Below are positions 1-47,835 of a DNA stretch of 47,835 nt, one piece after another. How positions within the stretch are numbered: position 1 is the stretch's first letter; every line of letters starts with the position of its first letter. Source of the DNA: Treponema sp. (GTDB lineage Bacteria > Spirochaetota > Spirochaetia > Treponematales > Breznakiellaceae). A program made the position numbers and the translations under genes. Below the pieces are notes generated by a model. That model worked only from the letters and a program-made list of their open reading frames with translations. It was not told the origin of the DNA and did no database searches. The stretch covers positions 1 through 47,835 of the forward strand of contig WQUW01000004.1 in NCBI GenBank assembly GCA_009781915.1, given 5' to 3'.

Positions 1-159
1 AGGGGAGGATATACGGTTTAAGAATCCATTTGCCCAAATTCTTAGGCGAAGGAGACCGAGGCTCCGTAGCCGTGTTCCTTGGGCGGGATTCTTAAACCGT
101 ATATCCTCCCCTGCCGGAGCTTTGGGCGGGAATGCTCATCTCATGCGCGGCGGGGGGTA
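1..159. repeat. Dispersed structured repeat, copy 1 (cut by window edge)
   Basis: A perfect 27-bp inverted repeat (1-27 and 86-112, arm AGGGGAGGATATACGGTTTA...) encloses a loop with a small internal hairpin (GGAGACC-GA-GGCTCC). The right flank to about 159 carries the outer end sequence ending GCGCGGCGGGGGG. It matches, in reverse orientation, the copies at 30164-30353 and 45923-46111. The left outer end lies beyond the window, so this copy is incomplete. It looks like a MITE-like or REP-like non-coding element; no ORF is present. The first base of the window falls exactly at the inner stem, which suggests the assembly broke here. Confidence 0.85.
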
Positions 160-249
160 GCCCATTTCGTTTCATACTATAGTCCACAGTGATTTTTGCA
201 TTATAGCCGTCCTCCTTGTTCAATAGACTAGAGCAGAGAGGCTAAAGAT

Positions 250-570
250 ATGAACGGAAAGGACATAAAGGCCACACTGGGGAAAAATATCAAGTTTTTC
301 AGGTTCCGGATGGAATATTCACAAGCGGATCTTGCGGAGAAGGTCGATATATCCATTACGTTTCTCAGCAATATTGAAAGGGGCTTGAAATTTCCCAAGC
401 CGGAGATACTGTCCCGGCTTGCGGTCTCCCTTGAAGTGGAAGTGTACGAGCTTTTCAGGACGCAAATTGTCCCCGAAAACTCAAGGGATTTGGTAAACCG
501 GCTTGCTGAAGATGTCAGCAAAAACGTCAATATGACATTGCACAGGGTCTTTAAGCAATACATGGAATGA
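250..570 (+). CDS. XRE-family transcriptional regulator (106 aa)
   Basis: Small DNA-binding regulator. Residues about 8-65 form a Cro/C1-type helix-turn-helix, with the recognition region around SQADLAEKVDISITFLSNIE, followed by a short helical tail of about 35 residues. A GAGAGG ribosome site lies about 10 nt before the ATG. The whole protein aligns by eye with the XRE protein at 11671-12033 (shared KNIKFFR/KNVKMFR start, SQADLAE/SQAELAE, FLSNIERG/FLGDIERG and a KQY tail), so the two are paralogues of one architecture. No target operator is evident. The gene stands alone, with a separate promoter before the next gene. The HTH fold is clear; the regulated genes are unknown. Confidence 0.85.
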   Translation: MNGKDIKATLGKNIKFFRFRMEYSQADLAEKVDISITFLSNIERGLKFPKPEILSRLAVSLEVEVYELFRTQIVPENSRDLVNRLAEDVSKNVNMTLHRVFKQYME

Positions 571-600
571 CGCGGGGTGATTCATACCGCCTGAATAGGG

Positions 601-606
601 TATAAT
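601..606 (+). promoter_or_regulatory. Candidate -10 box for the carboxypeptidase gene
   Basis: A consensus TATAAT lies 33 nt before the ATG at 639. The -35 region is weak (TGATTC at 578-583, 17-nt spacing). A GGAGG ribosome site follows just before the start codon. This suggests the carboxypeptidase is transcribed separately from the XRE gene. Confidence 0.4.
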
Positions 607-638
607 GGGCGCAGAAACAGAGGAGCAATGGAGGTTTT

Positions 639-2159
639 ATGACGTTGAGCCAAACTCTGGAAAAGCTGCATGGTATCGACCGGGAAAGCCGCCATCTGGA
701 AAAAGCGCTAGCGGTACTTCGCTGGGATCAGGAAACCTATCTTCCCGAAAAAGGCGTACAGGAGCGGTCTGAGCAGTTGGCCCTGCTTGAAGGCATTGCC
801 CACCAGCGGCTAACCTCGCCGGAAACCGGGCGGCTGCTTTCGGAGCTGGGCTGTACGCGGGAAAACCCCGGCGGGGACGAGGCGCTTCCCGCGCTGGAAC
901 GGGATTTCCTGAAAAACCTTCGCCGCAATTACGACCGGGCAGTTATGCTTCCCGGAGATTTCGTTTCCGAGGCCGCCCGTGCCGAAGGGCTTTCTCAGGC
1001 GGCGTGGGTAAACGCCCGGCGGGACAACGATTTCTCCGTTTTTTTGCCCCACCTTGTAAAAATGCTCGATTTCGCCCGGCAAAAGGCGGTGTACTGGGGC
1101 TGGCAGGACAACCCCTACGACGGCCTTCTTGACATATACGAGCCGGGTATGGGGGCGGATGCCATTGCCGCGGTCTTTACTCCCCTAAGCCAGCGGCTTT
1201 CGGCGCTGTTGGAAAAAATCGCCTCCCGGCCAAAGCCGGATAATTCTTTTCTGGCCCAGCATTTTGATCTGGAAGGCCAAGCCTGCTTCAGCCATGATAT
1301 GCTAAAGCGTCTTGGTTTTGACACACTCCGGGGCCGCTTGGACGTTTCGGCCCATCCCTTTACGACAATTCTTGGCTCCGATGATGTACGCATCACCACC
1401 CGCTATATGCCCCGGCAGGTTCTGTCGAGCATTTTCGCTACTATCCACGAGGCGGGCCACGCCTTTTACGAGATGGATTTTCCGCAAGAGATTCGCGGCA
1501 CGTGTCTGGCTGACGGGGCTTCAATGGGCATTCACGAGTCCCAGTCCCGGCTTTGGGAAAATGTTATTGGCCGTTCAAGGCATTTTTGGGAAGGGATGTT
1601 TCCCGCGCTAAGTTCGTACTTCCCCGCCGCCCTGACCGGTATTACCGTAGACGATTTTTACCGGGCGATAAATCTGGCCGGGCCATCGCTTATCCGCATC
1701 GAGGCTGATGAAGTAAGTTACAGCCTTCATGTCGTCCTTCGCTTCGAGCTTGAACGGGACTTGCTTTCCGGCAGGCTCGACCCGGCGCGGCTTCCCGATG
1801 CATGGCGAAAAAAGATGAAAGACCTCGTGGGAGTGGAACCGGAAACGGATTCTCAGGGGGCGCTACAGGACGTGCATTGGTCAATGGGCGCTTTCGGCTA
1901 TTTCCCCAGTTACGCGCTGGGGAACCTTTACGGGCTAGAGTTCTGGGGGAAACTCAAGGCGGACATACCCGCTGTGGACGACTTGATAGCGGCGGGCAAT
2001 TTCGCCCCCATCCGGCACTGGCTGCGTGATACGATTTATGTCTGGGGCCGCCGCCTTGACCCCCCGGCCCTGCTTAAAGCCGTTACCGGAAAAACGCTGT
2101 CGCCGGAACCGTTTCTCGCCTACATCGACGCCAAGTACACGGATATTTACAGCCTTTAG
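639..2159 (+). CDS. M32-family metallocarboxypeptidase (carboxypeptidase Taq type)
   Basis: Zinc carboxypeptidase that removes C-terminal amino acids from peptides in the cytoplasm. The 506-aa length is normal for family M32. The HExxH zinc motif is HEAGH at residues 270-274, followed about 25 residues later by the family signature HESQSRLWEN. The N-terminal region is helical with the conserved RWDQETYLP segment. No signal peptide is seen. A GGAGG ribosome site sits just before the ATG, and a TATAAT box lies 33 nt upstream. Neighbouring genes are not peptidases, so it probably acts alone in peptide turnover. Family assignment is firm; substrate preference cannot be read from sequence. Confidence 0.95.
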   Translation: MTLSQTLEKLHGIDRESRHLEKALAVLRWDQETYLPEKGVQERSEQLALLEGIAHQRLTSPETGRLLSELGCTRENPGGDEALPALERDFLKNLRRNYDRAVMLPGDFVSEAARAEGLSQAAWVNARRDNDFSVFLPHLVKMLDFARQKAVYWGWQDNPYDGLLDIYEPGMGADAIAAVFTPLSQRLSALLEKIASRPKPDNSFLAQHFDLEGQACFSHDMLKRLGFDTLRGRLDVSAHPFTTILGSDDVRITTRYMPRQVLSSIFATIHEAGHAFYEMDFPQEIRGTCLADGASMGIHESQSRLWENVIGRSRHFWEGMFPALSSYFPAALTGITVDDFYRAINLAGPSLIRIEADEVSYSLHVVLRFELERDLLSGRLDPARLPDAWRKKMKDLVGVEPETDSQGALQDVHWSMGAFGYFPSYALGNLYGLEFWGKLKADIPAVDDLIAAGNFAPIRHWLRDTIYVWGRRLDPPALLKAVTGKTLSPEPFLAYIDAKYTDIYSL

Positions 2160-2189
2160 GCCCCCGCCCTTGCAAGACATTCTTTGCAC

Positions 2190-2220
2190 TTGCGCTATTA
2201 TGCCCCATTCGTGATATAAT
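2190..2220 (+). promoter_or_regulatory. Extended -10 promoter placed directly before the ATG
   Basis: TTGCGC (2190-2195), a 19-nt spacer and TATAAT (2215-2220), the last preceded by TG-A (extended -10). The -10 box ends only 6 nt before the ATG at 2227, so transcription should begin at or very near the start codon. There is no Shine-Dalgarno sequence. This predicts a leaderless mRNA for the GH13 gene, unless translation begins at Met28 (2308). Confidence 0.55.
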
Positions 2221-2226
2221 ACACAC

Positions 2227-5200
2227 ATGGTACGGCTCCGTGTGGCTCTTTCAAAGTTCGAAAACTCCCCGGCGAAAGGGCCGCTTGTCGCGGACAGAAA
2301 AGCTCTGATGGAATTCCATATCCGCAGGGAAGTGCGGGAAGAGTACGGCCTTGAAGGGGAAATTTTCGCCCTTACCGGGAACGTCATTCTTGCGGATATG
2401 CGGCAGGTACGGATGCTGTCCCAGCGCCTTAACGCCGGCCTTGATCCGGCAAAGGACACCGGGGCTTTTGTCAGTCCGGCAAAGTTTAACGCAATGGGCC
2501 TTATCGACGAAATCCTTCATTATATGCTGGCCCTGTACCGGGAGCAGGTACAGCCGGACGTTTTCCAGACAGCCCTGTCCCGCCTTGAAACAACGCTTGG
2601 GGACAGCAAAACCGGGGCGCTCTTGGAAAGCTTCTGCGGTGAATTCCCGCCCAGACAGGTATATTCGGGGGAAGCAAGCGTTTCCGCTTACCTTGAAGGA
2701 AATAGCGGCGGGGAAAGCTGCCGTTGCCTGTCCCTTGAAGAACTGCTTCTTCTGGCCTTGGCGAACCTGAACCCGGCGTTTAGGCCCTTCCTCTTTATGT
2801 TTGACGATTCTGATCTAGCAAAGAAAACCGCCTACCCCGGCGCTATTGACGAACTCAAAGCCCACTTCGCCGCCCTTCCGCCCTTCGGCCCCGACCGTAT
2901 GAACCTTTGGGACTTACTCCGGGCTCCGGCAATGGCCAGCCCGGATTCCCTTGCCGGGCAGCTTGAATTTATGCAGAAACAATGGGGCCTTGTCTTGGGC
3001 AAGTTCACGGGCAGGCTGCTTACAGGTTTGGACATCATCAAGGAGGAAGAAAAACCCTCTTTCTCCGGCCCCGGCCCGTCCCATGTTCTGGATTTCAGCG
3101 CTTTCGGGAACGAGTACGAGCGCTTTACCCCCGATCAGGAATGGATGCCCAGTACCATCCTTATGGCAAAGTGTACCCTTGTCTGGCTGTTCCAGCTTTC
3201 GCAGAAATACGGCAGGGAAATCAGCCGGCTGGACGAGGTTCCCGACGAGGAATTGGACGAACTAGCCCGCCGGGGCTTTACCGGCCTGTGGCTTATCGGC
3301 CTTTGGGAACGGAGCCGGGCCAGCAAAACCATCAAGCAGTGGACAGGCAACCCGGAAGCGGCGGCATCGGCGTACAGCCTTTACGACTACGACATTTCCG
3401 GGGCGCTGGGCGGCTGGGGGGCGCTGTCCAACCTGCGCTCCCGCTGTATGCACCGGGGCATACGCCTGGGATCAGACATGGTTCCCAACCATACCGGCAT
3501 TGACAGCCGCTGGATCGCCGAACACCCGGAGCGCTTCTTGCAGCTCCCCTATCCTCCCTTCCCAAGCTACAATTACAGTTGCGAAAACCTTTCGGGCCGG
3601 GACGGCATAACCGTTCAAATCGAGGATCATTATTTCAGCCGCAGCGACGCGGCGGTAGTCTTTAAGCGGATCGACAACCGCACAGGAGAGACCCGCTACA
3701 TTTACCACGGCAACGACGGCACATCCATGCCTTGGAACGACACAGCCCAGATCGACTTCCTTAACAGCGAGGCAAGAGAAGCTGTGATTCGCACGATTAT
3801 CGGGGTGTGCCAGCAGTTTCCCATTGTGCGCTTCGATGCCGCCATGACCTTGGCGAAACGGCACATACAACGGCTCTGGTATCCAGCGCCGGGACAGGGC
3901 GGCGACATCGCAAGCCGGGCCGAACACGCCATCAGTACCGAAGAGTTCAACCGCCGCATTCCCGAAGAGTTCTGGCGCGAAGTCGTTGACCGCTGTGCTG
4001 TCGAGGCCCCTCACACCCTCCTTCTTGCCGAGGCCTTCTGGATGATGGAAGGCTACTTTGTCCGCACCCTTGGTATGCACCGTGTGTACAACTCGGCCTT
4101 TATGAATATGCTAAAGAACGAGGAAAACGGCAAATACCGGGCCACGATTAAAAACACGCTGGAATTCGACCCCGAAATCTTAAAGCGCTTTGTCAATTTT
4201 ATGAACAACCCCGATGAAGAAACGGCGGTGGCCCAGTTCGGCAAAGGGGACAAATACTTTGGCATCTGTACGCTCCTTGTAACCATGCCCGGACTTCCCA
4301 TGTTCGGCCACGGTCAGATAGAAGGCTTTGAAGAAAAGTACGGCATGGAATATTCAAGGGCCTACCGGGACGAAACGCCCGATGGATACATGGTAGACCG
4401 CCACGAGCGGGAAATCTTTCCCTTGATGAAAAGGCGGCACGTCTTTTCCGGCAGCGCGGATTTCTGCCTTTACGATTTTCATACCTCTGACGGCAAAGTC
4501 AACGAGAATGTCTTTGCGTACTCTAACCGGGCCGGGGATGAGCGCTCTCTTGTCTTTTACAACAACAGTTACTTTCAGACCGCAGGCTGGATACGCCGGG
4601 GAGCGGCGGCGATTAAGCGGAAAGACGGAACCTCACGGCAGGATTCCTTGTGCGAGGCTTTGGGGCTTCACGGGGAACCCCGGTTTTTTACGGTTTTCCG
4701 GGAACAGCGCTCTGGCCTGTGGTACATACGCTCCTCCAAGGAAGTCGCCGAGCGTGGTCTTTTCGCCACCCTGAACGGCTACGAGGCTCAGGTGTTTCTG
4801 GATATTCAGGAAAAGGAAGACCCGGCGCAGGCTCAGCCGGATAGCTGGGAAAGCCGCTGGTCGCTGCTTAACCACGAGCTGGGCGGGCGGGGAGTGCGGA
4901 ACCTTGAAGAAGCGGCGCGGGACATTCTTCTTGGCGAACTTTACGCCCCCTTTAGGGAAATACTTTCGCCCCGCCGCATGAGGGCGCTGGCTGGCTTTTT
5001 TAGCGCCGACATAGACGAAAACGGCTCCGCTCCCCCCTCTCCGCTCCCGGCCCCCGGTGAATTTATCGAGTCTTTCCGGGAGCCTGTCAACGCCTTCATC
5101 GCCGCCGTAGAAAAATATCTGGACGGCGGGGGCGGCAAGTACCTGCCGTGGGAAAACGGCGGGGCAAAGGGCCAGACGGAACTGGCGGCTGACGCATGGG

Positions 5201-5835
5201 GCGAGTGGGCTTCCTACCTTGAAAACCTTATCATGAATCCCTTTAAGGACATCGCCGCTCAGCCCGCGCTTGCTTTCATGGCTTTGGGGTACAATACCCT
5301 GACCCTGCTAAGATCGATGGCGGCTGGGAAGGATGCGGCGGCGGGCAAGGACGCTGCGGCCTTGGCTGTTCACTGGCAGCTCGACCGCCTTACACGGGAA
5401 TGTTGGGAGGCCGCCGGAATTCCCTGCGGCGAAGGACAGCGGGCCGTGGATATAGCCCTTGCCGTTCTGGCCCGTGCGAACCCGCAAAGAAATCCCGGCT
5501 CTGCGGACGGCTTTCATGCCGGGGCCGCCACGCCAGCCAGCCTTGCCGCGGCGATTGTTCTTGAAAACTACGGCGAACCTGACTTTAGGAAGGTTCTTGG
5601 AGTAAACCGCTTTGACAACGTAACGTGGTTCAACAAAGAAGCCTTTGACGAATGTTTGCATTTGGCGCCTTTTTTCCTTTCTCTGGAACCTTCCGTAAAG
5701 GAACACGTTGAAACCATTGCGGCTGTGGCGGAAGCGTTCCGTCAGGCACAGGAGGCTTCCGGATACCGGCTGGACAAACTCCCCGCGGCGTTGACCGGAG
5801 CCGGATCGCCTGTTGCGGCAGGGGAAAAGGAATGA
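2227..5835 (+). CDS. Large GH13-type alpha-amylase-family protein (1202 aa)
   Basis: Probable alpha-glucan hydrolase or transferase. The central part (about residues 340-770) is a TIM-barrel of the alpha-amylase family. The GH13 motifs are visible: region I DMVPNHTG (D417), region II VRFDAAMTL (candidate nucleophile D537), region III LLAEAFW (candidate acid/base E602), region IV NNPDE (D663). All three catalytic acids are kept. About 330 N-terminal and 400 C-terminal residues match nothing I recognise, making it far longer than a usual amylase (450-650 aa). No signal peptide, so it is likely cytoplasmic and may act on stored glycogen or imported oligosaccharide. The HD-domain gene follows 6 nt downstream, in a probable operon. 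The start is uncertain: Met1 directly follows a -10 box, and Met28 lacks a ribosome site. Confidence 0.88.
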   Translation: MVRLRVALSKFENSPAKGPLVADRKALMEFHIRREVREEYGLEGEIFALTGNVILADMRQVRMLSQRLNAGLDPAKDTGAFVSPAKFNAMGLIDEILHYMLALYREQVQPDVFQTALSRLETTLGDSKTGALLESFCGEFPPRQVYSGEASVSAYLEGNSGGESCRCLSLEELLLLALANLNPAFRPFLFMFDDSDLAKKTAYPGAIDELKAHFAALPPFGPDRMNLWDLLRAPAMASPDSLAGQLEFMQKQWGLVLGKFTGRLLTGLDIIKEEEKPSFSGPGPSHVLDFSAFGNEYERFTPDQEWMPSTILMAKCTLVWLFQLSQKYGREISRLDEVPDEELDELARRGFTGLWLIGLWERSRASKTIKQWTGNPEAAASAYSLYDYDISGALGGWGALSNLRSRCMHRGIRLGSDMVPNHTGIDSRWIAEHPERFLQLPYPPFPSYNYSCENLSGRDGITVQIEDHYFSRSDAAVVFKRIDNRTGETRYIYHGNDGTSMPWNDTAQIDFLNSEAREAVIRTIIGVCQQFPIVRFDAAMTLAKRHIQRLWYPAPGQGGDIASRAEHAISTEEFNRRIPEEFWREVVDRCAVEAPHTLLLAEAFWMMEGYFVRTLGMHRVYNSAFMNMLKNEENGKYRATIKNTLEFDPEILKRFVNFMNNPDEETAVAQFGKGDKYFGICTLLVTMPGLPMFGHGQIEGFEEKYGMEYSRAYRDETPDGYMVDRHEREIFPLMKRRHVFSGSADFCLYDFHTSDGKVNENVFAYSNRAGDERSLVFYNNSYFQTAGWIRRGAAAIKRKDGTSRQDSLCEALGLHGEPRFFTVFREQRSGLWYIRSSKEVAERGLFATLNGYEAQVFLDIQEKEDPAQAQPDSWESRWSLLNHELGGRGVRNLEEAARDILLGELYAPFREILSPRRMRALAGFFSADIDENGSAPPSPLPAPGEFIESFREPVNAFIAAVEKYLDGGGGKYLPWENGGAKGQTELAADAWGEWASYLENLIMNPFKDIAAQPALAFMALGYNTLTLLRSMAAGKDAAAGKDAAALAVHWQLDRLTRECWEAAGIPCGEGQRAVDIALAVLARANPQRNPGSADGFHAGAATPASLAAAIVLENYGEPDFRKVLGVNRFDNVTWFNKEAFDECLHLAPFFLSLEPSVKEHVETIAAVAEAFRQAQEASGYRLDKLPAALTGAGSPVAAGEKE

Positions 5836-5841
5836 CGCATT

Positions 5842-6978
5842 ATGGATTCCACAAAGGGCATTGCCGGAATTTGTTCTTCCCTTTGCGCCGGGGGATATTC
5901 GGTTACGTTTCACGGCTTTAGCGCCGTTGACAGGTACTTGGGACTGCCAGCGCTTCCCTTTCTCTGGGCCCAGACCAATGCCGACATCGCTGTGCTGGCC
6001 CGGTTTGTCGAAAACCTGCGCTTCCCCGGCGTGGAAATTGCCGATGCTGCCGTAGACACCTGCGAGGGAACCTTCTATTTCCGCTGTCTGGACTCCGCCG
6101 AGCCCGCCGTTTTTCCCCTGCTTTCCCTTTCCTGCGATTGGCAAACGATGCGTTTTCAAGACCCTTTGGGGGTTTACCCGGTGCTTAGGGGGCTTCGGGG
6201 CGGCCCGGAAATTCTTTTGGAAGAAGGCGGCGATGCCTCCGTCCGTGCCATCATGGACGCTTCCCTAATGCTGGCCCGCTACAATTTTTCCGCGCCCGCC
6301 ACTGCCACGCCAAGCGGCCCACACGGACAACTGCCCGCGCCGGAGCTTCAACGGGCTTTCCTTAGCTGTCTTTTGGCGTCTGCCCGGCCTGACAAGGGCT
6401 TTGAGTTCCTTAAACGCTCCGGGCTTCTTGCCGGGCTTTGGCCTGAACTTGCCTGTTTGGATGATGTGGATCATTCCAAGGAATTCCACCCTGAAGGAAA
6501 CGTGTGGAACCACACCTTGGAGACCTTTCGTTACCGGAAAGCCTCTGGCGGCGGCACATTCGACCTGCGCCTTTCCTTGGGGCTTCTTCTTCACGATGCG
6601 GGAAAGCCCATTTCAGCCTCGTCCGCAGGCCACCGTTTTGATGGCCACGCGGAACTGGGCGCAAGGGCGGCGGCGCGCTTCCTTGAACGCCTTGAATTCG
6701 AGCCCTCTTTAATCCGGGATGTTTTTTACCTTGTGAAAAACCACATGCTCCCCGCCGCCCTGAAACGGCTGCCCCTGACAAAAACTGCCGAGATCATGGC
6801 TTCCCCCCTGTTTCCCACCCTGATGGAATTGTACCGCTGCGATGAGTCCTCGTCTTTCAAGGGTCTGGACAGCTATTACGAAAACAGCGCGGCGTATCAG
6901 ACCTACCTTAAAAACGTGAAGAACCCTTATCGCTACGCAGACGGGAAAAAGGTGGGAAAGCGCCCCCGCCGCGCGTGA
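5842..6978 (+). CDS. HD-domain protein resembling a tRNA nucleotidyltransferase with a degenerate head
   Basis: 378 aa. Residues about 220-310 carry an HD-type phosphohydrolase pattern: WNHTLET, LLLHDAGKP (the HD pair), HAELGA and VKNHM. The order resembles the HD half of CCA-adding and poly(A) polymerase-like enzymes. The N-terminal 150 residues have the length and layout of the nucleotidyltransferase head (GYSVTFHGFSAVDRYLGLP..., TNADIAVL), but the GGxVRD and DxD catalytic motifs are absent. I infer an inactive head joined to an active HD phosphohydrolase; the substrate is unknown. It follows the GH13 gene by 6 nt. The last codons (RPRRA-stop) lie inside an end sequence of the dispersed repeat family, so the C-terminus may have been replaced by repeat insertion. 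Confidence 0.75.
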   Translation: MDSTKGIAGICSSLCAGGYSVTFHGFSAVDRYLGLPALPFLWAQTNADIAVLARFVENLRFPGVEIADAAVDTCEGTFYFRCLDSAEPAVFPLLSLSCDWQTMRFQDPLGVYPVLRGLRGGPEILLEEGGDASVRAIMDASLMLARYNFSAPATATPSGPHGQLPAPELQRAFLSCLLASARPDKGFEFLKRSGLLAGLWPELACLDDVDHSKEFHPEGNVWNHTLETFRYRKASGGGTFDLRLSLGLLLHDAGKPISASSAGHRFDGHAELGARAAARFLERLEFEPSLIRDVFYLVKNHMLPAALKRLPLTKTAEIMASPLFPTLMELYRCDESSSFKGLDSYYENSAAYQTYLKNVKNPYRYADGKKVGKRPRRA

Positions 6979-6980
6979 GC
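6962..6980. repeat. Solo end of the dispersed repeat family
   Basis: GCCCCCGCCGCGCGTGAGC matches the outer terminal inverted repeat of the copy at 45923-46111 (19 nt identical to the reverse complement of 46093-46111). The inner stem and loop are absent here. It contains the stop codon of the HD-domain gene and abuts the ABC-ATPase remnant. Confidence 0.6.
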
Positions 6981-6981
6981 G

Positions 6982-7065
6982 CCCCGCTGTCGGCTCGTCC
7001 AGAATCAGCACTTGCGGGTCGCCAATCATCGCCTGCGCAAGCCTCACCCGCTGTTTGTATCCTAT
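6982..7065 (-). pseudogene. ABC transporter ATPase remnant (signature and Walker B only)
   Basis: On the minus strand, about 28 codons read GYKQRVRLAQAMIGDPQV then LILDEPTAG, which are the ABC signature region and Walker B of an ABC-2 type exporter ATPase. The Walker A part and the D-loop/H-loop part are missing on either side. The reading breaks exactly after DEPTAG, where the repeat-family end (6962-6980) begins, and on the other side where the AT-rich island begins. It is a gene fragment, not a functional gene. Confidence 0.8.
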
Positions 7066-7110
7066 GGAAAACGAAAAGCCAGCACATAACACACGATTGT
7101 TTGGGCTGAT

Positions 7111-7458
7111 TTATATTCTATTTATCCCTAAAATAAACATTATATTATTTTCAATTTTTTCCATAATTGTTCTGTCTATTTTTGATATTTTTTCTATAAG
7201 TCTTGCGCGATCCACTGCTTTTACTTGTGATAATATTATAACAGAGTTTTTATTTAATTTTGATTCCTTTTTGGTTATTATAATATTTCCGGGAGCGTCA
7301 GCCAGTATCATGTTTGTTGATAATGGTAGAATGATTGTGGTTTTTATTTGACTTTTATTGAAAAAATCGTTTTGCAATATTACTACAGGACGCCTAAAGC
7401 CAGAGCCACTGCCAAAAGGGACTCCTAAGTCTACCCACCACAATTCACCACGTATCAT
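7111..7458 (-). CDS. mazF: MazF/PemK-family toxin (endoribonuclease)
   Basis: 115-aa type II toxin, expected to cleave mRNA at short sequence motifs and stop growth when its antitoxin is lost. The N-terminus RGELWWVDLG, then GSGSGFRRPVVILQND and the later PLSTN segment, are typical of the MazF fold. The C-terminal helix (DRARLIEKISKIDRTIM) is also standard. The start overlaps the end of the upstream antitoxin gene by 14 nt, indicating translational coupling. The gene is AT-rich, unlike its flanks, which suggests horizontal acquisition. The right neighbour is the antitoxin; the left neighbour is the broken ABC gene. Confidence 0.93.
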   Translation of the reverse strand: MIRGELWWVDLGVPFGSGSGFRRPVVILQNDFFNKSQIKTTIILPLSTNMILADAPGNIIITKKESKLNKNSVIILSQVKAVDRARLIEKISKIDRTIMEKIENNIMFILGINRI

Positions 7459-7693
7459 TTTTTGTTAAATTCCTTAATGATTCAAGCCCAATTTCTAAAT
7501 CCCTATCAAATTCACTTTGGTCAATTTTTGAATATACATCATTTAGTTTTTGGGTTATCATTTCCCCATTATGCCTTGCAATATATTCTTCAAGAGCAAT
7601 AACATATAGCCGGCTGCGAGGAATTCCCATATAATGAGCTGTTTTTTCCGCTTTTTCAAATAAAGTGTTTGATATTGAAATTGCTGTTTTCAT
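7445..7693 (-). CDS. Ribbon-helix-helix antitoxin of the MazEF pair
   Basis: 82 aa. The start MKTAISISNTLFEKAEKTAH and the following PRSRLYVIALEEYI are a ribbon-helix-helix DNA-binding domain of the ChpI/MazE-like antitoxins. The acidic C-terminal half (about residues 45-82) should wrap the toxin. It precedes mazF and overlaps it by 14 nt. No ribosome site is visible before the ATG; a -10 box (TATACC) ends 7 nt upstream, so the mRNA may be leaderless. Such antitoxins normally repress their own promoter, probably at the AT-rich sequence around 7694-7730. Role inferred from family and pairing. Confidence 0.88.
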   Translation of the reverse strand: MKTAISISNTLFEKAEKTAHYMGIPRSRLYVIALEEYIARHNGEMITQKLNDVYSKIDQSEFDRDLEIGLESLRNLTKNDTW

Positions 7694-7700
7694 ATTAATA

Positions 7701-7729
7701 GGTATAACACCGGTATAATTTTTTGTCTA
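7701..7729 (-). promoter_or_regulatory. Candidate mazEF promoter
   Basis: Minus-strand TAGACA (7729-7724), 17-nt spacer, TATACC (7706-7701), then 7 nt to the antitoxin ATG. No Shine-Dalgarno lies between. The placement predicts a leaderless or near-leaderless transcript. Confidence 0.45.
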
Positions 7730-7924
7730 TATATTTTATAATTCTAGCGTATGATTTTTTATACATTTTTTTAATTCTCTTCTATTTCTTCAGCCCGAAT
7801 GTCGCATAACGTGCGGTATGCGACATATTTTGTAGTTTTCAATTTCCTGAAATATGGTGAGTTATTAAGAATATATCCTTATCTTAAAAGAGGTTAATTT
7901 TGTTTTGAGCTGTCCTATAAAAAT

Positions 7925-8087
7925 CACGGAAATCAATTTTGTGAATAAATATACAACAAGTTCTAATTGTGGTTGAAAAACCCAATGAATTTTGCATTAT
8001 TTGGGGAAAAAGCCATCTAAGCACCTGTCCCATGCCTTCTATATTAAGCTGTTATGCATAAAATTATTCACAAAATTGATTTCCGTG
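7925..8087. repeat. Perfect 24-bp inverted repeat with a 115-bp spacer
   Basis: The arm CACGGAAATCAATTTTGTGA (plus ATAA) at 7925-7948 is repeated exactly as its reverse complement at 8064-8087. The 163-bp unit has the form of a small MITE or of a recombination remnant, and no ORF lies inside. A promoter begins 19 bp to its right. Its function is unknown. Confidence 0.75.
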
Positions 8088-8105
8088 TATAAAAATGAAT
8101 ACTGC

Positions 8106-8134
8106 TTGACATCATCAAAAAAACAATGTAAAAT
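8106..8134 (+). promoter_or_regulatory. Near-consensus sigma-70 promoter
   Basis: TTGACA (8106-8111), 17-nt spacer, TAAAAT (8129-8134). A GGAGG ribosome site follows at 8146-8150 and the ATG at 8155. The gene therefore carries its own strong constitutive-looking promoter. Confidence 0.75.
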
Positions 8135-8154
8135 TGTTTCTGTTTGGAGGAATT

Positions 8155-10056
8155 ATGCCTAATTTATTCACAACACTACAATATATTAAAACGACAGTTG
8201 ATGCTGGATTATCCATATGGGATAGCCTAATGAATTTAATGTCTAATGTAATTAGTACAAAAGCAATTAAAGAAGTATCAGCAGAAGTTTTTTGTAATGA
8301 ATTCGAAGATTATTATGGGATAAATATACCACTTCACCCTATGAATACTATCATTACAAAGATGAAAGATAAATCATTAATAGATAATAAATACGGGAAA
8401 TATACAATAAATTTTTCTGCAATTTCTGATATCGATATAAAAATTTTTAATCAGGATAAATTTGGAAATGTTCTTTCGGAAATGAAATCATTCGTTAAAA
8501 ATAATTTTGATATAGATAAAAACGAAAACGAAATCGAGAATATATTTATAGGGTATATAAATGCTTATGACAAGGATATTCTTTATGCCATAGAAACAAA
8601 TTCTATGCTTCCTACTGGAGATAACACAACTCGCTCTATCTATCTTGCAAGTTCTTTTATTGAGTTTATTGCAAATAGCAAGCCAAAATTACTGGAAATA
8701 ATTGAAGATATCATTCTTGCAAATATTCATTTACATTCAGTATTTTTTATTGATAAAAACCGTAAAATAAAATTAAATAGGGTTTTTGTATATTTAGATA
8801 CGCGTTTTATACTTAGATTAACAGGGATTGAAGGAATCTTTAGACAAGAAGAGTATAAAAATTTACTTGAAATACTTAGGCGTAATAACTGTAATCTACG
8901 CATTTTTGATGTTCATTATAAAGAAGTTGTGAGTATTTTAAATGATTGCAAGAAATGGCTCGAAGATAAAGAAAATTACGATCCCAAAATAGCCAGCAGA
9001 GCATTAAGATATTTTGTCGAAAACAATTACAAAGTCTCAGATGTTATTAAATGTGAAGCAGAAATTGATAATGTTATTAAAAATTATAAAATTGGTATAG
9101 ATGTTCACAATTACGAGGAAGAGGAATTAAACCAATATAATATTGATGAGAATCGTTTACGTGAAATTATTATTGATATTTATAACGAAAACTCATTTTA
9201 TTCTGATAATTATATAAAAGAATCAGCAATATGGAATGATATTAAAGCAATTTCAGCCATTTATAGAAAAAGAAAAGGATTTATTGCAAATGATTTACAG
9301 AATGTAAGAGCCGTTTTTGTTACCAATAATTACTCATTAGCTCGTGCTGTAAGAAAATACAATCTTGAAAATGGAAAAACAGAAAAATATAATGAGTGCT
9401 TAACAGATACTTATTGGGGAACTGCAATATGGCTAAACACAGCATATAGTGAAAATACTTATTTTGCAAGAAAATTACTGGCTGATTGTATTTCTTTAAC
9501 AGAGCTAAATCCAAAGCTAAAAGATAAATACTTAAAAACAATAAAAGAAAAAAACGACAATGGAGAAATTGTGGAAAATGAATATTATATGCTCCGAGAA
9601 TATCCTGGGGCTATAAGATATTTGCAGAACAAAACATTAAATGATGACAATGAATATGTTGATAGCTTGCCTGAAGAGATATTGTCACATTTCAGAGCTG
9701 AAGCAACAAAACCACTTGAGGAGATTATAAAAAATGAGCAAGTTAAGATAAAGAATCAAGAAGATGAAATCTTAGATCATAAAAAGAGAGTCGAAAACCA
9801 ACGAAAGCAAATAGAACTTTCGGCAAGGCGATTTGCAAAGTTTTCGCTTTTTATATTAGCTGTTGCTATGAATGTACCATCAATAGTATTAATGACACAA
9901 GATTTAATACCAAACAATTCTATTTTATGGGGTATTAGAATACTAGGTGCCTTTTTCGGAGTATTTTTTTCAATAAATGGATTTAAAGAATTGTCTTTAT
10001 TTAAGAGGCTATTCAAATACAAAAGGAAAACTTTATTGAGAAAATGGTCGATGTAG
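8155..10056 (+). CDS. Membrane-anchored protein with PIN-nuclease-like motifs, possible defence effector
   Basis: 633 aa from the ATG preceded by GGAGG; an earlier in-frame TTG at 8134 is part of the -10 box and is rejected. I do not recognise a named family. A PIN-like pattern of spaced acids is visible: D215 in VYLDTRFIL, E257 in DVHYKEVV, E356/D362 in ESAIWND, and a strand ending VFVTNN (387-392), similar to the T-N/D end motif of PIN nucleases. A charged coiled coil follows (about 520-560), then two hydrophobic segments (about 565-588 and 593-612) and a basic tail. I infer a membrane-tethered RNase-like protein. Base composition is strongly AT-rich, and it neighbours mazEF, which suggests a transferred defence or stress module. 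The nuclease call is tentative. Confidence 0.6.
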   Translation: MPNLFTTLQYIKTTVDAGLSIWDSLMNLMSNVISTKAIKEVSAEVFCNEFEDYYGINIPLHPMNTIITKMKDKSLIDNKYGKYTINFSAISDIDIKIFNQDKFGNVLSEMKSFVKNNFDIDKNENEIENIFIGYINAYDKDILYAIETNSMLPTGDNTTRSIYLASSFIEFIANSKPKLLEIIEDIILANIHLHSVFFIDKNRKIKLNRVFVYLDTRFILRLTGIEGIFRQEEYKNLLEILRRNNCNLRIFDVHYKEVVSILNDCKKWLEDKENYDPKIASRALRYFVENNYKVSDVIKCEAEIDNVIKNYKIGIDVHNYEEEELNQYNIDENRLREIIIDIYNENSFYSDNYIKESAIWNDIKAISAIYRKRKGFIANDLQNVRAVFVTNNYSLARAVRKYNLENGKTEKYNECLTDTYWGTAIWLNTAYSENTYFARKLLADCISLTELNPKLKDKYLKTIKEKNDNGEIVENEYYMLREYPGAIRYLQNKTLNDDNEYVDSLPEEILSHFRAEATKPLEEIIKNEQVKIKNQEDEILDHKKRVENQRKQIELSARRFAKFSLFILAVAMNVPSIVLMTQDLIPNNSILWGIRILGAFFGVFFSINGFKELSLFKRLFKYKRKTLLRKWSM

Positions 10057-10094
10057 CTATATGAATAAAAAATTGTAAATAACCGCAAATACGA

Positions 10095-10135
10095 TCGCAT
10101 AACACGATTAACGCTTCGGCGGCTACGGGGTTCGG
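10095..10135. other. Possible recombination site (attC-like) after the PIN-like gene
   Basis: TCGCATAAC at 10095-10103 repeats the same nine bases at 7802-7810, so the PIN-like gene is bracketed by direct repeats. The following bases to about 10135 include TTAACG...GGCTAC...GTTAGCC, a GC-rich imperfect palindrome with ends one base away from the integron attC core sites. The GC-rich composition starts again here. Weak evidence; it may simply mark the edge of the inserted island. Confidence 0.25.
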
Positions 10136-10167
10136 TTAGCCTCACAAACGTCGCCAATCTTAAACGT

Positions 10168-11487
10168 TTACTGCAAAAAACTGTCCATCCAACGCTTTCG
10201 TTGTTCGAACCAGCCAATCAAAAATTCCACTTGTACCATGAATGATAATTGAAAAAGATTGGGATTAGTCCACCGTACTCTTTTGTCTGGCCAACGCATA
10301 AAGTTGTGCTCAAAACAGGCTTGATATGCATCTGCCAGACACCTGATCTCTCCTATCATTGTTTGCACTTCACGGTTTCGTATTTCGCTCCAGCGTATAC
10401 TAACCTTTTCTCTAAACCAGCCAGTGTCCATAAGGAGCCTGAAAAACCTATTTTGTGTTGTAGCCCAAACTCCTTGGGGTGAGGGGCCGTGGGAATCCTG
10501 TAACCTGCTGCTGCCGCTGGAAAGATCAAAATCCCAAAGAGGGCCGGCAAACAGTTTAGGATTTCCGTTTATTTGCCTAACCTGAAAAAACAAGCTAGAA
10601 AAACCAACATCACGGTTTTTGAAAAGTTCCTGCACAAGGTAAAAATCGACAAACGAGGGGATGTCTATAAGCGCAGACATTTCTTCACGGTTCCCTCTCA
10701 TTAACGCACGATCAACTTCGTGAACAAACTCATTGACAAATTGATTTCCGCCATTCCTGCGAATACTGCCGCCCGGAAACCTGATTTCAAAGGGTATAGA
10801 ATTATTCAGCAAAAAGTATACATCACCTCGAAGCCCTGGGTTTTCGGAAGGTACGCGGTGGCACCATTCCAGAAAATACTCGCTTAAAGCTGGGGTAGTG
10901 TTGGAAACAAGACCAAGCCGCCCCGCCTCCATTTGGTCACTGAGCATATACACGCCACGATATTCCCCATCCATAAATAAATGCACAAAATGCCGAGCAG
11001 GTGAAAAATCCATGCCGCTCAGCAATGATCCCAGAAAATACGCAGAATGATTGCGCATCAATGAGTGATCTACAGCGTTTGCGATCAGCGTCCAATCCCG
11101 CACAGTGTAGGTACTGCCGAACATTGAACGCTCTTGACCGGATGGAAATCTGATTCGCAGTGGACGCTTGTTACCCATTGCGTGCCATGACGAGTTGCCC
11201 CTGCCGCGCGCTTCAGCGTTTACTTCATCAAACGCAAAGTATTTGTAAGCGCCAACGTTGGACAAAGAAACGGTTGTATGACGCCAATCGTACCTGTGAA
11301 GCGCTCCATTTCCACCCCGTTCAAATGGAGCTATGGAAAGGTTCAGGAACGGCAATGTACCGGGCCCATCTTGCGGCCATGACAGACATGGTATTGGGCG
11401 TTCATCTATTGGCTGCCAACACGCAATAAATGCTAAGGCAATAACTCCGGTTAAAATGCCGCCCACGATGATTTTCAATCTTTTCAT
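10168..11487 (-). CDS. CotH-kinase-family lipoprotein
   Basis: 439 aa from the ATG with AGGAG 8 nt upstream. It has an N-terminal lipoprotein signal (MKRLKIIVGG...AFIAC, lipobox Cys23), so the protein is exported and lipid-anchored. CotH-type protein kinase motifs follow: RGRGNSSW (95-101), KRPLRIRF, DWTLIANAVDHSLMRN, DGEYRGVYMLSDQ (173-185) and the metal-binding GPLWDFDLSSG (315-325). CotH enzymes phosphorylate secreted proteins in spore coats; in non-sporing spirochaetes the exported forms are thought to act on envelope proteins. The substrate is unknown. It is monocistronic, with a possible CTGACA/CATATT promoter about 50-75 bp upstream. The family is clear; the role is inferred. Confidence 0.9.
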   Translation of the reverse strand: MKRLKIIVGGILTGVIALAFIACWQPIDERPIPCLSWPQDGPGTLPFLNLSIAPFERGGNGALHRYDWRHTTVSLSNVGAYKYFAFDEVNAEARGRGNSSWHAMGNKRPLRIRFPSGQERSMFGSTYTVRDWTLIANAVDHSLMRNHSAYFLGSLLSGMDFSPARHFVHLFMDGEYRGVYMLSDQMEAGRLGLVSNTTPALSEYFLEWCHRVPSENPGLRGDVYFLLNNSIPFEIRFPGGSIRRNGGNQFVNEFVHEVDRALMRGNREEMSALIDIPSFVDFYLVQELFKNRDVGFSSLFFQVRQINGNPKLFAGPLWDFDLSSGSSRLQDSHGPSPQGVWATTQNRFFRLLMDTGWFREKVSIRWSEIRNREVQTMIGEIRCLADAYQACFEHNFMRWPDKRVRWTNPNLFQLSFMVQVEFLIGWFEQRKRWMDSFLQ

Positions 11488-11670
11488 ACAAACCACTCCT
11501 ATTTTCAGCAATTTTTGGAAAAATATGCCACAAAATGTAAACCTGTCAGTGTAAAAAGGCTATTTTCTTAATACACTCTATCTGTGGTTTCTATGTTAGA
11601 GACTATCAGATGTTTGCAATAATAACAAGCCAATAGCATTGTTCAACATAGTAACTAACAGGGTGGTTTT

Positions 11671-12033
11671 ATGCGAGGGAAAGAGCTTCGAGCGGTTTTT
11701 GGAAAAAATGTAAAAATGTTCCGGAGCCGCCGAAGCTGGTCTCAAGCGGAATTAGCAGAATATGCCAATATCTCCATAAACTTTCTCGGCGATATTGAGC
11801 GGGGAAATAAATGGCCGCACCCTGAAACGTTAACAAAACTGGCAGATGCCTTAGAAATAAAGGTTTTTGAGCTTTTTCTTGAAGAAGACGCCACGTTCGA
11901 CGCAAATACAGAAATTCTGATAAGCCGTTTTGTAAAAGATGTTTCGTTGACCCTAAGCAAATCACTGTCCCTTTCTGTCAACCAGTCCATTGAGTACACT
12001 CTTAAGCAATATCAGCTGACGGAAACTCCGTAG
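11671..12033 (+). CDS. XRE-family transcriptional regulator (120 aa)
   Basis: Cro/C1-type HTH at residues about 8-65 (SQAELAEYANISINFLGDIERG). The tail is Ser/Leu-rich and ends in YTLKQYQ. A GGGTGG ribosome site precedes the ATG. It is a paralogue of the regulator at 250-570: the two proteins align along their full length. The upstream 180 bp are AT-rich and hold the divergent start region shared with the CotH gene, so it may control either itself or that gene. The target is unknown. Confidence 0.85.
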   Translation: MRGKELRAVFGKNVKMFRSRRSWSQAELAEYANISINFLGDIERGNKWPHPETLTKLADALEIKVFELFLEEDATFDANTEILISRFVKDVSLTLSKSLSLSVNQSIEYTLKQYQLTETP

Positions 12034-12102
12034 GACACGTTGAAGAAAAAGCAAGTTACGCCGATAAACTAAGTAGCGCCACGTCGCAAAGGAGTTGAGA
12101 AT

Positions 12103-12450
12103 ATGTTTTCAGTCTTACAAAAATTGTACGCCGGGAAAACCGATCCGGGCAAAAAAATCGACAAGATGCTTTCAGAACTGCAAAAACTGTATGCGGCAAG
12201 GGGCGCGGTGGATAAGCAGATAACCGGCATGGAAGCGAAGTTTGTCGCCGAGGTCAAGGTCGTCTCCAAACCCGTAGCCCCGGCAGTCAAGAAATCGGCG
12301 GCCCCAAAGCCTGCGGCGAAAAAGCCGGCAGCCAAGAAACCCGCCGCCTCAAAGCCTGCGGCGAAAAAACCAGCGGCAAAGAAACCGGCAGTCAAGAAGC
12401 CCGCCGCTTCAAAAAAGCCCTCCAAAAACAGCGCCCGGAATAAAAAATAG
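12103..12450 (+). CDS. Histone H1-like lysine/alanine/proline-rich DNA-binding protein
   Basis: 115 aa. Residues 1-50 are a helical segment (LSELQKLYAARGAVDKQI). From about residue 60 to the end, the chain is low-complexity with repeats of KKPAA, KPAAK and SKPAA, as in the C-terminal tails of eukaryotic H1 and bacterial Hc1-like proteins. The tail is strongly basic with no acidic residues, fitting non-specific DNA or RNA binding and nucleoid compaction. AGGAG precedes the ATG. The repeat coding sequence (GCCGGCAGCCAAGAAACC-like units) could vary in copy number by slippage. An AAAAAA...TTTTTT hairpin overlaps the stop codon and may be the terminator. Confidence 0.8.
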   Translation: MFSVLQKLYAGKTDPGKKIDKMLSELQKLYAARGAVDKQITGMEAKFVAEVKVVSKPVAPAVKKSAAPKPAAKKPAAKKPAASKPAAKKPAAKKPAVKKPAASKKPSKNSARNKK

Positions 12451-12506
12451 CGTTTTTTGTTCTTCCGGGGCGTAGTTTGCGAGTTTTGCCATACAAAAAT
12501 CCAAAT

Positions 12507-12540
12507 TCTTCATAATTTCTTCACATTCGTGGGGTAAAAT
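12507..12540 (+). promoter_or_regulatory. Shared upstream box 1 (OmpR/PhoB-like direct repeat) and -10
   Basis: TCTTCATAATTTCTTCACA (12507-12525) is identical at 17891-17909 and 18245-18263. Within it, TTCATAATTTC/TTCACATTCG form half-sites 11 bp apart, the spacing used by OmpR/PhoB-type regulators. A -10-like TAAAAT starts exactly 10 nt after the box, as TACCAT and CATAAT do in the other two copies. Confidence 0.7.
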
Positions 12541-12575
12541 GGGCCTACGAATGTATCGTTTATAAGGAGAAAACT

Positions 12576-12977
12576 ATGAAGAAAATTTTTACAGCTTTTT
12601 TTGCGATGGCCATTTTCGCGGCTGTTGTCCCGGCTGCCTATGCTCAGGCCATTTCCTCGGTTCAGGCAAGGAACATAGCCGTTTCAATGGCGGGGGGCGG
12701 CTCCGTAACCAGCCTTGAGATGGTTGCCGATGCCTCTTTGGGCCAGCTATACCGGATTGTTGTTACCAACGGCCCACGGCAGTATCATATGTCCATAAGC
12801 GCCGCAAGCGGGGATGTGCTGAGCCTTAACGCCACCGCATTACCCGGCTCCGTTCAGCCTGTTGCGGGCGCTACCCCCAGAGGAAGCGGACACCACGGAT
12901 ACTGGTCGCCCTCGCCCTCGCCCTCGCATCCACACAGAGGATGGAGATCTTCTCCCAGTCCGTACTGGGACAGATAG
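12576..12977 (+). CDS. Secreted PepSY-like protein with Ser-Pro-rich tail
   Basis: 133 aa. It has an N-terminal signal peptide (MKKIFTAFFAMAIFAAVV, cleavage after AYAQA). Residues 25-85 look like a PepSY-type domain (ARNIAVSMAGGGSV, LYRIVVTNG, YHMSISAASGDVL). The tail is rich in SPSPSPS and HPHRGW. PepSY domains are small exported domains that bind or inhibit proteases or other partners. The same domain begins the next gene (13053-14384). It lies under shared box 1 (12507-12540), with AAGGAG before the ATG. A hairpin separates it from the next gene. The function is not known; the domain call is from pattern only. Confidence 0.7.
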   Translation: MKKIFTAFFAMAIFAAVVPAAYAQAISSVQARNIAVSMAGGGSVTSLEMVADASLGQLYRIVVTNGPRQYHMSISAASGDVLSLNATALPGSVQPVAGATPRGSGHHGYWSPSPSPSHPHRGWRSSPSPYWDR

Positions 12978-12991
12978 CGGCAACAACAAAC

Positions 12992-13010
12992 AGGGCCGTT
13001 TCGCGGCCCT
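12992..13010 (+). other. Intercistronic hairpin
   Basis: A perfect 7-bp stem (AGGGCCG/CGGCCCT) with a 5-nt loop lies between the PepSY-like gene and the surface-repeat gene. It has no T-run, so it is more likely an RNA-stability or partial-attenuation element than a full terminator. Confidence 0.55.
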
Positions 13011-13052
13011 ATGTAAAACACATATTTGGAAAACAAATTAGGAGAAAATACA

Positions 13053-14384
13053 ATGAAGAATATTGTGCCGCTTTTTATTATTGCCGTTTTTGCCTTTGGC
13101 CTTTCAGGACAAAGGGCTCACGGGCAAGAGGTAATCTCCACGATCGATGCCGGAAACCTTGCCATTTCCATAGCGGGCGGCGGGACGGTGGTTAGCCTTG
13201 ATATGGGATCGGTGTACAGGATTGTTGTTGTAAACGGAGCCACACAGTTTAACATTTACATAAATGCCCGGACGGGAGATGTCGTAAGGGTTAGCACCAT
13301 TCCGTTTTCCGGCATCGTAGACCCTTCGCTTGTACCCGTTACCGGGGTTTTCGGAGCGGAAGACCCGGCGGCTGGTATGCCCAGCGTATCAATGTACACG
13401 TTCTTTGTGAATGCGGTTTCCGGTGAATTCCGGTTCCCTCTGATTGGGCTTGTCAACATAGCGATGGACGACCATTCCGGCCTGCACCTTGGCCTTCTTA
13501 ACCAGAACATGGGCGCTCTCTCGGGCCTGCAGGCGGGGGCCGTCAACGTAATCGGCGGCAATCTGTCCGGGGTGCAGTTCGGGATTGTAAACACAACAAT
13601 GAGAAGCGCTTATGGCGTACAGTTTGGGGCCATCAACACCGCGGGGGGAGCCATATCGGGCGGGCAGGCCGGAGTTGTGAACATAGCCGCAAACGATCTT
13701 AACGGCGGGCAGGCCGGGTTCCTGAACTTCGCCAGAGGCAGTATGTCGGGGCTTCAGTTCGGGCTTATCAATTACGCCGGAACCAATGCCGCCGGTGTGC
13801 AACTTGGCTTTATAAATTTCGCGCATAGCGTAGAGGACGGCCTGCCCATAGGGTTCATATCCATAGTCAGGCACGGCGGCTACAGGGCTTTTGAACTTGG
13901 CTTTTCGGAATTTTTTCCCCGTATTCTGGGGCTGCGGCTGGGCGTGGAAAGGTTTTACACCACGCTGTCCGTTGCCTCTGACTCTGACACGCATGGAAGG
14001 CATTACTCGCAAAACATCGCCGCCGGGTTTGGCCTTGGCACAATTATCCCCATAGCCGGCCCCGTTTTCTTCAACGTGGAATTAAACCATTTTTCCGGCA
14101 TAACCGCCCGCACTACGGATCAGGCCGCTCTAGGAGGCCGGGGCAGGCACTCGCACCACAGAAACCGGAGGGAGTACCGCATTCCCGTGCAGACAATGAG
14201 CCTTACGCCGCATCTGGGCCTTAACGTTGGCAGGGTAAGCCTTGTCGCGGGCCCCTCCCTTACGTGGAGGTGGAATTCCGGCGAGGATAACGCAGAGCCC
14301 AATTTCGGTGTTATGCGCCATGACGCAGACAACGGCAGTACCGTTGTCATTGGGGCACGGGCCGGACTTAGGTTCAGGTTTTGA
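13053..14384 (+). CDS. Surface protein with PepSY-like head and LA_2272-type repeats
   Basis: 443 aa from the ATG preceded by AGGAG; an earlier in-frame ATG at 13026 lacks a ribosome site. It has a signal peptide (cleavage near AHGQE). Residues 25-80 repeat the PepSY-like domain of the preceding gene (NLAISIAGGGTV, YRIVVVNGATQF). Residues about 130-290 hold some ten repeats of the type GxQxGxxN (GLQAGAVN, GVQFGIVN, GGQAGVVN, GLQFGLIN, GVQLGFIN), the signature of the spirochaete LA_2272 surface-repeat family. The last 150 residues alternate hydrophobic and polar residues and end in LRFRF, as an outer-membrane beta-barrel would. It is probably surface-exposed. It shares the operon with the small PepSY gene. 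Confidence 0.8.
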   Translation: MKNIVPLFIIAVFAFGLSGQRAHGQEVISTIDAGNLAISIAGGGTVVSLDMGSVYRIVVVNGATQFNIYINARTGDVVRVSTIPFSGIVDPSLVPVTGVFGAEDPAAGMPSVSMYTFFVNAVSGEFRFPLIGLVNIAMDDHSGLHLGLLNQNMGALSGLQAGAVNVIGGNLSGVQFGIVNTTMRSAYGVQFGAINTAGGAISGGQAGVVNIAANDLNGGQAGFLNFARGSMSGLQFGLINYAGTNAAGVQLGFINFAHSVEDGLPIGFISIVRHGGYRAFELGFSEFFPRILGLRLGVERFYTTLSVASDSDTHGRHYSQNIAAGFGLGTIIPIAGPVFFNVELNHFSGITARTTDQAALGGRGRHSHHRNRREYRIPVQTMSLTPHLGLNVGRVSLVAGPSLTWRWNSGEDNAEPNFGVMRHDADNGSTVVIGARAGLRFRF

Positions 14385-14419
14385 TGCGCCGCCGGTTTCC
14401 CATTGCTAGAGGGTAATGC

Positions 14420-16102
14420 GTGTATACTTTTTTGGCGGTAACGCTGGCGGCGGCATTTTCGTTGGCCCTGTTGCATATATGGGGCTTTAGGAAAACAAAC
14501 CTTTACAAAAAAAACAAGGATTTGTTTTTGTGTGCCGCCATAACTGCCATTTTTGCCGCGTATGTTTTTTCTAGCCTTGGGAATATCAGATCGCCGCAGA
14601 GCTTTTTCCACGGCGGCCCGGACGATGCCGTAGTAGCCGATTTTGGCGGCACGCATCAGGTGTGGATGTTCCAGTATATGCTCGGCCCCCGGCACAATCA
14701 AAGCTTTACGCTAGAGTTTTCCTTTGACGGCGAATACTGGTCGCGGCCCTTTCACCTTCATGCCGATAACGTGTTTGCGTGGCATTACCTGGAACTTGAC
14801 CGGGGCGGAGCTAGGTTTGCCCGCATAACGCCCGCGACAGACAGACTGTACATGATGGAAATGGCCTTTCGCGGCAAAGACATGGAACTGATACCCATAA
14901 CCGTCATTTCCGGCGCGGGAACTGAGCTGTTCGATGAACAAAATCTGGTTCCGGTACGCCCGCTGGATTTTATGCATTCCACGCATTTTGACGAAGTGTA
15001 CTATCCCAGAGCGGCGTGGGAGTTTATCCACCGTATGGAAGTGGACGAATGGACGCACCCGCCTTTGGGCAAGGTGATTATTTCGTGGGGCATACGCATC
15101 TTTGGCATGACTCCTTTCGGCTGGCGGTTTATGGGAGCCGTAGCCGGTATAGCCCTTGTTCCCCTTGTATATTTTTTCGCCCTTGGCCTGTTTAGGGAAC
15201 GGTTTTGGGCCGGCTTTTCCGCAGTCATTTTTTCCTTTGATTTTATGCACTTTGTTCAGAGCCGCATAGCCACCATTGATGTTTTTGTTGTGTTGTTTAT
15301 TACGGCAATGTTTTATTTTATGCACAGATACAGCCGTGGCAAATCCCTTGTTCCCCTGCTGCTTTCGGGGATTTTTATGGGACTGGCGGCGGCAACCAAG
15401 TGGAGCGGTCTTTTCGGGGCGGCGGGTCTTGCGGTTGTGTTTATCATTATCACCATAAGAAACTACAGGGAACACAGGGAAAGCCCCGTTCCTACGCTTG
15501 CGTGGTGCGTTGTTTTTTTCGTGCTGATACCCATCGCAATATACGTGTTAAGTTATGTTCCCCACTACAACACCGGATACCTTTACCACGAAAGGGGCTT
15601 TTTTGCCGCCATTTTCAGGCTGCAGGCCGCCATGATCGAATTTCACACCGGGCTGGACGAGTATCATCCCTTTGCCTCCAGATGGTGGGAATGGGTTATA
15701 AACACCCGCCCCATCGTGTATTTTTACGGCCCTCTGCCCGGCGGCCTGCGGCAAATCATAGCCTCTTTTGGAAACCCGGCTGTGTGGTGGGGCGGCATAC
15801 TTGCGGGAGCATACGTTTTTTACCGGGCCGTTAAAATGGATTTTGTACCGGCGTTTTTGGCGATAGGGTATCTGTCTTTGCTGCTTCCTTGGGTGCTGAC
15901 GGCAAGGGGAACGCAGTTTATCTACTACTACTACCCCAATGTGGTGTTTCTGGTGTTAATGATTGCCTATGCGCTAAAAGAGGCCGGGATTTTAAGCAGG
16001 GTAAAACCGGGCAGACACGCGCTTGCGTATACGTTTGCCGCGCTTACGGTGGGGCTGTTCCTGTTGTTCTATCCGGTACTTGCGGGAGTGCCCGCGCCGT
16101 GA
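14420..16102 (+). CDS. GT39/PMT-family protein O-mannosyltransferase-like enzyme
   Basis: 560-aa polytopic membrane glycosyltransferase. It starts with GTG, with AGAGGG 6 nt upstream. The PMT active-site acids are visible in FDEVYYPRAAWEF (D191-E192), and WTHPPLGKVIISWG follows. About ten hydrophobic segments come after. Between TM1-2 and the catalytic loop, residues 60-165 look like a beta-sandwich (F5/8-like) insert facing outside. PMT enzymes move a sugar from a polyprenyl-phosphate donor onto Ser/Thr of exported proteins. The radical SAM gene overlaps its stop (GTGA), and a GT2 gene able to make the donor follows. This fits a protein or envelope O-glycosylation unit; the sugar is unknown. 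Confidence 0.88.
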   Translation: MYTFLAVTLAAAFSLALLHIWGFRKTNLYKKNKDLFLCAAITAIFAAYVFSSLGNIRSPQSFFHGGPDDAVVADFGGTHQVWMFQYMLGPRHNQSFTLEFSFDGEYWSRPFHLHADNVFAWHYLELDRGGARFARITPATDRLYMMEMAFRGKDMELIPITVISGAGTELFDEQNLVPVRPLDFMHSTHFDEVYYPRAAWEFIHRMEVDEWTHPPLGKVIISWGIRIFGMTPFGWRFMGAVAGIALVPLVYFFALGLFRERFWAGFSAVIFSFDFMHFVQSRIATIDVFVVLFITAMFYFMHRYSRGKSLVPLLLSGIFMGLAAATKWSGLFGAAGLAVVFIIITIRNYREHRESPVPTLAWCVVFFVLIPIAIYVLSYVPHYNTGYLYHERGFFAAIFRLQAAMIEFHTGLDEYHPFASRWWEWVINTRPIVYFYGPLPGGLRQIIASFGNPAVWWGGILAGAYVFYRAVKMDFVPAFLAIGYLSLLLPWVLTARGTQFIYYYYPNVVFLVLMIAYALKEAGILSRVKPGRHALAYTFAALTVGLFLLFYPVLAGVPAP

Positions 16103-16947
16103 CGCACAAAATCGTGAAGATGTTTATCTCATCTTCCTTCGTGGTGGCGCTGTACTTGAAGCTCCTCCATATTTTTTTAAGGCTGGACGATTTCGCGCGC
16201 AGGGCGCTGAAAAGAAAGCCCGTTCTGCATTACCTTGAACTCCATGCCGCCAGTCATTGCAATTTAAACTGTAAGGGCTGCTTTCACTTTTCCAACTTGG
16301 TCAAAACAAACGATTTTCCGGACGTAAAGCAGTACGCCCGCGATTTATCAAGGCTGGGCCGCCTTTACGAAAACATAAAAAACATACGCCTGCTTGGAGG
16401 GGAGCCCCTGCTTAACCCTGAACTGCCCATGCTTATCCGCCAAACAAGAAAAGCGTTTCCAAGGGCGAACATCCATGTGGTGTCCAACGGCATCCTGTAC
16501 AAAAAGCTGGAAGGGGAACTGCTGGAAGCCGTTAACGCTTGCGGCGTTACAATACACATCTCGCTGTACAAGCCAATGGCTGGCAGAACAGGAGAGCTAA
16601 AACAACATTTCAAGGCCCGCAAAATCAGGTACGGCATTAGCGGCCTTATATTGAATTTTGCCAATTACATCAATACAAAAGGCGATTCTATTCCATCAAG
16701 CGTTATACGGCAATGTCCGGCTTCAAGATGCACGTTCCTGCATAGCGGACATATCGCCCGCTGCCCCCTGCCTTTTACCATCGGGCATTTCAGCAAATCC
16801 ATATCAATGAAGGACGAATGGATTAACATCCACGAAGAAGGGCTGGACGGATTTGCGCTAAACAAAACACTGCGAAAGCCAATGGCCTGCTGCCGCTATT
16901 GCCGCAAGCTTGAATGGTTCGACTGGGAGATGGGCCGCGAGGCATAA
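16099..16947 (+). CDS. Radical SAM enzyme between the GT39 and GT2 genes
   Basis: 282 aa. It starts at a GTG that overlaps the stop of the preceding gene by 4 nt, so translation is coupled. The iron-sulfur motif is CNLNCKGC (C54, C58, C61). LLGGEPLL and HVVSNGILY are the usual radical SAM barrel strands. The C-terminal half has extra cysteines (CPASRC, ARCPLPF, ACCRYCRK), suggesting a second cluster as in SPASM-type proteins. An N-terminal hydrophobic stretch (residues 8-28) may associate it with the membrane. The reaction is unknown; from context it may modify the lipid carrier, the sugar or the target protein of the neighbouring glycosyltransferases. Confidence 0.85.
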   Translation: MTHKIVKMFISSSFVVALYLKLLHIFLRLDDFARRALKRKPVLHYLELHAASHCNLNCKGCFHFSNLVKTNDFPDVKQYARDLSRLGRLYENIKNIRLLGGEPLLNPELPMLIRQTRKAFPRANIHVVSNGILYKKLEGELLEAVNACGVTIHISLYKPMAGRTGELKQHFKARKIRYGISGLILNFANYINTKGDSIPSSVIRQCPASRCTFLHSGHIARCPLPFTIGHFSKSISMKDEWINIHEEGLDGFALNKTLRKPMACCRYCRKLEWFDWEMGREA

Positions 16948-16957
16948 GGAGTACGTG

Positions 16958-17899
16958 ATGAAACCGGTTTATTCAGTAATCATACCAGCCTACAACGAAG
17001 AGGAAGGTATCGCGGAAGCTTACCGCCGCCTTACCTGTGTTATGCGGGACATGGGCGAGCCCTACGAGCTTATTTTCGTTAATGACGGGAGCCGTGACGG
17101 GACAGCCGCCATTATTGCCGAATGTTGCGCAAAGGATGCCAGCGTCCGGCTTGTCAATTTTACCCGCAATTTCGGGCATATGCAGGCTATTTCGGCGGGA
17201 ATGGAGTATGCCCGTGGAGCGGCGGTTTTTGTGATTGACGCCGACTTGCAAGACCCGCCGGAGGTACTGCCGCTTATGGCGGCAAAATGGAAAGAGGGAT
17301 ACCACGTAGTTTACGGGCAACGGCTACAGCGAAAAGGCGAAACATGGTTTAAGAAGGCGACATCGAAACTGTTTTACCGTGTGCTGCGCCGCATGACAAC
17401 CGTAGATTTGCCTTTGGATACCGGAGAGTTCCGGCTTATCGACCGCAAGGTCTGCGATGCCGTAAACCGGCTGCCGGAAAAAAACCGCTATGTGCGCGGG
17501 CTTGTAAGCTGGGTGGGATTTAAGCAGACGGCGGTGGAATATGTGCGGCAGGAGCGCTTTGCGGGGCAAACCAAATACAGCCTGCGGAAAATGTTTGCCT
17601 TTGCGACAGACGCCATTATCTCGTTTTCTTACAAGCCGCTGAAGCTGGCAACGGCGCTTGGGTTTTTCATTTCCCTGTTAAGCTTTGCCTACATGATATT
17701 CATTTTTTACCAGCGCTTATTTACCGATCAGACCATTGACGGCTGGGCATCGACAGTGGTTATAATCCTTTTTTCGCAGGGAATTGTGCTGGTAGTTTTG
17801 GGAATGATGGGGGAATACATTGGGCGCATTTACGAAGAAATTAAGGGCAGGCCGCTTTATGTTGTGCAGGAAGTGGTAGAACAGGAAAAATCTTCATAA
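16958..17899 (+). CDS. GT2-family polyprenyl-phosphate glycosyltransferase (DPM1/GtrB-like)
   Basis: 313 aa from the ATG with AAGGAG upstream. The GT-A fold is shown by VIIPAYNEEEGI, FVNDGSRDGT, VIDADLQDPPE (the metal-binding DAD) and the DTGEFRLIDRKV motif. Two C-terminal membrane helices (about 225-255 and 265-295) place it in the GtrB/DPM1 group. These enzymes load a sugar from a nucleotide donor onto undecaprenyl or dolichyl phosphate at the inner membrane face. This is the substrate needed by the GT39 enzyme two genes upstream, so the three genes probably form one pathway. The stop codon lies inside shared box 2 (17891-17909). Confidence 0.92.
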   Translation: MKPVYSVIIPAYNEEEGIAEAYRRLTCVMRDMGEPYELIFVNDGSRDGTAAIIAECCAKDASVRLVNFTRNFGHMQAISAGMEYARGAAVFVIDADLQDPPEVLPLMAAKWKEGYHVVYGQRLQRKGETWFKKATSKLFYRVLRRMTTVDLPLDTGEFRLIDRKVCDAVNRLPEKNRYVRGLVSWVGFKQTAVEYVRQERFAGQTKYSLRKMFAFATDAIISFSYKPLKLATALGFFISLLSFAYMIFIFYQRLFTDQTIDGWASTVVIILFSQGIVLVVLGMMGEYIGRIYEEIKGRPLYVVQEVVEQEKSS

Positions 17900-17924
17900 T
17901 TTCTTCACAATTGTGTGTTACCAT
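17891..17924 (+). promoter_or_regulatory. Shared upstream box 2 and -10
   Basis: TCTTCATAATTTCTTCACA at 17891-17909, identical to boxes 1 and 3, overlaps the last two codons and the stop of the GT2 gene. A -10-like TACCAT (17919-17924) starts 10 nt after the box. It should drive the 58-aa lipoprotein gene at 18023. Confidence 0.7.
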
Positions 17925-17975
17925 TACGGTGAACCGTGATGAATTGCCTCCGTATGGACGGCGATAAAAAAACGG

Positions 17976-17999
17976 GAAAGACCACAAAGGTGGCCTTTC
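17976..17999 (+). other. Leader hairpin before the small lipoprotein gene
   Basis: GAAAGACCAC and GTGGCCTTTC pair with one mismatch around a 4-nt loop, ending about 10 nt before the AAGGAG ribosome site. It may protect the message or modulate translation. Confidence 0.45.
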
Positions 18000-18022
18000 G
18001 CCGCATTTAAGGAGAGTTTCCC

Positions 18023-18199
18023 ATGAAGAAGATCAGATTGTTAAAGGCAGGCGTTTTTGCGTTGTTGTTGTCCGGGGCGCTGTTGTTCGCCGGTTGCGAC
18101 TGGTTCCCCGGCGATTCCAGCCCAAGCCCGAGCCCCAGCCCCACCCGCAGCCCCCGCGCCGCTTCCGTCTCTGACGGCCCATCCGCGGCCCAGTGGTAA
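18023..18199 (+). CDS. Small lipoprotein with Ser-Pro-rich tail (58 aa)
   Basis: It starts MKKIRLLKAGVFALLLSG; the lipobox is LFAGC with Cys25. The mature part is only about 34 residues: DWFPGDSSPSPSPSPTRSPR followed by a short tail ending in SAAQW. AAGGAG precedes the ATG. The gene is short but well supported by the ribosome site, the lipoprotein signal and its own shared upstream box 2. The SPSPSP run resembles the tail of the PepSY-like protein at 12576, which has the same box, so the two may be co-expressed. The function is unknown; it may be a small envelope-stress lipoprotein. Confidence 0.75.
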   Translation: MKKIRLLKAGVFALLLSGALLFAGCDWFPGDSSPSPSPSPTRSPRAASVSDGPSAAQW

Positions 18200-18244
18200 C
18201 GGCTAGCGGAACACTGTTGTTGAAGAAATGCAGAAAAGATGGAA

Positions 18245-18278
18245 TCTTCATAATTTCTTCACAACAGTGTTGCATAAT
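18245..18278 (+). promoter_or_regulatory. Shared upstream box 3 and -10
   Basis: TCTTCATAATTTCTTCACA at 18245-18263, identical to boxes 1 and 2. CATAAT (18273-18278) starts 10 nt after the box (9-nt gap). It should drive the outer-membrane protein gene at 18312. Confidence 0.7.
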
Positions 18279-18311
18279 GCGGGCATCAAATGTTATCTTA
18301 GGAGGATAAAT

Positions 18312-19070
18312 ATGAAGAAAAAGATGTTAGTTGTGGTAGTGGCGCTTGTAATGGGTGCGGCGGGCCTTTCTGCACAGGAGGCCGGACAGTTTAGCGTGGG
18401 GTTCCGTGCCGGAGGGGCGCTTGGCTTTAACCGCCCCGAAGCCGAACGGTTTGGGCGTGTTGTAGGCAATTTTGCAAATATTCCAATTCCGCAGGGATGG
18501 GGATGGGCATGGGATGAAAGCTCAAGAGCCCCACGCCACGAGCTTGAACCTAATCTTACCTTTGCATTATACGGGAATTTTGCGGTTACCAGCAGCCTTT
18601 CCGTGCAGGCGGAACTCAGTTTCATGATCAATCAGGGCTATGAACTCATATTCTCTAGTCCAACGCTGCAACGTCCTGGTTCGCAGCTTGTAGATGTCAA
18701 TTTGACCACCCTTGATCTTCCCGTGTTACTCAGATACAACTTTCTGGATTCCCCGGCGGCCTTTGGCATTCAGGCGGGGCCCCACGTTTCAATCCCTTTA
18801 AGAAGCCTTGAAGTGTACGAGGATCGTGAGGACGACAGTGGTTTCAGGGAGTGGTTTGATATTGCCACTTCCGCTACATTCGGGCTTACCGCCGGGTTTT
18901 TCTGCGGATTCGCGCTCGGCCCCGGTCGTGTTGTGGGAGATCTGCGCTTTGTCTTTGATTTTGACACTCTAGAGGCGCATGTGCCGCAAGCACAAGGGGG
19001 AACATCACGGGAACAATTCATGAGACGCCGTGCCTTAGTCTTTACCTTGGGCTACGAAATATCCCTGTAG
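18312..19070 (+). CDS. Outer-membrane beta-barrel protein
   Basis: 252 aa from the ATG with GGAGG upstream. It has a signal peptide (MKKKMLVVVVALVMGAAG, cleavage after LSAQ). The mature chain is a series of alternating strands (SVGFRAGGALGF, LTFALYGNFAVTSSLSVQAELSF, LDLPVLLRYNF, AFGIQAGPHVSI) ending in VFTLGYEISL, which fits an 8- to 10-stranded porin-like barrel of the PorT/OMP_b-brl group. It is controlled by shared box 3. The exact role is unknown; adhesion or structural porin functions are possible. Confidence 0.8.
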   Translation: MKKKMLVVVVALVMGAAGLSAQEAGQFSVGFRAGGALGFNRPEAERFGRVVGNFANIPIPQGWGWAWDESSRAPRHELEPNLTFALYGNFAVTSSLSVQAELSFMINQGYELIFSSPTLQRPGSQLVDVNLTTLDLPVLLRYNFLDSPAAFGIQAGPHVSIPLRSLEVYEDREDDSGFREWFDIATSATFGLTAGFFCGFALGPGRVVGDLRFVFDFDTLEAHVPQAQGGTSREQFMRRRALVFTLGYEISL

Positions 19071-19090
19071 CGCTGTCTGACACCGCCCCT

Positions 19091-19792
19091 TTGTGGTTTC
19101 CGCTCCAGTGGCCCTCCGGCTGCCCGGCGGCGGCTCCGCGGGCGGCGCTTTCCCTTGCGGCGCTGGGGGACATGGCCCTGTCCCCCGAACCGGCCCAGCG
19201 TGTGCGCGCCGAAGCCGCGAAGCTCTTTCCGCAGAAACGCCTTGTGTGGCTTACACAGGAACACACACGCATTGTCTTGTCCGCCGACCCTGTCGGTTCT
19301 GCCGGGACGGTGTGCGGGCGCACAGGGGACGGCCTTGTAACCCGCGACCCGGATGCGCTTATCGGCGTTACCGTGGCGGACTGTCTGCCCGTCTTTCTGT
19401 GGGATGCCGCGACAGGCGCAAGGGCCGTGTGTCATTCAGGCTGGAAAGGCACGGGCATTGTCCGTGATGCCCTAAGCGCAATGAAGGCCCGCCACGGCGC
19501 TTCGCCACAGACGACCTATGCGATATTAGGGCCCTGCATCAAAGCCTGCTGTTACGCCGTTCCCCGTGATCGCGCCGAAGCGTTTGCCGCAAGCTTCGGG
19601 GCCGGGGCCGCGTTTTCCCGTGGCGGCGCATGGTACATGGACATTGCCGCCGCAAACAAAACGATTCTTCTTGCCGAGGGGGTGCGGGCCGTCCACGTAC
19701 ACGGCGAATGTACCTGTTGCGACACACGGTTCTCCTCTTACCGCCGGCAGGGAAAGGCTTTTACACGTATGCTGGCCCTGTGCGGCACGTGA
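19091..19792 (+). CDS. pgeF: PgeF/YfiH-family protein (multi-copper polyphenol oxidase domain)
   Basis: About 233 aa if it begins at TTG 19091; no ATG and no ribosome site are visible, so the start is uncertain and could lie within the end of the previous gene. The family motifs are clear: TQEHT, GDGLVT, GVTVADCLPVFL, CHSGWKGT, ILGPCIKACCYAV and CTCCDTRFSSYRR. The zinc-binding His and Cys residues are conserved. Members were first called laccase-like; they act as purine nucleoside phosphorylases/adenosine deaminases and correct misincorporated amino acids in peptidoglycan precursors. The N-terminal GG-S loop is not obvious. The gene ends 8 nt before a 13-bp tandem repeat. Confidence 0.88.
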   Translation: MWFPLQWPSGCPAAAPRAALSLAALGDMALSPEPAQRVRAEAAKLFPQKRLVWLTQEHTRIVLSADPVGSAGTVCGRTGDGLVTRDPDALIGVTVADCLPVFLWDAATGARAVCHSGWKGTGIVRDALSAMKARHGASPQTTYAILGPCIKACCYAVPRDRAEAFAASFGAGAAFSRGGAWYMDIAAANKTILLAEGVRAVHVHGECTCCDTRFSSYRRQGKAFTRMLALCGT

Positions 19793-19800
19793 GCGCGCGC

Positions 19801-19910
19801 AAGCGCGCGTAGTAAGCGCGCGTAGTAAGCGCGCGTAGTAAGCGCGCGTAGTAAGCGCGCGTAGTAAGCGCGCGTAGTAAGCGCGCGTAGTAAGCGCGCG
19901 TAGTAAGCGC
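19801..19910. repeat. 13-bp tandem repeat, eight units plus a partial
   Basis: AAGCGCGCGTAGT is repeated eight times without error from 19801 to 19904, followed by a partial unit. Each unit holds the self-complementary GCGCGC. A GCGCGCGCAAGCGCGCG hairpin lies at its left edge, just after the pgeF stop. The 13-bp period does not keep frame and the array lies between two convergent genes, so it is non-coding. Copy number could vary between strains. Confidence 0.95.
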
Positions 19911-19931
19911 CCGCAAATGCCCGAACGTAGG

Positions 19932-20261
19932 CTATTTGTCCCTAAGCAGGCGCACCAAGCCAAGCACGATGCTGCGGTCTCTAGAGTTCAGGCGTTCTGA
20001 AACAAGCGCTATTTCCTGCACATCGCTGTGTAACGAGGAAAGGGGGCGGTCTTTTCTGCCGTCCGCGCCGGTTACCAGATATTCAACGGTAACCCCCAGG
20101 GTTTTTGCTATACTCACCGCATTGTCAACTGACGGCGTATACCCATGCGCCCCCAAATAACTGTCCAGCGTCTTCTTTTTTATCCCTGACCGGGCGGCCA
20201 ATTCCTTGACCATCATACCCGAATACTCTAACTGGGATTTCAAATTTTCCCTAAAACCCAT
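19932..20261 (-). CDS. XRE-family regulator (109 aa)
   Basis: It starts MGFRENLKSQLEYSG. Residues 5-65 form a Cro/C1-type HTH (MVKELAARSGIKKKTLDSYL) ending in LGVTVEYLVTG, followed by a 35-residue helical tail. It closely resembles the regulator at 35487-35834 (shared GFR.NL, KGTLDCYLGA/KKTLDSYLGA, LGVTVEYLV). No ribosome site is visible; TATCCT ends 6 nt before the ATG, so the message may be leaderless. An in-frame TTG at 20309 is less likely as a start. It is convergent with pgeF and divergent from tdh, and may control the tdh-kbl unit or itself through the inverted repeat at 20335-20404. Confidence 0.8.
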   Translation of the reverse strand: MGFRENLKSQLEYSGMMVKELAARSGIKKKTLDSYLGAHGYTPSVDNAVSIAKTLGVTVEYLVTGADGRKDRPLSSLHSDVQEIALVSERLNSRDRSIVLGLVRLLRDK

Positions 20262-20334
20262 ACTTTCAGGATACGATAAATCTCGTACTAGCGCCCTTGA
20301 CAGCACCAATATTTTAGGTGAAAATACGGATCAT

Positions 20335-20404
20335 TACGAGTTTTCTCGGATAGAATTAAATCAAGTTGCAAGTCACGCTCTTTCAAAATGCGCTAAAACT
20401 CGTA
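20335..20404. promoter_or_regulatory. Inverted repeat between the XRE gene and tdh
   Basis: TACGAGTTTT (20335-20344) and AAAACTCGTA (20395-20404) are perfect 10-bp complements, 50 bp apart, in the divergent region. A related CTCGTAC lies at 20282-20288. Such paired sites are typical of operators bound by small repressors, but no binding is proven. Confidence 0.4.
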
Positions 20405-20417
20405 TTGGCAACCGCTA

Positions 20418-20446
20418 TTGACGCGGCAGTATTCGTGTGTAAGAAT
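20418..20446 (+). promoter_or_regulatory. Candidate tdh promoter
   Basis: TTGACG (20418-20423), 17-nt spacer, AAGAAT (20441-20446); TAAGAA at 16-nt spacing is an alternative. It starts 13 nt after the right arm of the inverted repeat, so a repressor there could block it. The -10 match is modest. Confidence 0.4.
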
Positions 20447-20489
20447 CAATATAGTCTGCAACATACTGGCAGAAAGGATGGGATTATAC

Positions 20490-21530
20490 GTGTCTACGAT
20501 GTATGCGCTTGTCAAAGCCGATGCGGAGAAAGGTTTGGTCATGCGGCGGCTGCCAATTCCCGATCCCGGCCCGAATGAAGTCCTCATAAAGGTGAGCAAA
20601 ACTTCAATTTGCGGCACTGATGTCCACATCTTTAACTGGGATGCGTGGGCGCAAAGGGTTATCAAAATGCCGCTTGTTGTCGGGCACGAGTTTGTCGGCA
20701 CAATCGAGGCTACGGGCTCCAACGTGCGCGGCTTTACAGCCGGACAGCGGGTCAGCGGCGAAGGGCACGTAGTATGTGGTGTTTGCCGCAACTGTCTGGC
20801 CGGGCGGCGTCATTATTGCCCCCACACGCTGGGAGTGGGCGTTCACCGTGACGGCTGTTTCGCGCAGTACGTGTGTATCCCCGCCGACAATGTTTGGCTT
20901 GCCGCCAGTGACATAAGCTGTGACGTAACAAGCTGCTTTGACCCCTTGGGCAATGCCGTGCATACTGCGCTTTCCTTCGACCTGATTGGCGAGGATGTTC
21001 TAATTACGGGGGCCGGGCCGATTGGCATAATGGCCGCCGCCGTCTGCCGCCATGTCGGCGCACGGTATGTTGTGATTACCGACATCAATCCCTACAGGCT
21101 GGAACTGGCAAAGAAGATGGGCGTTGACCGTGCCGTAAATGTCAGCGAAGAAAAGCTCAGTGATGTGATGCGCAGTCTTGGCATGAAAGAAGGCTTTGAT
21201 GTGGGGCTGGAAATGTCCGGCAGCGCCGCGGCTTTCAGTGACATGGTGGACAATATGTTCAACAGCGGCAGTATCGCCCTGCTTGGCTTTTTGCCAAGCG
21301 ACACCAGAATCGACTGGAGCAAGGTGATCTTTGGCTGCCTGAAGCTAAAGGGCATTTACGGGCGGGAGATGTACGAAACATGGTACAAAATGACGGCGAT
21401 GCTGCAAAGCGGTCTTGATATTGACGCTGTTATAACACACCGTTTTGATGCCGGGGATTTTGAAAAAGGCTTTCAGGCAATGAACTCAGGCAATTCCGGC
21501 AAGGTAGTGCTGGATTGGAATGCAATGTGA
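20490..21530 (+). CDS. tdh: L-threonine 3-dehydrogenase
   Basis: Zinc medium-chain dehydrogenase that oxidises L-threonine to 2-amino-3-ketobutyrate with NAD. The catalytic zinc ligands are in [12 protein letters not shown] and GHEFVG; the structural zinc cysteines are in [15 protein letters not shown]. The Rossmann motif [12 protein letters not shown] and the following acidic strand end (VVITDIN) bind NAD. Length from GTG 20490 is 346 aa, near the 341 of the E. coli enzyme. The start is chosen because AAGGA lies 10 nt before it; ATG 20499 and ATG 20478 are alternatives. kbl overlaps its stop (GTGA), so the pair works together in threonine breakdown. Confidence 0.92.
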
Positions 21531-22720
21531 AGGAGCGGGTTATCAAACAGGCGTTGTCAATTTTTTCGCAGACACTGGACGAAATCAAATCGGCGGGGCT
21601 GTACAAGGAAGAGCGTGTTATTACAACGCCCCAGAACAGCCGCATTAGCACCAGCGCAAAGAGTGATGTTATTAACATGTGCGCCAACAATTACCTTGGC
21701 CTGTCCGGGCATCCGCGCCTTGTCCAAGCGTCAAAGCAGGCGCTGGATCGCTGGGGCTTTGGAATGTCCTCGGTGCGCTTTATCTGCGGCACTCAGGAAA
21801 TACACAAGGAGCTTGAACAGGCCGTCAGCGGCTTTTTGGGTATGGATGATACGATTTTGTACTCGTCCTGCTTTGACGCGAACGGCGGGCTGTTTGAAAC
21901 ACTGCTTGGCAAGGACGACGCTATTTTTTCAGACCAGCTAAACCACGCCAGCATTATCGACGGTGTGCGGCTCTGCAAGGCGGCGCGTTACAGCTATCAA
22001 AACAACGACATGGCCGACCTTTCGGCAAAGCTTGAAGAAGCCTCTGGCGCGCGCATTAAGCTCATCGTAACCGACGGCGTATTCTCGATGGACGGGTATA
22101 TCGCCAATTTACAAACCATTTGCGACCTTGCCGATGCGCATAATGCGCTTGTCATGGTTGACGACAGCCACGCAGTAGGGTTTATGGGAGAAGGCGGGCG
22201 GGGTACGCCTGAATATTGCGGCGTTACAGAGCGCATAGACATACTAACCGGAACATTCGGCAAGGCGCTGGGCGGCGCGGCAGGCGGTTATACCAGCGCC
22301 CGGAAAGAAATAACCGCCCTGTTACGCCAGCGCAGCAGGCCCTACCTGTTCTCCAACAGTCTGCCGCCTGTGATTACCGCCGCAACACTGGAGGCGCTGA
22401 AAATGCTCGGCGAAAGCGGCGAACTGCGGGACAGGCTAAAACAGAACACCGCCTTTTTCCGCTCACGGCTTTCCGGCCTTGGCTTCGATGTGCTGGAAGG
22501 CGAACACCCCATTGTCCCGGTCATGTTTTATGATGCCCGTACCGCCACGGAGTTTGCCCGGCGTATGCTGGACAAAGGCGTTTACGTGATAGCTTTCAGT
22601 TTTCCGGTAGTGCCCAAAGAAAAGGCCCGCATCCGCACACAGGTTTCCGCCGCGCACAGCAGGGAAGACCTGGAGCGTGCGCTAGAGGCGTTTTCCGAAG
22701 TTAAGCGGGAAATGGGTTAG
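21527..22720 (+). CDS. kbl: Glycine C-acetyltransferase (2-amino-3-ketobutyrate CoA ligase)
   Basis: PLP enzyme that splits 2-amino-3-ketobutyrate with CoA into glycine and acetyl-CoA. The start GTG overlaps the tdh stop by 4 nt, giving 397 aa, almost the same as E. coli Kbl (398). The PLP lysine is K246 in [47 protein letters not shown] and [11 protein letters not shown] are the standard alpha-oxoamine synthase motifs. With Tdh it supplies glycine and acetyl-CoA from threonine, useful in an anaerobe that ferments amino acids. A new promoter follows, so the operon ends here. Confidence 0.95.
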
Positions 22721-22773
22721 CATGAATAAAGCCGCCCGGCAGCGCACCCTTCACAGACCGTTTACATATTGTG

Positions 22774-22802
22774 TTGACATACCGTACAGGGCATTGTAAA
22801 CT
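22774..22802 (+). promoter_or_regulatory. tct operon promoter
   Basis: TTGACA (22774-22779), 17-nt spacer, TAAACT (22797-22802). The start codon GTG is 39 nt downstream, with GGAGG in between. Confidence 0.75.
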
Positions 22803-22841
22803 GGACATCAGTATAAATTAATTTTTTATGGAGGTATTACC

Positions 22842-23810
22842 GTGAAAAGAACAGTTTTATTAGCGTTAGCCGGCTTATTGGTGATGTCCTTGGCGGCCTT
22901 TACAGGGTGCAGGGGCGATGGGGAGTTTCCCTCCAGAAACATTACCATGATTAGCCCTTGGGCCGCCGGAGGCGGTACGGATGCCGTAGCGCGGGCGTTA
23001 GCGTCTGCCGCCGAAAGAGAGCTTGGCGTTAACATCATTGTCGAAAACAGAACCGGCGGCGGCGGGGCCGTAGGCCATGCGGCAATCAGGAACGCGAGGC
23101 CGGACGGTTACACAGTGGGCATTTTCACCTTTGAAATCAATTCCATACCGCAGCAAGGGTTGATTGATTTTACGTGGGAAGATTACGACCCCCTTATGCT
23201 CGTTAATGCGGAAGCTGCGGCGCTTACCGTTCATATTAACGCCCCCTTTAACACTGTGCAGGAGTTTGTGGATTTCGCCAGGCAGAACCCGGGGGCGATA
23301 ACCATCGGCAACTCCGCGCCCGGTTCAGTGTGGCACATCGCCGCCGGCCTGTTTGCGGATCAGACAGGCATTCAGGTAAACCACGTTCCCTTCGAAGGCG
23401 CGGCCCCTGCCGTTATCGCTCTGGCTGGCGGACACATACAGGCAGTCGCCGTATCGCTGGGCGAGGTAAGAAGCCAGCTCGACGCGGGGAATGTAAAGGT
23501 TCTTGGCGTTATGGATACTCAGCGCAGCGAAATGTTTCCGGACGTCCCGACTTTCATTGAACAGGGCTTTGACGTTGTTATGGAAACATGGCGCGGCCTT
23601 GCCTTGCCAAGAGGCGTGGATCCGGAAATCAGGGAAACCCTTGAAAGAGCTTTCACCACCGCAATGCATTCCCAATTTTTTCAAGATCAGATGAGAAACC
23701 TGAACTTGGTTCCGACATTCATGGCTGCCGAGCCATTCAGGGAATTCCTTGGGGAAAATAAGGATGCGATTACCAGAACAATGGTTAGCCTTGGAATGAT
23801 AATGGAATAA
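22842..23810 (+). CDS. tctC: Tripartite tricarboxylate transporter substrate-binding lipoprotein
   Basis: 322 aa. The start GTG is preceded by GGAGG. It has a lipoprotein signal with lipobox FTGC (Cys22). The TctC (Bug) fold is shown by FPSRNITMISPWAAGGGTD, ENRTGGGGAVG, ARPDGYTVG, VNHVPFEGAAPAVIALAGG and GVMDTQRSEMFPDVPTF. It captures a carboxylate (citrate or a related acid) outside the inner membrane and hands it to TctB/TctA. The ligand is not predictable. It is the first gene of tctC-tctB-tctA; a hairpin with TTTT follows, which should keep TctC more abundant than the membrane subunits. Confidence 0.93.
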   Translation: MKRTVLLALAGLLVMSLAAFTGCRGDGEFPSRNITMISPWAAGGGTDAVARALASAAERELGVNIIVENRTGGGGAVGHAAIRNARPDGYTVGIFTFEINSIPQQGLIDFTWEDYDPLMLVNAEAAALTVHINAPFNTVQEFVDFARQNPGAITIGNSAPGSVWHIAAGLFADQTGIQVNHVPFEGAAPAVIALAGGHIQAVAVSLGEVRSQLDAGNVKVLGVMDTQRSEMFPDVPTFIEQGFDVVMETWRGLALPRGVDPEIRETLERAFTTAMHSQFFQDQMRNLNLVPTFMAAEPFREFLGENKDAITRTMVSLGMIME

Positions 23811-23820
23811 TCAACTCAGG

Positions 23821-23856
23821 CCCATGCAGGCCAAATAACGGGCCTGTATGGGTTTT
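23821..23856 (+). terminator. Attenuating terminator between tctC and tctB
   Basis: A 12-bp stem (CCCATGCAGGCC with GGCCTGTATGGG, one G-U pair) with an 8-nt loop is followed directly by TTTT. The short T-run suggests partial read-through to tctB. Confidence 0.7.
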
Positions 23857-23891
23857 GAAATGTTTTCAGCACAAAAAAAAGGGAGCTTCCG

Positions 23892-24362
23892 GTGAAAAAT
23901 GCGAATATCGTTTGCGGCCTTGTAGGGATGGCATTTAGCGCCTTCGCTTTTGTAAGAACACTTGGTTTCCGGCAATTTCCGCTTGTTCCAATAGGGCCGG
24001 AATTCTTCCCGCGTCATTTGGCGATAGGGCTTTTCGCCTGTTCCGCTATCTTGGTTATTCAGTCGCTTTTAGCAAAGCCCAAAAAAGAAGAAAAAGCGCC
24101 AACGCTAAGCCCTTTCGACAAAGGCATGAGGCGGCTTTTTGCTGGTATCGCCATCATCATCGTCTACGCCCTGTTGTGGGAGCCGGTGGGATTCCTTATA
24201 GCGACACCTTTGGCAATGGCAGCCATGATGCTCCTTTTGGGGTATCGCAGATATGTGATGATAGCAATTTTTTCTCTGGGGACAACGCTGATTGTTTTTG
24301 CGGCATTCAGTTTTTTCTTGAATGTTTTCATGCCGCCGGGCATTCTGCGGGGACTGTTGTAA
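23892..24362 (+). CDS. tctB: Tripartite tricarboxylate transporter small membrane subunit
   Basis: 156 aa. Start GTG with GGGAG upstream. Four hydrophobic segments (about 5-22, 40-60, 85-115, 122-145) and the start GLVGMAFSAFAFV...GPEFFPRHLAI are typical of TctB. It forms the membrane complex with TctA and contacts the binding protein. Position between tctC and tctA confirms the assignment, since TctB sequences are weakly conserved. Confidence 0.88.
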   Translation: MKNANIVCGLVGMAFSAFAFVRTLGFRQFPLVPIGPEFFPRHLAIGLFACSAILVIQSLLAKPKKEEKAPTLSPFDKGMRRLFAGIAIIIVYALLWEPVGFLIATPLAMAAMMLLLGYRRYVMIAIFSLGTTLIVFAAFSFFLNVFMPPGILRGLL

Positions 24363-24374
24363 AAGGAGAGGGTC

Positions 24375-25886
24375 ATGGATGTTGAAATGTTAACCGGTGC
24401 GGCAGCTCTGGTTTTTAATCCCCATACATTGTTTATTATTGTTACAGGAGCGGCGGCAGGTATCGTTGTTGGCGCTATACCGGGCCTTACGTCAACCATG
24501 AGTATCGCCCTGCTTATCCCCTTTACCCACGGAATGTCAATTATCCCCGCCATCGGGATGCTGATAGGCGTTTTCTTCGGGGCCATGTACGGCGGCTCCA
24601 TAGCGGCGATTTTGATAAACACACCCGGAACCCCCGCCGCCGCCGCTACGGTTCTGGACGGCCACCCCATGACAAAAAAGGGAGAGGCTGGCAAGGCCCT
24701 TGCCATAGCCCTGTTCGCCTCGATTTGCGGCGGAATGACAGGCGCTCTGGCTATGACTTTTTTAAGCCCCTTTATCTCCAGATTTGCCCTAAGGTTCGGC
24801 CCCGCAGAGCTTTTTGCGCTGGCGGTGTTTGGCCTTTCGGTAATTATTTCTATTTCGGGCAAAAGCCTTCTAAAAGGGTTAATGGTAGGCTTCTTTGGCC
24901 TTCTTATCGCAACCGTTGGCATGGACAGGCTCTCTGGCTACTTGCGCTTTACACGGCACATGGGCTTGGTTGAAGGGATTCCTTTTATTCCGGGGCTTAT
25001 TGGCCTGTTTGCCATCACTGAAGTATTCAACGGCATTGAAAAAATATTTTCGGCGGAAAAGGTCAAGGCGAAAATATCAGGCGTTCTTCCCACGTGGCAG
25101 GACATTAAAAAAATCGGACGGGCAGTTTTTACCGGCAGCACCATTGGTTCGTTCATTGGCACAATTCCCGGCGTGGGCAGCGACATTGCGGCCTTTGTCT
25201 CCTATTCCGAGGCAAAGCGCACAAGCAAACACCCCGAAAAGTTCGGAACCGGAGCCCCCGAAGGCGTTGCCGCCGCCGAATCCGCAAACAGCTCCTGCGC
25301 CTGCGGCTCGATGATCCCCATGCTGTCTTTGGGCGTACCGGGCGATTCAAATACCGCAGTGTTGATGGGAGCGTTCATCATACACGGTTTCCAGCCGGGG
25401 CCGATGATGTATGTCCAGCACTTGGATATAGTTTACGCTGTCTTTATCGCAATGTTCCTGTCAAATATCGCCGTATTTTTGGCTGGAATGGCAGGCATCA
25501 AATTCTTTGCCAAAATCGTTTCCATCGAGCGCAAGCTGCTTCTTCCGGCGGTACTGGTGCTTTCGCTTGTAGGCTCTTTCGCCATAAACAGGAATATGTT
25601 TGATGTGTTCTTTGCCATTGGCATGGGCGGCGTTGGCTATCTTTTAACAAAATACGGATTTCCCCTAAGCCCCATACTGCTTGCCCTTATCCTTGGCCCC
25701 ATGAGCGAAGCCAACCTTCGCAGGTTCATGATGATTCATGACGGCGAGTTCTGGCTGATTTTTACAAGGCCCATCAGCCTGATCTTGATTTTACTAGCCG
25801 TGGCTTCTTTGGTTTCTTCGGTTATCAATCAGCGCAGGATCAACAGGCGTATCGAGGCGGAGGAAGCGGCGCTCTTAAAGCCATGA
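24375..25886 (+). CDS. tctA: Tripartite tricarboxylate transporter large permease
   Basis: 503 aa with about twelve membrane segments. The family motifs GAIPGLTSTMSIALLIPFT, YGGSIAAILINTPGTPAAAAT, GTIPGVGSDIAAFVSY and SLGVPGDSNTAVLMGA are all present. It carries out secondary, ion-driven uptake of the carboxylate delivered by TctC. AAGGAGAGGG precedes the ATG, 12 nt after tctB. It is the last gene of the operon. Confidence 0.95.
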   Translation: MDVEMLTGAAALVFNPHTLFIIVTGAAAGIVVGAIPGLTSTMSIALLIPFTHGMSIIPAIGMLIGVFFGAMYGGSIAAILINTPGTPAAAATVLDGHPMTKKGEAGKALAIALFASICGGMTGALAMTFLSPFISRFALRFGPAELFALAVFGLSVIISISGKSLLKGLMVGFFGLLIATVGMDRLSGYLRFTRHMGLVEGIPFIPGLIGLFAITEVFNGIEKIFSAEKVKAKISGVLPTWQDIKKIGRAVFTGSTIGSFIGTIPGVGSDIAAFVSYSEAKRTSKHPEKFGTGAPEGVAAAESANSSCACGSMIPMLSLGVPGDSNTAVLMGAFIIHGFQPGPMMYVQHLDIVYAVFIAMFLSNIAVFLAGMAGIKFFAKIVSIERKLLLPAVLVLSLVGSFAINRNMFDVFFAIGMGGVGYLLTKYGFPLSPILLALILGPMSEANLRRFMMIHDGEFWLIFTRPISLILILLAVASLVSSVINQRRINRRIEAEEAALLKP

Positions 25887-25913
25887 TTTGGGAATAATCA
25901 TTTCACCTTATCC

Positions 25914-25942
25914 TTGACAAAGTGTTCCCATAACTTGATAGT
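25914..25942 (+). promoter_or_regulatory. rpoN promoter with no leader
   Basis: TTGACA (25914-25919), 17-nt spacer, GATAGT (25937-25942), then 6 nt to the ATG at 25949. No ribosome site is present. The expected transcription start coincides with the start codon. Confidence 0.6.
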
Positions 25943-25948
25943 TCTAGT

Positions 25949-27364
25949 ATGAATCTTCAGCGCCCCTTTATGGCCCAGTCTCAGAAGTTTGTGATGAACC
26001 CGCAAGTTTATCAGTCAATTAAGCTGATGGAACTGCCCATAATTGATTTACGGGAAAGAATCGAAGAAGAGCTGGAACGAAACCCCGCGCTGGAGGTTTT
26101 GGAGGATAAATCCACGGTTTCCCTTGACGCCACAGCCGCCGGACAGCGGGAGGAGTACGACTACCTTGAAGCCGGCGCGGATTCGGGGTTTTCCGACTTG
26201 GGCTTTATCTCTAGCGGCGGGCAGGCTGCCGCCGAGGAGCAGCGCCGCTTTATTGAAGGAGCGCTGTTTCACCCGGAAACGCTTCAGGAGCATCTGCTTT
26301 GGCAGTTGCGGCTTGAGCCTGTGGACGAAGATATGCGGCGGCTGTGCGAACTCCTTATCCAGAACCTTGACCAAGACGGGTTTCACGAGGAGCCCGTGGA
26401 CATTCTTTTGAAAAACGAAGACCCCGAAAAAACAAAAGCCGCCGTAAAGCTGGTTCAGGGACTCGATCCTGCCGGAACCTGCACCGCCGGTTACCGTGAG
26501 TCCCTTCTGGTACAGGTTGGCTTGCTTCAGGACGCTCCCAAGGGCATTGTTCAAGCCCTTTCCCACCTGGAACTGCTGGAACGGGGCAAGATTGCCGAGG
26601 CCGCAAAGCAGATGGACTGCACCGAAAAAGAGGCCGCCCATATATTTGAAAAAATCAAAGAACTTTCCCCGTTTCCGGGCAGGCGTTTTGGCTCCGGCGA
26701 AACCCGCTATGTCATAGCCGACATACGGGTTGCCAAAAAGGAAGGAGAATTTGTTATCATTCTGAATGAAGAAGAAATTCCGATTTTGGGGATAAACCCT
26801 TTTTTCATGAAAGTCGCTGGCGAGGCCGGGGACTGCGGGCCAAACGACCCGCAGACCGCAGGCAAAAAGAAAGAGGACAAACCTGTCAAAGATTTTGCCA
26901 GAGAAAATATCAAGGAAGCCAGATGGTTTATCAACGCCATTAACCAAAGGAACCACACCCTGCTAAGAGTGTGCCGGGCGCTGGTGGAATTTCAGCGGCC
27001 CTTTTTCGTGAAGGGGCCAAAGTTCCTTGCCCCGCTTGCCCTTAAAGACATAGCCAGAGAACTTGGCCTTCACCAAGCCACCGTGTCCCGAATCGCCAAC
27101 GGCAAGTACGTGCAAACCGAATGGGGCATCTTCGAGCTTCGCCATTTTTTCACCAACTCCATCACCGGAACCGGCTCTGGCGGCTCCAAGTACTCCAAGG
27201 AAGGCGTCAAGGAGGTTATTAAAGAAATTATAGGCTGTGAACATTCGCGCCTTTCGGATCAGGAGATTGTGGGGCTACTGGCAAAACAGGGTATTGCCTT
27301 GGCACGGCGGACAGTGGCAAAATATCGAAAGGAGCTGGACGTAAAGCCCTCTTTTGACCGATAA
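25949..27364 (+). CDS. rpoN: RNA polymerase sigma-54 factor
   Basis: 471 aa. Region I at the N-terminus (QRPFMAQSQKFVMNPQVYQSI) binds the enhancer ATPases. An acidic region follows, then the core-binding part. The DNA-binding HTH contains LGLHQATVSRIANGKYV, and the RpoN box ARRTVAKYRKEL (452-463) reads the -24 element; it differs from the usual ARRTVAKYREQL-type sequence only near its end. It directs transcription from -24/-12 promoters activated by bEBPs. hpf follows 18 nt downstream, a widespread rpoN-hpf pairing. The start is supported by region I; translation may be leaderless. Confidence 0.97.
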   Translation: MNLQRPFMAQSQKFVMNPQVYQSIKLMELPIIDLRERIEEELERNPALEVLEDKSTVSLDATAAGQREEYDYLEAGADSGFSDLGFISSGGQAAAEEQRRFIEGALFHPETLQEHLLWQLRLEPVDEDMRRLCELLIQNLDQDGFHEEPVDILLKNEDPEKTKAAVKLVQGLDPAGTCTAGYRESLLVQVGLLQDAPKGIVQALSHLELLERGKIAEAAKQMDCTEKEAAHIFEKIKELSPFPGRRFGSGETRYVIADIRVAKKEGEFVIILNEEEIPILGINPFFMKVAGEAGDCGPNDPQTAGKKKEDKPVKDFARENIKEARWFINAINQRNHTLLRVCRALVEFQRPFFVKGPKFLAPLALKDIARELGLHQATVSRIANGKYVQTEWGIFELRHFFTNSITGTGSGGSKYSKEGVKEVIKEIIGCEHSRLSDQEIVGLLAKQGIALARRTVAKYRKELDVKPSFDR

Positions 27365-27382
27365 TTAATAAGCGGAGGTTTT

Positions 27383-27676
27383 ATGAATGTTGAAATAAAA
27401 CTTGTACATCTTCCACGGTCTACCACCGATGCCAGAGAGTACATTGAGAAAAAGATTGCCCGTCTTCGCAATGCGGAGAACATGATCGTTGATCTCTTGT
27501 TCACCATAACCAAAGGAAAGAACTTTTCGGCGGAAGCAAGGGTGAACTTTCGCTGGGGGCTTTCGATTCACGTGAAGGAAGAAGATTTTGAACTTGCCCC
27601 GGCCATAGACAAACTGATGGACAAGCTTGACGCCAAGATAATCAAAGAGAAAGAAAAAGTCAAAGAAAAGAGATAG
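27383..27676 (+). CDS. hpf: Ribosome hibernation promoting factor (short form)
   Basis: 97 aa. It matches the HPF/YfiA fold: MNVEIKLVHLPRSTTDAREYIEKK, LLFTITKGKNFSAEARVNF and a basic C-terminal helix (KIIKEKEKVKEKR). It binds the 30S decoding region to inactivate ribosomes in slow growth. GGAGG precedes the ATG. The long-form C-terminal dimerisation domain is absent. It is co-transcribed with rpoN. Confidence 0.92.
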   Translation: MNVEIKLVHLPRSTTDAREYIEKKIARLRNAENMIVDLLFTITKGKNFSAEARVNFRWGLSIHVKEEDFELAPAIDKLMDKLDAKIIKEKEKVKEKR

Positions 27677-27685
27677 AAGGCATCG

Positions 27686-28801
27686 TTGAAGAGGCAAGGC
27701 GTCAAAAAACCGCATACGGTTTCTGCCAAGACTACAGGAAGAAAAGCGGCGGGTAAAAGAAAAAAGCCCAGAAGGTTGACCCTTCAGGATAAGTTGCGGG
27801 CGCTCCTTGTGGCGGCGGTTGTGGTGCTGGTTGCGGCGCTTTTTTCTGCGGCAATGCACGTTCAGGCTGCAAGGGCCCGGCTACTAAGCCCGCAGGCTGT
27901 GGCCCATGTTACGCAGGCGGCAGAGGAAGCGGCGGCAACTTCGGCAGCGCAGACGGCAGCCACAGCGCCGCAGGCGGCGATTGCTCCCACGCAACAAGCT
28001 GTGCCTCCCTCCCCGCCACCACTCCCCCCGCCACCTCCGCCGACCCCGCCGCCGCTTCCGGCTCTTCCGTCAGCATACATTCCCGCTATCCGGGAACAGC
28101 CGCCACAGCCGGAGCCGGGAAGCCGTGGCGCTTTGGTTTTTGTCATTGACGATGCCGGGCATAACCTGCGCGATCTCCAGCCCTTCCTGAATTTCCCCGG
28201 CCCCCTGACCATAGCGGTACTGCCGGGACTGCCATATTCCGCCGAGGCCGCCCGCCTAGTACGAGCCGCAGGCAAGGAGCTTCTTCTGCACCAGCCGATG
28301 GAGTCCGTTGGCGGGACTGATCCCGGCCCCGGCGCGATTATGGCGGGCATGGGCGGGGACGAAATCCGGAGCATAATCAACCGGAACCTTGACGAGGTAT
28401 GGCCTGTAGCGGGCATGAACAACCACGAAGGTTCCCGGATAACTGCGGACGAACAGGCTATGCAGGCCATTCTTGCCGTAAGCCGGGAACGGGGAATACT
28501 GTTTCTTGATTCCAGAACCACCGCCGAAACAGCCGCGCCACGGGTGGCCCGCCAGCTTGGCATAACCATTGGCGAGCGGGATATTTTTGTGGATAATGTT
28601 CAGGATAGGGAGTCGATGCTGTACTTTATCAACAGGGGGCTTTTAAGGGCAGAGCAAAGTGGTTTTGCGGTCATGCTTGGACACGTGTGGTCGCCGGAGC
28701 TGGCCCCCCTTCTTATGGAACTGTACGCGGACTTAACAGCGCGGGGATACACTTTTTCTTCCGTGGCGGACATAATAGCCTTGAAGAACCAAAGAAACTA
28801 A
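27686..28801 (+). CDS. Divergent polysaccharide deacetylase (YibQ-like), membrane-anchored
   Basis: 371 aa from TTG 27686, with AGAAGG upstream. The basic N-terminus (KRKKPRRLTL) precedes one membrane helix (residues about 35-55). Then comes a long Ala/Pro linker (PPSPPPLPPPPPPTPPP-like, about 75-140) and the catalytic domain (150-371). Motifs are ALVFVIDDAGHNL, ELLLHQPMESVGG, NNHEGSRIT and ILFLDSRTT, as in divergent polysaccharide deacetylases (PF04748). The domain would face the periplasm and may trim envelope glycans. The long poly-proline linker could span the peptidoglycan. The substrate is unknown. Confidence 0.85.
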   Translation: MKRQGVKKPHTVSAKTTGRKAAGKRKKPRRLTLQDKLRALLVAAVVVLVAALFSAAMHVQAARARLLSPQAVAHVTQAAEEAAATSAAQTAATAPQAAIAPTQQAVPPSPPPLPPPPPPTPPPLPALPSAYIPAIREQPPQPEPGSRGALVFVIDDAGHNLRDLQPFLNFPGPLTIAVLPGLPYSAEAARLVRAAGKELLLHQPMESVGGTDPGPGAIMAGMGGDEIRSIINRNLDEVWPVAGMNNHEGSRITADEQAMQAILAVSRERGILFLDSRTTAETAAPRVARQLGITIGERDIFVDNVQDRESMLYFINRGLLRAEQSGFAVMLGHVWSPELAPLLMELYADLTARGYTFSSVADIIALKNQRN

Positions 28802-28804
28802 CCT

Positions 28805-29866
28805 ATGAATGTGCTAGGTATCGAAACATCCTGCGATGAGTGCGCCGCCGCAGTGGTCAAAGACGGGAAAACAATTCTTTCTAACGTGGTTGCCACCCAG
28901 ATACCCTTTCACGCCGCGTACAACGGCGTTGTTCCGGAGATAGCCTCAAGGATGCACACGGAATGGATAAACGGGGTGGTGCAGGAGGCGCTGGACAGGG
29001 CTTCTTTGAAGCCTGCGGATATTGACGCCGTTGCCGCCGCCGCTCATCCGGGGCTTTTGGGTTCCCTTCTTGTCGGCGTAAGTTTCGCCAAAGCCTTTGC
29101 CTGGGCCAGAGACATACCCTTTATCGCCGTGGATCATATGCTGGCCCACCTCTACGCTCCCCGGCTTGCATACGATGACCGCCCCGCGCATGGCGCTGAC
29201 TACCCCTTTTTGGGGCTTCTTGTGTCCGGCGGGCATACCATCATCTGCCGGGCCGGCAATTTTGACGACATAACGGTGCTGGGGGCCACCATTGACGATG
29301 CGGTTGGGGAAGCCTTTGACAAGGTTTCCAAGCATTACGGTTTTGGCTATCCCGGAGGGGCCGTCATTGACAAGCTGGCGAAAACCGGGAACATGGACGC
29401 TTTCAGGTTTCCCATGCCCAGCCTGCACAAAGGCGAACACCGCTGTGATGTCTCGTACTCCGGGTTGAAAACTGCCGTGGTAAACCAGCTTGACCTGTTC
29501 CGCACCGGCCCAAAGCCCGCAAACGGAGACAAGCCCGCAGATATTGCCGCTTCTTTCCAAAAAACCGCGGTAGAGATTCTTCTTAGAAGCCTTTTCCGTG
29601 CCGTGGAAGACTCAAAGCTTGATACAATCGTGGCGGGCGGGGGCGTAGCCGCAAACTCGTACCTAAGGGCAAGGCTTGCGGAGCGGCAGGACATTCGCTG
29701 CATCTTCCCCCCCCTCGAACTCTGCGGCGACAACGGCGCTATGATTGCGGGGCTCGCCTACCAGCGCCTTGCCCGTGGCGAAACATCCCCGCTTACGGCT
29801 ACCGCCAGCGCCAGAGTCAAGTCGTTCAAGCGGACATATCCAGCGCCTGCCCCGAAGCTCGGTTAG
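28805..29866 (+). CDS. tsaD: tRNA N6-adenosine threonylcarbamoyltransferase
   Basis: 353 aa. Adds the threonylcarbamoyl group to A37 of ANN-decoding tRNAs, with TsaB/TsaE. The ASKHA fold is shown by VLGIETSCDECAAAVV, the metal-binding HMLAH (H111, H115), LLVSGGHTIICR, DAVGEAFDKVSKHYGFGYPGG and VAGGGVAANSYLR. An essential gene in most bacteria. It begins 4 nt after the deacetylase stop, with only a weak ribosome site, so it is translated in the same operon. Confidence 0.97.
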   Translation: MNVLGIETSCDECAAAVVKDGKTILSNVVATQIPFHAAYNGVVPEIASRMHTEWINGVVQEALDRASLKPADIDAVAAAAHPGLLGSLLVGVSFAKAFAWARDIPFIAVDHMLAHLYAPRLAYDDRPAHGADYPFLGLLVSGGHTIICRAGNFDDITVLGATIDDAVGEAFDKVSKHYGFGYPGGAVIDKLAKTGNMDAFRFPMPSLHKGEHRCDVSYSGLKTAVVNQLDLFRTGPKPANGDKPADIAASFQKTAVEILLRSLFRAVEDSKLDTIVAGGGVAANSYLRARLAERQDIRCIFPPLELCGDNGAMIAGLAYQRLARGETSPLTATASARVKSFKRTYPAPAPKLG

Positions 29867-29893
29867 CCCCGGATCAGGCCGGATTTCCCCGCC

Positions 29894-30085
29894 CTATACT
29901 TTTTTGGTAATATAGTCGCTCTTGAGGCAGCGGGCGCAGAGTTTAACGCTAACGGCAGTCCCCCCGAGTTCGGTCTTTACCTTAACCAAGTTCGGCCTCC
30001 AAGTCCGGCGGGTGCGATTCTTCGCATGGCTGACCTTGTTACCCGTGACAGTGTGTTTTCCGCAAATTTCGCAGGTCCGTGACAT
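29894..30085 (-). CDS. rpmB: 50S ribosomal protein L28 (zinc form)
   Basis: 63 aa. [28 protein letters not shown] and [13 protein letters not shown] are the L28 pattern. The paired CEIC and CARC motifs make it the zinc-binding C+ form. AAGGA precedes the ATG. It is convergent with tsaD and has a good promoter at 30117-30145. It is a stand-alone ribosomal gene. Confidence 0.97.
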
Positions 30086-30116
30086 ATCGATCCTTCCTTC
30101 TACAAATCAAGCTGAA

Positions 30117-30145
30117 TTTATATCAAAAAACGGGGGAAGTGTAAA
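30117..30145 (-). promoter_or_regulatory. rpmB promoter
   Basis: Minus-strand TTTACA (30145-30140), 17-nt spacer, TATAAA (30122-30117). The start codon lies 31 nt downstream. Confidence 0.7.
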
Positions 30146-30163
30146 GGGCCCCGCCCCCGCCCC

Positions 30164-30353
30164 CGCTCCCGCCCCCACAGCCAGGCACTCACGCGGTATT
30201 CCCCACAGGGGGAAGATATACGGTTAAGAAGCCGCCCAGGGAACCCGCTACGGAGCCTAAGGTCTCCTACGCTAAAAAGTCTGGGCCATTGTCTTCTTAA
30301 CCGTATATCCTCCCCCTGTGGGCACTAGGCTAGAGGCTGTGGCGGCGGGAGCG
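30164..30353. repeat. Dispersed structured repeat, copy 2
   Basis: Outer inverted repeat CGCTCCCGCCCCCACAGCC (30164-30182) with a near-perfect complement at 30335-30353. The inner 30-bp stem (30201-30230 with about 30293-30322) contains the shared GATATACGGTTAAGAA. The central part GAACCCGCTACGGAGCC.AAGGTCTCCT matches copy 3 closely. The outer arms differ in sequence from copies 1 and 3 but keep pairing, so structure rather than sequence appears to be kept. Confidence 0.85.
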
Positions 30354-30719
30354 GCATTGTTGGGGGGGAAGAGGGGTTTACGTGCGGCACTGTTTGACGG
30401 CATTTGCTGGAGGCGTTTGCCGCAAACTGCGCAAAAACTACTTATCACCTCAAATTTGATGCGGTAGACTGCATCGTTTTCAATTGGTTTCAACGTATTG
30501 CTAACGATTTTTGCCAAAAAATGATTAAAAAATTGAGTTTTTGCACAGTCTGTGCCGGAGAAGGCCTCGCGCCGAGGTTACTGTCAAAATGTATAGGTTT
30601 TGACAGTTGCCTGATGTGTGCATTTACGGGCCTAACCGAGGTTCGGAACGGACTCAGTGTGCATTTGCGGGCGTATGCCCGTAATAAATATTTTTAGGAA
30701 GAAATGTACGGAGGTAAGT
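30354..30719 (+). other. Leader region of the flavin operon, no credible gene
   Basis: 366 bp between repeat copy 2 and the FAD reductase gene. It holds a 10-bp palindrome over a TTGACA (30580-30607), two direct repeats of about 16 bp (GTGTGCATTTACGGGC near 30617 and GTGTGCATTTGCGGGC near 30657) and a small CGGGC-GTAT-GCCCG hairpin (30667-30680) before the GGAGG. ORFs that cross it have no recognisable family and no ribosome site. Confidence 0.55.
30580..30628 (+). promoter_or_regulatory. Candidate flavin-operon promoter with operator palindrome
   Basis: ACTGTCAAAA (30580-30589) and TTTTGACAGT (30598-30607) are exact complements around an 8-nt centre. The right arm contains a -35 TTGACA (30600-30605), followed 17 nt later by a weak -10, TTTACG (30623-30628). 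A protein bound to the palindrome would cover the -35 box. Confidence 0.45.
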
Positions 30720-32885
30720 ATGACAAGAGTTTTTTGGGTATTTTTGGTGGTTTTCGCAAGCTCATTATTCATGGCCTGCGAAAATACGGTTATCAGGTAT
30801 CGTGATGTAACCGTAGAGGTAGACCGCAACGACTGGCTTGGCAGTTCTCCCGGCATCACCGACGCTATGGTGGCTCCCGGCAGAGTATATACCACGCAAG
30901 TTGTGGTTATCGGAGCCGGAGCGTCAGGGCTTGCCGCAGCGCGCGCCGCAGCCGAGGAACTTGACACCCCGGGGGCGGTAATCGTTATCGAACGGGAAAT
31001 CAGCCTGCATAGCCGCGGTATCGTCTTTGGCGCGATAAATTCAAACTGGACACGCCAGCTTTGTGATTTAAGCAACATCAGGATAACATGGACTGAGGAT
31101 GAAAAACTTGATGTAGCCACGGTAATGTGGCAGCAATCAGGGCACCGCGCGAGTTTGGGCCAATGGACAAGGTGGGCATTTGAATCCGGCGCCGCTTTTG
31201 ACTGGTTCGAGAACGCTTTTTATATGCCCGGTTCGCCATGGCAAACTGGCATTGGCGGCGCTGCCGGAACACCTGGCGCAATTGGTCCGGCGTTATTCGC
31301 GTTTCCCACTATGGGGCCCCAGAAAGGATACACCGCGCCTGTAGCTCAGCCGGGAGCCGCAAATTACCCGTGGTTTTCAACGTCCGGCAATAATCGCAGG
31401 GGCTTTTACCTCCAGTTTGTCTGGCCGGGGAATAACCGGCATCCCGTTGTACCCAGCGCCCCCGCCACAATACAGGGAGTTCCCCACTTTCTGGTCGGGC
31501 ATAACTTCCAGGTGCCGAATCCGGCCTTCGGCGATGCGTTTGGCATGAGCGGCAACTGGACAGTCGCGTTACGGTCGCAGCAATGGGCCGCTGAACAGGC
31601 AGGTGCCGAGTTCCGCTTTCTTCACGACGCGCTACAGCTCATTGTTGATGAAGACGGCGCGGTCGTCGGGGTATATGTCGAAGACATAGTAACCGGGCAG
31701 ATCATCAGAGTAAACGCAACAAGAGGCGTCATTCTTGCGACAGGCTGTTACAGTCAAAACCCGGACATGGTACGGGTTCTTAATCCCGAATTTACCACGG
31801 CTACAGGAACCCTCGTAACCGGGCCCGCCCGGAATGACGGTTCGGGCCACAGGATGGCTATATGGGCCGGCGCCAAGATGGAACCGGGGCCCCACGCGCA
31901 CATGAGCCACTCGCAAGGCGGCGTAGGAGGCCAGTTTGTCGCCACTTTGATGGTCAACGAGCATGGCAACCGCTTTATGAACGAAAACGCCTCTCCCCAG
32001 TTTATAACCAATCAGGTGATCCGCCAGCCCATGCGGAACCGCATCCATTTCGCGGACAACAGGTTTGCTGAGATGCTTCCGTACACGTGGTCTCCTTTCC
32101 ACGGAGCCTCGGACATCTACAACCTCGCCTTTTTCGAGATGGTAGCTCCCGCTGGCCCTCAGCCCACCCTTGAAGCGCTGGTCTTCGCAACATACCAGCC
32201 TGCGGCTAATCGTACTGAAGCTCAAGCTGTGGGGATTCGCGCTGCCGCTTTAAGCTCGATTCTTAGGTATAACGGACTGGCCGGGTACAGGCTGGTTAGC
32301 CAAACGCCTGTTACATCTACAGTAGCGATAACGGTAGGAGTGGGGCCGGGAGCGGTAACAACCGAACACCAGGTGCCGGGTTACGACAGGGAGTGGGTTC
32401 ATATTACAGATCCCTCTTACGCGAACCACAACCCTGCTTGGTCGCAGCTCGATCTTGATTTCGGCAAGAGAACCCGCATGTGGGCGCTTGTCGAGGCTCC
32501 CTTCTTCTTTGGAAGGTCCGCAAACGCCACAGGGATGGTAAAGGGAGGAATCATGGTTAATGATAACTTCCGGGTGCTTAGAGCGGATCCGTGGACTGGC
32601 ACGGCAGCGGGCGGAGCCGGGTGGACTACTCCCGGACATCCAATTCCCGGCCTGTGGGCGGTTGGCAATGTGGCAGGCGGACGCTTCGCCGGGCACTATG
32701 TATTAAACGCCGCCGCGACTTCCCACGGTACTGCTGTTACTTTCGGCAGGCACGCAGGCACATACGCTTCTGGCGGTGATTTGGCTCAGCTCAGAACAGT
32801 TTCCGGCGGACAGTCTCCGGCGGCGCTGCCATTTGCGAGACCGGTATTTAGCATTCCCGCTGACGTTATGGATCCTTGGAATTAA
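30720..32885 (+). CDS. Lipoprotein FAD-dependent reductase (fumarate reductase/flavocytochrome c type)
   Basis: 721 aa from the ATG after GGAGG. The lipoprotein signal ends in LFMAC (Cys20), so this flavoenzyme is exported and lipid-anchored. The Rossmann FAD motif is VVVIGAGASGLAAARA (about 62-77). GGVGGQFVATLMVNEHGNRF and the C-terminal GLWAVGNVAGG...VLNAAATSHGTAVTFGRHAG are FAD_binding_2 family motifs shared with fumarate reductase and urocanate or methacrylate reductases. It has no FMN_bind domain or heme motif of its own; instead three FMN_bind lipoproteins follow in the operon and likely deliver electrons. It is expected to reduce an organic electron acceptor outside the inner membrane. 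The acceptor is unknown. Confidence 0.88.
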   Translation: MTRVFWVFLVVFASSLFMACENTVIRYRDVTVEVDRNDWLGSSPGITDAMVAPGRVYTTQVVVIGAGASGLAAARAAAEELDTPGAVIVIEREISLHSRGIVFGAINSNWTRQLCDLSNIRITWTEDEKLDVATVMWQQSGHRASLGQWTRWAFESGAAFDWFENAFYMPGSPWQTGIGGAAGTPGAIGPALFAFPTMGPQKGYTAPVAQPGAANYPWFSTSGNNRRGFYLQFVWPGNNRHPVVPSAPATIQGVPHFLVGHNFQVPNPAFGDAFGMSGNWTVALRSQQWAAEQAGAEFRFLHDALQLIVDEDGAVVGVYVEDIVTGQIIRVNATRGVILATGCYSQNPDMVRVLNPEFTTATGTLVTGPARNDGSGHRMAIWAGAKMEPGPHAHMSHSQGGVGGQFVATLMVNEHGNRFMNENASPQFITNQVIRQPMRNRIHFADNRFAEMLPYTWSPFHGASDIYNLAFFEMVAPAGPQPTLEALVFATYQPAANRTEAQAVGIRAAALSSILRYNGLAGYRLVSQTPVTSTVAITVGVGPGAVTTEHQVPGYDREWVHITDPSYANHNPAWSQLDLDFGKRTRMWALVEAPFFFGRSANATGMVKGGIMVNDNFRVLRADPWTGTAAGGAGWTTPGHPIPGLWAVGNVAGGRFAGHYVLNAAATSHGTAVTFGRHAGTYASGGDLAQLRTVSGGQSPAALPFARPVFSIPADVMDPWN

Positions 32886-32909
32886 TAACAACTGATTACT
32901 GGTTCTAAC

Positions 32910-32943
32910 AACAAGGCTGTCCGGGCAACCGGGCCGCCTTGTT
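32910..32943 (+). other. Intercistronic hairpin after the reductase gene
   Basis: AACAAGGC..CCGG pairs with CCGG..GCCTTGTT around a short loop, with two internal mismatches, followed by AAAAATG rather than T residues. Probably an RNA processing or stability element between the reductase and the first FMN_bind gene. Confidence 0.55.
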
Positions 32944-32964
32944 AAAAATGTTGAAGGAGAAACT

Positions 32965-33384
32965 ATGCGTACTTTTATTAAAAGCGTTTTCGTGTGCTGC
33001 GCCTTCGCGCTGCTTGCGGGGCTAACCAGTTGCGATAATGGCGCTGACGGCGGAACCGGGACAGGGGCATGGAGCGCAGGATTCAGGCAAAATGAAGAAG
33101 CCATAGGTTCGGCTGTTGGCTATCACCCCCCAGGCCAGGTGTCCGTAACAATGAGGCTGGACAATGGATTCATTCGCATTGTGGACATCGATGTGCAACA
33201 TGAAACTTTACAAATTGTCGGGGTAAATCAAAGGCCAAATAGCATCAGAAATGTTATTGAACAGAGAAATAGTTTTGATGGCATTCGTACAGTAGATGTG
33301 CATGGAGCATCCGGGGCGACCGTTACTTTTAACGCCATCCTTAATGCCGGCAGAGAAGCTCTTGAAAGCCTTAGGGATGATTAA
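32965..33384 (+). CDS. FMN_bind lipoprotein 1
   Basis: 139 aa. Lipobox GLTSC (Cys23). Residues about 35-139 resemble an FMN_bind domain: SAVGYHPPGQVSVTMRLDNGFI then the modification site HGASGATVT (113-121). The acceptor would be T119. The usual motif is D-x-x-[ST]-G-A-T; here His113 takes the place of Asp, so covalent FMN attachment by ApbE may be weaker or absent. AAGGAG precedes the ATG. It is the first of three tandem paralogues. No apbE gene is in the window. Likely role: electron carrier to the adjoining FAD reductase. Confidence 0.78.
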   Translation: MRTFIKSVFVCCAFALLAGLTSCDNGADGGTGTGAWSAGFRQNEEAIGSAVGYHPPGQVSVTMRLDNGFIRIVDIDVQHETLQIVGVNQRPNSIRNVIEQRNSFDGIRTVDVHGASGATVTFNAILNAGREALESLRDD

Positions 33385-33399
33385 GGGCAGGAGGTAATG

Positions 33400-33852
33400 A
33401 TGAATAGAAAAGTGAAACGGCCCGGATTGCTTTGCGCCGCTGTGATTGTAGCAACGTTATTTTTTAGCGGATGCACGATGGAGGCTGACAACAACGGTGA
33501 GAACGGCAGGGTTCCCATTCCCGGAAATCCAACAGGCGGGCCAGTAACACGGTTTGCCGATGGCTGGGCGAGTACTCCGGCCGCTGACTTTACGGAAGAA
33601 TATCCCGGCCGTGAGCCCGGACAGCAGGTATCGGTAACGCTTACGGTAACAAACGGATTTATCACGTATGTAAGGCTCGAAGGGCCGGACGAAAGCTATT
33701 ATTGGTGGGTGTTTGATATGCTGCGTGATGATATTATGGCGGACAACACATTTGAATTTGACCTAGATGGCTTTACTGGAGCGACCTATACCTCCAGGGC
33801 AGTAAGAGACGCTGGAAGAGCGGCATTGCAGGCAATAATAGACGGAAATTAA
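33400..33852 (+). CDS. FMN_bind lipoprotein 2 (canonical flavinylation motif)
   Basis: 150 aa from the second of two adjacent ATGs, the better spaced from AGGAGG. Lipobox LFFSGC (Cys25). The FMN_bind part (about 45-150) has VSVTLTVTNGFITYVRL and the full covalent-FMN motif DGFTGAT (123-129) with acceptor T129, followed by SRAVRDAGRAAL. The match to the ApbE target consensus is exact, so this protein should carry covalently bound FMN on the extracytoplasmic face. It lies 15 nt after the first paralogue. Confidence 0.85.
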   Translation: MNRKVKRPGLLCAAVIVATLFFSGCTMEADNNGENGRVPIPGNPTGGPVTRFADGWASTPAADFTEEYPGREPGQQVSVTLTVTNGFITYVRLEGPDESYYWWVFDMLRDDIMADNTFEFDLDGFTGATYTSRAVRDAGRAALQAIIDGN

Positions 33853-33871
33853 AGTGTTGTTTCTCACACGT

Positions 33872-33900
33872 TACCCCTGCTGCCGCAAGGCGCGGGGGTA
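33872..33900 (+). other. Intercistronic hairpin with GCAA tetraloop
   Basis: TACCCC..GCC pairs with GGC..GGGGTA, capped by a GCAA tetraloop, with one bulge. It lies between FMN_bind genes 2 and 3. There is no T-run. Confidence 0.5.
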
Positions 33901-33929
33901 CTGTATCAATCTTTTGAAGGAAAAAAGCG

Positions 33930-34343
33930 ATGAAAATTAAATTTTTAATGTCAGCCGCATTTGCGCTTGTATGCTTAGCGCTTGCGGCCTGCATTATCCA
34001 ACATGAAGTGCCGCCCCTCAGAGGAGCATGGGGCACAGCGAATTCTAATACCGGCAGTTTTACCGGTTCCGCAATAGGTTATAGCGGCGGTGAAGTTGGC
34101 GTTTACATCAGGCTTGCCCAAGGGGTTATTGTTGAGGTCAGAATCGATGTTTCAACTCAAACTCCTGTGTACATGCGTCTTGATAACCTTCCACAGGCGC
34201 TTGAAAGCAGAGTGCGGGAAACAAACACGTTTGATTTTTCTCCTGACGCTTTCACTTCCGCCACTACCGTAAGGGCCGCCAGGGACGCGGGGAGGCAGGC
34301 TCTGCTGCAAGTCCCCGGCGTACCGCCAAACTATTTTGACTAA
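33930..34343 (+). CDS. FMN_bind lipoprotein 3
   Basis: 137 aa. Lipobox LALAAC (Cys21). SAIGYSGGEVGVYIRLAQGVIVEV matches the start of the FMN_bind domain in the two preceding proteins. The modification site is DAFTSAT (106-112), acceptor T112, with Ser in place of Gly, a variant also seen in flavinylated proteins. ARDAGRQAL follows, as in paralogue 2. AAGGAA precedes the ATG. The three-gene array looks like serial duplication of one carrier. Confidence 0.8.
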   Translation: MKIKFLMSAAFALVCLALAACIIQHEVPPLRGAWGTANSNTGSFTGSAIGYSGGEVGVYIRLAQGVIVEVRIDVSTQTPVYMRLDNLPQALESRVRETNTFDFSPDAFTSATTVRAARDAGRQALLQVPGVPPNYFD

Positions 34344-34384
34344 CAGTTCGAGCGTCAATCAAATTTCCTAAGGAGGAATACAAC

Positions 34385-35437
34385 ATGAAAAAAGCGATTA
34401 TCGCTATTTTACTTACAAGCGTCCTGTCAGCCGCCGCCTTTGCCCAAGTCTTGTTCAGCGGGGAAGTCTTTGCCGGCATTCAGCTTCAAAGAAACCATAA
34501 CGAGAATGAAACTATCGGCACCTATCACCGGGACGAAGGAGCGCCACGGTTCGATTTTACCGCCACGGTTGTCAGGGAAAACTACGGGGCACGGCTGGAT
34601 ACCTCTTTCCAGATGTTCAACGAACCCGACAGGCATGTTACCCTGAACGGCATTTACGGCTGGGTCAATCTTCCGGGGTTGTTTGGCGATGATTCGTTCC
34701 GGCTTACGATGGGCCAAATCTCAAGCCCGGCATGGGTCACCAGATTGCACGCCGACCTTCCTGAGCATTACCTTGATAAAATAAGGGGCTTCCGTATCGA
34801 GTACGCTACGCCCATGCCGGGCCTAAGCGTGGGCGCCGCGTTTAGAACCACTGGCGCCGATGGAAACAATTACGACTTGGAAACATTTGCCAAGAACATG
34901 ATTTTTGGAGCGAACTTTATTCACCCCATGTTTAGCGCGGTGTTCGCGTGGGATGTTGGCGGTAACGCCCAGACCATTTTCGGGTTTAATTTTACGGGCA
35001 TTCCCGATTTGACCGCCGGGCTCCAGCTTAGGGCCAACAGGCTTGCCTCGTGGGACGACCCGCCGCATGGCTATCCGGGAATGCTCCAAGTTCACTACAA
35101 AGTTGGGTACCGGATAATGCGGCCCCTTTTCACCTATTTGATTTTTGGGCAGAGGTTCCACGGGCAGTCCGGCGTGGGCCCATACTGGGAGATAACGCCC
35201 GGCGTTGAGTACAGTTTTCTTCCGAACTTGACCGGCTCGTTTAGCGTAACGCTGGATAATTTTGAAGGAAACCCGCTTTTTGGCGGGACGCCAAACAACA
35301 ACCTGACACTAAGGCCTGCCCTTGAACTGATGCTTGCGGGCCCCGCGTTTTTCTATGCCGAATATGTGTTACGGATGGAAAACATGGAAAGAAATTATCA
35401 CACATTCGGCTTTGGCATAACCATCCGGGCGTTCTAG
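34385..35437 (+). CDS. Outer-membrane beta-barrel protein of the flavin locus
   Basis: 350 aa from ATG with AAGGAGG. Signal peptide MKKAIIAILLTSVLSAAAFA, cleavage before QVLF. The mature part alternates strands throughout (RFDFTATVVRENYGARLDTSFQMF, FRLTMGQISSP, LSVGAAFRTTG, LTAGLQLRANRL) and ends in TFGFGITIRAF, with a terminal Phe as in outer-membrane barrels. It is probably a 14- to 16-stranded porin-like protein. It follows the FMN_bind genes by 41 nt and likely lets the electron acceptor or its product cross the outer membrane. The family name is not recognised. Confidence 0.78.
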   Translation: MKKAIIAILLTSVLSAAAFAQVLFSGEVFAGIQLQRNHNENETIGTYHRDEGAPRFDFTATVVRENYGARLDTSFQMFNEPDRHVTLNGIYGWVNLPGLFGDDSFRLTMGQISSPAWVTRLHADLPEHYLDKIRGFRIEYATPMPGLSVGAAFRTTGADGNNYDLETFAKNMIFGANFIHPMFSAVFAWDVGGNAQTIFGFNFTGIPDLTAGLQLRANRLASWDDPPHGYPGMLQVHYKVGYRIMRPLFTYLIFGQRFHGQSGVGPYWEITPGVEYSFLPNLTGSFSVTLDNFEGNPLFGGTPNNNLTLRPALELMLAGPAFFYAEYVLRMENMERNYHTFGFGITIRAF

Positions 35438-35486
35438 GCGGGGCCTGCCCGCGGTGTGCCCGAAACGTGCCTGTACTGTGCCTGCT

Positions 35487-35834
35487 ATGAACAGAACCGG
35501 CTTCAGAACAAACCTGCGATCGGCGCTTACCTCCCGTGGCCTTACGGTCAGGGAGTTAAGCGTGATAACAGGTATCGCCAAGGGCACGCTGGACTGCTAC
35601 CTTGGCGCGCGCGCCTCGATGCCCCCGGCGGACATTGCCGCGAAGATAGCCGCCGCGTTAGGCGTAACGGTTGAATACCTCGTAAGCAGGCATGAAGCGC
35701 AGGCACGGGAAAGCGAAAGGCGGGAAAATGCCATCGGCGCGGTACTTCAACACTTGGCAGAGCTTGACGAACGGGATGTCCAGACGGTACTGACTCTTTC
35801 CAAAACACTGAAAACTCAGGCGGAACGAGCGTAA
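35487..35834 (+). CDS. XRE-family regulator (115 aa)
   Basis: The Cro/C1-type HTH spans residues about 6-65 (TVRELSVITGIAKGTLDCYL then LGVTVEYLVSR). It is a paralogue of the regulator at 19932-20261. The ATG at 35487 has no clear ribosome site; TACTGT lies 7 nt upstream. An in-frame ATG at 35454 is possible but would add an unconserved stretch. It lies just after the flavin locus on the same strand, 49 nt from the barrel gene, so it may sense or regulate that locus. The target is unproven. Confidence 0.8.
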   Translation: MNRTGFRTNLRSALTSRGLTVRELSVITGIAKGTLDCYLGARASMPPADIAAKIAAALGVTVEYLVSRHEAQARESERRENAIGAVLQHLAELDERDVQTVLTLSKTLKTQAERA

Positions 35835-35852
35835 CACAGCCACCGCCCCCCG

Positions 35853-35888
35853 CCAAAAAAAACAGCGGCCCCATTAAAGCCGCTGTTT
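35853..35888 (-). terminator. Rho-independent terminator of groES
   Basis: On the minus strand, AACAGCGGC and GCCGCTGTT form a 9-bp stem with a 9-nt loop, followed by eight T. It lies just after the groES stop. On the plus strand it has no T-run, but the stem could also slow transcription of the XRE gene. Confidence 0.85.
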
Positions 35889-35909
35889 CAAAACTCTTTC
35901 CCGGCGGAA

Positions 35910-36176
35910 TTATTCGATAATCGCCAAAATGTCGGACATTTTCAGGATCAGGTGCTCCTCGCCGCCGATCTTTACCTGCGTTCCGGCGTACTTGTCGTAC
36001 ATGACCTTTTGTCCGGCCTTGACTTTGATGACTTCCTTATCATCCCCTATCGCCACCACTGACCCGATTTGGGTCTTTTCCTGGGCGGTATCAGGGATAA
36101 TAATTCCCCCGGCGGATTTGGTCTCGCCCTTTTCAAGCTTGACAAGAACCCGGTCTGTTAAAGGTTTAACTTTCAT
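35910..36176 (-). CDS. groES: Co-chaperonin GroES
   Basis: 88 aa. MKVKPLTDRVLVKLEKGETK, SAGGIIIPDTAQEKTQ (mobile loop that contacts GroEL) and QKVMYDKYAGTQVKIGGEEHLILK are the GroES pattern. CGGAGG precedes the ATG. groEL is not adjacent, as is usual in treponemes. Upstream minus-strand TTGACC and TATACC (36247-36221) may be its promoter. No CIRCE repeat is seen, so HrcA control is not supported here. Confidence 0.97.
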   Translation of the reverse strand: MKVKPLTDRVLVKLEKGETKSAGGIIIPDTAQEKTQIGSVVAIGDDKEVIKVKAGQKVMYDKYAGTQVKIGGEEHLILKMSDILAIIE

Positions 36177-36327
36177 ATTTGCCTCCGTTGCTAATAATAA
36201 TGGTATGGTTGATTACCTAGGGTATACGAAAATCAGCCAAAGGTCAAGGTAAGGAAATGCCGCTTTGCCGAAATTACGTGATAATTTCACCAAAAAAATG
36301 CCGGGGCGGAAAACCGCTGGCAAAAAA

Positions 36328-36404
36328 TGCATAAATATTCAAAAATAATGCATTTTTATGCGAAAACCTGTTTCGCCTATTGACACGAATAAATATTTAT
36401 GCAA
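36328..36404 (+). promoter_or_regulatory. Candidate ARG boxes and argC promoter region
   Basis: TGCATAAATATTCA (36328-36341) and GAATAAATATTTATGCA (36387-36403) resemble the ArgR/AhrC operator half-sites; the second holds a perfect 12-bp palindrome ATAAATATTTAT. A TTGACA at 36380-36385 lies just before the second box. This arrangement fits arginine-dependent repression of argCJB, but no ArgR gene is in the window. Confidence 0.45.
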
Positions 36405-36431
36405 GATGGTAGGTTCGTATCGGAGGTTTTT

Positions 36432-37553
36432 ATGGTCGCTGGCGTCATAGGCGCGGCCGGTTATGCCGGCGCTGAATTGGTCAGGCTGCTTGCCGGGCAT
36501 CCCCGTGTCCGTTCCCTTTCTCTCGGCTCGGTCAGCCTTGAAGGGGGATGGATCCAGAACGTGTATCCCAATTTTCTTGAAAAAGTCTCGTACCCCTTGG
36601 AAAAGCCTGAGGAAGTCGTGGCTAGCTCGGACGTGGTGTTTGCCGCCCTGCCCCACGGGGTTGGGGAGCCTTACGCCAAAACCTGCCTTGAAAAAGGCAT
36701 TTCCTTTATCGATCTTTCCGCCGATTTCCGCTTTGACGCTGACGAAGAAACCTTCAAGGCGTGGTACGGCAAGGGGTACGCCTTTGCCGGACTGCGGAAA
36801 CACTCCGTGTACGGCCTTCCTGAGCTAAACCGGGACAGGATCAAGACCCTTGCCGCCGCCGGGCCGGTGATAATCGGCAATCCCGGCTGTTACCCCACCG
36901 GGGCTTCGCTGGGAATCTTCCCCGCGCTGGCAACAGGCCTTGCCGCCGCCGGAACCATCATCGTCAATTCGGCATCGGGGGTAACCGGGGCCGGCAGGGA
37001 ACCTCAGAAGGCTTCGCACTTCTCCGAATGTTCGGATTCCATGTCGCCCTACAAGGTGGGCGCTCACCGGCATTGCCCGGAAATCAGCCGGAATATCAGG
37101 AACATGGCTGAACTGTTTGGCAGGGAAGCGCCGCCGCTTGTTTTTACCCCCCACCTCGCGCCCATGAACCGGGGCATACTCAGCACAATCTACATCCCCC
37201 TTGCGGACGAATGGCAGGCGGCGCGGGCGGACTCCGTTTCCACGCCCCGGCCCCCGTCAGGCGAAATAGAGGCCAAGGCCCTTGAAATACGGGAGGTGTA
37301 CGCCGCCTTTTACAAGGACGAGCCTTTTGCGCGGGTTTTGCCTCAGGGGGTAATGGCTTCTACCGGGCGTCTGCGCCAGTCCAATTTCTGCGATATTTCG
37401 GTGAATCTGGATCAGGGGGGAAGTATGCTTATCGTGGTTACGGCTATCGACAATATGATGAAGGGAGCCGCAGGGCAGGCAATCCACAACATGAATATTA
37501 TCATGGGGTTTGACGAAACTGACGGCATTGGCGCAATTCCGGCGCTGTTTTAG
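36432..37553 (+). CDS. argC: N-acetyl-gamma-glutamyl-phosphate reductase
   Basis: 373 aa from the ATG after GGAGG; an upstream ATG at 36399 lacks a ribosome site. The N-terminal motif VAGVIGAAGYAGAELVRLL binds NADPH; the active-site Cys is C153 in GNPGCYPTGA. It is the third step of arginine biosynthesis, reducing N-acetylglutamyl phosphate to the semialdehyde. HRHCPEI and the later FTPHLAPMNRG motif are conserved. It is first of argC-argJ-argB. Confidence 0.97.
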   Translation: MVAGVIGAAGYAGAELVRLLAGHPRVRSLSLGSVSLEGGWIQNVYPNFLEKVSYPLEKPEEVVASSDVVFAALPHGVGEPYAKTCLEKGISFIDLSADFRFDADEETFKAWYGKGYAFAGLRKHSVYGLPELNRDRIKTLAAAGPVIIGNPGCYPTGASLGIFPALATGLAAAGTIIVNSASGVTGAGREPQKASHFSECSDSMSPYKVGAHRHCPEISRNIRNMAELFGREAPPLVFTPHLAPMNRGILSTIYIPLADEWQAARADSVSTPRPPSGEIEAKALEIREVYAAFYKDEPFARVLPQGVMASTGRLRQSNFCDISVNLDQGGSMLIVVTAIDNMMKGAAGQAIHNMNIIMGFDETDGIGAIPALF

Positions 37554-37562
37554 GAGTAACGC

Positions 37563-38786
37563 ATGAAAGAAATTAGCGGGGGCATTTGCGCCCCAAAGGG
37601 GTTTTGGGCCGGGGGCATTCGCTGCGGCATTAAGGCAAGCGCCAAAAAGCGGGACGTGGCCCTGATCTACTGCGAAAAGCCCTGCGCCGCCGCCGGTGTT
37701 TTTACCACAAACAGGGTCAAGGCCGCCAGTGTTTTGGTAAGCCGGGAGCACCTGAAAGACGGCGTACTGCGGGCGGCAATAGTCAATTCGGGAAACGCCA
37801 ACGCCTGCACCGGCGAAGCGGGCATCGCCGCCGCCCGGAAAATGACGGAACTCGCGGCGGGCCTTTTTGACATTAGCCCCAAGCAGGTAGCTGTGGCTTC
37901 AACCGGGGTCATTGGCGTACCCCTTCCCATTGGCGTTATTGAAAGCGGCATGGAAGACTTAAAAAAATCCCTTAGCGCGGACGAGGCCGGGCACGCCGCG
38001 GCCCTTGAAGCGATCATGACCACGGACATCCGCAAAAAGGAAGGCTCCGTGGAGATCGAAATAGACGGTAAGCCCGTGCGCATAGGCGGCATCATCAAGG
38101 GTTCCGGGATGATACACCCGAACATGGCTACCCTGCTGTGCTTTATTACCACCGATGCGGCAATTTCGCCCGAAGTCCTTGATTCGTGCCTTCGCACGGC
38201 GGCGCGGCGCTCGTTTAACCGCATTACCGTAGACGGCGACACTTCAACAAACGACGCGGTTATTATCATGGCGAATGGCGAGGCGGGAAACACTCCCATT
38301 ACCGGGGCGGGGCCGGGGCGTGAAGTGTTCGAGCGGGCCCTTGAAGAATTTTGCGTGCGGCTCGCCAAGGCCACCGCCAGAGACGGCGAGGGAGCGACAA
38401 AACTGCTGACGGTCAGCGTTTCCGGCGCGGCGGACGAGGACACTGCCGAAACGCTTGCTAAGTCTGTGGCGTCCTCTAGTCTGGTTAAGGCCGCCTGCTT
38501 TGGCGAGGACGCCAACTGGGGCCGCATCCTCTGCGCTATGGGCTATTCCGGCGCGGAATTCAACCCCGGCGATGTGGAGGTGAGCTTTGTAAGCGGCGGG
38601 GAAGAAGCGGTCGTTTGCCGGGGCGGGGCATCGCTCCCGTTTTCCGAAGAGGACGCCAAAAGGATACTGGCCAGGGAAGAACTGGAAATCCGCATCAAGG
38701 CCGGAAGCGGCGGCGGGGCGGCAGTGGTTTGGGGTTGCGATTTAACCTTCGATTATGTCAAGATAAACGGTAGTTACCGCTCGTAG
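37563..38786 (+). CDS. argJ: Bifunctional ornithine acetyltransferase/N-acetylglutamate synthase
   Basis: 407 aa. The self-cleavage and nucleophile site is T190 in KGSGMIHPNMATLLCF; the protein splits into two subunits before it. The upstream motif STGVIGVPLP and the C-terminal GEDANWGRILCAMGYSG are conserved. It moves acetyl from N-acetylornithine to glutamate, so the pathway is cyclic and needs no argA or argE. AGGAG precedes the ATG, 10 nt after argC. Whether it also uses acetyl-CoA cannot be told by eye. Confidence 0.95.
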   Translation: MKEISGGICAPKGFWAGGIRCGIKASAKKRDVALIYCEKPCAAAGVFTTNRVKAASVLVSREHLKDGVLRAAIVNSGNANACTGEAGIAAARKMTELAAGLFDISPKQVAVASTGVIGVPLPIGVIESGMEDLKKSLSADEAGHAAALEAIMTTDIRKKEGSVEIEIDGKPVRIGGIIKGSGMIHPNMATLLCFITTDAAISPEVLDSCLRTAARRSFNRITVDGDTSTNDAVIIMANGEAGNTPITGAGPGREVFERALEEFCVRLAKATARDGEGATKLLTVSVSGAADEDTAETLAKSVASSSLVKAACFGEDANWGRILCAMGYSGAEFNPGDVEVSFVSGGEEAVVCRGGASLPFSEEDAKRILAREELEIRIKAGSGGGAAVVWGCDLTFDYVKINGSYRS

Positions 38787-38795
38787 GAATTCAGC

Positions 38796-39671
38796 ATGAA
38801 CGCACACATGAATAACCCGGACAGGGCCGGGGCGCTTGTCAGCGCCTTGCCGCACATACAGGCGTTCCGGGGAAAAACCGTAGTGGTCAAGTATGGCGGG
38901 AACGCCATGCTCAACGAAGACCTTAAAGCCGCCGTAATCGGGGACGTGATTTTCATGGCCTGTGTCGGGATACGCACGGTGCTGGTTCACGGCGGCGGCC
39001 CGGAGATCGAGGCAATGCTGAAAAAGACCGGCAAGGAAAGCCGCTTTATCAACGGTCTTCGCTACACGGACGAAGAGACGATGGAAATTGTCCAGATGGT
39101 TCTGTGCGGCAAAGTGAACAAGGACATCTGTTCCCTTATCCAGCAGGCGGGCGGGCAGGCGATGGGTTTGTGCGGCATTGACGGCGCACTGCTTCAGGCC
39201 CGCCGCATCCGCAGCGGGGGGGAGGACTTGGGCCTTGTGGGGGAAGTGGAGATTGTGGACATTCAGTTTCTTAATTCCGTGCTGGACTTGGGCGTAATTC
39301 CGGTTATCTCCTCCGTGGCCTACGGCACGGGCCAGGACGAGGGCAAGGCCCTTAACATCAACGCCGACATCGCCGCCGCCAAAATCGCCGGCGCTATGGG
39401 GGCGGAAAAACTCCTTCTTATGACGGATGTGCAGGGCATACTCCGCGATGTCCGCGACCCGGACTCCCTTATAAAAAAGCTCAGCCGGGCGGAACTGGGG
39501 GCTCTGGTGAAAGACGGCGTTGTAAGCAAGGGCATGATCCCGAAAACAGACTGCTGCGCGATTGCGCTTGACGGCGGCGTAAAGAAAGCCCACATCATTG
39601 ACGGCCGCCAGCCCCATGCCCTTCTTATCGAGCTTTTTACCGATGAGGGCATCGGAACGATGATAGAATAA
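38796..39671 (+). CDS. argB: Acetylglutamate kinase
   Basis: 291 aa. VVKYGGNAM and LVHGGGPEIEAMLKKTG are the phosphate-binding loops; RYTDEETMEIVQMVL, NINADIAAAKIAGAMGAEKLLLMTDV and the C-terminal GTMIE follow the family order. It phosphorylates N-acetylglutamate. It ends the argCJB unit; a separate promoter follows 42 nt later. The N-terminal extension is compatible with the arginine-sensitive, hexameric type, but this is inference. Confidence 0.96.
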   Translation: MNAHMNNPDRAGALVSALPHIQAFRGKTVVVKYGGNAMLNEDLKAAVIGDVIFMACVGIRTVLVHGGGPEIEAMLKKTGKESRFINGLRYTDEETMEIVQMVLCGKVNKDICSLIQQAGGQAMGLCGIDGALLQARRIRSGGEDLGLVGEVEIVDIQFLNSVLDLGVIPVISSVAYGTGQDEGKALNINADIAAAKIAGAMGAEKLLLMTDVQGILRDVRDPDSLIKKLSRAELGALVKDGVVSKGMIPKTDCCAIALDGGVKKAHIIDGRQPHALLIELFTDEGIGTMIE

Positions 39672-39713
39672 GTACGGATTTTTATAGAAAACATTTTGAG
39701 GCTATTCGGTGTC

Positions 39714-39741
39714 TTGACAATTGAACCAGCCATTATATAAT
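39714..39741 (+). promoter_or_regulatory. Strong promoter of the lipoprotein block
   Basis: TTGACA (39714-39719), 16-nt spacer, TATAAT (39736-39741): both boxes are perfect consensus. It sits just after argB and starts an independent unit. Confidence 0.85.
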
Positions 39742-39798
39742 GAAACTCTGCTTGCCACATCCTTATGCCCTTCAACCGCCAATTTTTCGGAGGTTACA

Positions 39799-41541
39799 AT
39801 GGAGTTTAGACGCAGAAAAACTGTATTCCGCTTTGTGCTGGCTGCCATAGCCGCGCTTGGAATTTCCGCCTTTCTCGCAAATTGCGATTCCCCCACCCGC
39901 CCACGGGCCGGGGATGGTCCCGTTGTAGGCGGCCCCACCCTTAATGGGGACACCCGCCTTGTCATTGGAATCCACGGCAGCCAAATGCCCTTGGCCCAAG
40001 CAATCGCCCAATACGTGGGCATAGAGCCCCTTAATGCCCACGCTATAGAGGGCATTGAAGCCTTGTTGCTTTCTGTCCGCCAGATCGAGCTTAGAGGATC
40101 CCGGGGGCGTAGATACCTGCTGGAGGAAGATCGCGTCATAGACATACTTGCCGCCTCACGGCTAGACCCTGTGATCCTTTCCGATGTTTCGGTGGAGCCG
40201 GGCGTTTACAGCGAAATACGCCTTATACTAAACGAAGACAGCCAGATACGGGTGAATGGGGAGTACCACCCCTTGCGGATACCCAGCGGCACTTCCTCCG
40301 GCTTAAAGCTAAAAGGCCCGGTGGAAATTCCGCAGGGCGTGTTTTTTACCCTTAACATAGAACTGGACACAGCACGCTCTGTAAGCTGGAACCGGGGGCA
40401 GGGCTACAGGCTGCATCCGGTCTTAAACATATCCACCGGCCCCGAAGTGCTGGGCATATTCCGTGGTCGCTATACCGCTTTTGGCTTGATTGGCTATGGC
40501 GAGACGCTGGTACAGCTTTTTAACGACAACACCGCCCGTCTGCGAGTAGCCAGATACCCCAACTACACATTCTGGTTTACGTATAACTATAACTCCATTA
40601 CCCGACTGCTTACCCTCGATAACATGAGGTTTGACGCTCCCGGTTTGGGGAGCCGGGAAGTGCAGTGGGTAATGGAAAATTTTCCAGACAGGATCATTCT
40701 TCCCGTCAGGCAGTGGTCATTGGACAGCGTTATTGTCATAGATTCGATGGGGCTGACAGCCAACCTGTACCGGGTGGACGAATTCAGTTTTTCCCGTGGA
40801 ATTACGTTTACGGAGTTCACCTTGCACGTAGATCACCCCAGCCTGACGGGCTCGGGCTGGTATGTGCTTACCGAAGTACATTTTATTGATACCGGAATGC
40901 CTTTCCTTACAGAAATAAGCCCAAAACGTGGCGGCAGAACGACAAAGCGCATTGCGGTTCCCAACGATTCCATACAGGGAACCAGTACACGGATACGGGT
41001 TACTTCCTATCTTTTTAGAAGTTTTGATGACATCAACCTGGAAGTTGGCACATTTGCCAGTATGCCTACGCTTATGCTGGCAAGCAGTTCCCGCATTCAC
41101 TCAAGTACGACAAATTCCTGGCGGCCTTCCGCCCCGGTTTTTAGGCTGTTCAGGGATACCGGGGGCGAGTTTACGGTGTCCTTCCCACGGAGTATGAATG
41201 TAAGGATGGATCACAGGAATTTTACCAACAACAACCCGGTTGTAAGCTGGGTCCCTTATCCGGGAGCCAGTGGTTATCTTGTAGTTGCGATAGTGCAGAA
41301 TAAGGGAAGAGAGCCCGGCAATGCCTTTTTTATCCCAGCTTTTCATTATTTTACGTATGGTACCAGCGTAACGCTAGATTCTGAGATGATAAGCTTTACG
41401 CCTACCGGCTTGCGACCGGCACAGATTAACCGGGGGGATTTTATCATTATTGAAGTCTATGCGCTGGATGGTTCCGGTTTTCTTGATACAAGGAACAGAA
41501 CCGGGGCCCTGTTCAGGGACACCCTGACCGTTGTCAGGTAA
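39799..41541 (+). CDS. DUF4382-containing lipoprotein
   Basis: 580 aa from the ATG after CGGAGG. Its lipobox is FLANC. Residues about 50-240 match DUF4382: IEGIEALLLSVRQIEL, VEPGVYSEIRLILNED and a later beta-rich part. The rest (240-580) looks like one or two beta-sandwich domains ending in LDTRNRTGALFRDTL. It is an exported surface or periplasmic lipoprotein of unknown function. It is first in a four-gene block (39799-44232), all lipoproteins. Confidence 0.8.
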   Translation: MEFRRRKTVFRFVLAAIAALGISAFLANCDSPTRPRAGDGPVVGGPTLNGDTRLVIGIHGSQMPLAQAIAQYVGIEPLNAHAIEGIEALLLSVRQIELRGSRGRRYLLEEDRVIDILAASRLDPVILSDVSVEPGVYSEIRLILNEDSQIRVNGEYHPLRIPSGTSSGLKLKGPVEIPQGVFFTLNIELDTARSVSWNRGQGYRLHPVLNISTGPEVLGIFRGRYTAFGLIGYGETLVQLFNDNTARLRVARYPNYTFWFTYNYNSITRLLTLDNMRFDAPGLGSREVQWVMENFPDRIILPVRQWSLDSVIVIDSMGLTANLYRVDEFSFSRGITFTEFTLHVDHPSLTGSGWYVLTEVHFIDTGMPFLTEISPKRGGRTTKRIAVPNDSIQGTSTRIRVTSYLFRSFDDINLEVGTFASMPTLMLASSSRIHSSTTNSWRPSAPVFRLFRDTGGEFTVSFPRSMNVRMDHRNFTNNNPVVSWVPYPGASGYLVVAIVQNKGREPGNAFFIPAFHYFTYGTSVTLDSEMISFTPTGLRPAQINRGDFIIIEVYALDGSGFLDTRNRTGALFRDTLTVVR

Positions 41542-41564
41542 TTATTGTTTGTAAGGAGAAAGAT

Positions 41565-42197
41565 ATGAAACGTTTTGGAAAATATATAGTTGCCATTTTT
41601 TTTGCCGCTACCCTGCTGGTATCGGCTACCGGATGCGGCGGCGGGGGAAATGACGCTCCCCTGGGAGCGCCTACCGAGATGCCTGATAATGTGCAGATAT
41701 TCCTTTACAACCCTCATTTTTATGGCAGTTGGACTGGGACTCCTTTTTATTTTGCCGTTAACTACTATGCTATGTATCATCCATCCCAAGAGTTGGGTTT
41801 CGTTCTGCCCCGGCGTACATTTTATGGCAGTAATTTCGGTGCTACTTTCTTTAGAAATGAAAATAACCAGATGGTAGCAGCTGCATCTAGGCCCTTCATT
41901 GATTGGAGTGGTTGGGTATCCTTTGGTGGCTCCCATTTTGGGTGGTTTTATTCAGAAGCAATGGGGGTAGATGATCCCCCTCTTGTTTTAGGCACTATTA
42001 ACGTGGAGTTTGGGCGATTTGAACAGTTTATCTGGGTGGGGTCTACTCATGTTTTCTCTGGCCCTTCTAATTTACAGGGTCATAGTTTTCATCGCGGCAG
42101 GGAATATCGTGTACAATTGCGTTTATCCAACGAAAGTGCTGTTCTTGTACCTTTTACTTTTACTTCTCGCGATGTTACTACTCTCAATAGGAACTGA
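41565..42197 (+). CDS. Lipoprotein of unknown function (210 aa)
   Basis: It starts MKRFGKYIVAIFFAATLLVS with lipobox SATGC, followed by a Gly run. The mature part is rich in Phe, Tyr, Trp and Ser, with no recognised domain. AAGGAG precedes the ATG. It lies 24 nt after the DUF4382 gene and 6 nt before the LRR gene, so is co-transcribed. The function is unknown. Confidence 0.75.
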   Translation: MKRFGKYIVAIFFAATLLVSATGCGGGGNDAPLGAPTEMPDNVQIFLYNPHFYGSWTGTPFYFAVNYYAMYHPSQELGFVLPRRTFYGSNFGATFFRNENNQMVAAASRPFIDWSGWVSFGGSHFGWFYSEAMGVDDPPLVLGTINVEFGRFEQFIWVGSTHVFSGPSNLQGHSFHRGREYRVQLRLSNESAVLVPFTFTSRDVTTLNRN

Positions 42198-42202
42198 TTG
42201 TA

Positions 42203-43087
42203 ATGAGGCTAGAACGTCGGCATTTTCTTTTTACGACATTATTGGTGCTATTATTCTTGTTGCCATTAACAGCGTGCCGACAAGAGGCCGAACAGCCCTG
42301 GTGGGGAGAATACCGGGGGTTCCGGTTTGTTGTGCTACAGGGCGATAGGTCGATACGGATTACTTATTATGCCGGAACTGACACGGAAGTCTTGATACCT
42401 TCGCATATCAATCGCCTTCCCGTTACCGAAATTGGCTTTGTTGCATTTTGGAACAAGGGGCTTACCAGCGTAACGATTCCTGATACAGTTGTTACAATAT
42501 TCTGGAGCGCATTTTCCGACAACCAGCTATCCAGTGTTACTTTCGGCAATAATGTCGCCGTTATTATGGAAATGGCATTTCAGCGCAACAGGCTTGCCTG
42601 TATTTATCTTCCCCAAAGCGTTACCATTATTGAAGAGATGGCATTTGCAAATAATCAACTGGTCAAAGTAAACATTCCCCCAAGTGTTACAGCCATAGAT
42701 GATTTTTTATTTCAGAGAAACTATCTTGAAATTTTTTCCATCCCAAGAGGGGTAAAAAGCATTGGACAGGGAGCTTTTCATAGTAATCGGCTTTATGAGA
42801 TTTATATTCCCGATACCGTTACTTCTATTGGTCGCTTTGCGTTTCTTTCTAACCATCTTACCCGTGTAGCCATACCCGCTAGCGTAGAACACATTGGAGA
42901 TGAGGCATTTTTGTTCAATGACATTACCAAAATAACCATTGGAGCAGATGTCTATATAGAGCAGGGAAGAAGGGGCGTATTTCCGCACGGCTTTGACGAA
43001 TTTTACCGGGAAAACGGGAGCGTGGCGGGAACCTACGTTTTTGAAAGCGATGGGTGGCATTTTAAGCAATATGCTTCAAGGAGATAA
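42203..43087 (+). CDS. BspA-type leucine-rich-repeat lipoprotein
   Basis: 294 aa. The signal is LLVLLFLLPLTAC. About eight LRR_5 (BspA) repeats follow: LTSVTIPDTVVTI, LSSVTFGNNVAVI, LACIYLPQSVTII, LVKVNIPPSVTAI, LEIFSIPRGVKSI, LYEIYIPDTVTSI, LTRVAIPASVEHI and ITKITIGADVYI. Treponeme BspA-type proteins bind host or partner-cell surfaces. It shares this fold with the gene at 46244-47521 but its repeats are more varied. Its last lines end FYRENGSVAGTYVFESDGW, a cap also seen in the other protein ([11 protein letters not shown]). Confidence 0.88.
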   Translation: MRLERRHFLFTTLLVLLFLLPLTACRQEAEQPWWGEYRGFRFVVLQGDRSIRITYYAGTDTEVLIPSHINRLPVTEIGFVAFWNKGLTSVTIPDTVVTIFWSAFSDNQLSSVTFGNNVAVIMEMAFQRNRLACIYLPQSVTIIEEMAFANNQLVKVNIPPSVTAIDDFLFQRNYLEIFSIPRGVKSIGQGAFHSNRLYEIYIPDTVTSIGRFAFLSNHLTRVAIPASVEHIGDEAFLFNDITKITIGADVYIEQGRRGVFPHGFDEFYRENGSVAGTYVFESDGWHFKQYASRR

Positions 43088-43092
43088 TTGTC

Positions 43093-44232
43093 TTGCGTAA
43101 CAAGGAAACACCTGCCAAGCACAGCCGTAAAACAGGAAGCGGCAGGACTTTGCCAACGCTCACAATGCTTGCGGTGTTTGGCTTGGCTCTGCTTCTTACG
43201 ACTTGCATAAATCCTGCCAATAGCGGCGACAGAGCTACTCGCACCCTGCCAACCGTTAAAGCCGTATCCACGTACAGGGGTTCTGCAGGAGGTGTAGGTC
43301 GTACTTTAGCCATTGCACTGGACGGCTCGCTGTGGGGCTGGGGTTTAGAACTTTCGGGCCAGTTCGGAGACGAAACGATAATACGCCCCCTAGTACCCGT
43401 CAAGTTAGGCGTAGAAAATGATTGGGCTTACATCTCTGTAGGAAATGGACACGCTATGGCAATACGGACAGACGGCTCGCTCTGGGGCTGGGGCTGGAAA
43501 TTCCACGGAGCAATTGGAGACGGCGTCCCCGCCCCCCAAGGCCACCGTACCCATACCCCTGTCCAAATAGGCATAGAAAAAAGCGATTGGACTCATGTGT
43601 CCGCAGGCCCTAGCCGCACTTTAGCAATCAGAGAGGGCGGCTCGCTGTGGGCGTGGGGAAGAAACCAGTGGGGGCAGCTTGGGGTTGGGAATGGTATGGG
43701 TACAGATGCCCTAAAGCCAGTCCGTGTAAATACGCTATACAAAGATTGGATAGCCGTATCCGCAGGCGGAGGCCACACCGTTGCCATTAGGGGGGACGGC
43801 TCGCTGTGGGCGTGGGGGTGGAATGGACGTGGCCCAGTTGGTGACGGTACTACGATACACCGCCATGCTCCCGTCCGGATAGGCTCCTATTATGACTGGG
43901 CTTATGTGTCTACAGGCTTGGTTCACACCGTTGCCATTAGGGATGACGGCTTTGGTAGCCGAACCCTGTGGGCGTGGGGAGGGAATGATTCCGGACAGCT
44001 TGGCGATGGTACTGGCGGTAATATCCACAGTTACAGGACTGCGCCCACTCGTGTAGATACGCCGCATGATGACTGGGTTTCTGTGTCAGCGGGCGCTTAC
44101 CACACCTTTGCGATAAGAGAGGACGGCTCGCTATGGGGGTGGGGCAGTAACTTAAACAGACTGCTTGGCGATGGGGCAGGTAGCGGCGGCTGGGACGATA
44201 ACCGCCTCAGGCCCGTGCGGATTTCGCGGTAG
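43093..44232 (+). CDS. RCC1-repeat lipoprotein
   Basis: 379 aa from TTG 43093 with AAGGAG 9 nt upstream. It has a lipobox-like segment LLLTTC. About six or seven RCC1 repeats follow, each with DGSLW(A/G)WG and (Q/A)(L/I)GDG, and HT(V/L/F)AI(R/K). RCC1 beta-propellers bind proteins; bacterial exported forms are little studied. It ends the lipoprotein block. The exported propeller is probably a surface interaction domain. Confidence 0.88.
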   Translation: MRNKETPAKHSRKTGSGRTLPTLTMLAVFGLALLLTTCINPANSGDRATRTLPTVKAVSTYRGSAGGVGRTLAIALDGSLWGWGLELSGQFGDETIIRPLVPVKLGVENDWAYISVGNGHAMAIRTDGSLWGWGWKFHGAIGDGVPAPQGHRTHTPVQIGIEKSDWTHVSAGPSRTLAIREGGSLWAWGRNQWGQLGVGNGMGTDALKPVRVNTLYKDWIAVSAGGGHTVAIRGDGSLWAWGWNGRGPVGDGTTIHRHAPVRIGSYYDWAYVSTGLVHTVAIRDDGFGSRTLWAWGGNDSGQLGDGTGGNIHSYRTAPTRVDTPHDDWVSVSAGAYHTFAIREDGSLWGWGSNLNRLLGDGAGSGGWDDNRLRPVRISR

Positions 44233-44326
44233 GAAGTGATTGTATGCGTAATTTGCCCCGGCCTTTTTGCTTTTTGTAACAAGAAAATCACCGCCAGCCT
44301 CTACCACAAAAGCTGAATCGACCCTA

Positions 44327-44356
44327 TTGACCATCTGCGACAACGATGTTTACACT
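44327..44356 (+). promoter_or_regulatory. argD promoter
   Basis: TTGACC (44327-44332), 18-nt spacer, TACACT (44351-44356). AAGGAG (44366-44371) and the ATG (44378) follow. argD is thus transcribed independently of the preceding lipoprotein block. Confidence 0.65.
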
Positions 44357-44377
44357 GGTTCGTCAAGGAGTTATGCG

Positions 44378-45559
44378 ATGAACGATGTGTTTATGAATAC
44401 GTTTCACAGGCTGCCGGTAACCTTCACGGGCGGACAGGGGGCATGGCTTACGGACGTGAACGGGAAAAAATATCTGGATTTCACTTCCGGCATTGCGGTG
44501 AACTGTCTGGGCCACGCCTACCCGCCCCTCGTTGCGGCAATTGCACAGCAGGCGGCTAAGATTAACCACACCTGCAACTATTACCTAAACGACACGGTTT
44601 CGGCGTTTGCGCAAAAGCTTGTCGCCGCCTGTTCGGGCGCGGGGATGAAAAAGGTTTTCCTTGCCAATTCCGGGGCCGAGGCCAACGAGGGGGCCTGCAA
44701 GATTGCCCGCAAATACTCCCATGACAAGTACGGCAAGGGGCGGCACACGATTGTAACGCTGCGGGGAAGCTTTCACGGCAGAACCATCACGACCCTTTCC
44801 GCCACGGGGCAGGACGTTTTTCACAAGAATTTCGGCCCCTTTACCGAGGGCTTTGTCTATGTTCCGGCTAACGACATTGAGGCGCTGGACAAGGCGCTGG
44901 ATCCCAACACGACCGCCGGCTTTATGGTAGAGGCCATTCAGGGCGAAAGCGGCATTAGGCCCCTGTCTGCGGAGTACCTTGCCGCCGCCGCCGGGTTCTG
45001 CGCCCAGCGGGACATACTTCTTATGTTTGACGAGATACAAACAGGCATTGGGCGGACGGGCACGTTTCTGGCCTGCGAGGGCTGCGGGATAACGCCGGAC
45101 GTGGTTACTCTGGCAAAGGGGATTGCCGGCGGGGTTCCGGCCGGGGCGGTTCTGGCCGGGGAAAAGGCGGCGGATGTGCTTCAGGTGGGGGATCATGGCA
45201 GCACCTTTGGCGGGAATCCCCTTGCGGCGGCGGCGGGTCTTGTGGTGCTGGACACGGTGGCACAGCCCGGTTTCCTTAAAGAAATCACCCGCAAAGGGGA
45301 AAAAATCACGAGCGCCCTTGCTTCGTGGAACCACCCGAACATTACCGGAATCCGGGGCAAGGGCCTTATGATTGGGGTCGATCTTACTGTCGAAGCCTGG
45401 CCGCTTTTGGAAGCCGCCATTGCCCGCGCGCAATCCGGCGGCAATCCGGGGCTATTGCTTCTTACGGCGGGAAAGCAGACGCTTCGTATTCTGCCCCCGT
45501 ACATCATAAGCGATGAGGAAATAGAAAAGGGCTTGGATGCGCTAAAGAGCATCCTGTAG
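44378..45559 (+). CDS. argD: Acetylornithine aminotransferase
   Basis: 393 aa from the ATG with AAGGAG upstream. PLP class-III aminotransferase: NSGAEANEGACKIARKY, GSFHGRTITTLSATGQ, MVEAIQGESGIRPL, LLMFDEIQTGIGRTG and the Schiff-base lysine K247 in LAKGIAGGVPAGA. It converts N-acetylglutamate semialdehyde to N-acetylornithine, the step between ArgC and ArgJ. It is separated from argCJB by the 4.5-kb lipoprotein block. An earlier in-frame extension has no ribosome site. Confidence 0.96.
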   Translation: MNDVFMNTFHRLPVTFTGGQGAWLTDVNGKKYLDFTSGIAVNCLGHAYPPLVAAIAQQAAKINHTCNYYLNDTVSAFAQKLVAACSGAGMKKVFLANSGAEANEGACKIARKYSHDKYGKGRHTIVTLRGSFHGRTITTLSATGQDVFHKNFGPFTEGFVYVPANDIEALDKALDPNTTAGFMVEAIQGESGIRPLSAEYLAAAAGFCAQRDILLMFDEIQTGIGRTGTFLACEGCGITPDVVTLAKGIAGGVPAGAVLAGEKAADVLQVGDHGSTFGGNPLAAAAGLVVLDTVAQPGFLKEITRKGEKITSALASWNHPNITGIRGKGLMIGVDLTVEAWPLLEAAIARAQSGGNPGLLLLTAGKQTLRILPPYIISDEEIEKGLDALKSIL

Positions 45560-45571
45560 TATACTGAATGT
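45560..45571 (+). promoter_or_regulatory. -10 box abutting the pseudo-receiver ATG
   Basis: TATACT (45560-45565) ends 6 nt before the ATG at 45572, as in the GH13 and rpoN genes. A convincing -35 is absent and no ribosome site is visible. Confidence 0.4.
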
Positions 45572-45940
45572 ATGAGAAAAATCATTCATGTTGACAACAG
45601 CGCGTTTTTCAGAAAGTTTATGAAGAGTTTTCTGGCACGGGAGGGCTTTGAAGCGGAAAGCTTTGACAGCGCTCAGGATGCGAATATGGCTATCGCCGGC
45701 GGCGATTTTGATATGGTTATTGTGGGCTTAACCTTTGTGGACGCCGAGGGTGAAAAATTCCTTGGCAAGATACGGCAGTCCTATGACGGGCCTATTGTCG
45801 TAATCAGTTCCAGCGTTGACAATAGGGAAGAAGAAATCATGTCGATGGGGGTCAAAGACGCGATCAGCAAGTCTGGCCCCTGGCAGGATCGCCTTAGGCG
45901 CCACCTTGCGACCCTGAAGCCGGCCCCCCGCCGTGCGTGA
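45572..45940 (+). CDS. Receiver-like domain protein without the phospho-acceptor Asp
   Basis: 122 aa, a stand-alone response-regulator receiver fold. IHVDNSAFFRKFMKSFLAREGF starts it, IVVISSSVDNREEEIMSMGV gives the conserved Ser/Thr strand, and ISKSG the lysine. The strand that normally ends in the phospho-acceptor (LLD) reads DFDMVIVGLTFVD, with Gly in place of the Asp, and the acidic pocket is VDN instead of VDD. It may be a pseudo-receiver that acts by protein binding. The final codons (PAPRRA-stop) lie in the end of repeat copy 3, giving the same C-terminus as the HD-domain gene. Confidence 0.8.
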   Translation: MRKIIHVDNSAFFRKFMKSFLAREGFEAESFDSAQDANMAIAGGDFDMVIVGLTFVDAEGEKFLGKIRQSYDGPIVVISSSVDNREEEIMSMGVKDAISKSGPWQDRLRRHLATLKPAPRRA

Positions 45941-46111
45941 GCATTCCCGCCAAAAGCCCCGGCAGGGGAGGATATACGGTTTAAGAATCCCGCATGGGGA
46001 ACCCGCTACGGAGCCACGGTCTCCTTCGCGGAGATGCCATGCAAATGGCTTATTAAACCGTATATCCTCCCCTGCCGGGCATTGTACTGGTGGCTCACGC
46101 GCGGCGGGGGC
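45923..46111. repeat. Dispersed structured repeat, copy 3 (complete)
   Basis: The best copy: 189 bp with outer inverted ends (45923-45942, reading GCCCCCCGCCGTGCGTGAGC, and its complement at 46093-46111), an inner stem of about 30 bp (from 45958 and to 46079) carrying the shared GGATATACGGTTTAAGAA, and a loop with GGAGCC-AC-GGTCTCC and a TTCG-capped CTCC..GGAG mini-hairpin. No ORF. The left end supplies the stop codon of the receiver-like gene. Confidence 0.9.
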
Positions 46112-46243
46112 ATTATTGGGGGGCTCCGCAGAGGGCATGGGCCGTCCACGGCTGCCCGGGAAAGGCCGCGCGCCAAGCCTTCCCCGCTAAATGCGGGGAA
46201 GGTTGTGTGAAGCGTGCCGAGGGCTTACGGCTGGTGTGTCCGG
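46112..46243. other. Intergenic hairpin region after repeat copy 3
   Basis: It contains a perfect 10-bp GC-rich hairpin (CCTTCCCCGC at 46178-46187 and GCGGGGAAGG at 46193-46202, loop TAAAT), likely a terminator for the converging receiver and LRR genes, though no T-run follows on either strand. No gene is seen. Confidence 0.55.
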
Positions 46244-47521
46244 CTACCTGACCCGCATATACACCGAGTAGGAATTGGTAGCCCTGTTGTGGTAAAAAAT
46301 CCTTATGGTTGATCCCGCAAGTTCATAATCAAAGATCATCATAATACCAAAGGCTCCATCAATCCTTAAGCGTCCATTGTCAGCGCTCCATGTAAAAGAT
46401 TCGGTTTCTCTCCGCCCAAAATTTATAAATGTGCCCCTGCCTGTACCGTCCGCGAAGAGTTCTACTCCGTCCACGGTAGCGCTGCCAGAAGGCGAATTAA
46501 CGGTATTTATCCGCTCCCACGCGGTGTTGGCAAAACGGTTTCCGGTAGCCGGTGTCGCAAGGCCGGGAAAGGAAACCGACCAGCGTCCGTTAGTGTTGGT
46601 GTACGTCCCCGCCCTAACCCTGTTATTTCTTACAAAGCCATCAAGCGGTTGATCAAATACCCGGAATCTTTCATGCAGACTAACATTAGCGCCTTGAATG
46701 GTAACACTGGTTAGTTGGTTTTCCGCAAATGCCCCGCCGCCAATGGTGGTAACGCTGTTTGGGATGGTAATACTGGTCAGTTGGTTAAACCCAAACGCCC
46801 CATCGCCGATAATGGTAACGCTGTTGGGAATAACAACGCTGGTCAGTTGGTTCCTTTCAAATGCTGAATTGCCGATGGTGGTAACGCCGTTTGGGATGGT
46901 AATACTGGTCAGTTGGTTATTAACGAACGCCGCATCGCCGATGGTGGTAACACTGTTTGGGATGGTAATACTGGTCAGTTGGTTAAATCCAAATGCCCCG
47001 CCGCCGATGGTGGTAACGCTGTTTGGGATGGTAATACTGGTCAGTTGGTTATCAACGAACGCCGCATCGCCGATGGTGGTAACGCTGTTGGGTATGGTAA
47101 TGCTGGTCAGTTGGTTACTACCAAATGCCCCATCGCCGATGGTAGTAACGCTGTTGGGTATGGTAATGCTGGTCAGTTGGTTACTACCAAATGCCCCTAC
47201 GCCGATAGTGGTAACGCTGTTGGGTATAGTTACGCTGGTAAGCGGCTGTCTACTTGGAACAAACGCTTGTCTAGTCTGGGCTTCACCTTCAAAGTGTCCG
47301 GGCAAAAAAGCCATTTCTCCAATCGCAGTAACCGGAAGGTTCTGTATCCGTGGCGGAATACGCACAACGGTATTGCCCCCCACGTACCCGGTAATTTGTA
47401 CTGCCCTTCCATTGTCTATGATTTCAAAGGTAAAATCGCTTTCCGGGTCAGATTGCTGCTGGGCGCAGGCGGCAAATGCCAGCATCACCGTCATAGCGAT
47501 CCCAAGAATCAGTTTTTTCAT
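46244..47521 (-). CDS. BspA-type leucine-rich-repeat lipoprotein with near-identical repeats
   Basis: 425 aa from the ATG with AAGGAG; an upstream in-frame ATG (47572) lacks one. Lipoprotein signal with LAFAAC (Cys18). Residues about 94-270 are eight 22-residue LRR_5 units ([22 protein letters not shown] pattern), several identical in sequence. A ninth, shorter unit and a beta-rich C-terminal domain follow ([38 protein letters not shown]), similar to lipocalin-like caps. It is probably a surface adhesin. The near-identity of repeats at the DNA level invites slippage and size variation. Confidence 0.9.
46715..47242. repeat. 66-bp tandem repeats inside the LRR gene
   Basis: Eight consecutive 66-bp units encode the LRRs. 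Several differ by only a few bases; the GTTGGTTACTACCAAATGCC unit appears twice. The period keeps the reading frame, so copy-number changes would lengthen or shorten the protein without frameshift. Confidence 0.85.
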
Positions 47522-47816
47522 AGTGGTCTCCTTGTTCTTTGCGATCCCCGCTTCCTTTGGGCGGGCAATCACGGGCTTCTACATGAAGCCTTGGAAAATT
47601 ACCCGCTTATACAAGCAAGGCATACATAAAAGGCCGCCTGAAGATTTCTCTTTGGCTTTGGCCTGTTATTGCGGGAAAAAAAGAAAGCTTCCCTTGGGTA
47701 ATGCCTTACTGGGGTGTGGGTGGGAAAATGTATGTTGCTAGGTACTGTAATTAACGTTAGAAACGTTAATAGAAGATACCGGAAGTGTCGTAAGTCGTTA
47801 CAGGATAAGGAGTTAC
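47522..47816. other. Intergenic region before the window edge
   Basis: 295 bp between the LRR gene and a possible divergent gene. It holds a TATAAG-type -10 for the minus-strand LRR gene and a palindrome at 47750-47770. No gene is seen. Confidence 0.5.
47750..47770. promoter_or_regulatory. Perfect palindrome, candidate operator
   Basis: ATTAACGTT (47750-47758), AGA, AACGTTAAT (47762-47770). A 9-bp perfect inverted repeat with a 3-nt centre, 47 bp before a possible start codon at 47817. The form suits a dimeric repressor site (LacI or similar). Confidence 0.5.
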
Positions 47817-47835
47817 ATGGGGGGGGGGGGGGGGG
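47817..47835 (+). CDS. Possible start of a truncated gene
   Basis: ATG at 47817 preceded by AAGGAG (47807-47812), good spacing. Only the ATG and five Gly codons of poly-G lie inside the window. It may be a real gene start, but the poly-G may be an artefact, so little can be said. Confidence 0.3.
47819..47835. repeat. Terminal poly-G run (17 nt)
   Basis: The last 17 bases are all G, directly after an ATG. Such runs are common base-calling artefacts at read ends, but treponemes also use genuine poly-G tracts for phase variation. Confidence 0.9.

Follow-up and report, generated by a model that had tools for sequence, protein, structure and literature searches.

The 47,835-nt window from Treponema sp. 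(contig WQUW01000004.1), a treponeme of the termite-gut type, contains one of about 17 paralogous cassettes found in this genome, and we consider it likely that this copy is used to reduce organic compounds outside the cytoplasm, with a flavin relay that contains no heme. The cassettes follow a common plan, i.e. a leader hairpin, a catalytic lipoprotein, zero to three FMN_bind lipoproteins, a beta-barrel, and an HTH protein. We read the window locus as a heme-free platform for terminal reduction in the periplasm that has a solute porin of its own, rather than as a conduit at the cell surface.

The first-pass annotation had described a FAD reductase, three FMN_bind lipoproteins, and an outer-membrane barrel in one run, and these five genes were confirmed in the claimed order on the plus strand. 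The genes of the run all point in the same direction; it consists of the catalytic subunit, a fumarate-reductase-like FAD_binding_2 lipoprotein (P0001, 30720–32885), three small FMN_bind lipoproteins (P0002, 32965–33384; P0003, 33397–33852; P0004, 33930–34343), an outer-membrane beta-barrel of porin-type fold from a cassette-specific family (34385–35437), and a gene for a Cro/C1-type HTH protein (35487–35834; Pfam HTH_26, 6e-5), for which a GTG start is possible upstream at 35454. That annotation contained neither the HTH gene nor a conserved cassette leader (30664–30694, plus strand), which lies directly 5′ of the first gene and comprises a GCGGGCGTATGCCCGT hairpin with a predicted 8-bp stem and an AT-rich tract. 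For the FAD gene, ATG 30720 is the most likely start; it is associated with a GGAGG ribosome binding site and gives the N-terminus MTRVFWVFLVVFASSLFMAC with the lipobox FMAC. GTG 30657 is an unlikely alternative. No sigma-70 promoter was found on the plus strand 5′ of this gene, where the counts equalled those of shuffled sequences. The leader matched no riboswitch or other RNA family of Rfam at the gathering threshold.

Lipoboxes were recognized by inspection, not with a dedicated predictor, in the FAD protein and in all three FMN_bind proteins. Pfam FMN_bind was matched by P0002 (1.8e-7) and P0003 (2.7e-6), and P0004 stayed below the threshold. A hold-out profile, built without the proteins of the window, recovered all three (P0003, 9.9e-21; P0002, 4.8e-18; P0004, 4e-17), and 600 shuffled sequences all had E>1. 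The predicted flavinylation sites differ in their agreement with the motif D-x-x-[ST]-G-A-[ST] (PMC12052999). P0003 has the canonical DGFTGAT with the acceptor T130 (33784–33786), which corresponds to the T129 named in the first-pass annotation when the protein is taken to begin at its second Met. P0004 has the non-canonical DAFTSAT with the acceptor T112 (34263–34265), as had been claimed. To these we add T119 (33319–33321) in the off-consensus motif HGASGAT of P0002. Across the genome, the full motif is present in 17 of the 44 FMN domains examined, and a Thr or Ser acceptor is kept in all 44. P0002 has C-D-N at its anchor, and P0004 belongs to the barrel-proximal class with C-I-I-Q at this site, a signature that recurs in other cassettes.

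The genome encodes 39 FMN_bind domains, compared with a median of 3 in 58 relatives. The tripled carriers emphasized in the first-pass annotation are real at this locus and represent only one state of a module with zero to three separate carriers. Its statement that FMN_bind domains are usually fused to the FAD domain, or that a cytochrome carries the electrons, is valid as a tendency, but not as a rule, as 189 clusters with separate FMN-binding neighbours have been reported in 171 genomes (Meheust et al. 2021, PMC8238504). Separate carriers as such are thus already described.

The barrel has no Pfam match. Its AF2 model contains about 18 antiparallel strands (pLDDT 84), and the best PDB matches in Foldseek are porin folds, i.e. 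OmpT, OpdK/Occ, PorB, MOMP, and Omp32, with E-values of 2e-9 to 1e-7 (OmpT, OpdK, PorB, MOMP) and TM-scores of only 0.46–0.63. The fold is thus shared with Occ/OprD-type channels (e.g. OpdK with vanillate, PDB 2y2x), PorB, and general porins; in contrast to these, the window barrel lacks a Pfam family, has only 8–13% identity to them, and is linked to flavin lipoproteins. About 17 barrel paralogues are present in the genome, and seven barrels are split across contig ends of the 180-contig assembly. Wherever the 5′ side of a barrel gene is assembled (17 of 17), a FMN_bind or FAD gene lies next to it; as the cassettes are duplicates, these cases do not count as independent. Homologous barrels with a FMN_bind neighbour were found in other members of the family, i.e. 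G001, G032, G082 (two), G138, and G181 (two), and G032 bears a simpler version of the cassette. A barrel pattern scan of 84,980 species genomes yielded one locus, and a profile search within the family gave more.

This constant neighbourhood could also indicate a heme-free analogue of porin-cytochrome conduits, in which electrons would cross the outer membrane through the barrel and lipid-anchored flavoproteins and reach insoluble or bulky acceptors, for example iron or humics. Two further observations are compatible with a conduit: the carriers next to the barrel are a class of their own whose anchor signature does not vary, and the assembled parts of two cassettes (C31, C113) lack a FAD enzyme. 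MtrCAB-type conduits likewise have a barrel encoded together with redox lipoproteins. However, the modelled barrel has about 18 strands instead of 26, resembles solute porins rather than an electron conduit, and is likely too narrow for a FMN_bind domain; there is no sign of heme proteins, and most cassettes contain a FAD enzyme of the soluble-substrate type. The designation as a surface system was not upheld, as there is no evidence that the lipoproteins lie beyond the outer membrane; we regard a surface conduit as unlikely.

The periplasmic terminal reductase that we favour instead is in accordance with the features of P0001. It matches PF00890 (FAD_binding_2, 4e-26), and its best matches in the PDB, both by sequence and by fold, are flavocytochrome c3 and urocanate reductase (fold matches 1qo8 and 6t86), with the structure model being only moderately confident (pLDDT 63). 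A fumarate reductase proper of the FccA type was rejected, because the equivalents of FccA Arg402, His504, and Arg544 are replaced by other residues in the alignment of P0001 and two homologues. The paralogues L068 and L086, as well as L106, retain these residues, and most cassette paralogues, like P0001, lack them. Judged from the aligned positions, the substrate of P0001 is probably not a classical C4-dicarboxylate, and the substrates of the cassette enzymes are probably diverse and of other kinds as well. They cannot be deduced by orthology for P0001, since no orthologue (E<=1e-60) besides that of the window was found among 393 genomes of the phylum, and the search in the family gave two relatives with about 43% identity. 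Plasmids gave only weak matches to the FAD domain, so that a plasmid origin was dismissed.

The missing FccA residues, together with additional fold matches of P0001 to ketosteroid and cyclohexanone dehydrogenases, would also fit an oxidative enzyme of one of these types, which would send electrons inward through the FMN carriers. This direction appears rather improbable to us, as reductases are the better matches and the genome offers no obvious higher-potential electron acceptor: PF01578 (CcmF-type cytochrome c assembly) is absent, and no MenD was found over the cut-off. The lack of a CcmF-type gene also supports the proposed heme-free character of the system.

Candidates for outward electron supply are present. 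No donor gene is encoded within the window cassette; an electron source in the membrane and apbE, which the first-pass annotation had proposed to look for elsewhere in the genome, were both found, so that a lack of apbE, which would have spoken against its reading, does not apply. Rnf operons are present at C29, where one adjoins a cassette, and at C51, and a third RnfC/RnfD locus is at C6. In addition, the gene of an NDH-2-like flavoprotein is paired with that of a dual-FMN lipoprotein, and this pair is 78% identical in a congener. Three ApbE genes are over the cut-off, including one on the contig of the C31 cassette and one adjoining a FMN_bind gene (C57). Taken together, ApbE, the Rnf donors, and the absence of a CcmF-type gene support an exported, lipid-anchored, flavin-based reductase system.

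The comparison of the cassettes revealed which parts are constant. The leader pattern has 16 matches in the genome, nearly all directly 5′ of the first gene of a cassette, compared with none for a reversed control pattern. The HTH protein is encoded directly 3′ of the barrel in 15 of the 16 cassettes checked. Neither a HTH match nor a convincing leader was found at the homologous loci of the other genomes examined. In six compared cassettes (L066, L070, L072, L078, L079, L085), the signal-peptide DNA is 90–96% identical, the mature enzymes have only 26–38% amino acid identity, and the identity breaks just 3′ of the lipobox. The cargo includes FAD enzymes with different active sites, a rhodanese, a propeller, and others without assignment. 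These patterns suggest a constant frame within which homologous recombination swaps one exported redox enzyme or flavin-carrier lipoprotein for another, i.e. a platform for swapping terminal reductases that is heme-free and possibly quinone-free, with a porin for each copy; we put this forward tentatively, as somewhat less than an even chance. A cassette of this kind, which occurs in many copies, swaps its cargo, and includes a porin and a regulator, appears to be new.

At the gut wall, spirochetes of the gut are exposed to oxygen, and one cassette carries the rhodanese-type cargo, so that defence against peroxide or oxygen, or a general role in periplasmic redox balance, might be considered in place of respiration of organic acceptors. 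We find this quite doubtful, because the FAD cores resemble fumarate and urocanate reductases and have many different active sites, and substrate diversity fits these better than a single stress role. A diversifying surface-antigen family with incidental enzyme activity, as could be suspected from variable mature parts behind a constant leader and signal peptide and from barrels that break the assembly and have pieces with up to 98% identity, is very improbable, because every FMN acceptor residue and almost every FAD Rossmann motif is conserved even between highly divergent copies.

For the reduction of organic compounds by a flavin relay, we propose the following route. Reductant would leave the cytoplasm via Rnf, or via the NDH-2-like flavoprotein and the dual-FMN lipoprotein. 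ApbE would link FMN covalently to the acceptor Thr of each small FMN_bind lipoprotein, and these carriers would relay electrons along the envelope until they reach the FAD lipoprotein. The membrane in which each carrier resides is a guess in this scheme. The FAD lipoprotein, presumably periplasmic and respiratory, would reduce its substrate at a double bond or a comparable group, and the substrate would enter through the porin-like barrel of the cassette; the HTH protein probably adjusts expression. As the mature catalytic lipoprotein varies between a constant 5′ part (leader, signal peptide) and a constant 3′ part (barrel, HTH gene), one genome could accommodate many terminal reductases.

The extracytosolic flavinylated enzymes of the fumarate-reductase-like type, such as Listeria FrdA and Shewanella UrdA, have PF00890, an export signal, flavinylation by FMN_bind/ApbE, and a transmembrane donor such as Rnf in common with the cassette. 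In contrast to these systems, the carriers of the window are separate lipoproteins (an arrangement known before), its enzyme lacks the canonical active-site residues, and the cassette adds a dedicated barrel, a HTH gene, and a common leader in about 17 copies per genome. The flavin-centric, quinone-independent redox system that Treponema pallidum has around its Rnf (TP0796/Ftp, flavinylated TP0171) likewise comprises a treponemal Rnf, an ApbE, and a periplasmic lipoprotein that is flavinylated, but expanded FAD reductase cassettes with barrels are not described for it (PMC7512555, PMC12052999).

The cassettes probably allow the cell to use many different extracytoplasmic compounds as electron sinks, with no heme involved. 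They connect a family of outer-membrane porins with flavin respiration, a link missing from the main survey of flavinylated systems (Meheust et al. 2021, PMC8238504), whose text is silent on Spirochaetes, porins, barrels, and lipoproteins. The layout of constant frame and variable cargo represents a testable route for the recruitment of new respiratory enzymes, and the cassettes point to a way in which a gut spirochete that lacks c-type cytochrome assembly could use many organic compounds in respiration.

On the plus strand at 30720-35834, the window encodes a FAD_binding_2 lipoprotein (P0001), three FMN_bind lipoproteins (P0002, P0003, and P0004), a barrel, and an HTH protein, in this order; the first five agree with the operon-like run described in the first-pass annotation. 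The successive intergenic gaps are short (79, 12, 77, 41, and about 50 bp), so that a single operon is plausible. For P0004, no Pfam match was found, but an FMN_bind profile built without the window proteins scored it at 4e-17, versus E>1 for 600 shuffles. All three carriers retain the acceptor Thr. With the full consensus of the ApbE review as the reference, the flavinylation motif is complete only in P0003, i.e. P0002 has His for Asp and P0004 has Ser for Gly (PMC12052999). Loss of the Asp is reported to have small effects and Gly-to-Ala to give about half flavinylation (PMC12052999), so that P0002 and P0004 may still be flavinylated. Barrel-adjacent FMN_bind lipoproteins (e.g. 33990-34005) share the anchor type C-[IVPF]-x-[EQ]-x, which differs from that of several other carriers and may direct them to the outer membrane or mediate binding to the barrel.

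This run belongs to a repeated cassette. In the genome assembly (2.82 Mb, 180 contigs, 97% complete), 10 barrel genes are near-complete and contig ends hold 7 N-terminal and 7 C-terminal fragments, together corresponding to about 17 genes. An FMN_bind or FAD gene is the immediate neighbour of all 17 barrels with an assembled 5′ side, and an HTH gene of one family is next after 15 of the 16 with an assembled 3′ side. A 31-base leader occurs in 16 copies (reversed control pattern: 0), nearly all directly 5′ of the first cassette gene; one copy lies at a contig end (C88) and one 5′ of a lipoprotein with rhodanese-like features (C113). Its stem, GGGC-GTAT-GCCC, is retained via G-U pairs in variant forms. 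The FAD cargo includes proteins with zero, one, or two fused FMN domains and proteins with N-terminal fn3 domains; contigs C113 and C31 carry a propeller plus rhodanese, or a 595-residue lipoprotein of no recognised type. Contig C113 (L082 1917-6756; L147 180-1280) has two leader copies, and in one cassette the rhodanese-like and propeller lipoproteins occupy the place of the FAD enzyme. The cassette barrel of contig C11 (L075 88-858) is broken by a TAG stop and may be a pseudogene.

The frame around this cargo is nearly constant. Pairwise comparison of six cassettes (L066, L070, L072, L078, L079, and L085) gave 90-96% identity for the coding DNA as far as the lipobox Cys and 78-99% for the 75 bases 5′ of the gene. 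The next 150 bases after the Cys are only 58-77% identical, near the level of unrelated pairs in this comparison, and the mature proteins 26-38%. L084 and L086, with a second signal-peptide type, show a like pattern (93% and 32%). If only the signal peptide were under selection, synonymous sites would not be expected to stay conserved, and therefore the flanks were likely exchanged or gene-converted recently. The window FAD gene has the common leader (80-96% over 75 bases versus cassettes other than L071) and a signal peptide of its own. Palindromic intergenic repeats lie 5′ of several leaders (30580-30607 and upstream of L066, L070, L072, and L075), with the arms ACTGTCAAAA...TTTTGACAGT, CCGTTCCGAACCT...AGGTTCGGAACGG, and GCTGTTCCAAAAT...ATTTTGGAACAGC; these may serve in recombination or simply be extragenic repeats of the ordinary kind.

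The genome contains 39 FMN_bind domains (E<=0.01), compared with 0-13 (median 3) in 58 relatives. ApbE, the absence of which had been named as speaking against the flavin system, is encoded by three genes, and three RnfD/NqrB-type genes are present. Candidates for the membrane electron source sought elsewhere in the genome are present: an Rnf operon adjoins the cassette of contig C29, and on contig C23 (L067 174-2856) an NDH-2-like protein is paired with a lipoprotein bearing two FMN_bind domains, a possible NADH-fed entry point for a flavin relay. This arrangement is conserved in a congener (L096 5272-8483), whose NDH-2-like protein, likewise adjoining FMN_bind genes, shares 78% identity with that of C23. 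A search of the MenD route, as opposed to the futalosine one, found no MenD above the cut-off in the genome. In T. pallidum, flavin metabolism has been proposed to be Rnf-based and free of quinones (PMC7512555).

The locus had been taken for a heme-free surface electron-transfer system. No CcmF-type c-heme assembly gene was found in the genome, in line with the first half of this claim, whereas the barrel argues against the second. Its AF2 model has about 18 strands and, among PDB structures, most resembles OmpT, OpdK and other Occ porins, PorB, MOMP, and Omp32, which is anion-selective (TM 0.46-0.63), so that the modelled fold favours a role in taking up substrate rather than in conducting electrons. 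In another spirochete, DipA is described as a dicarboxylate porin (PMC3349712).

P0001 has the predicted fold of flavocytochrome c3 and urocanate reductase. In the fumarate reductase FccA, Arg402, His504, and Arg544 are active-site residues, and the Arg pair binds two carboxylates. Alignment with canonical-site paralogues (L068, L086, and L106) showed that P0001 has no equivalents of these three, which suggests that its substrate lacks this pair of carboxylates. An alternative signature (HAHMSH, ATSHGTA, GNVAGGR) is shared with homologues in two related genomes, G024 and G029 (about 43% identity); no further members of this subfamily were found among 393 Spirochaetota genomes. Plant phenolics or humic-type compounds of the termite gut would fit, as a conjecture. 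About 5 kb 5′ of the cassette, TctC and TctA genes of a tripartite tricarboxylate transporter (22842-25886) encode organic-acid uptake that may be related to it. Elsewhere in the window (about 53% G+C), an island of 28% G+C at 8001-10000 is probably foreign DNA; a 640-residue ORF in it (8134-10056) has only a weak DUF4337 match.

Separate carriers, present here, had been regarded as unusual, but 189 clusters of PF00890 proteins with separate FMN-binding neighbours are known from 171 genomes, and multi-carrier flavin clusters have been described (PMC8238504). In contrast to these clusters, the window's module adds a porin, a regulator, constant flanks, and many copies; no description of such a cassette was found in the literature searched, the coverage of which was limited.

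Other members of the family also have clear homologues of the barrel: G001, G032, G082 (two), G137, G138, and G181 (two). An FMN_bind neighbour is present at seven of these eight loci, the eighth (G137) sitting at a contig end, and a fused FMN_bind-FAD lipoprotein also adjoins the barrels of G032 and both of G082. G032 is presumably Leadbettera azotonutricia ZAS-9, a species assigned to Breznakiellaceae. The homologous barrel loci of family members yielded no HTH gene and no leader, and thus both the cassette expansion and its constant frame seem to be confined to the lineage of the window, while the linkage of FAD enzyme, carrier, and barrel is older.
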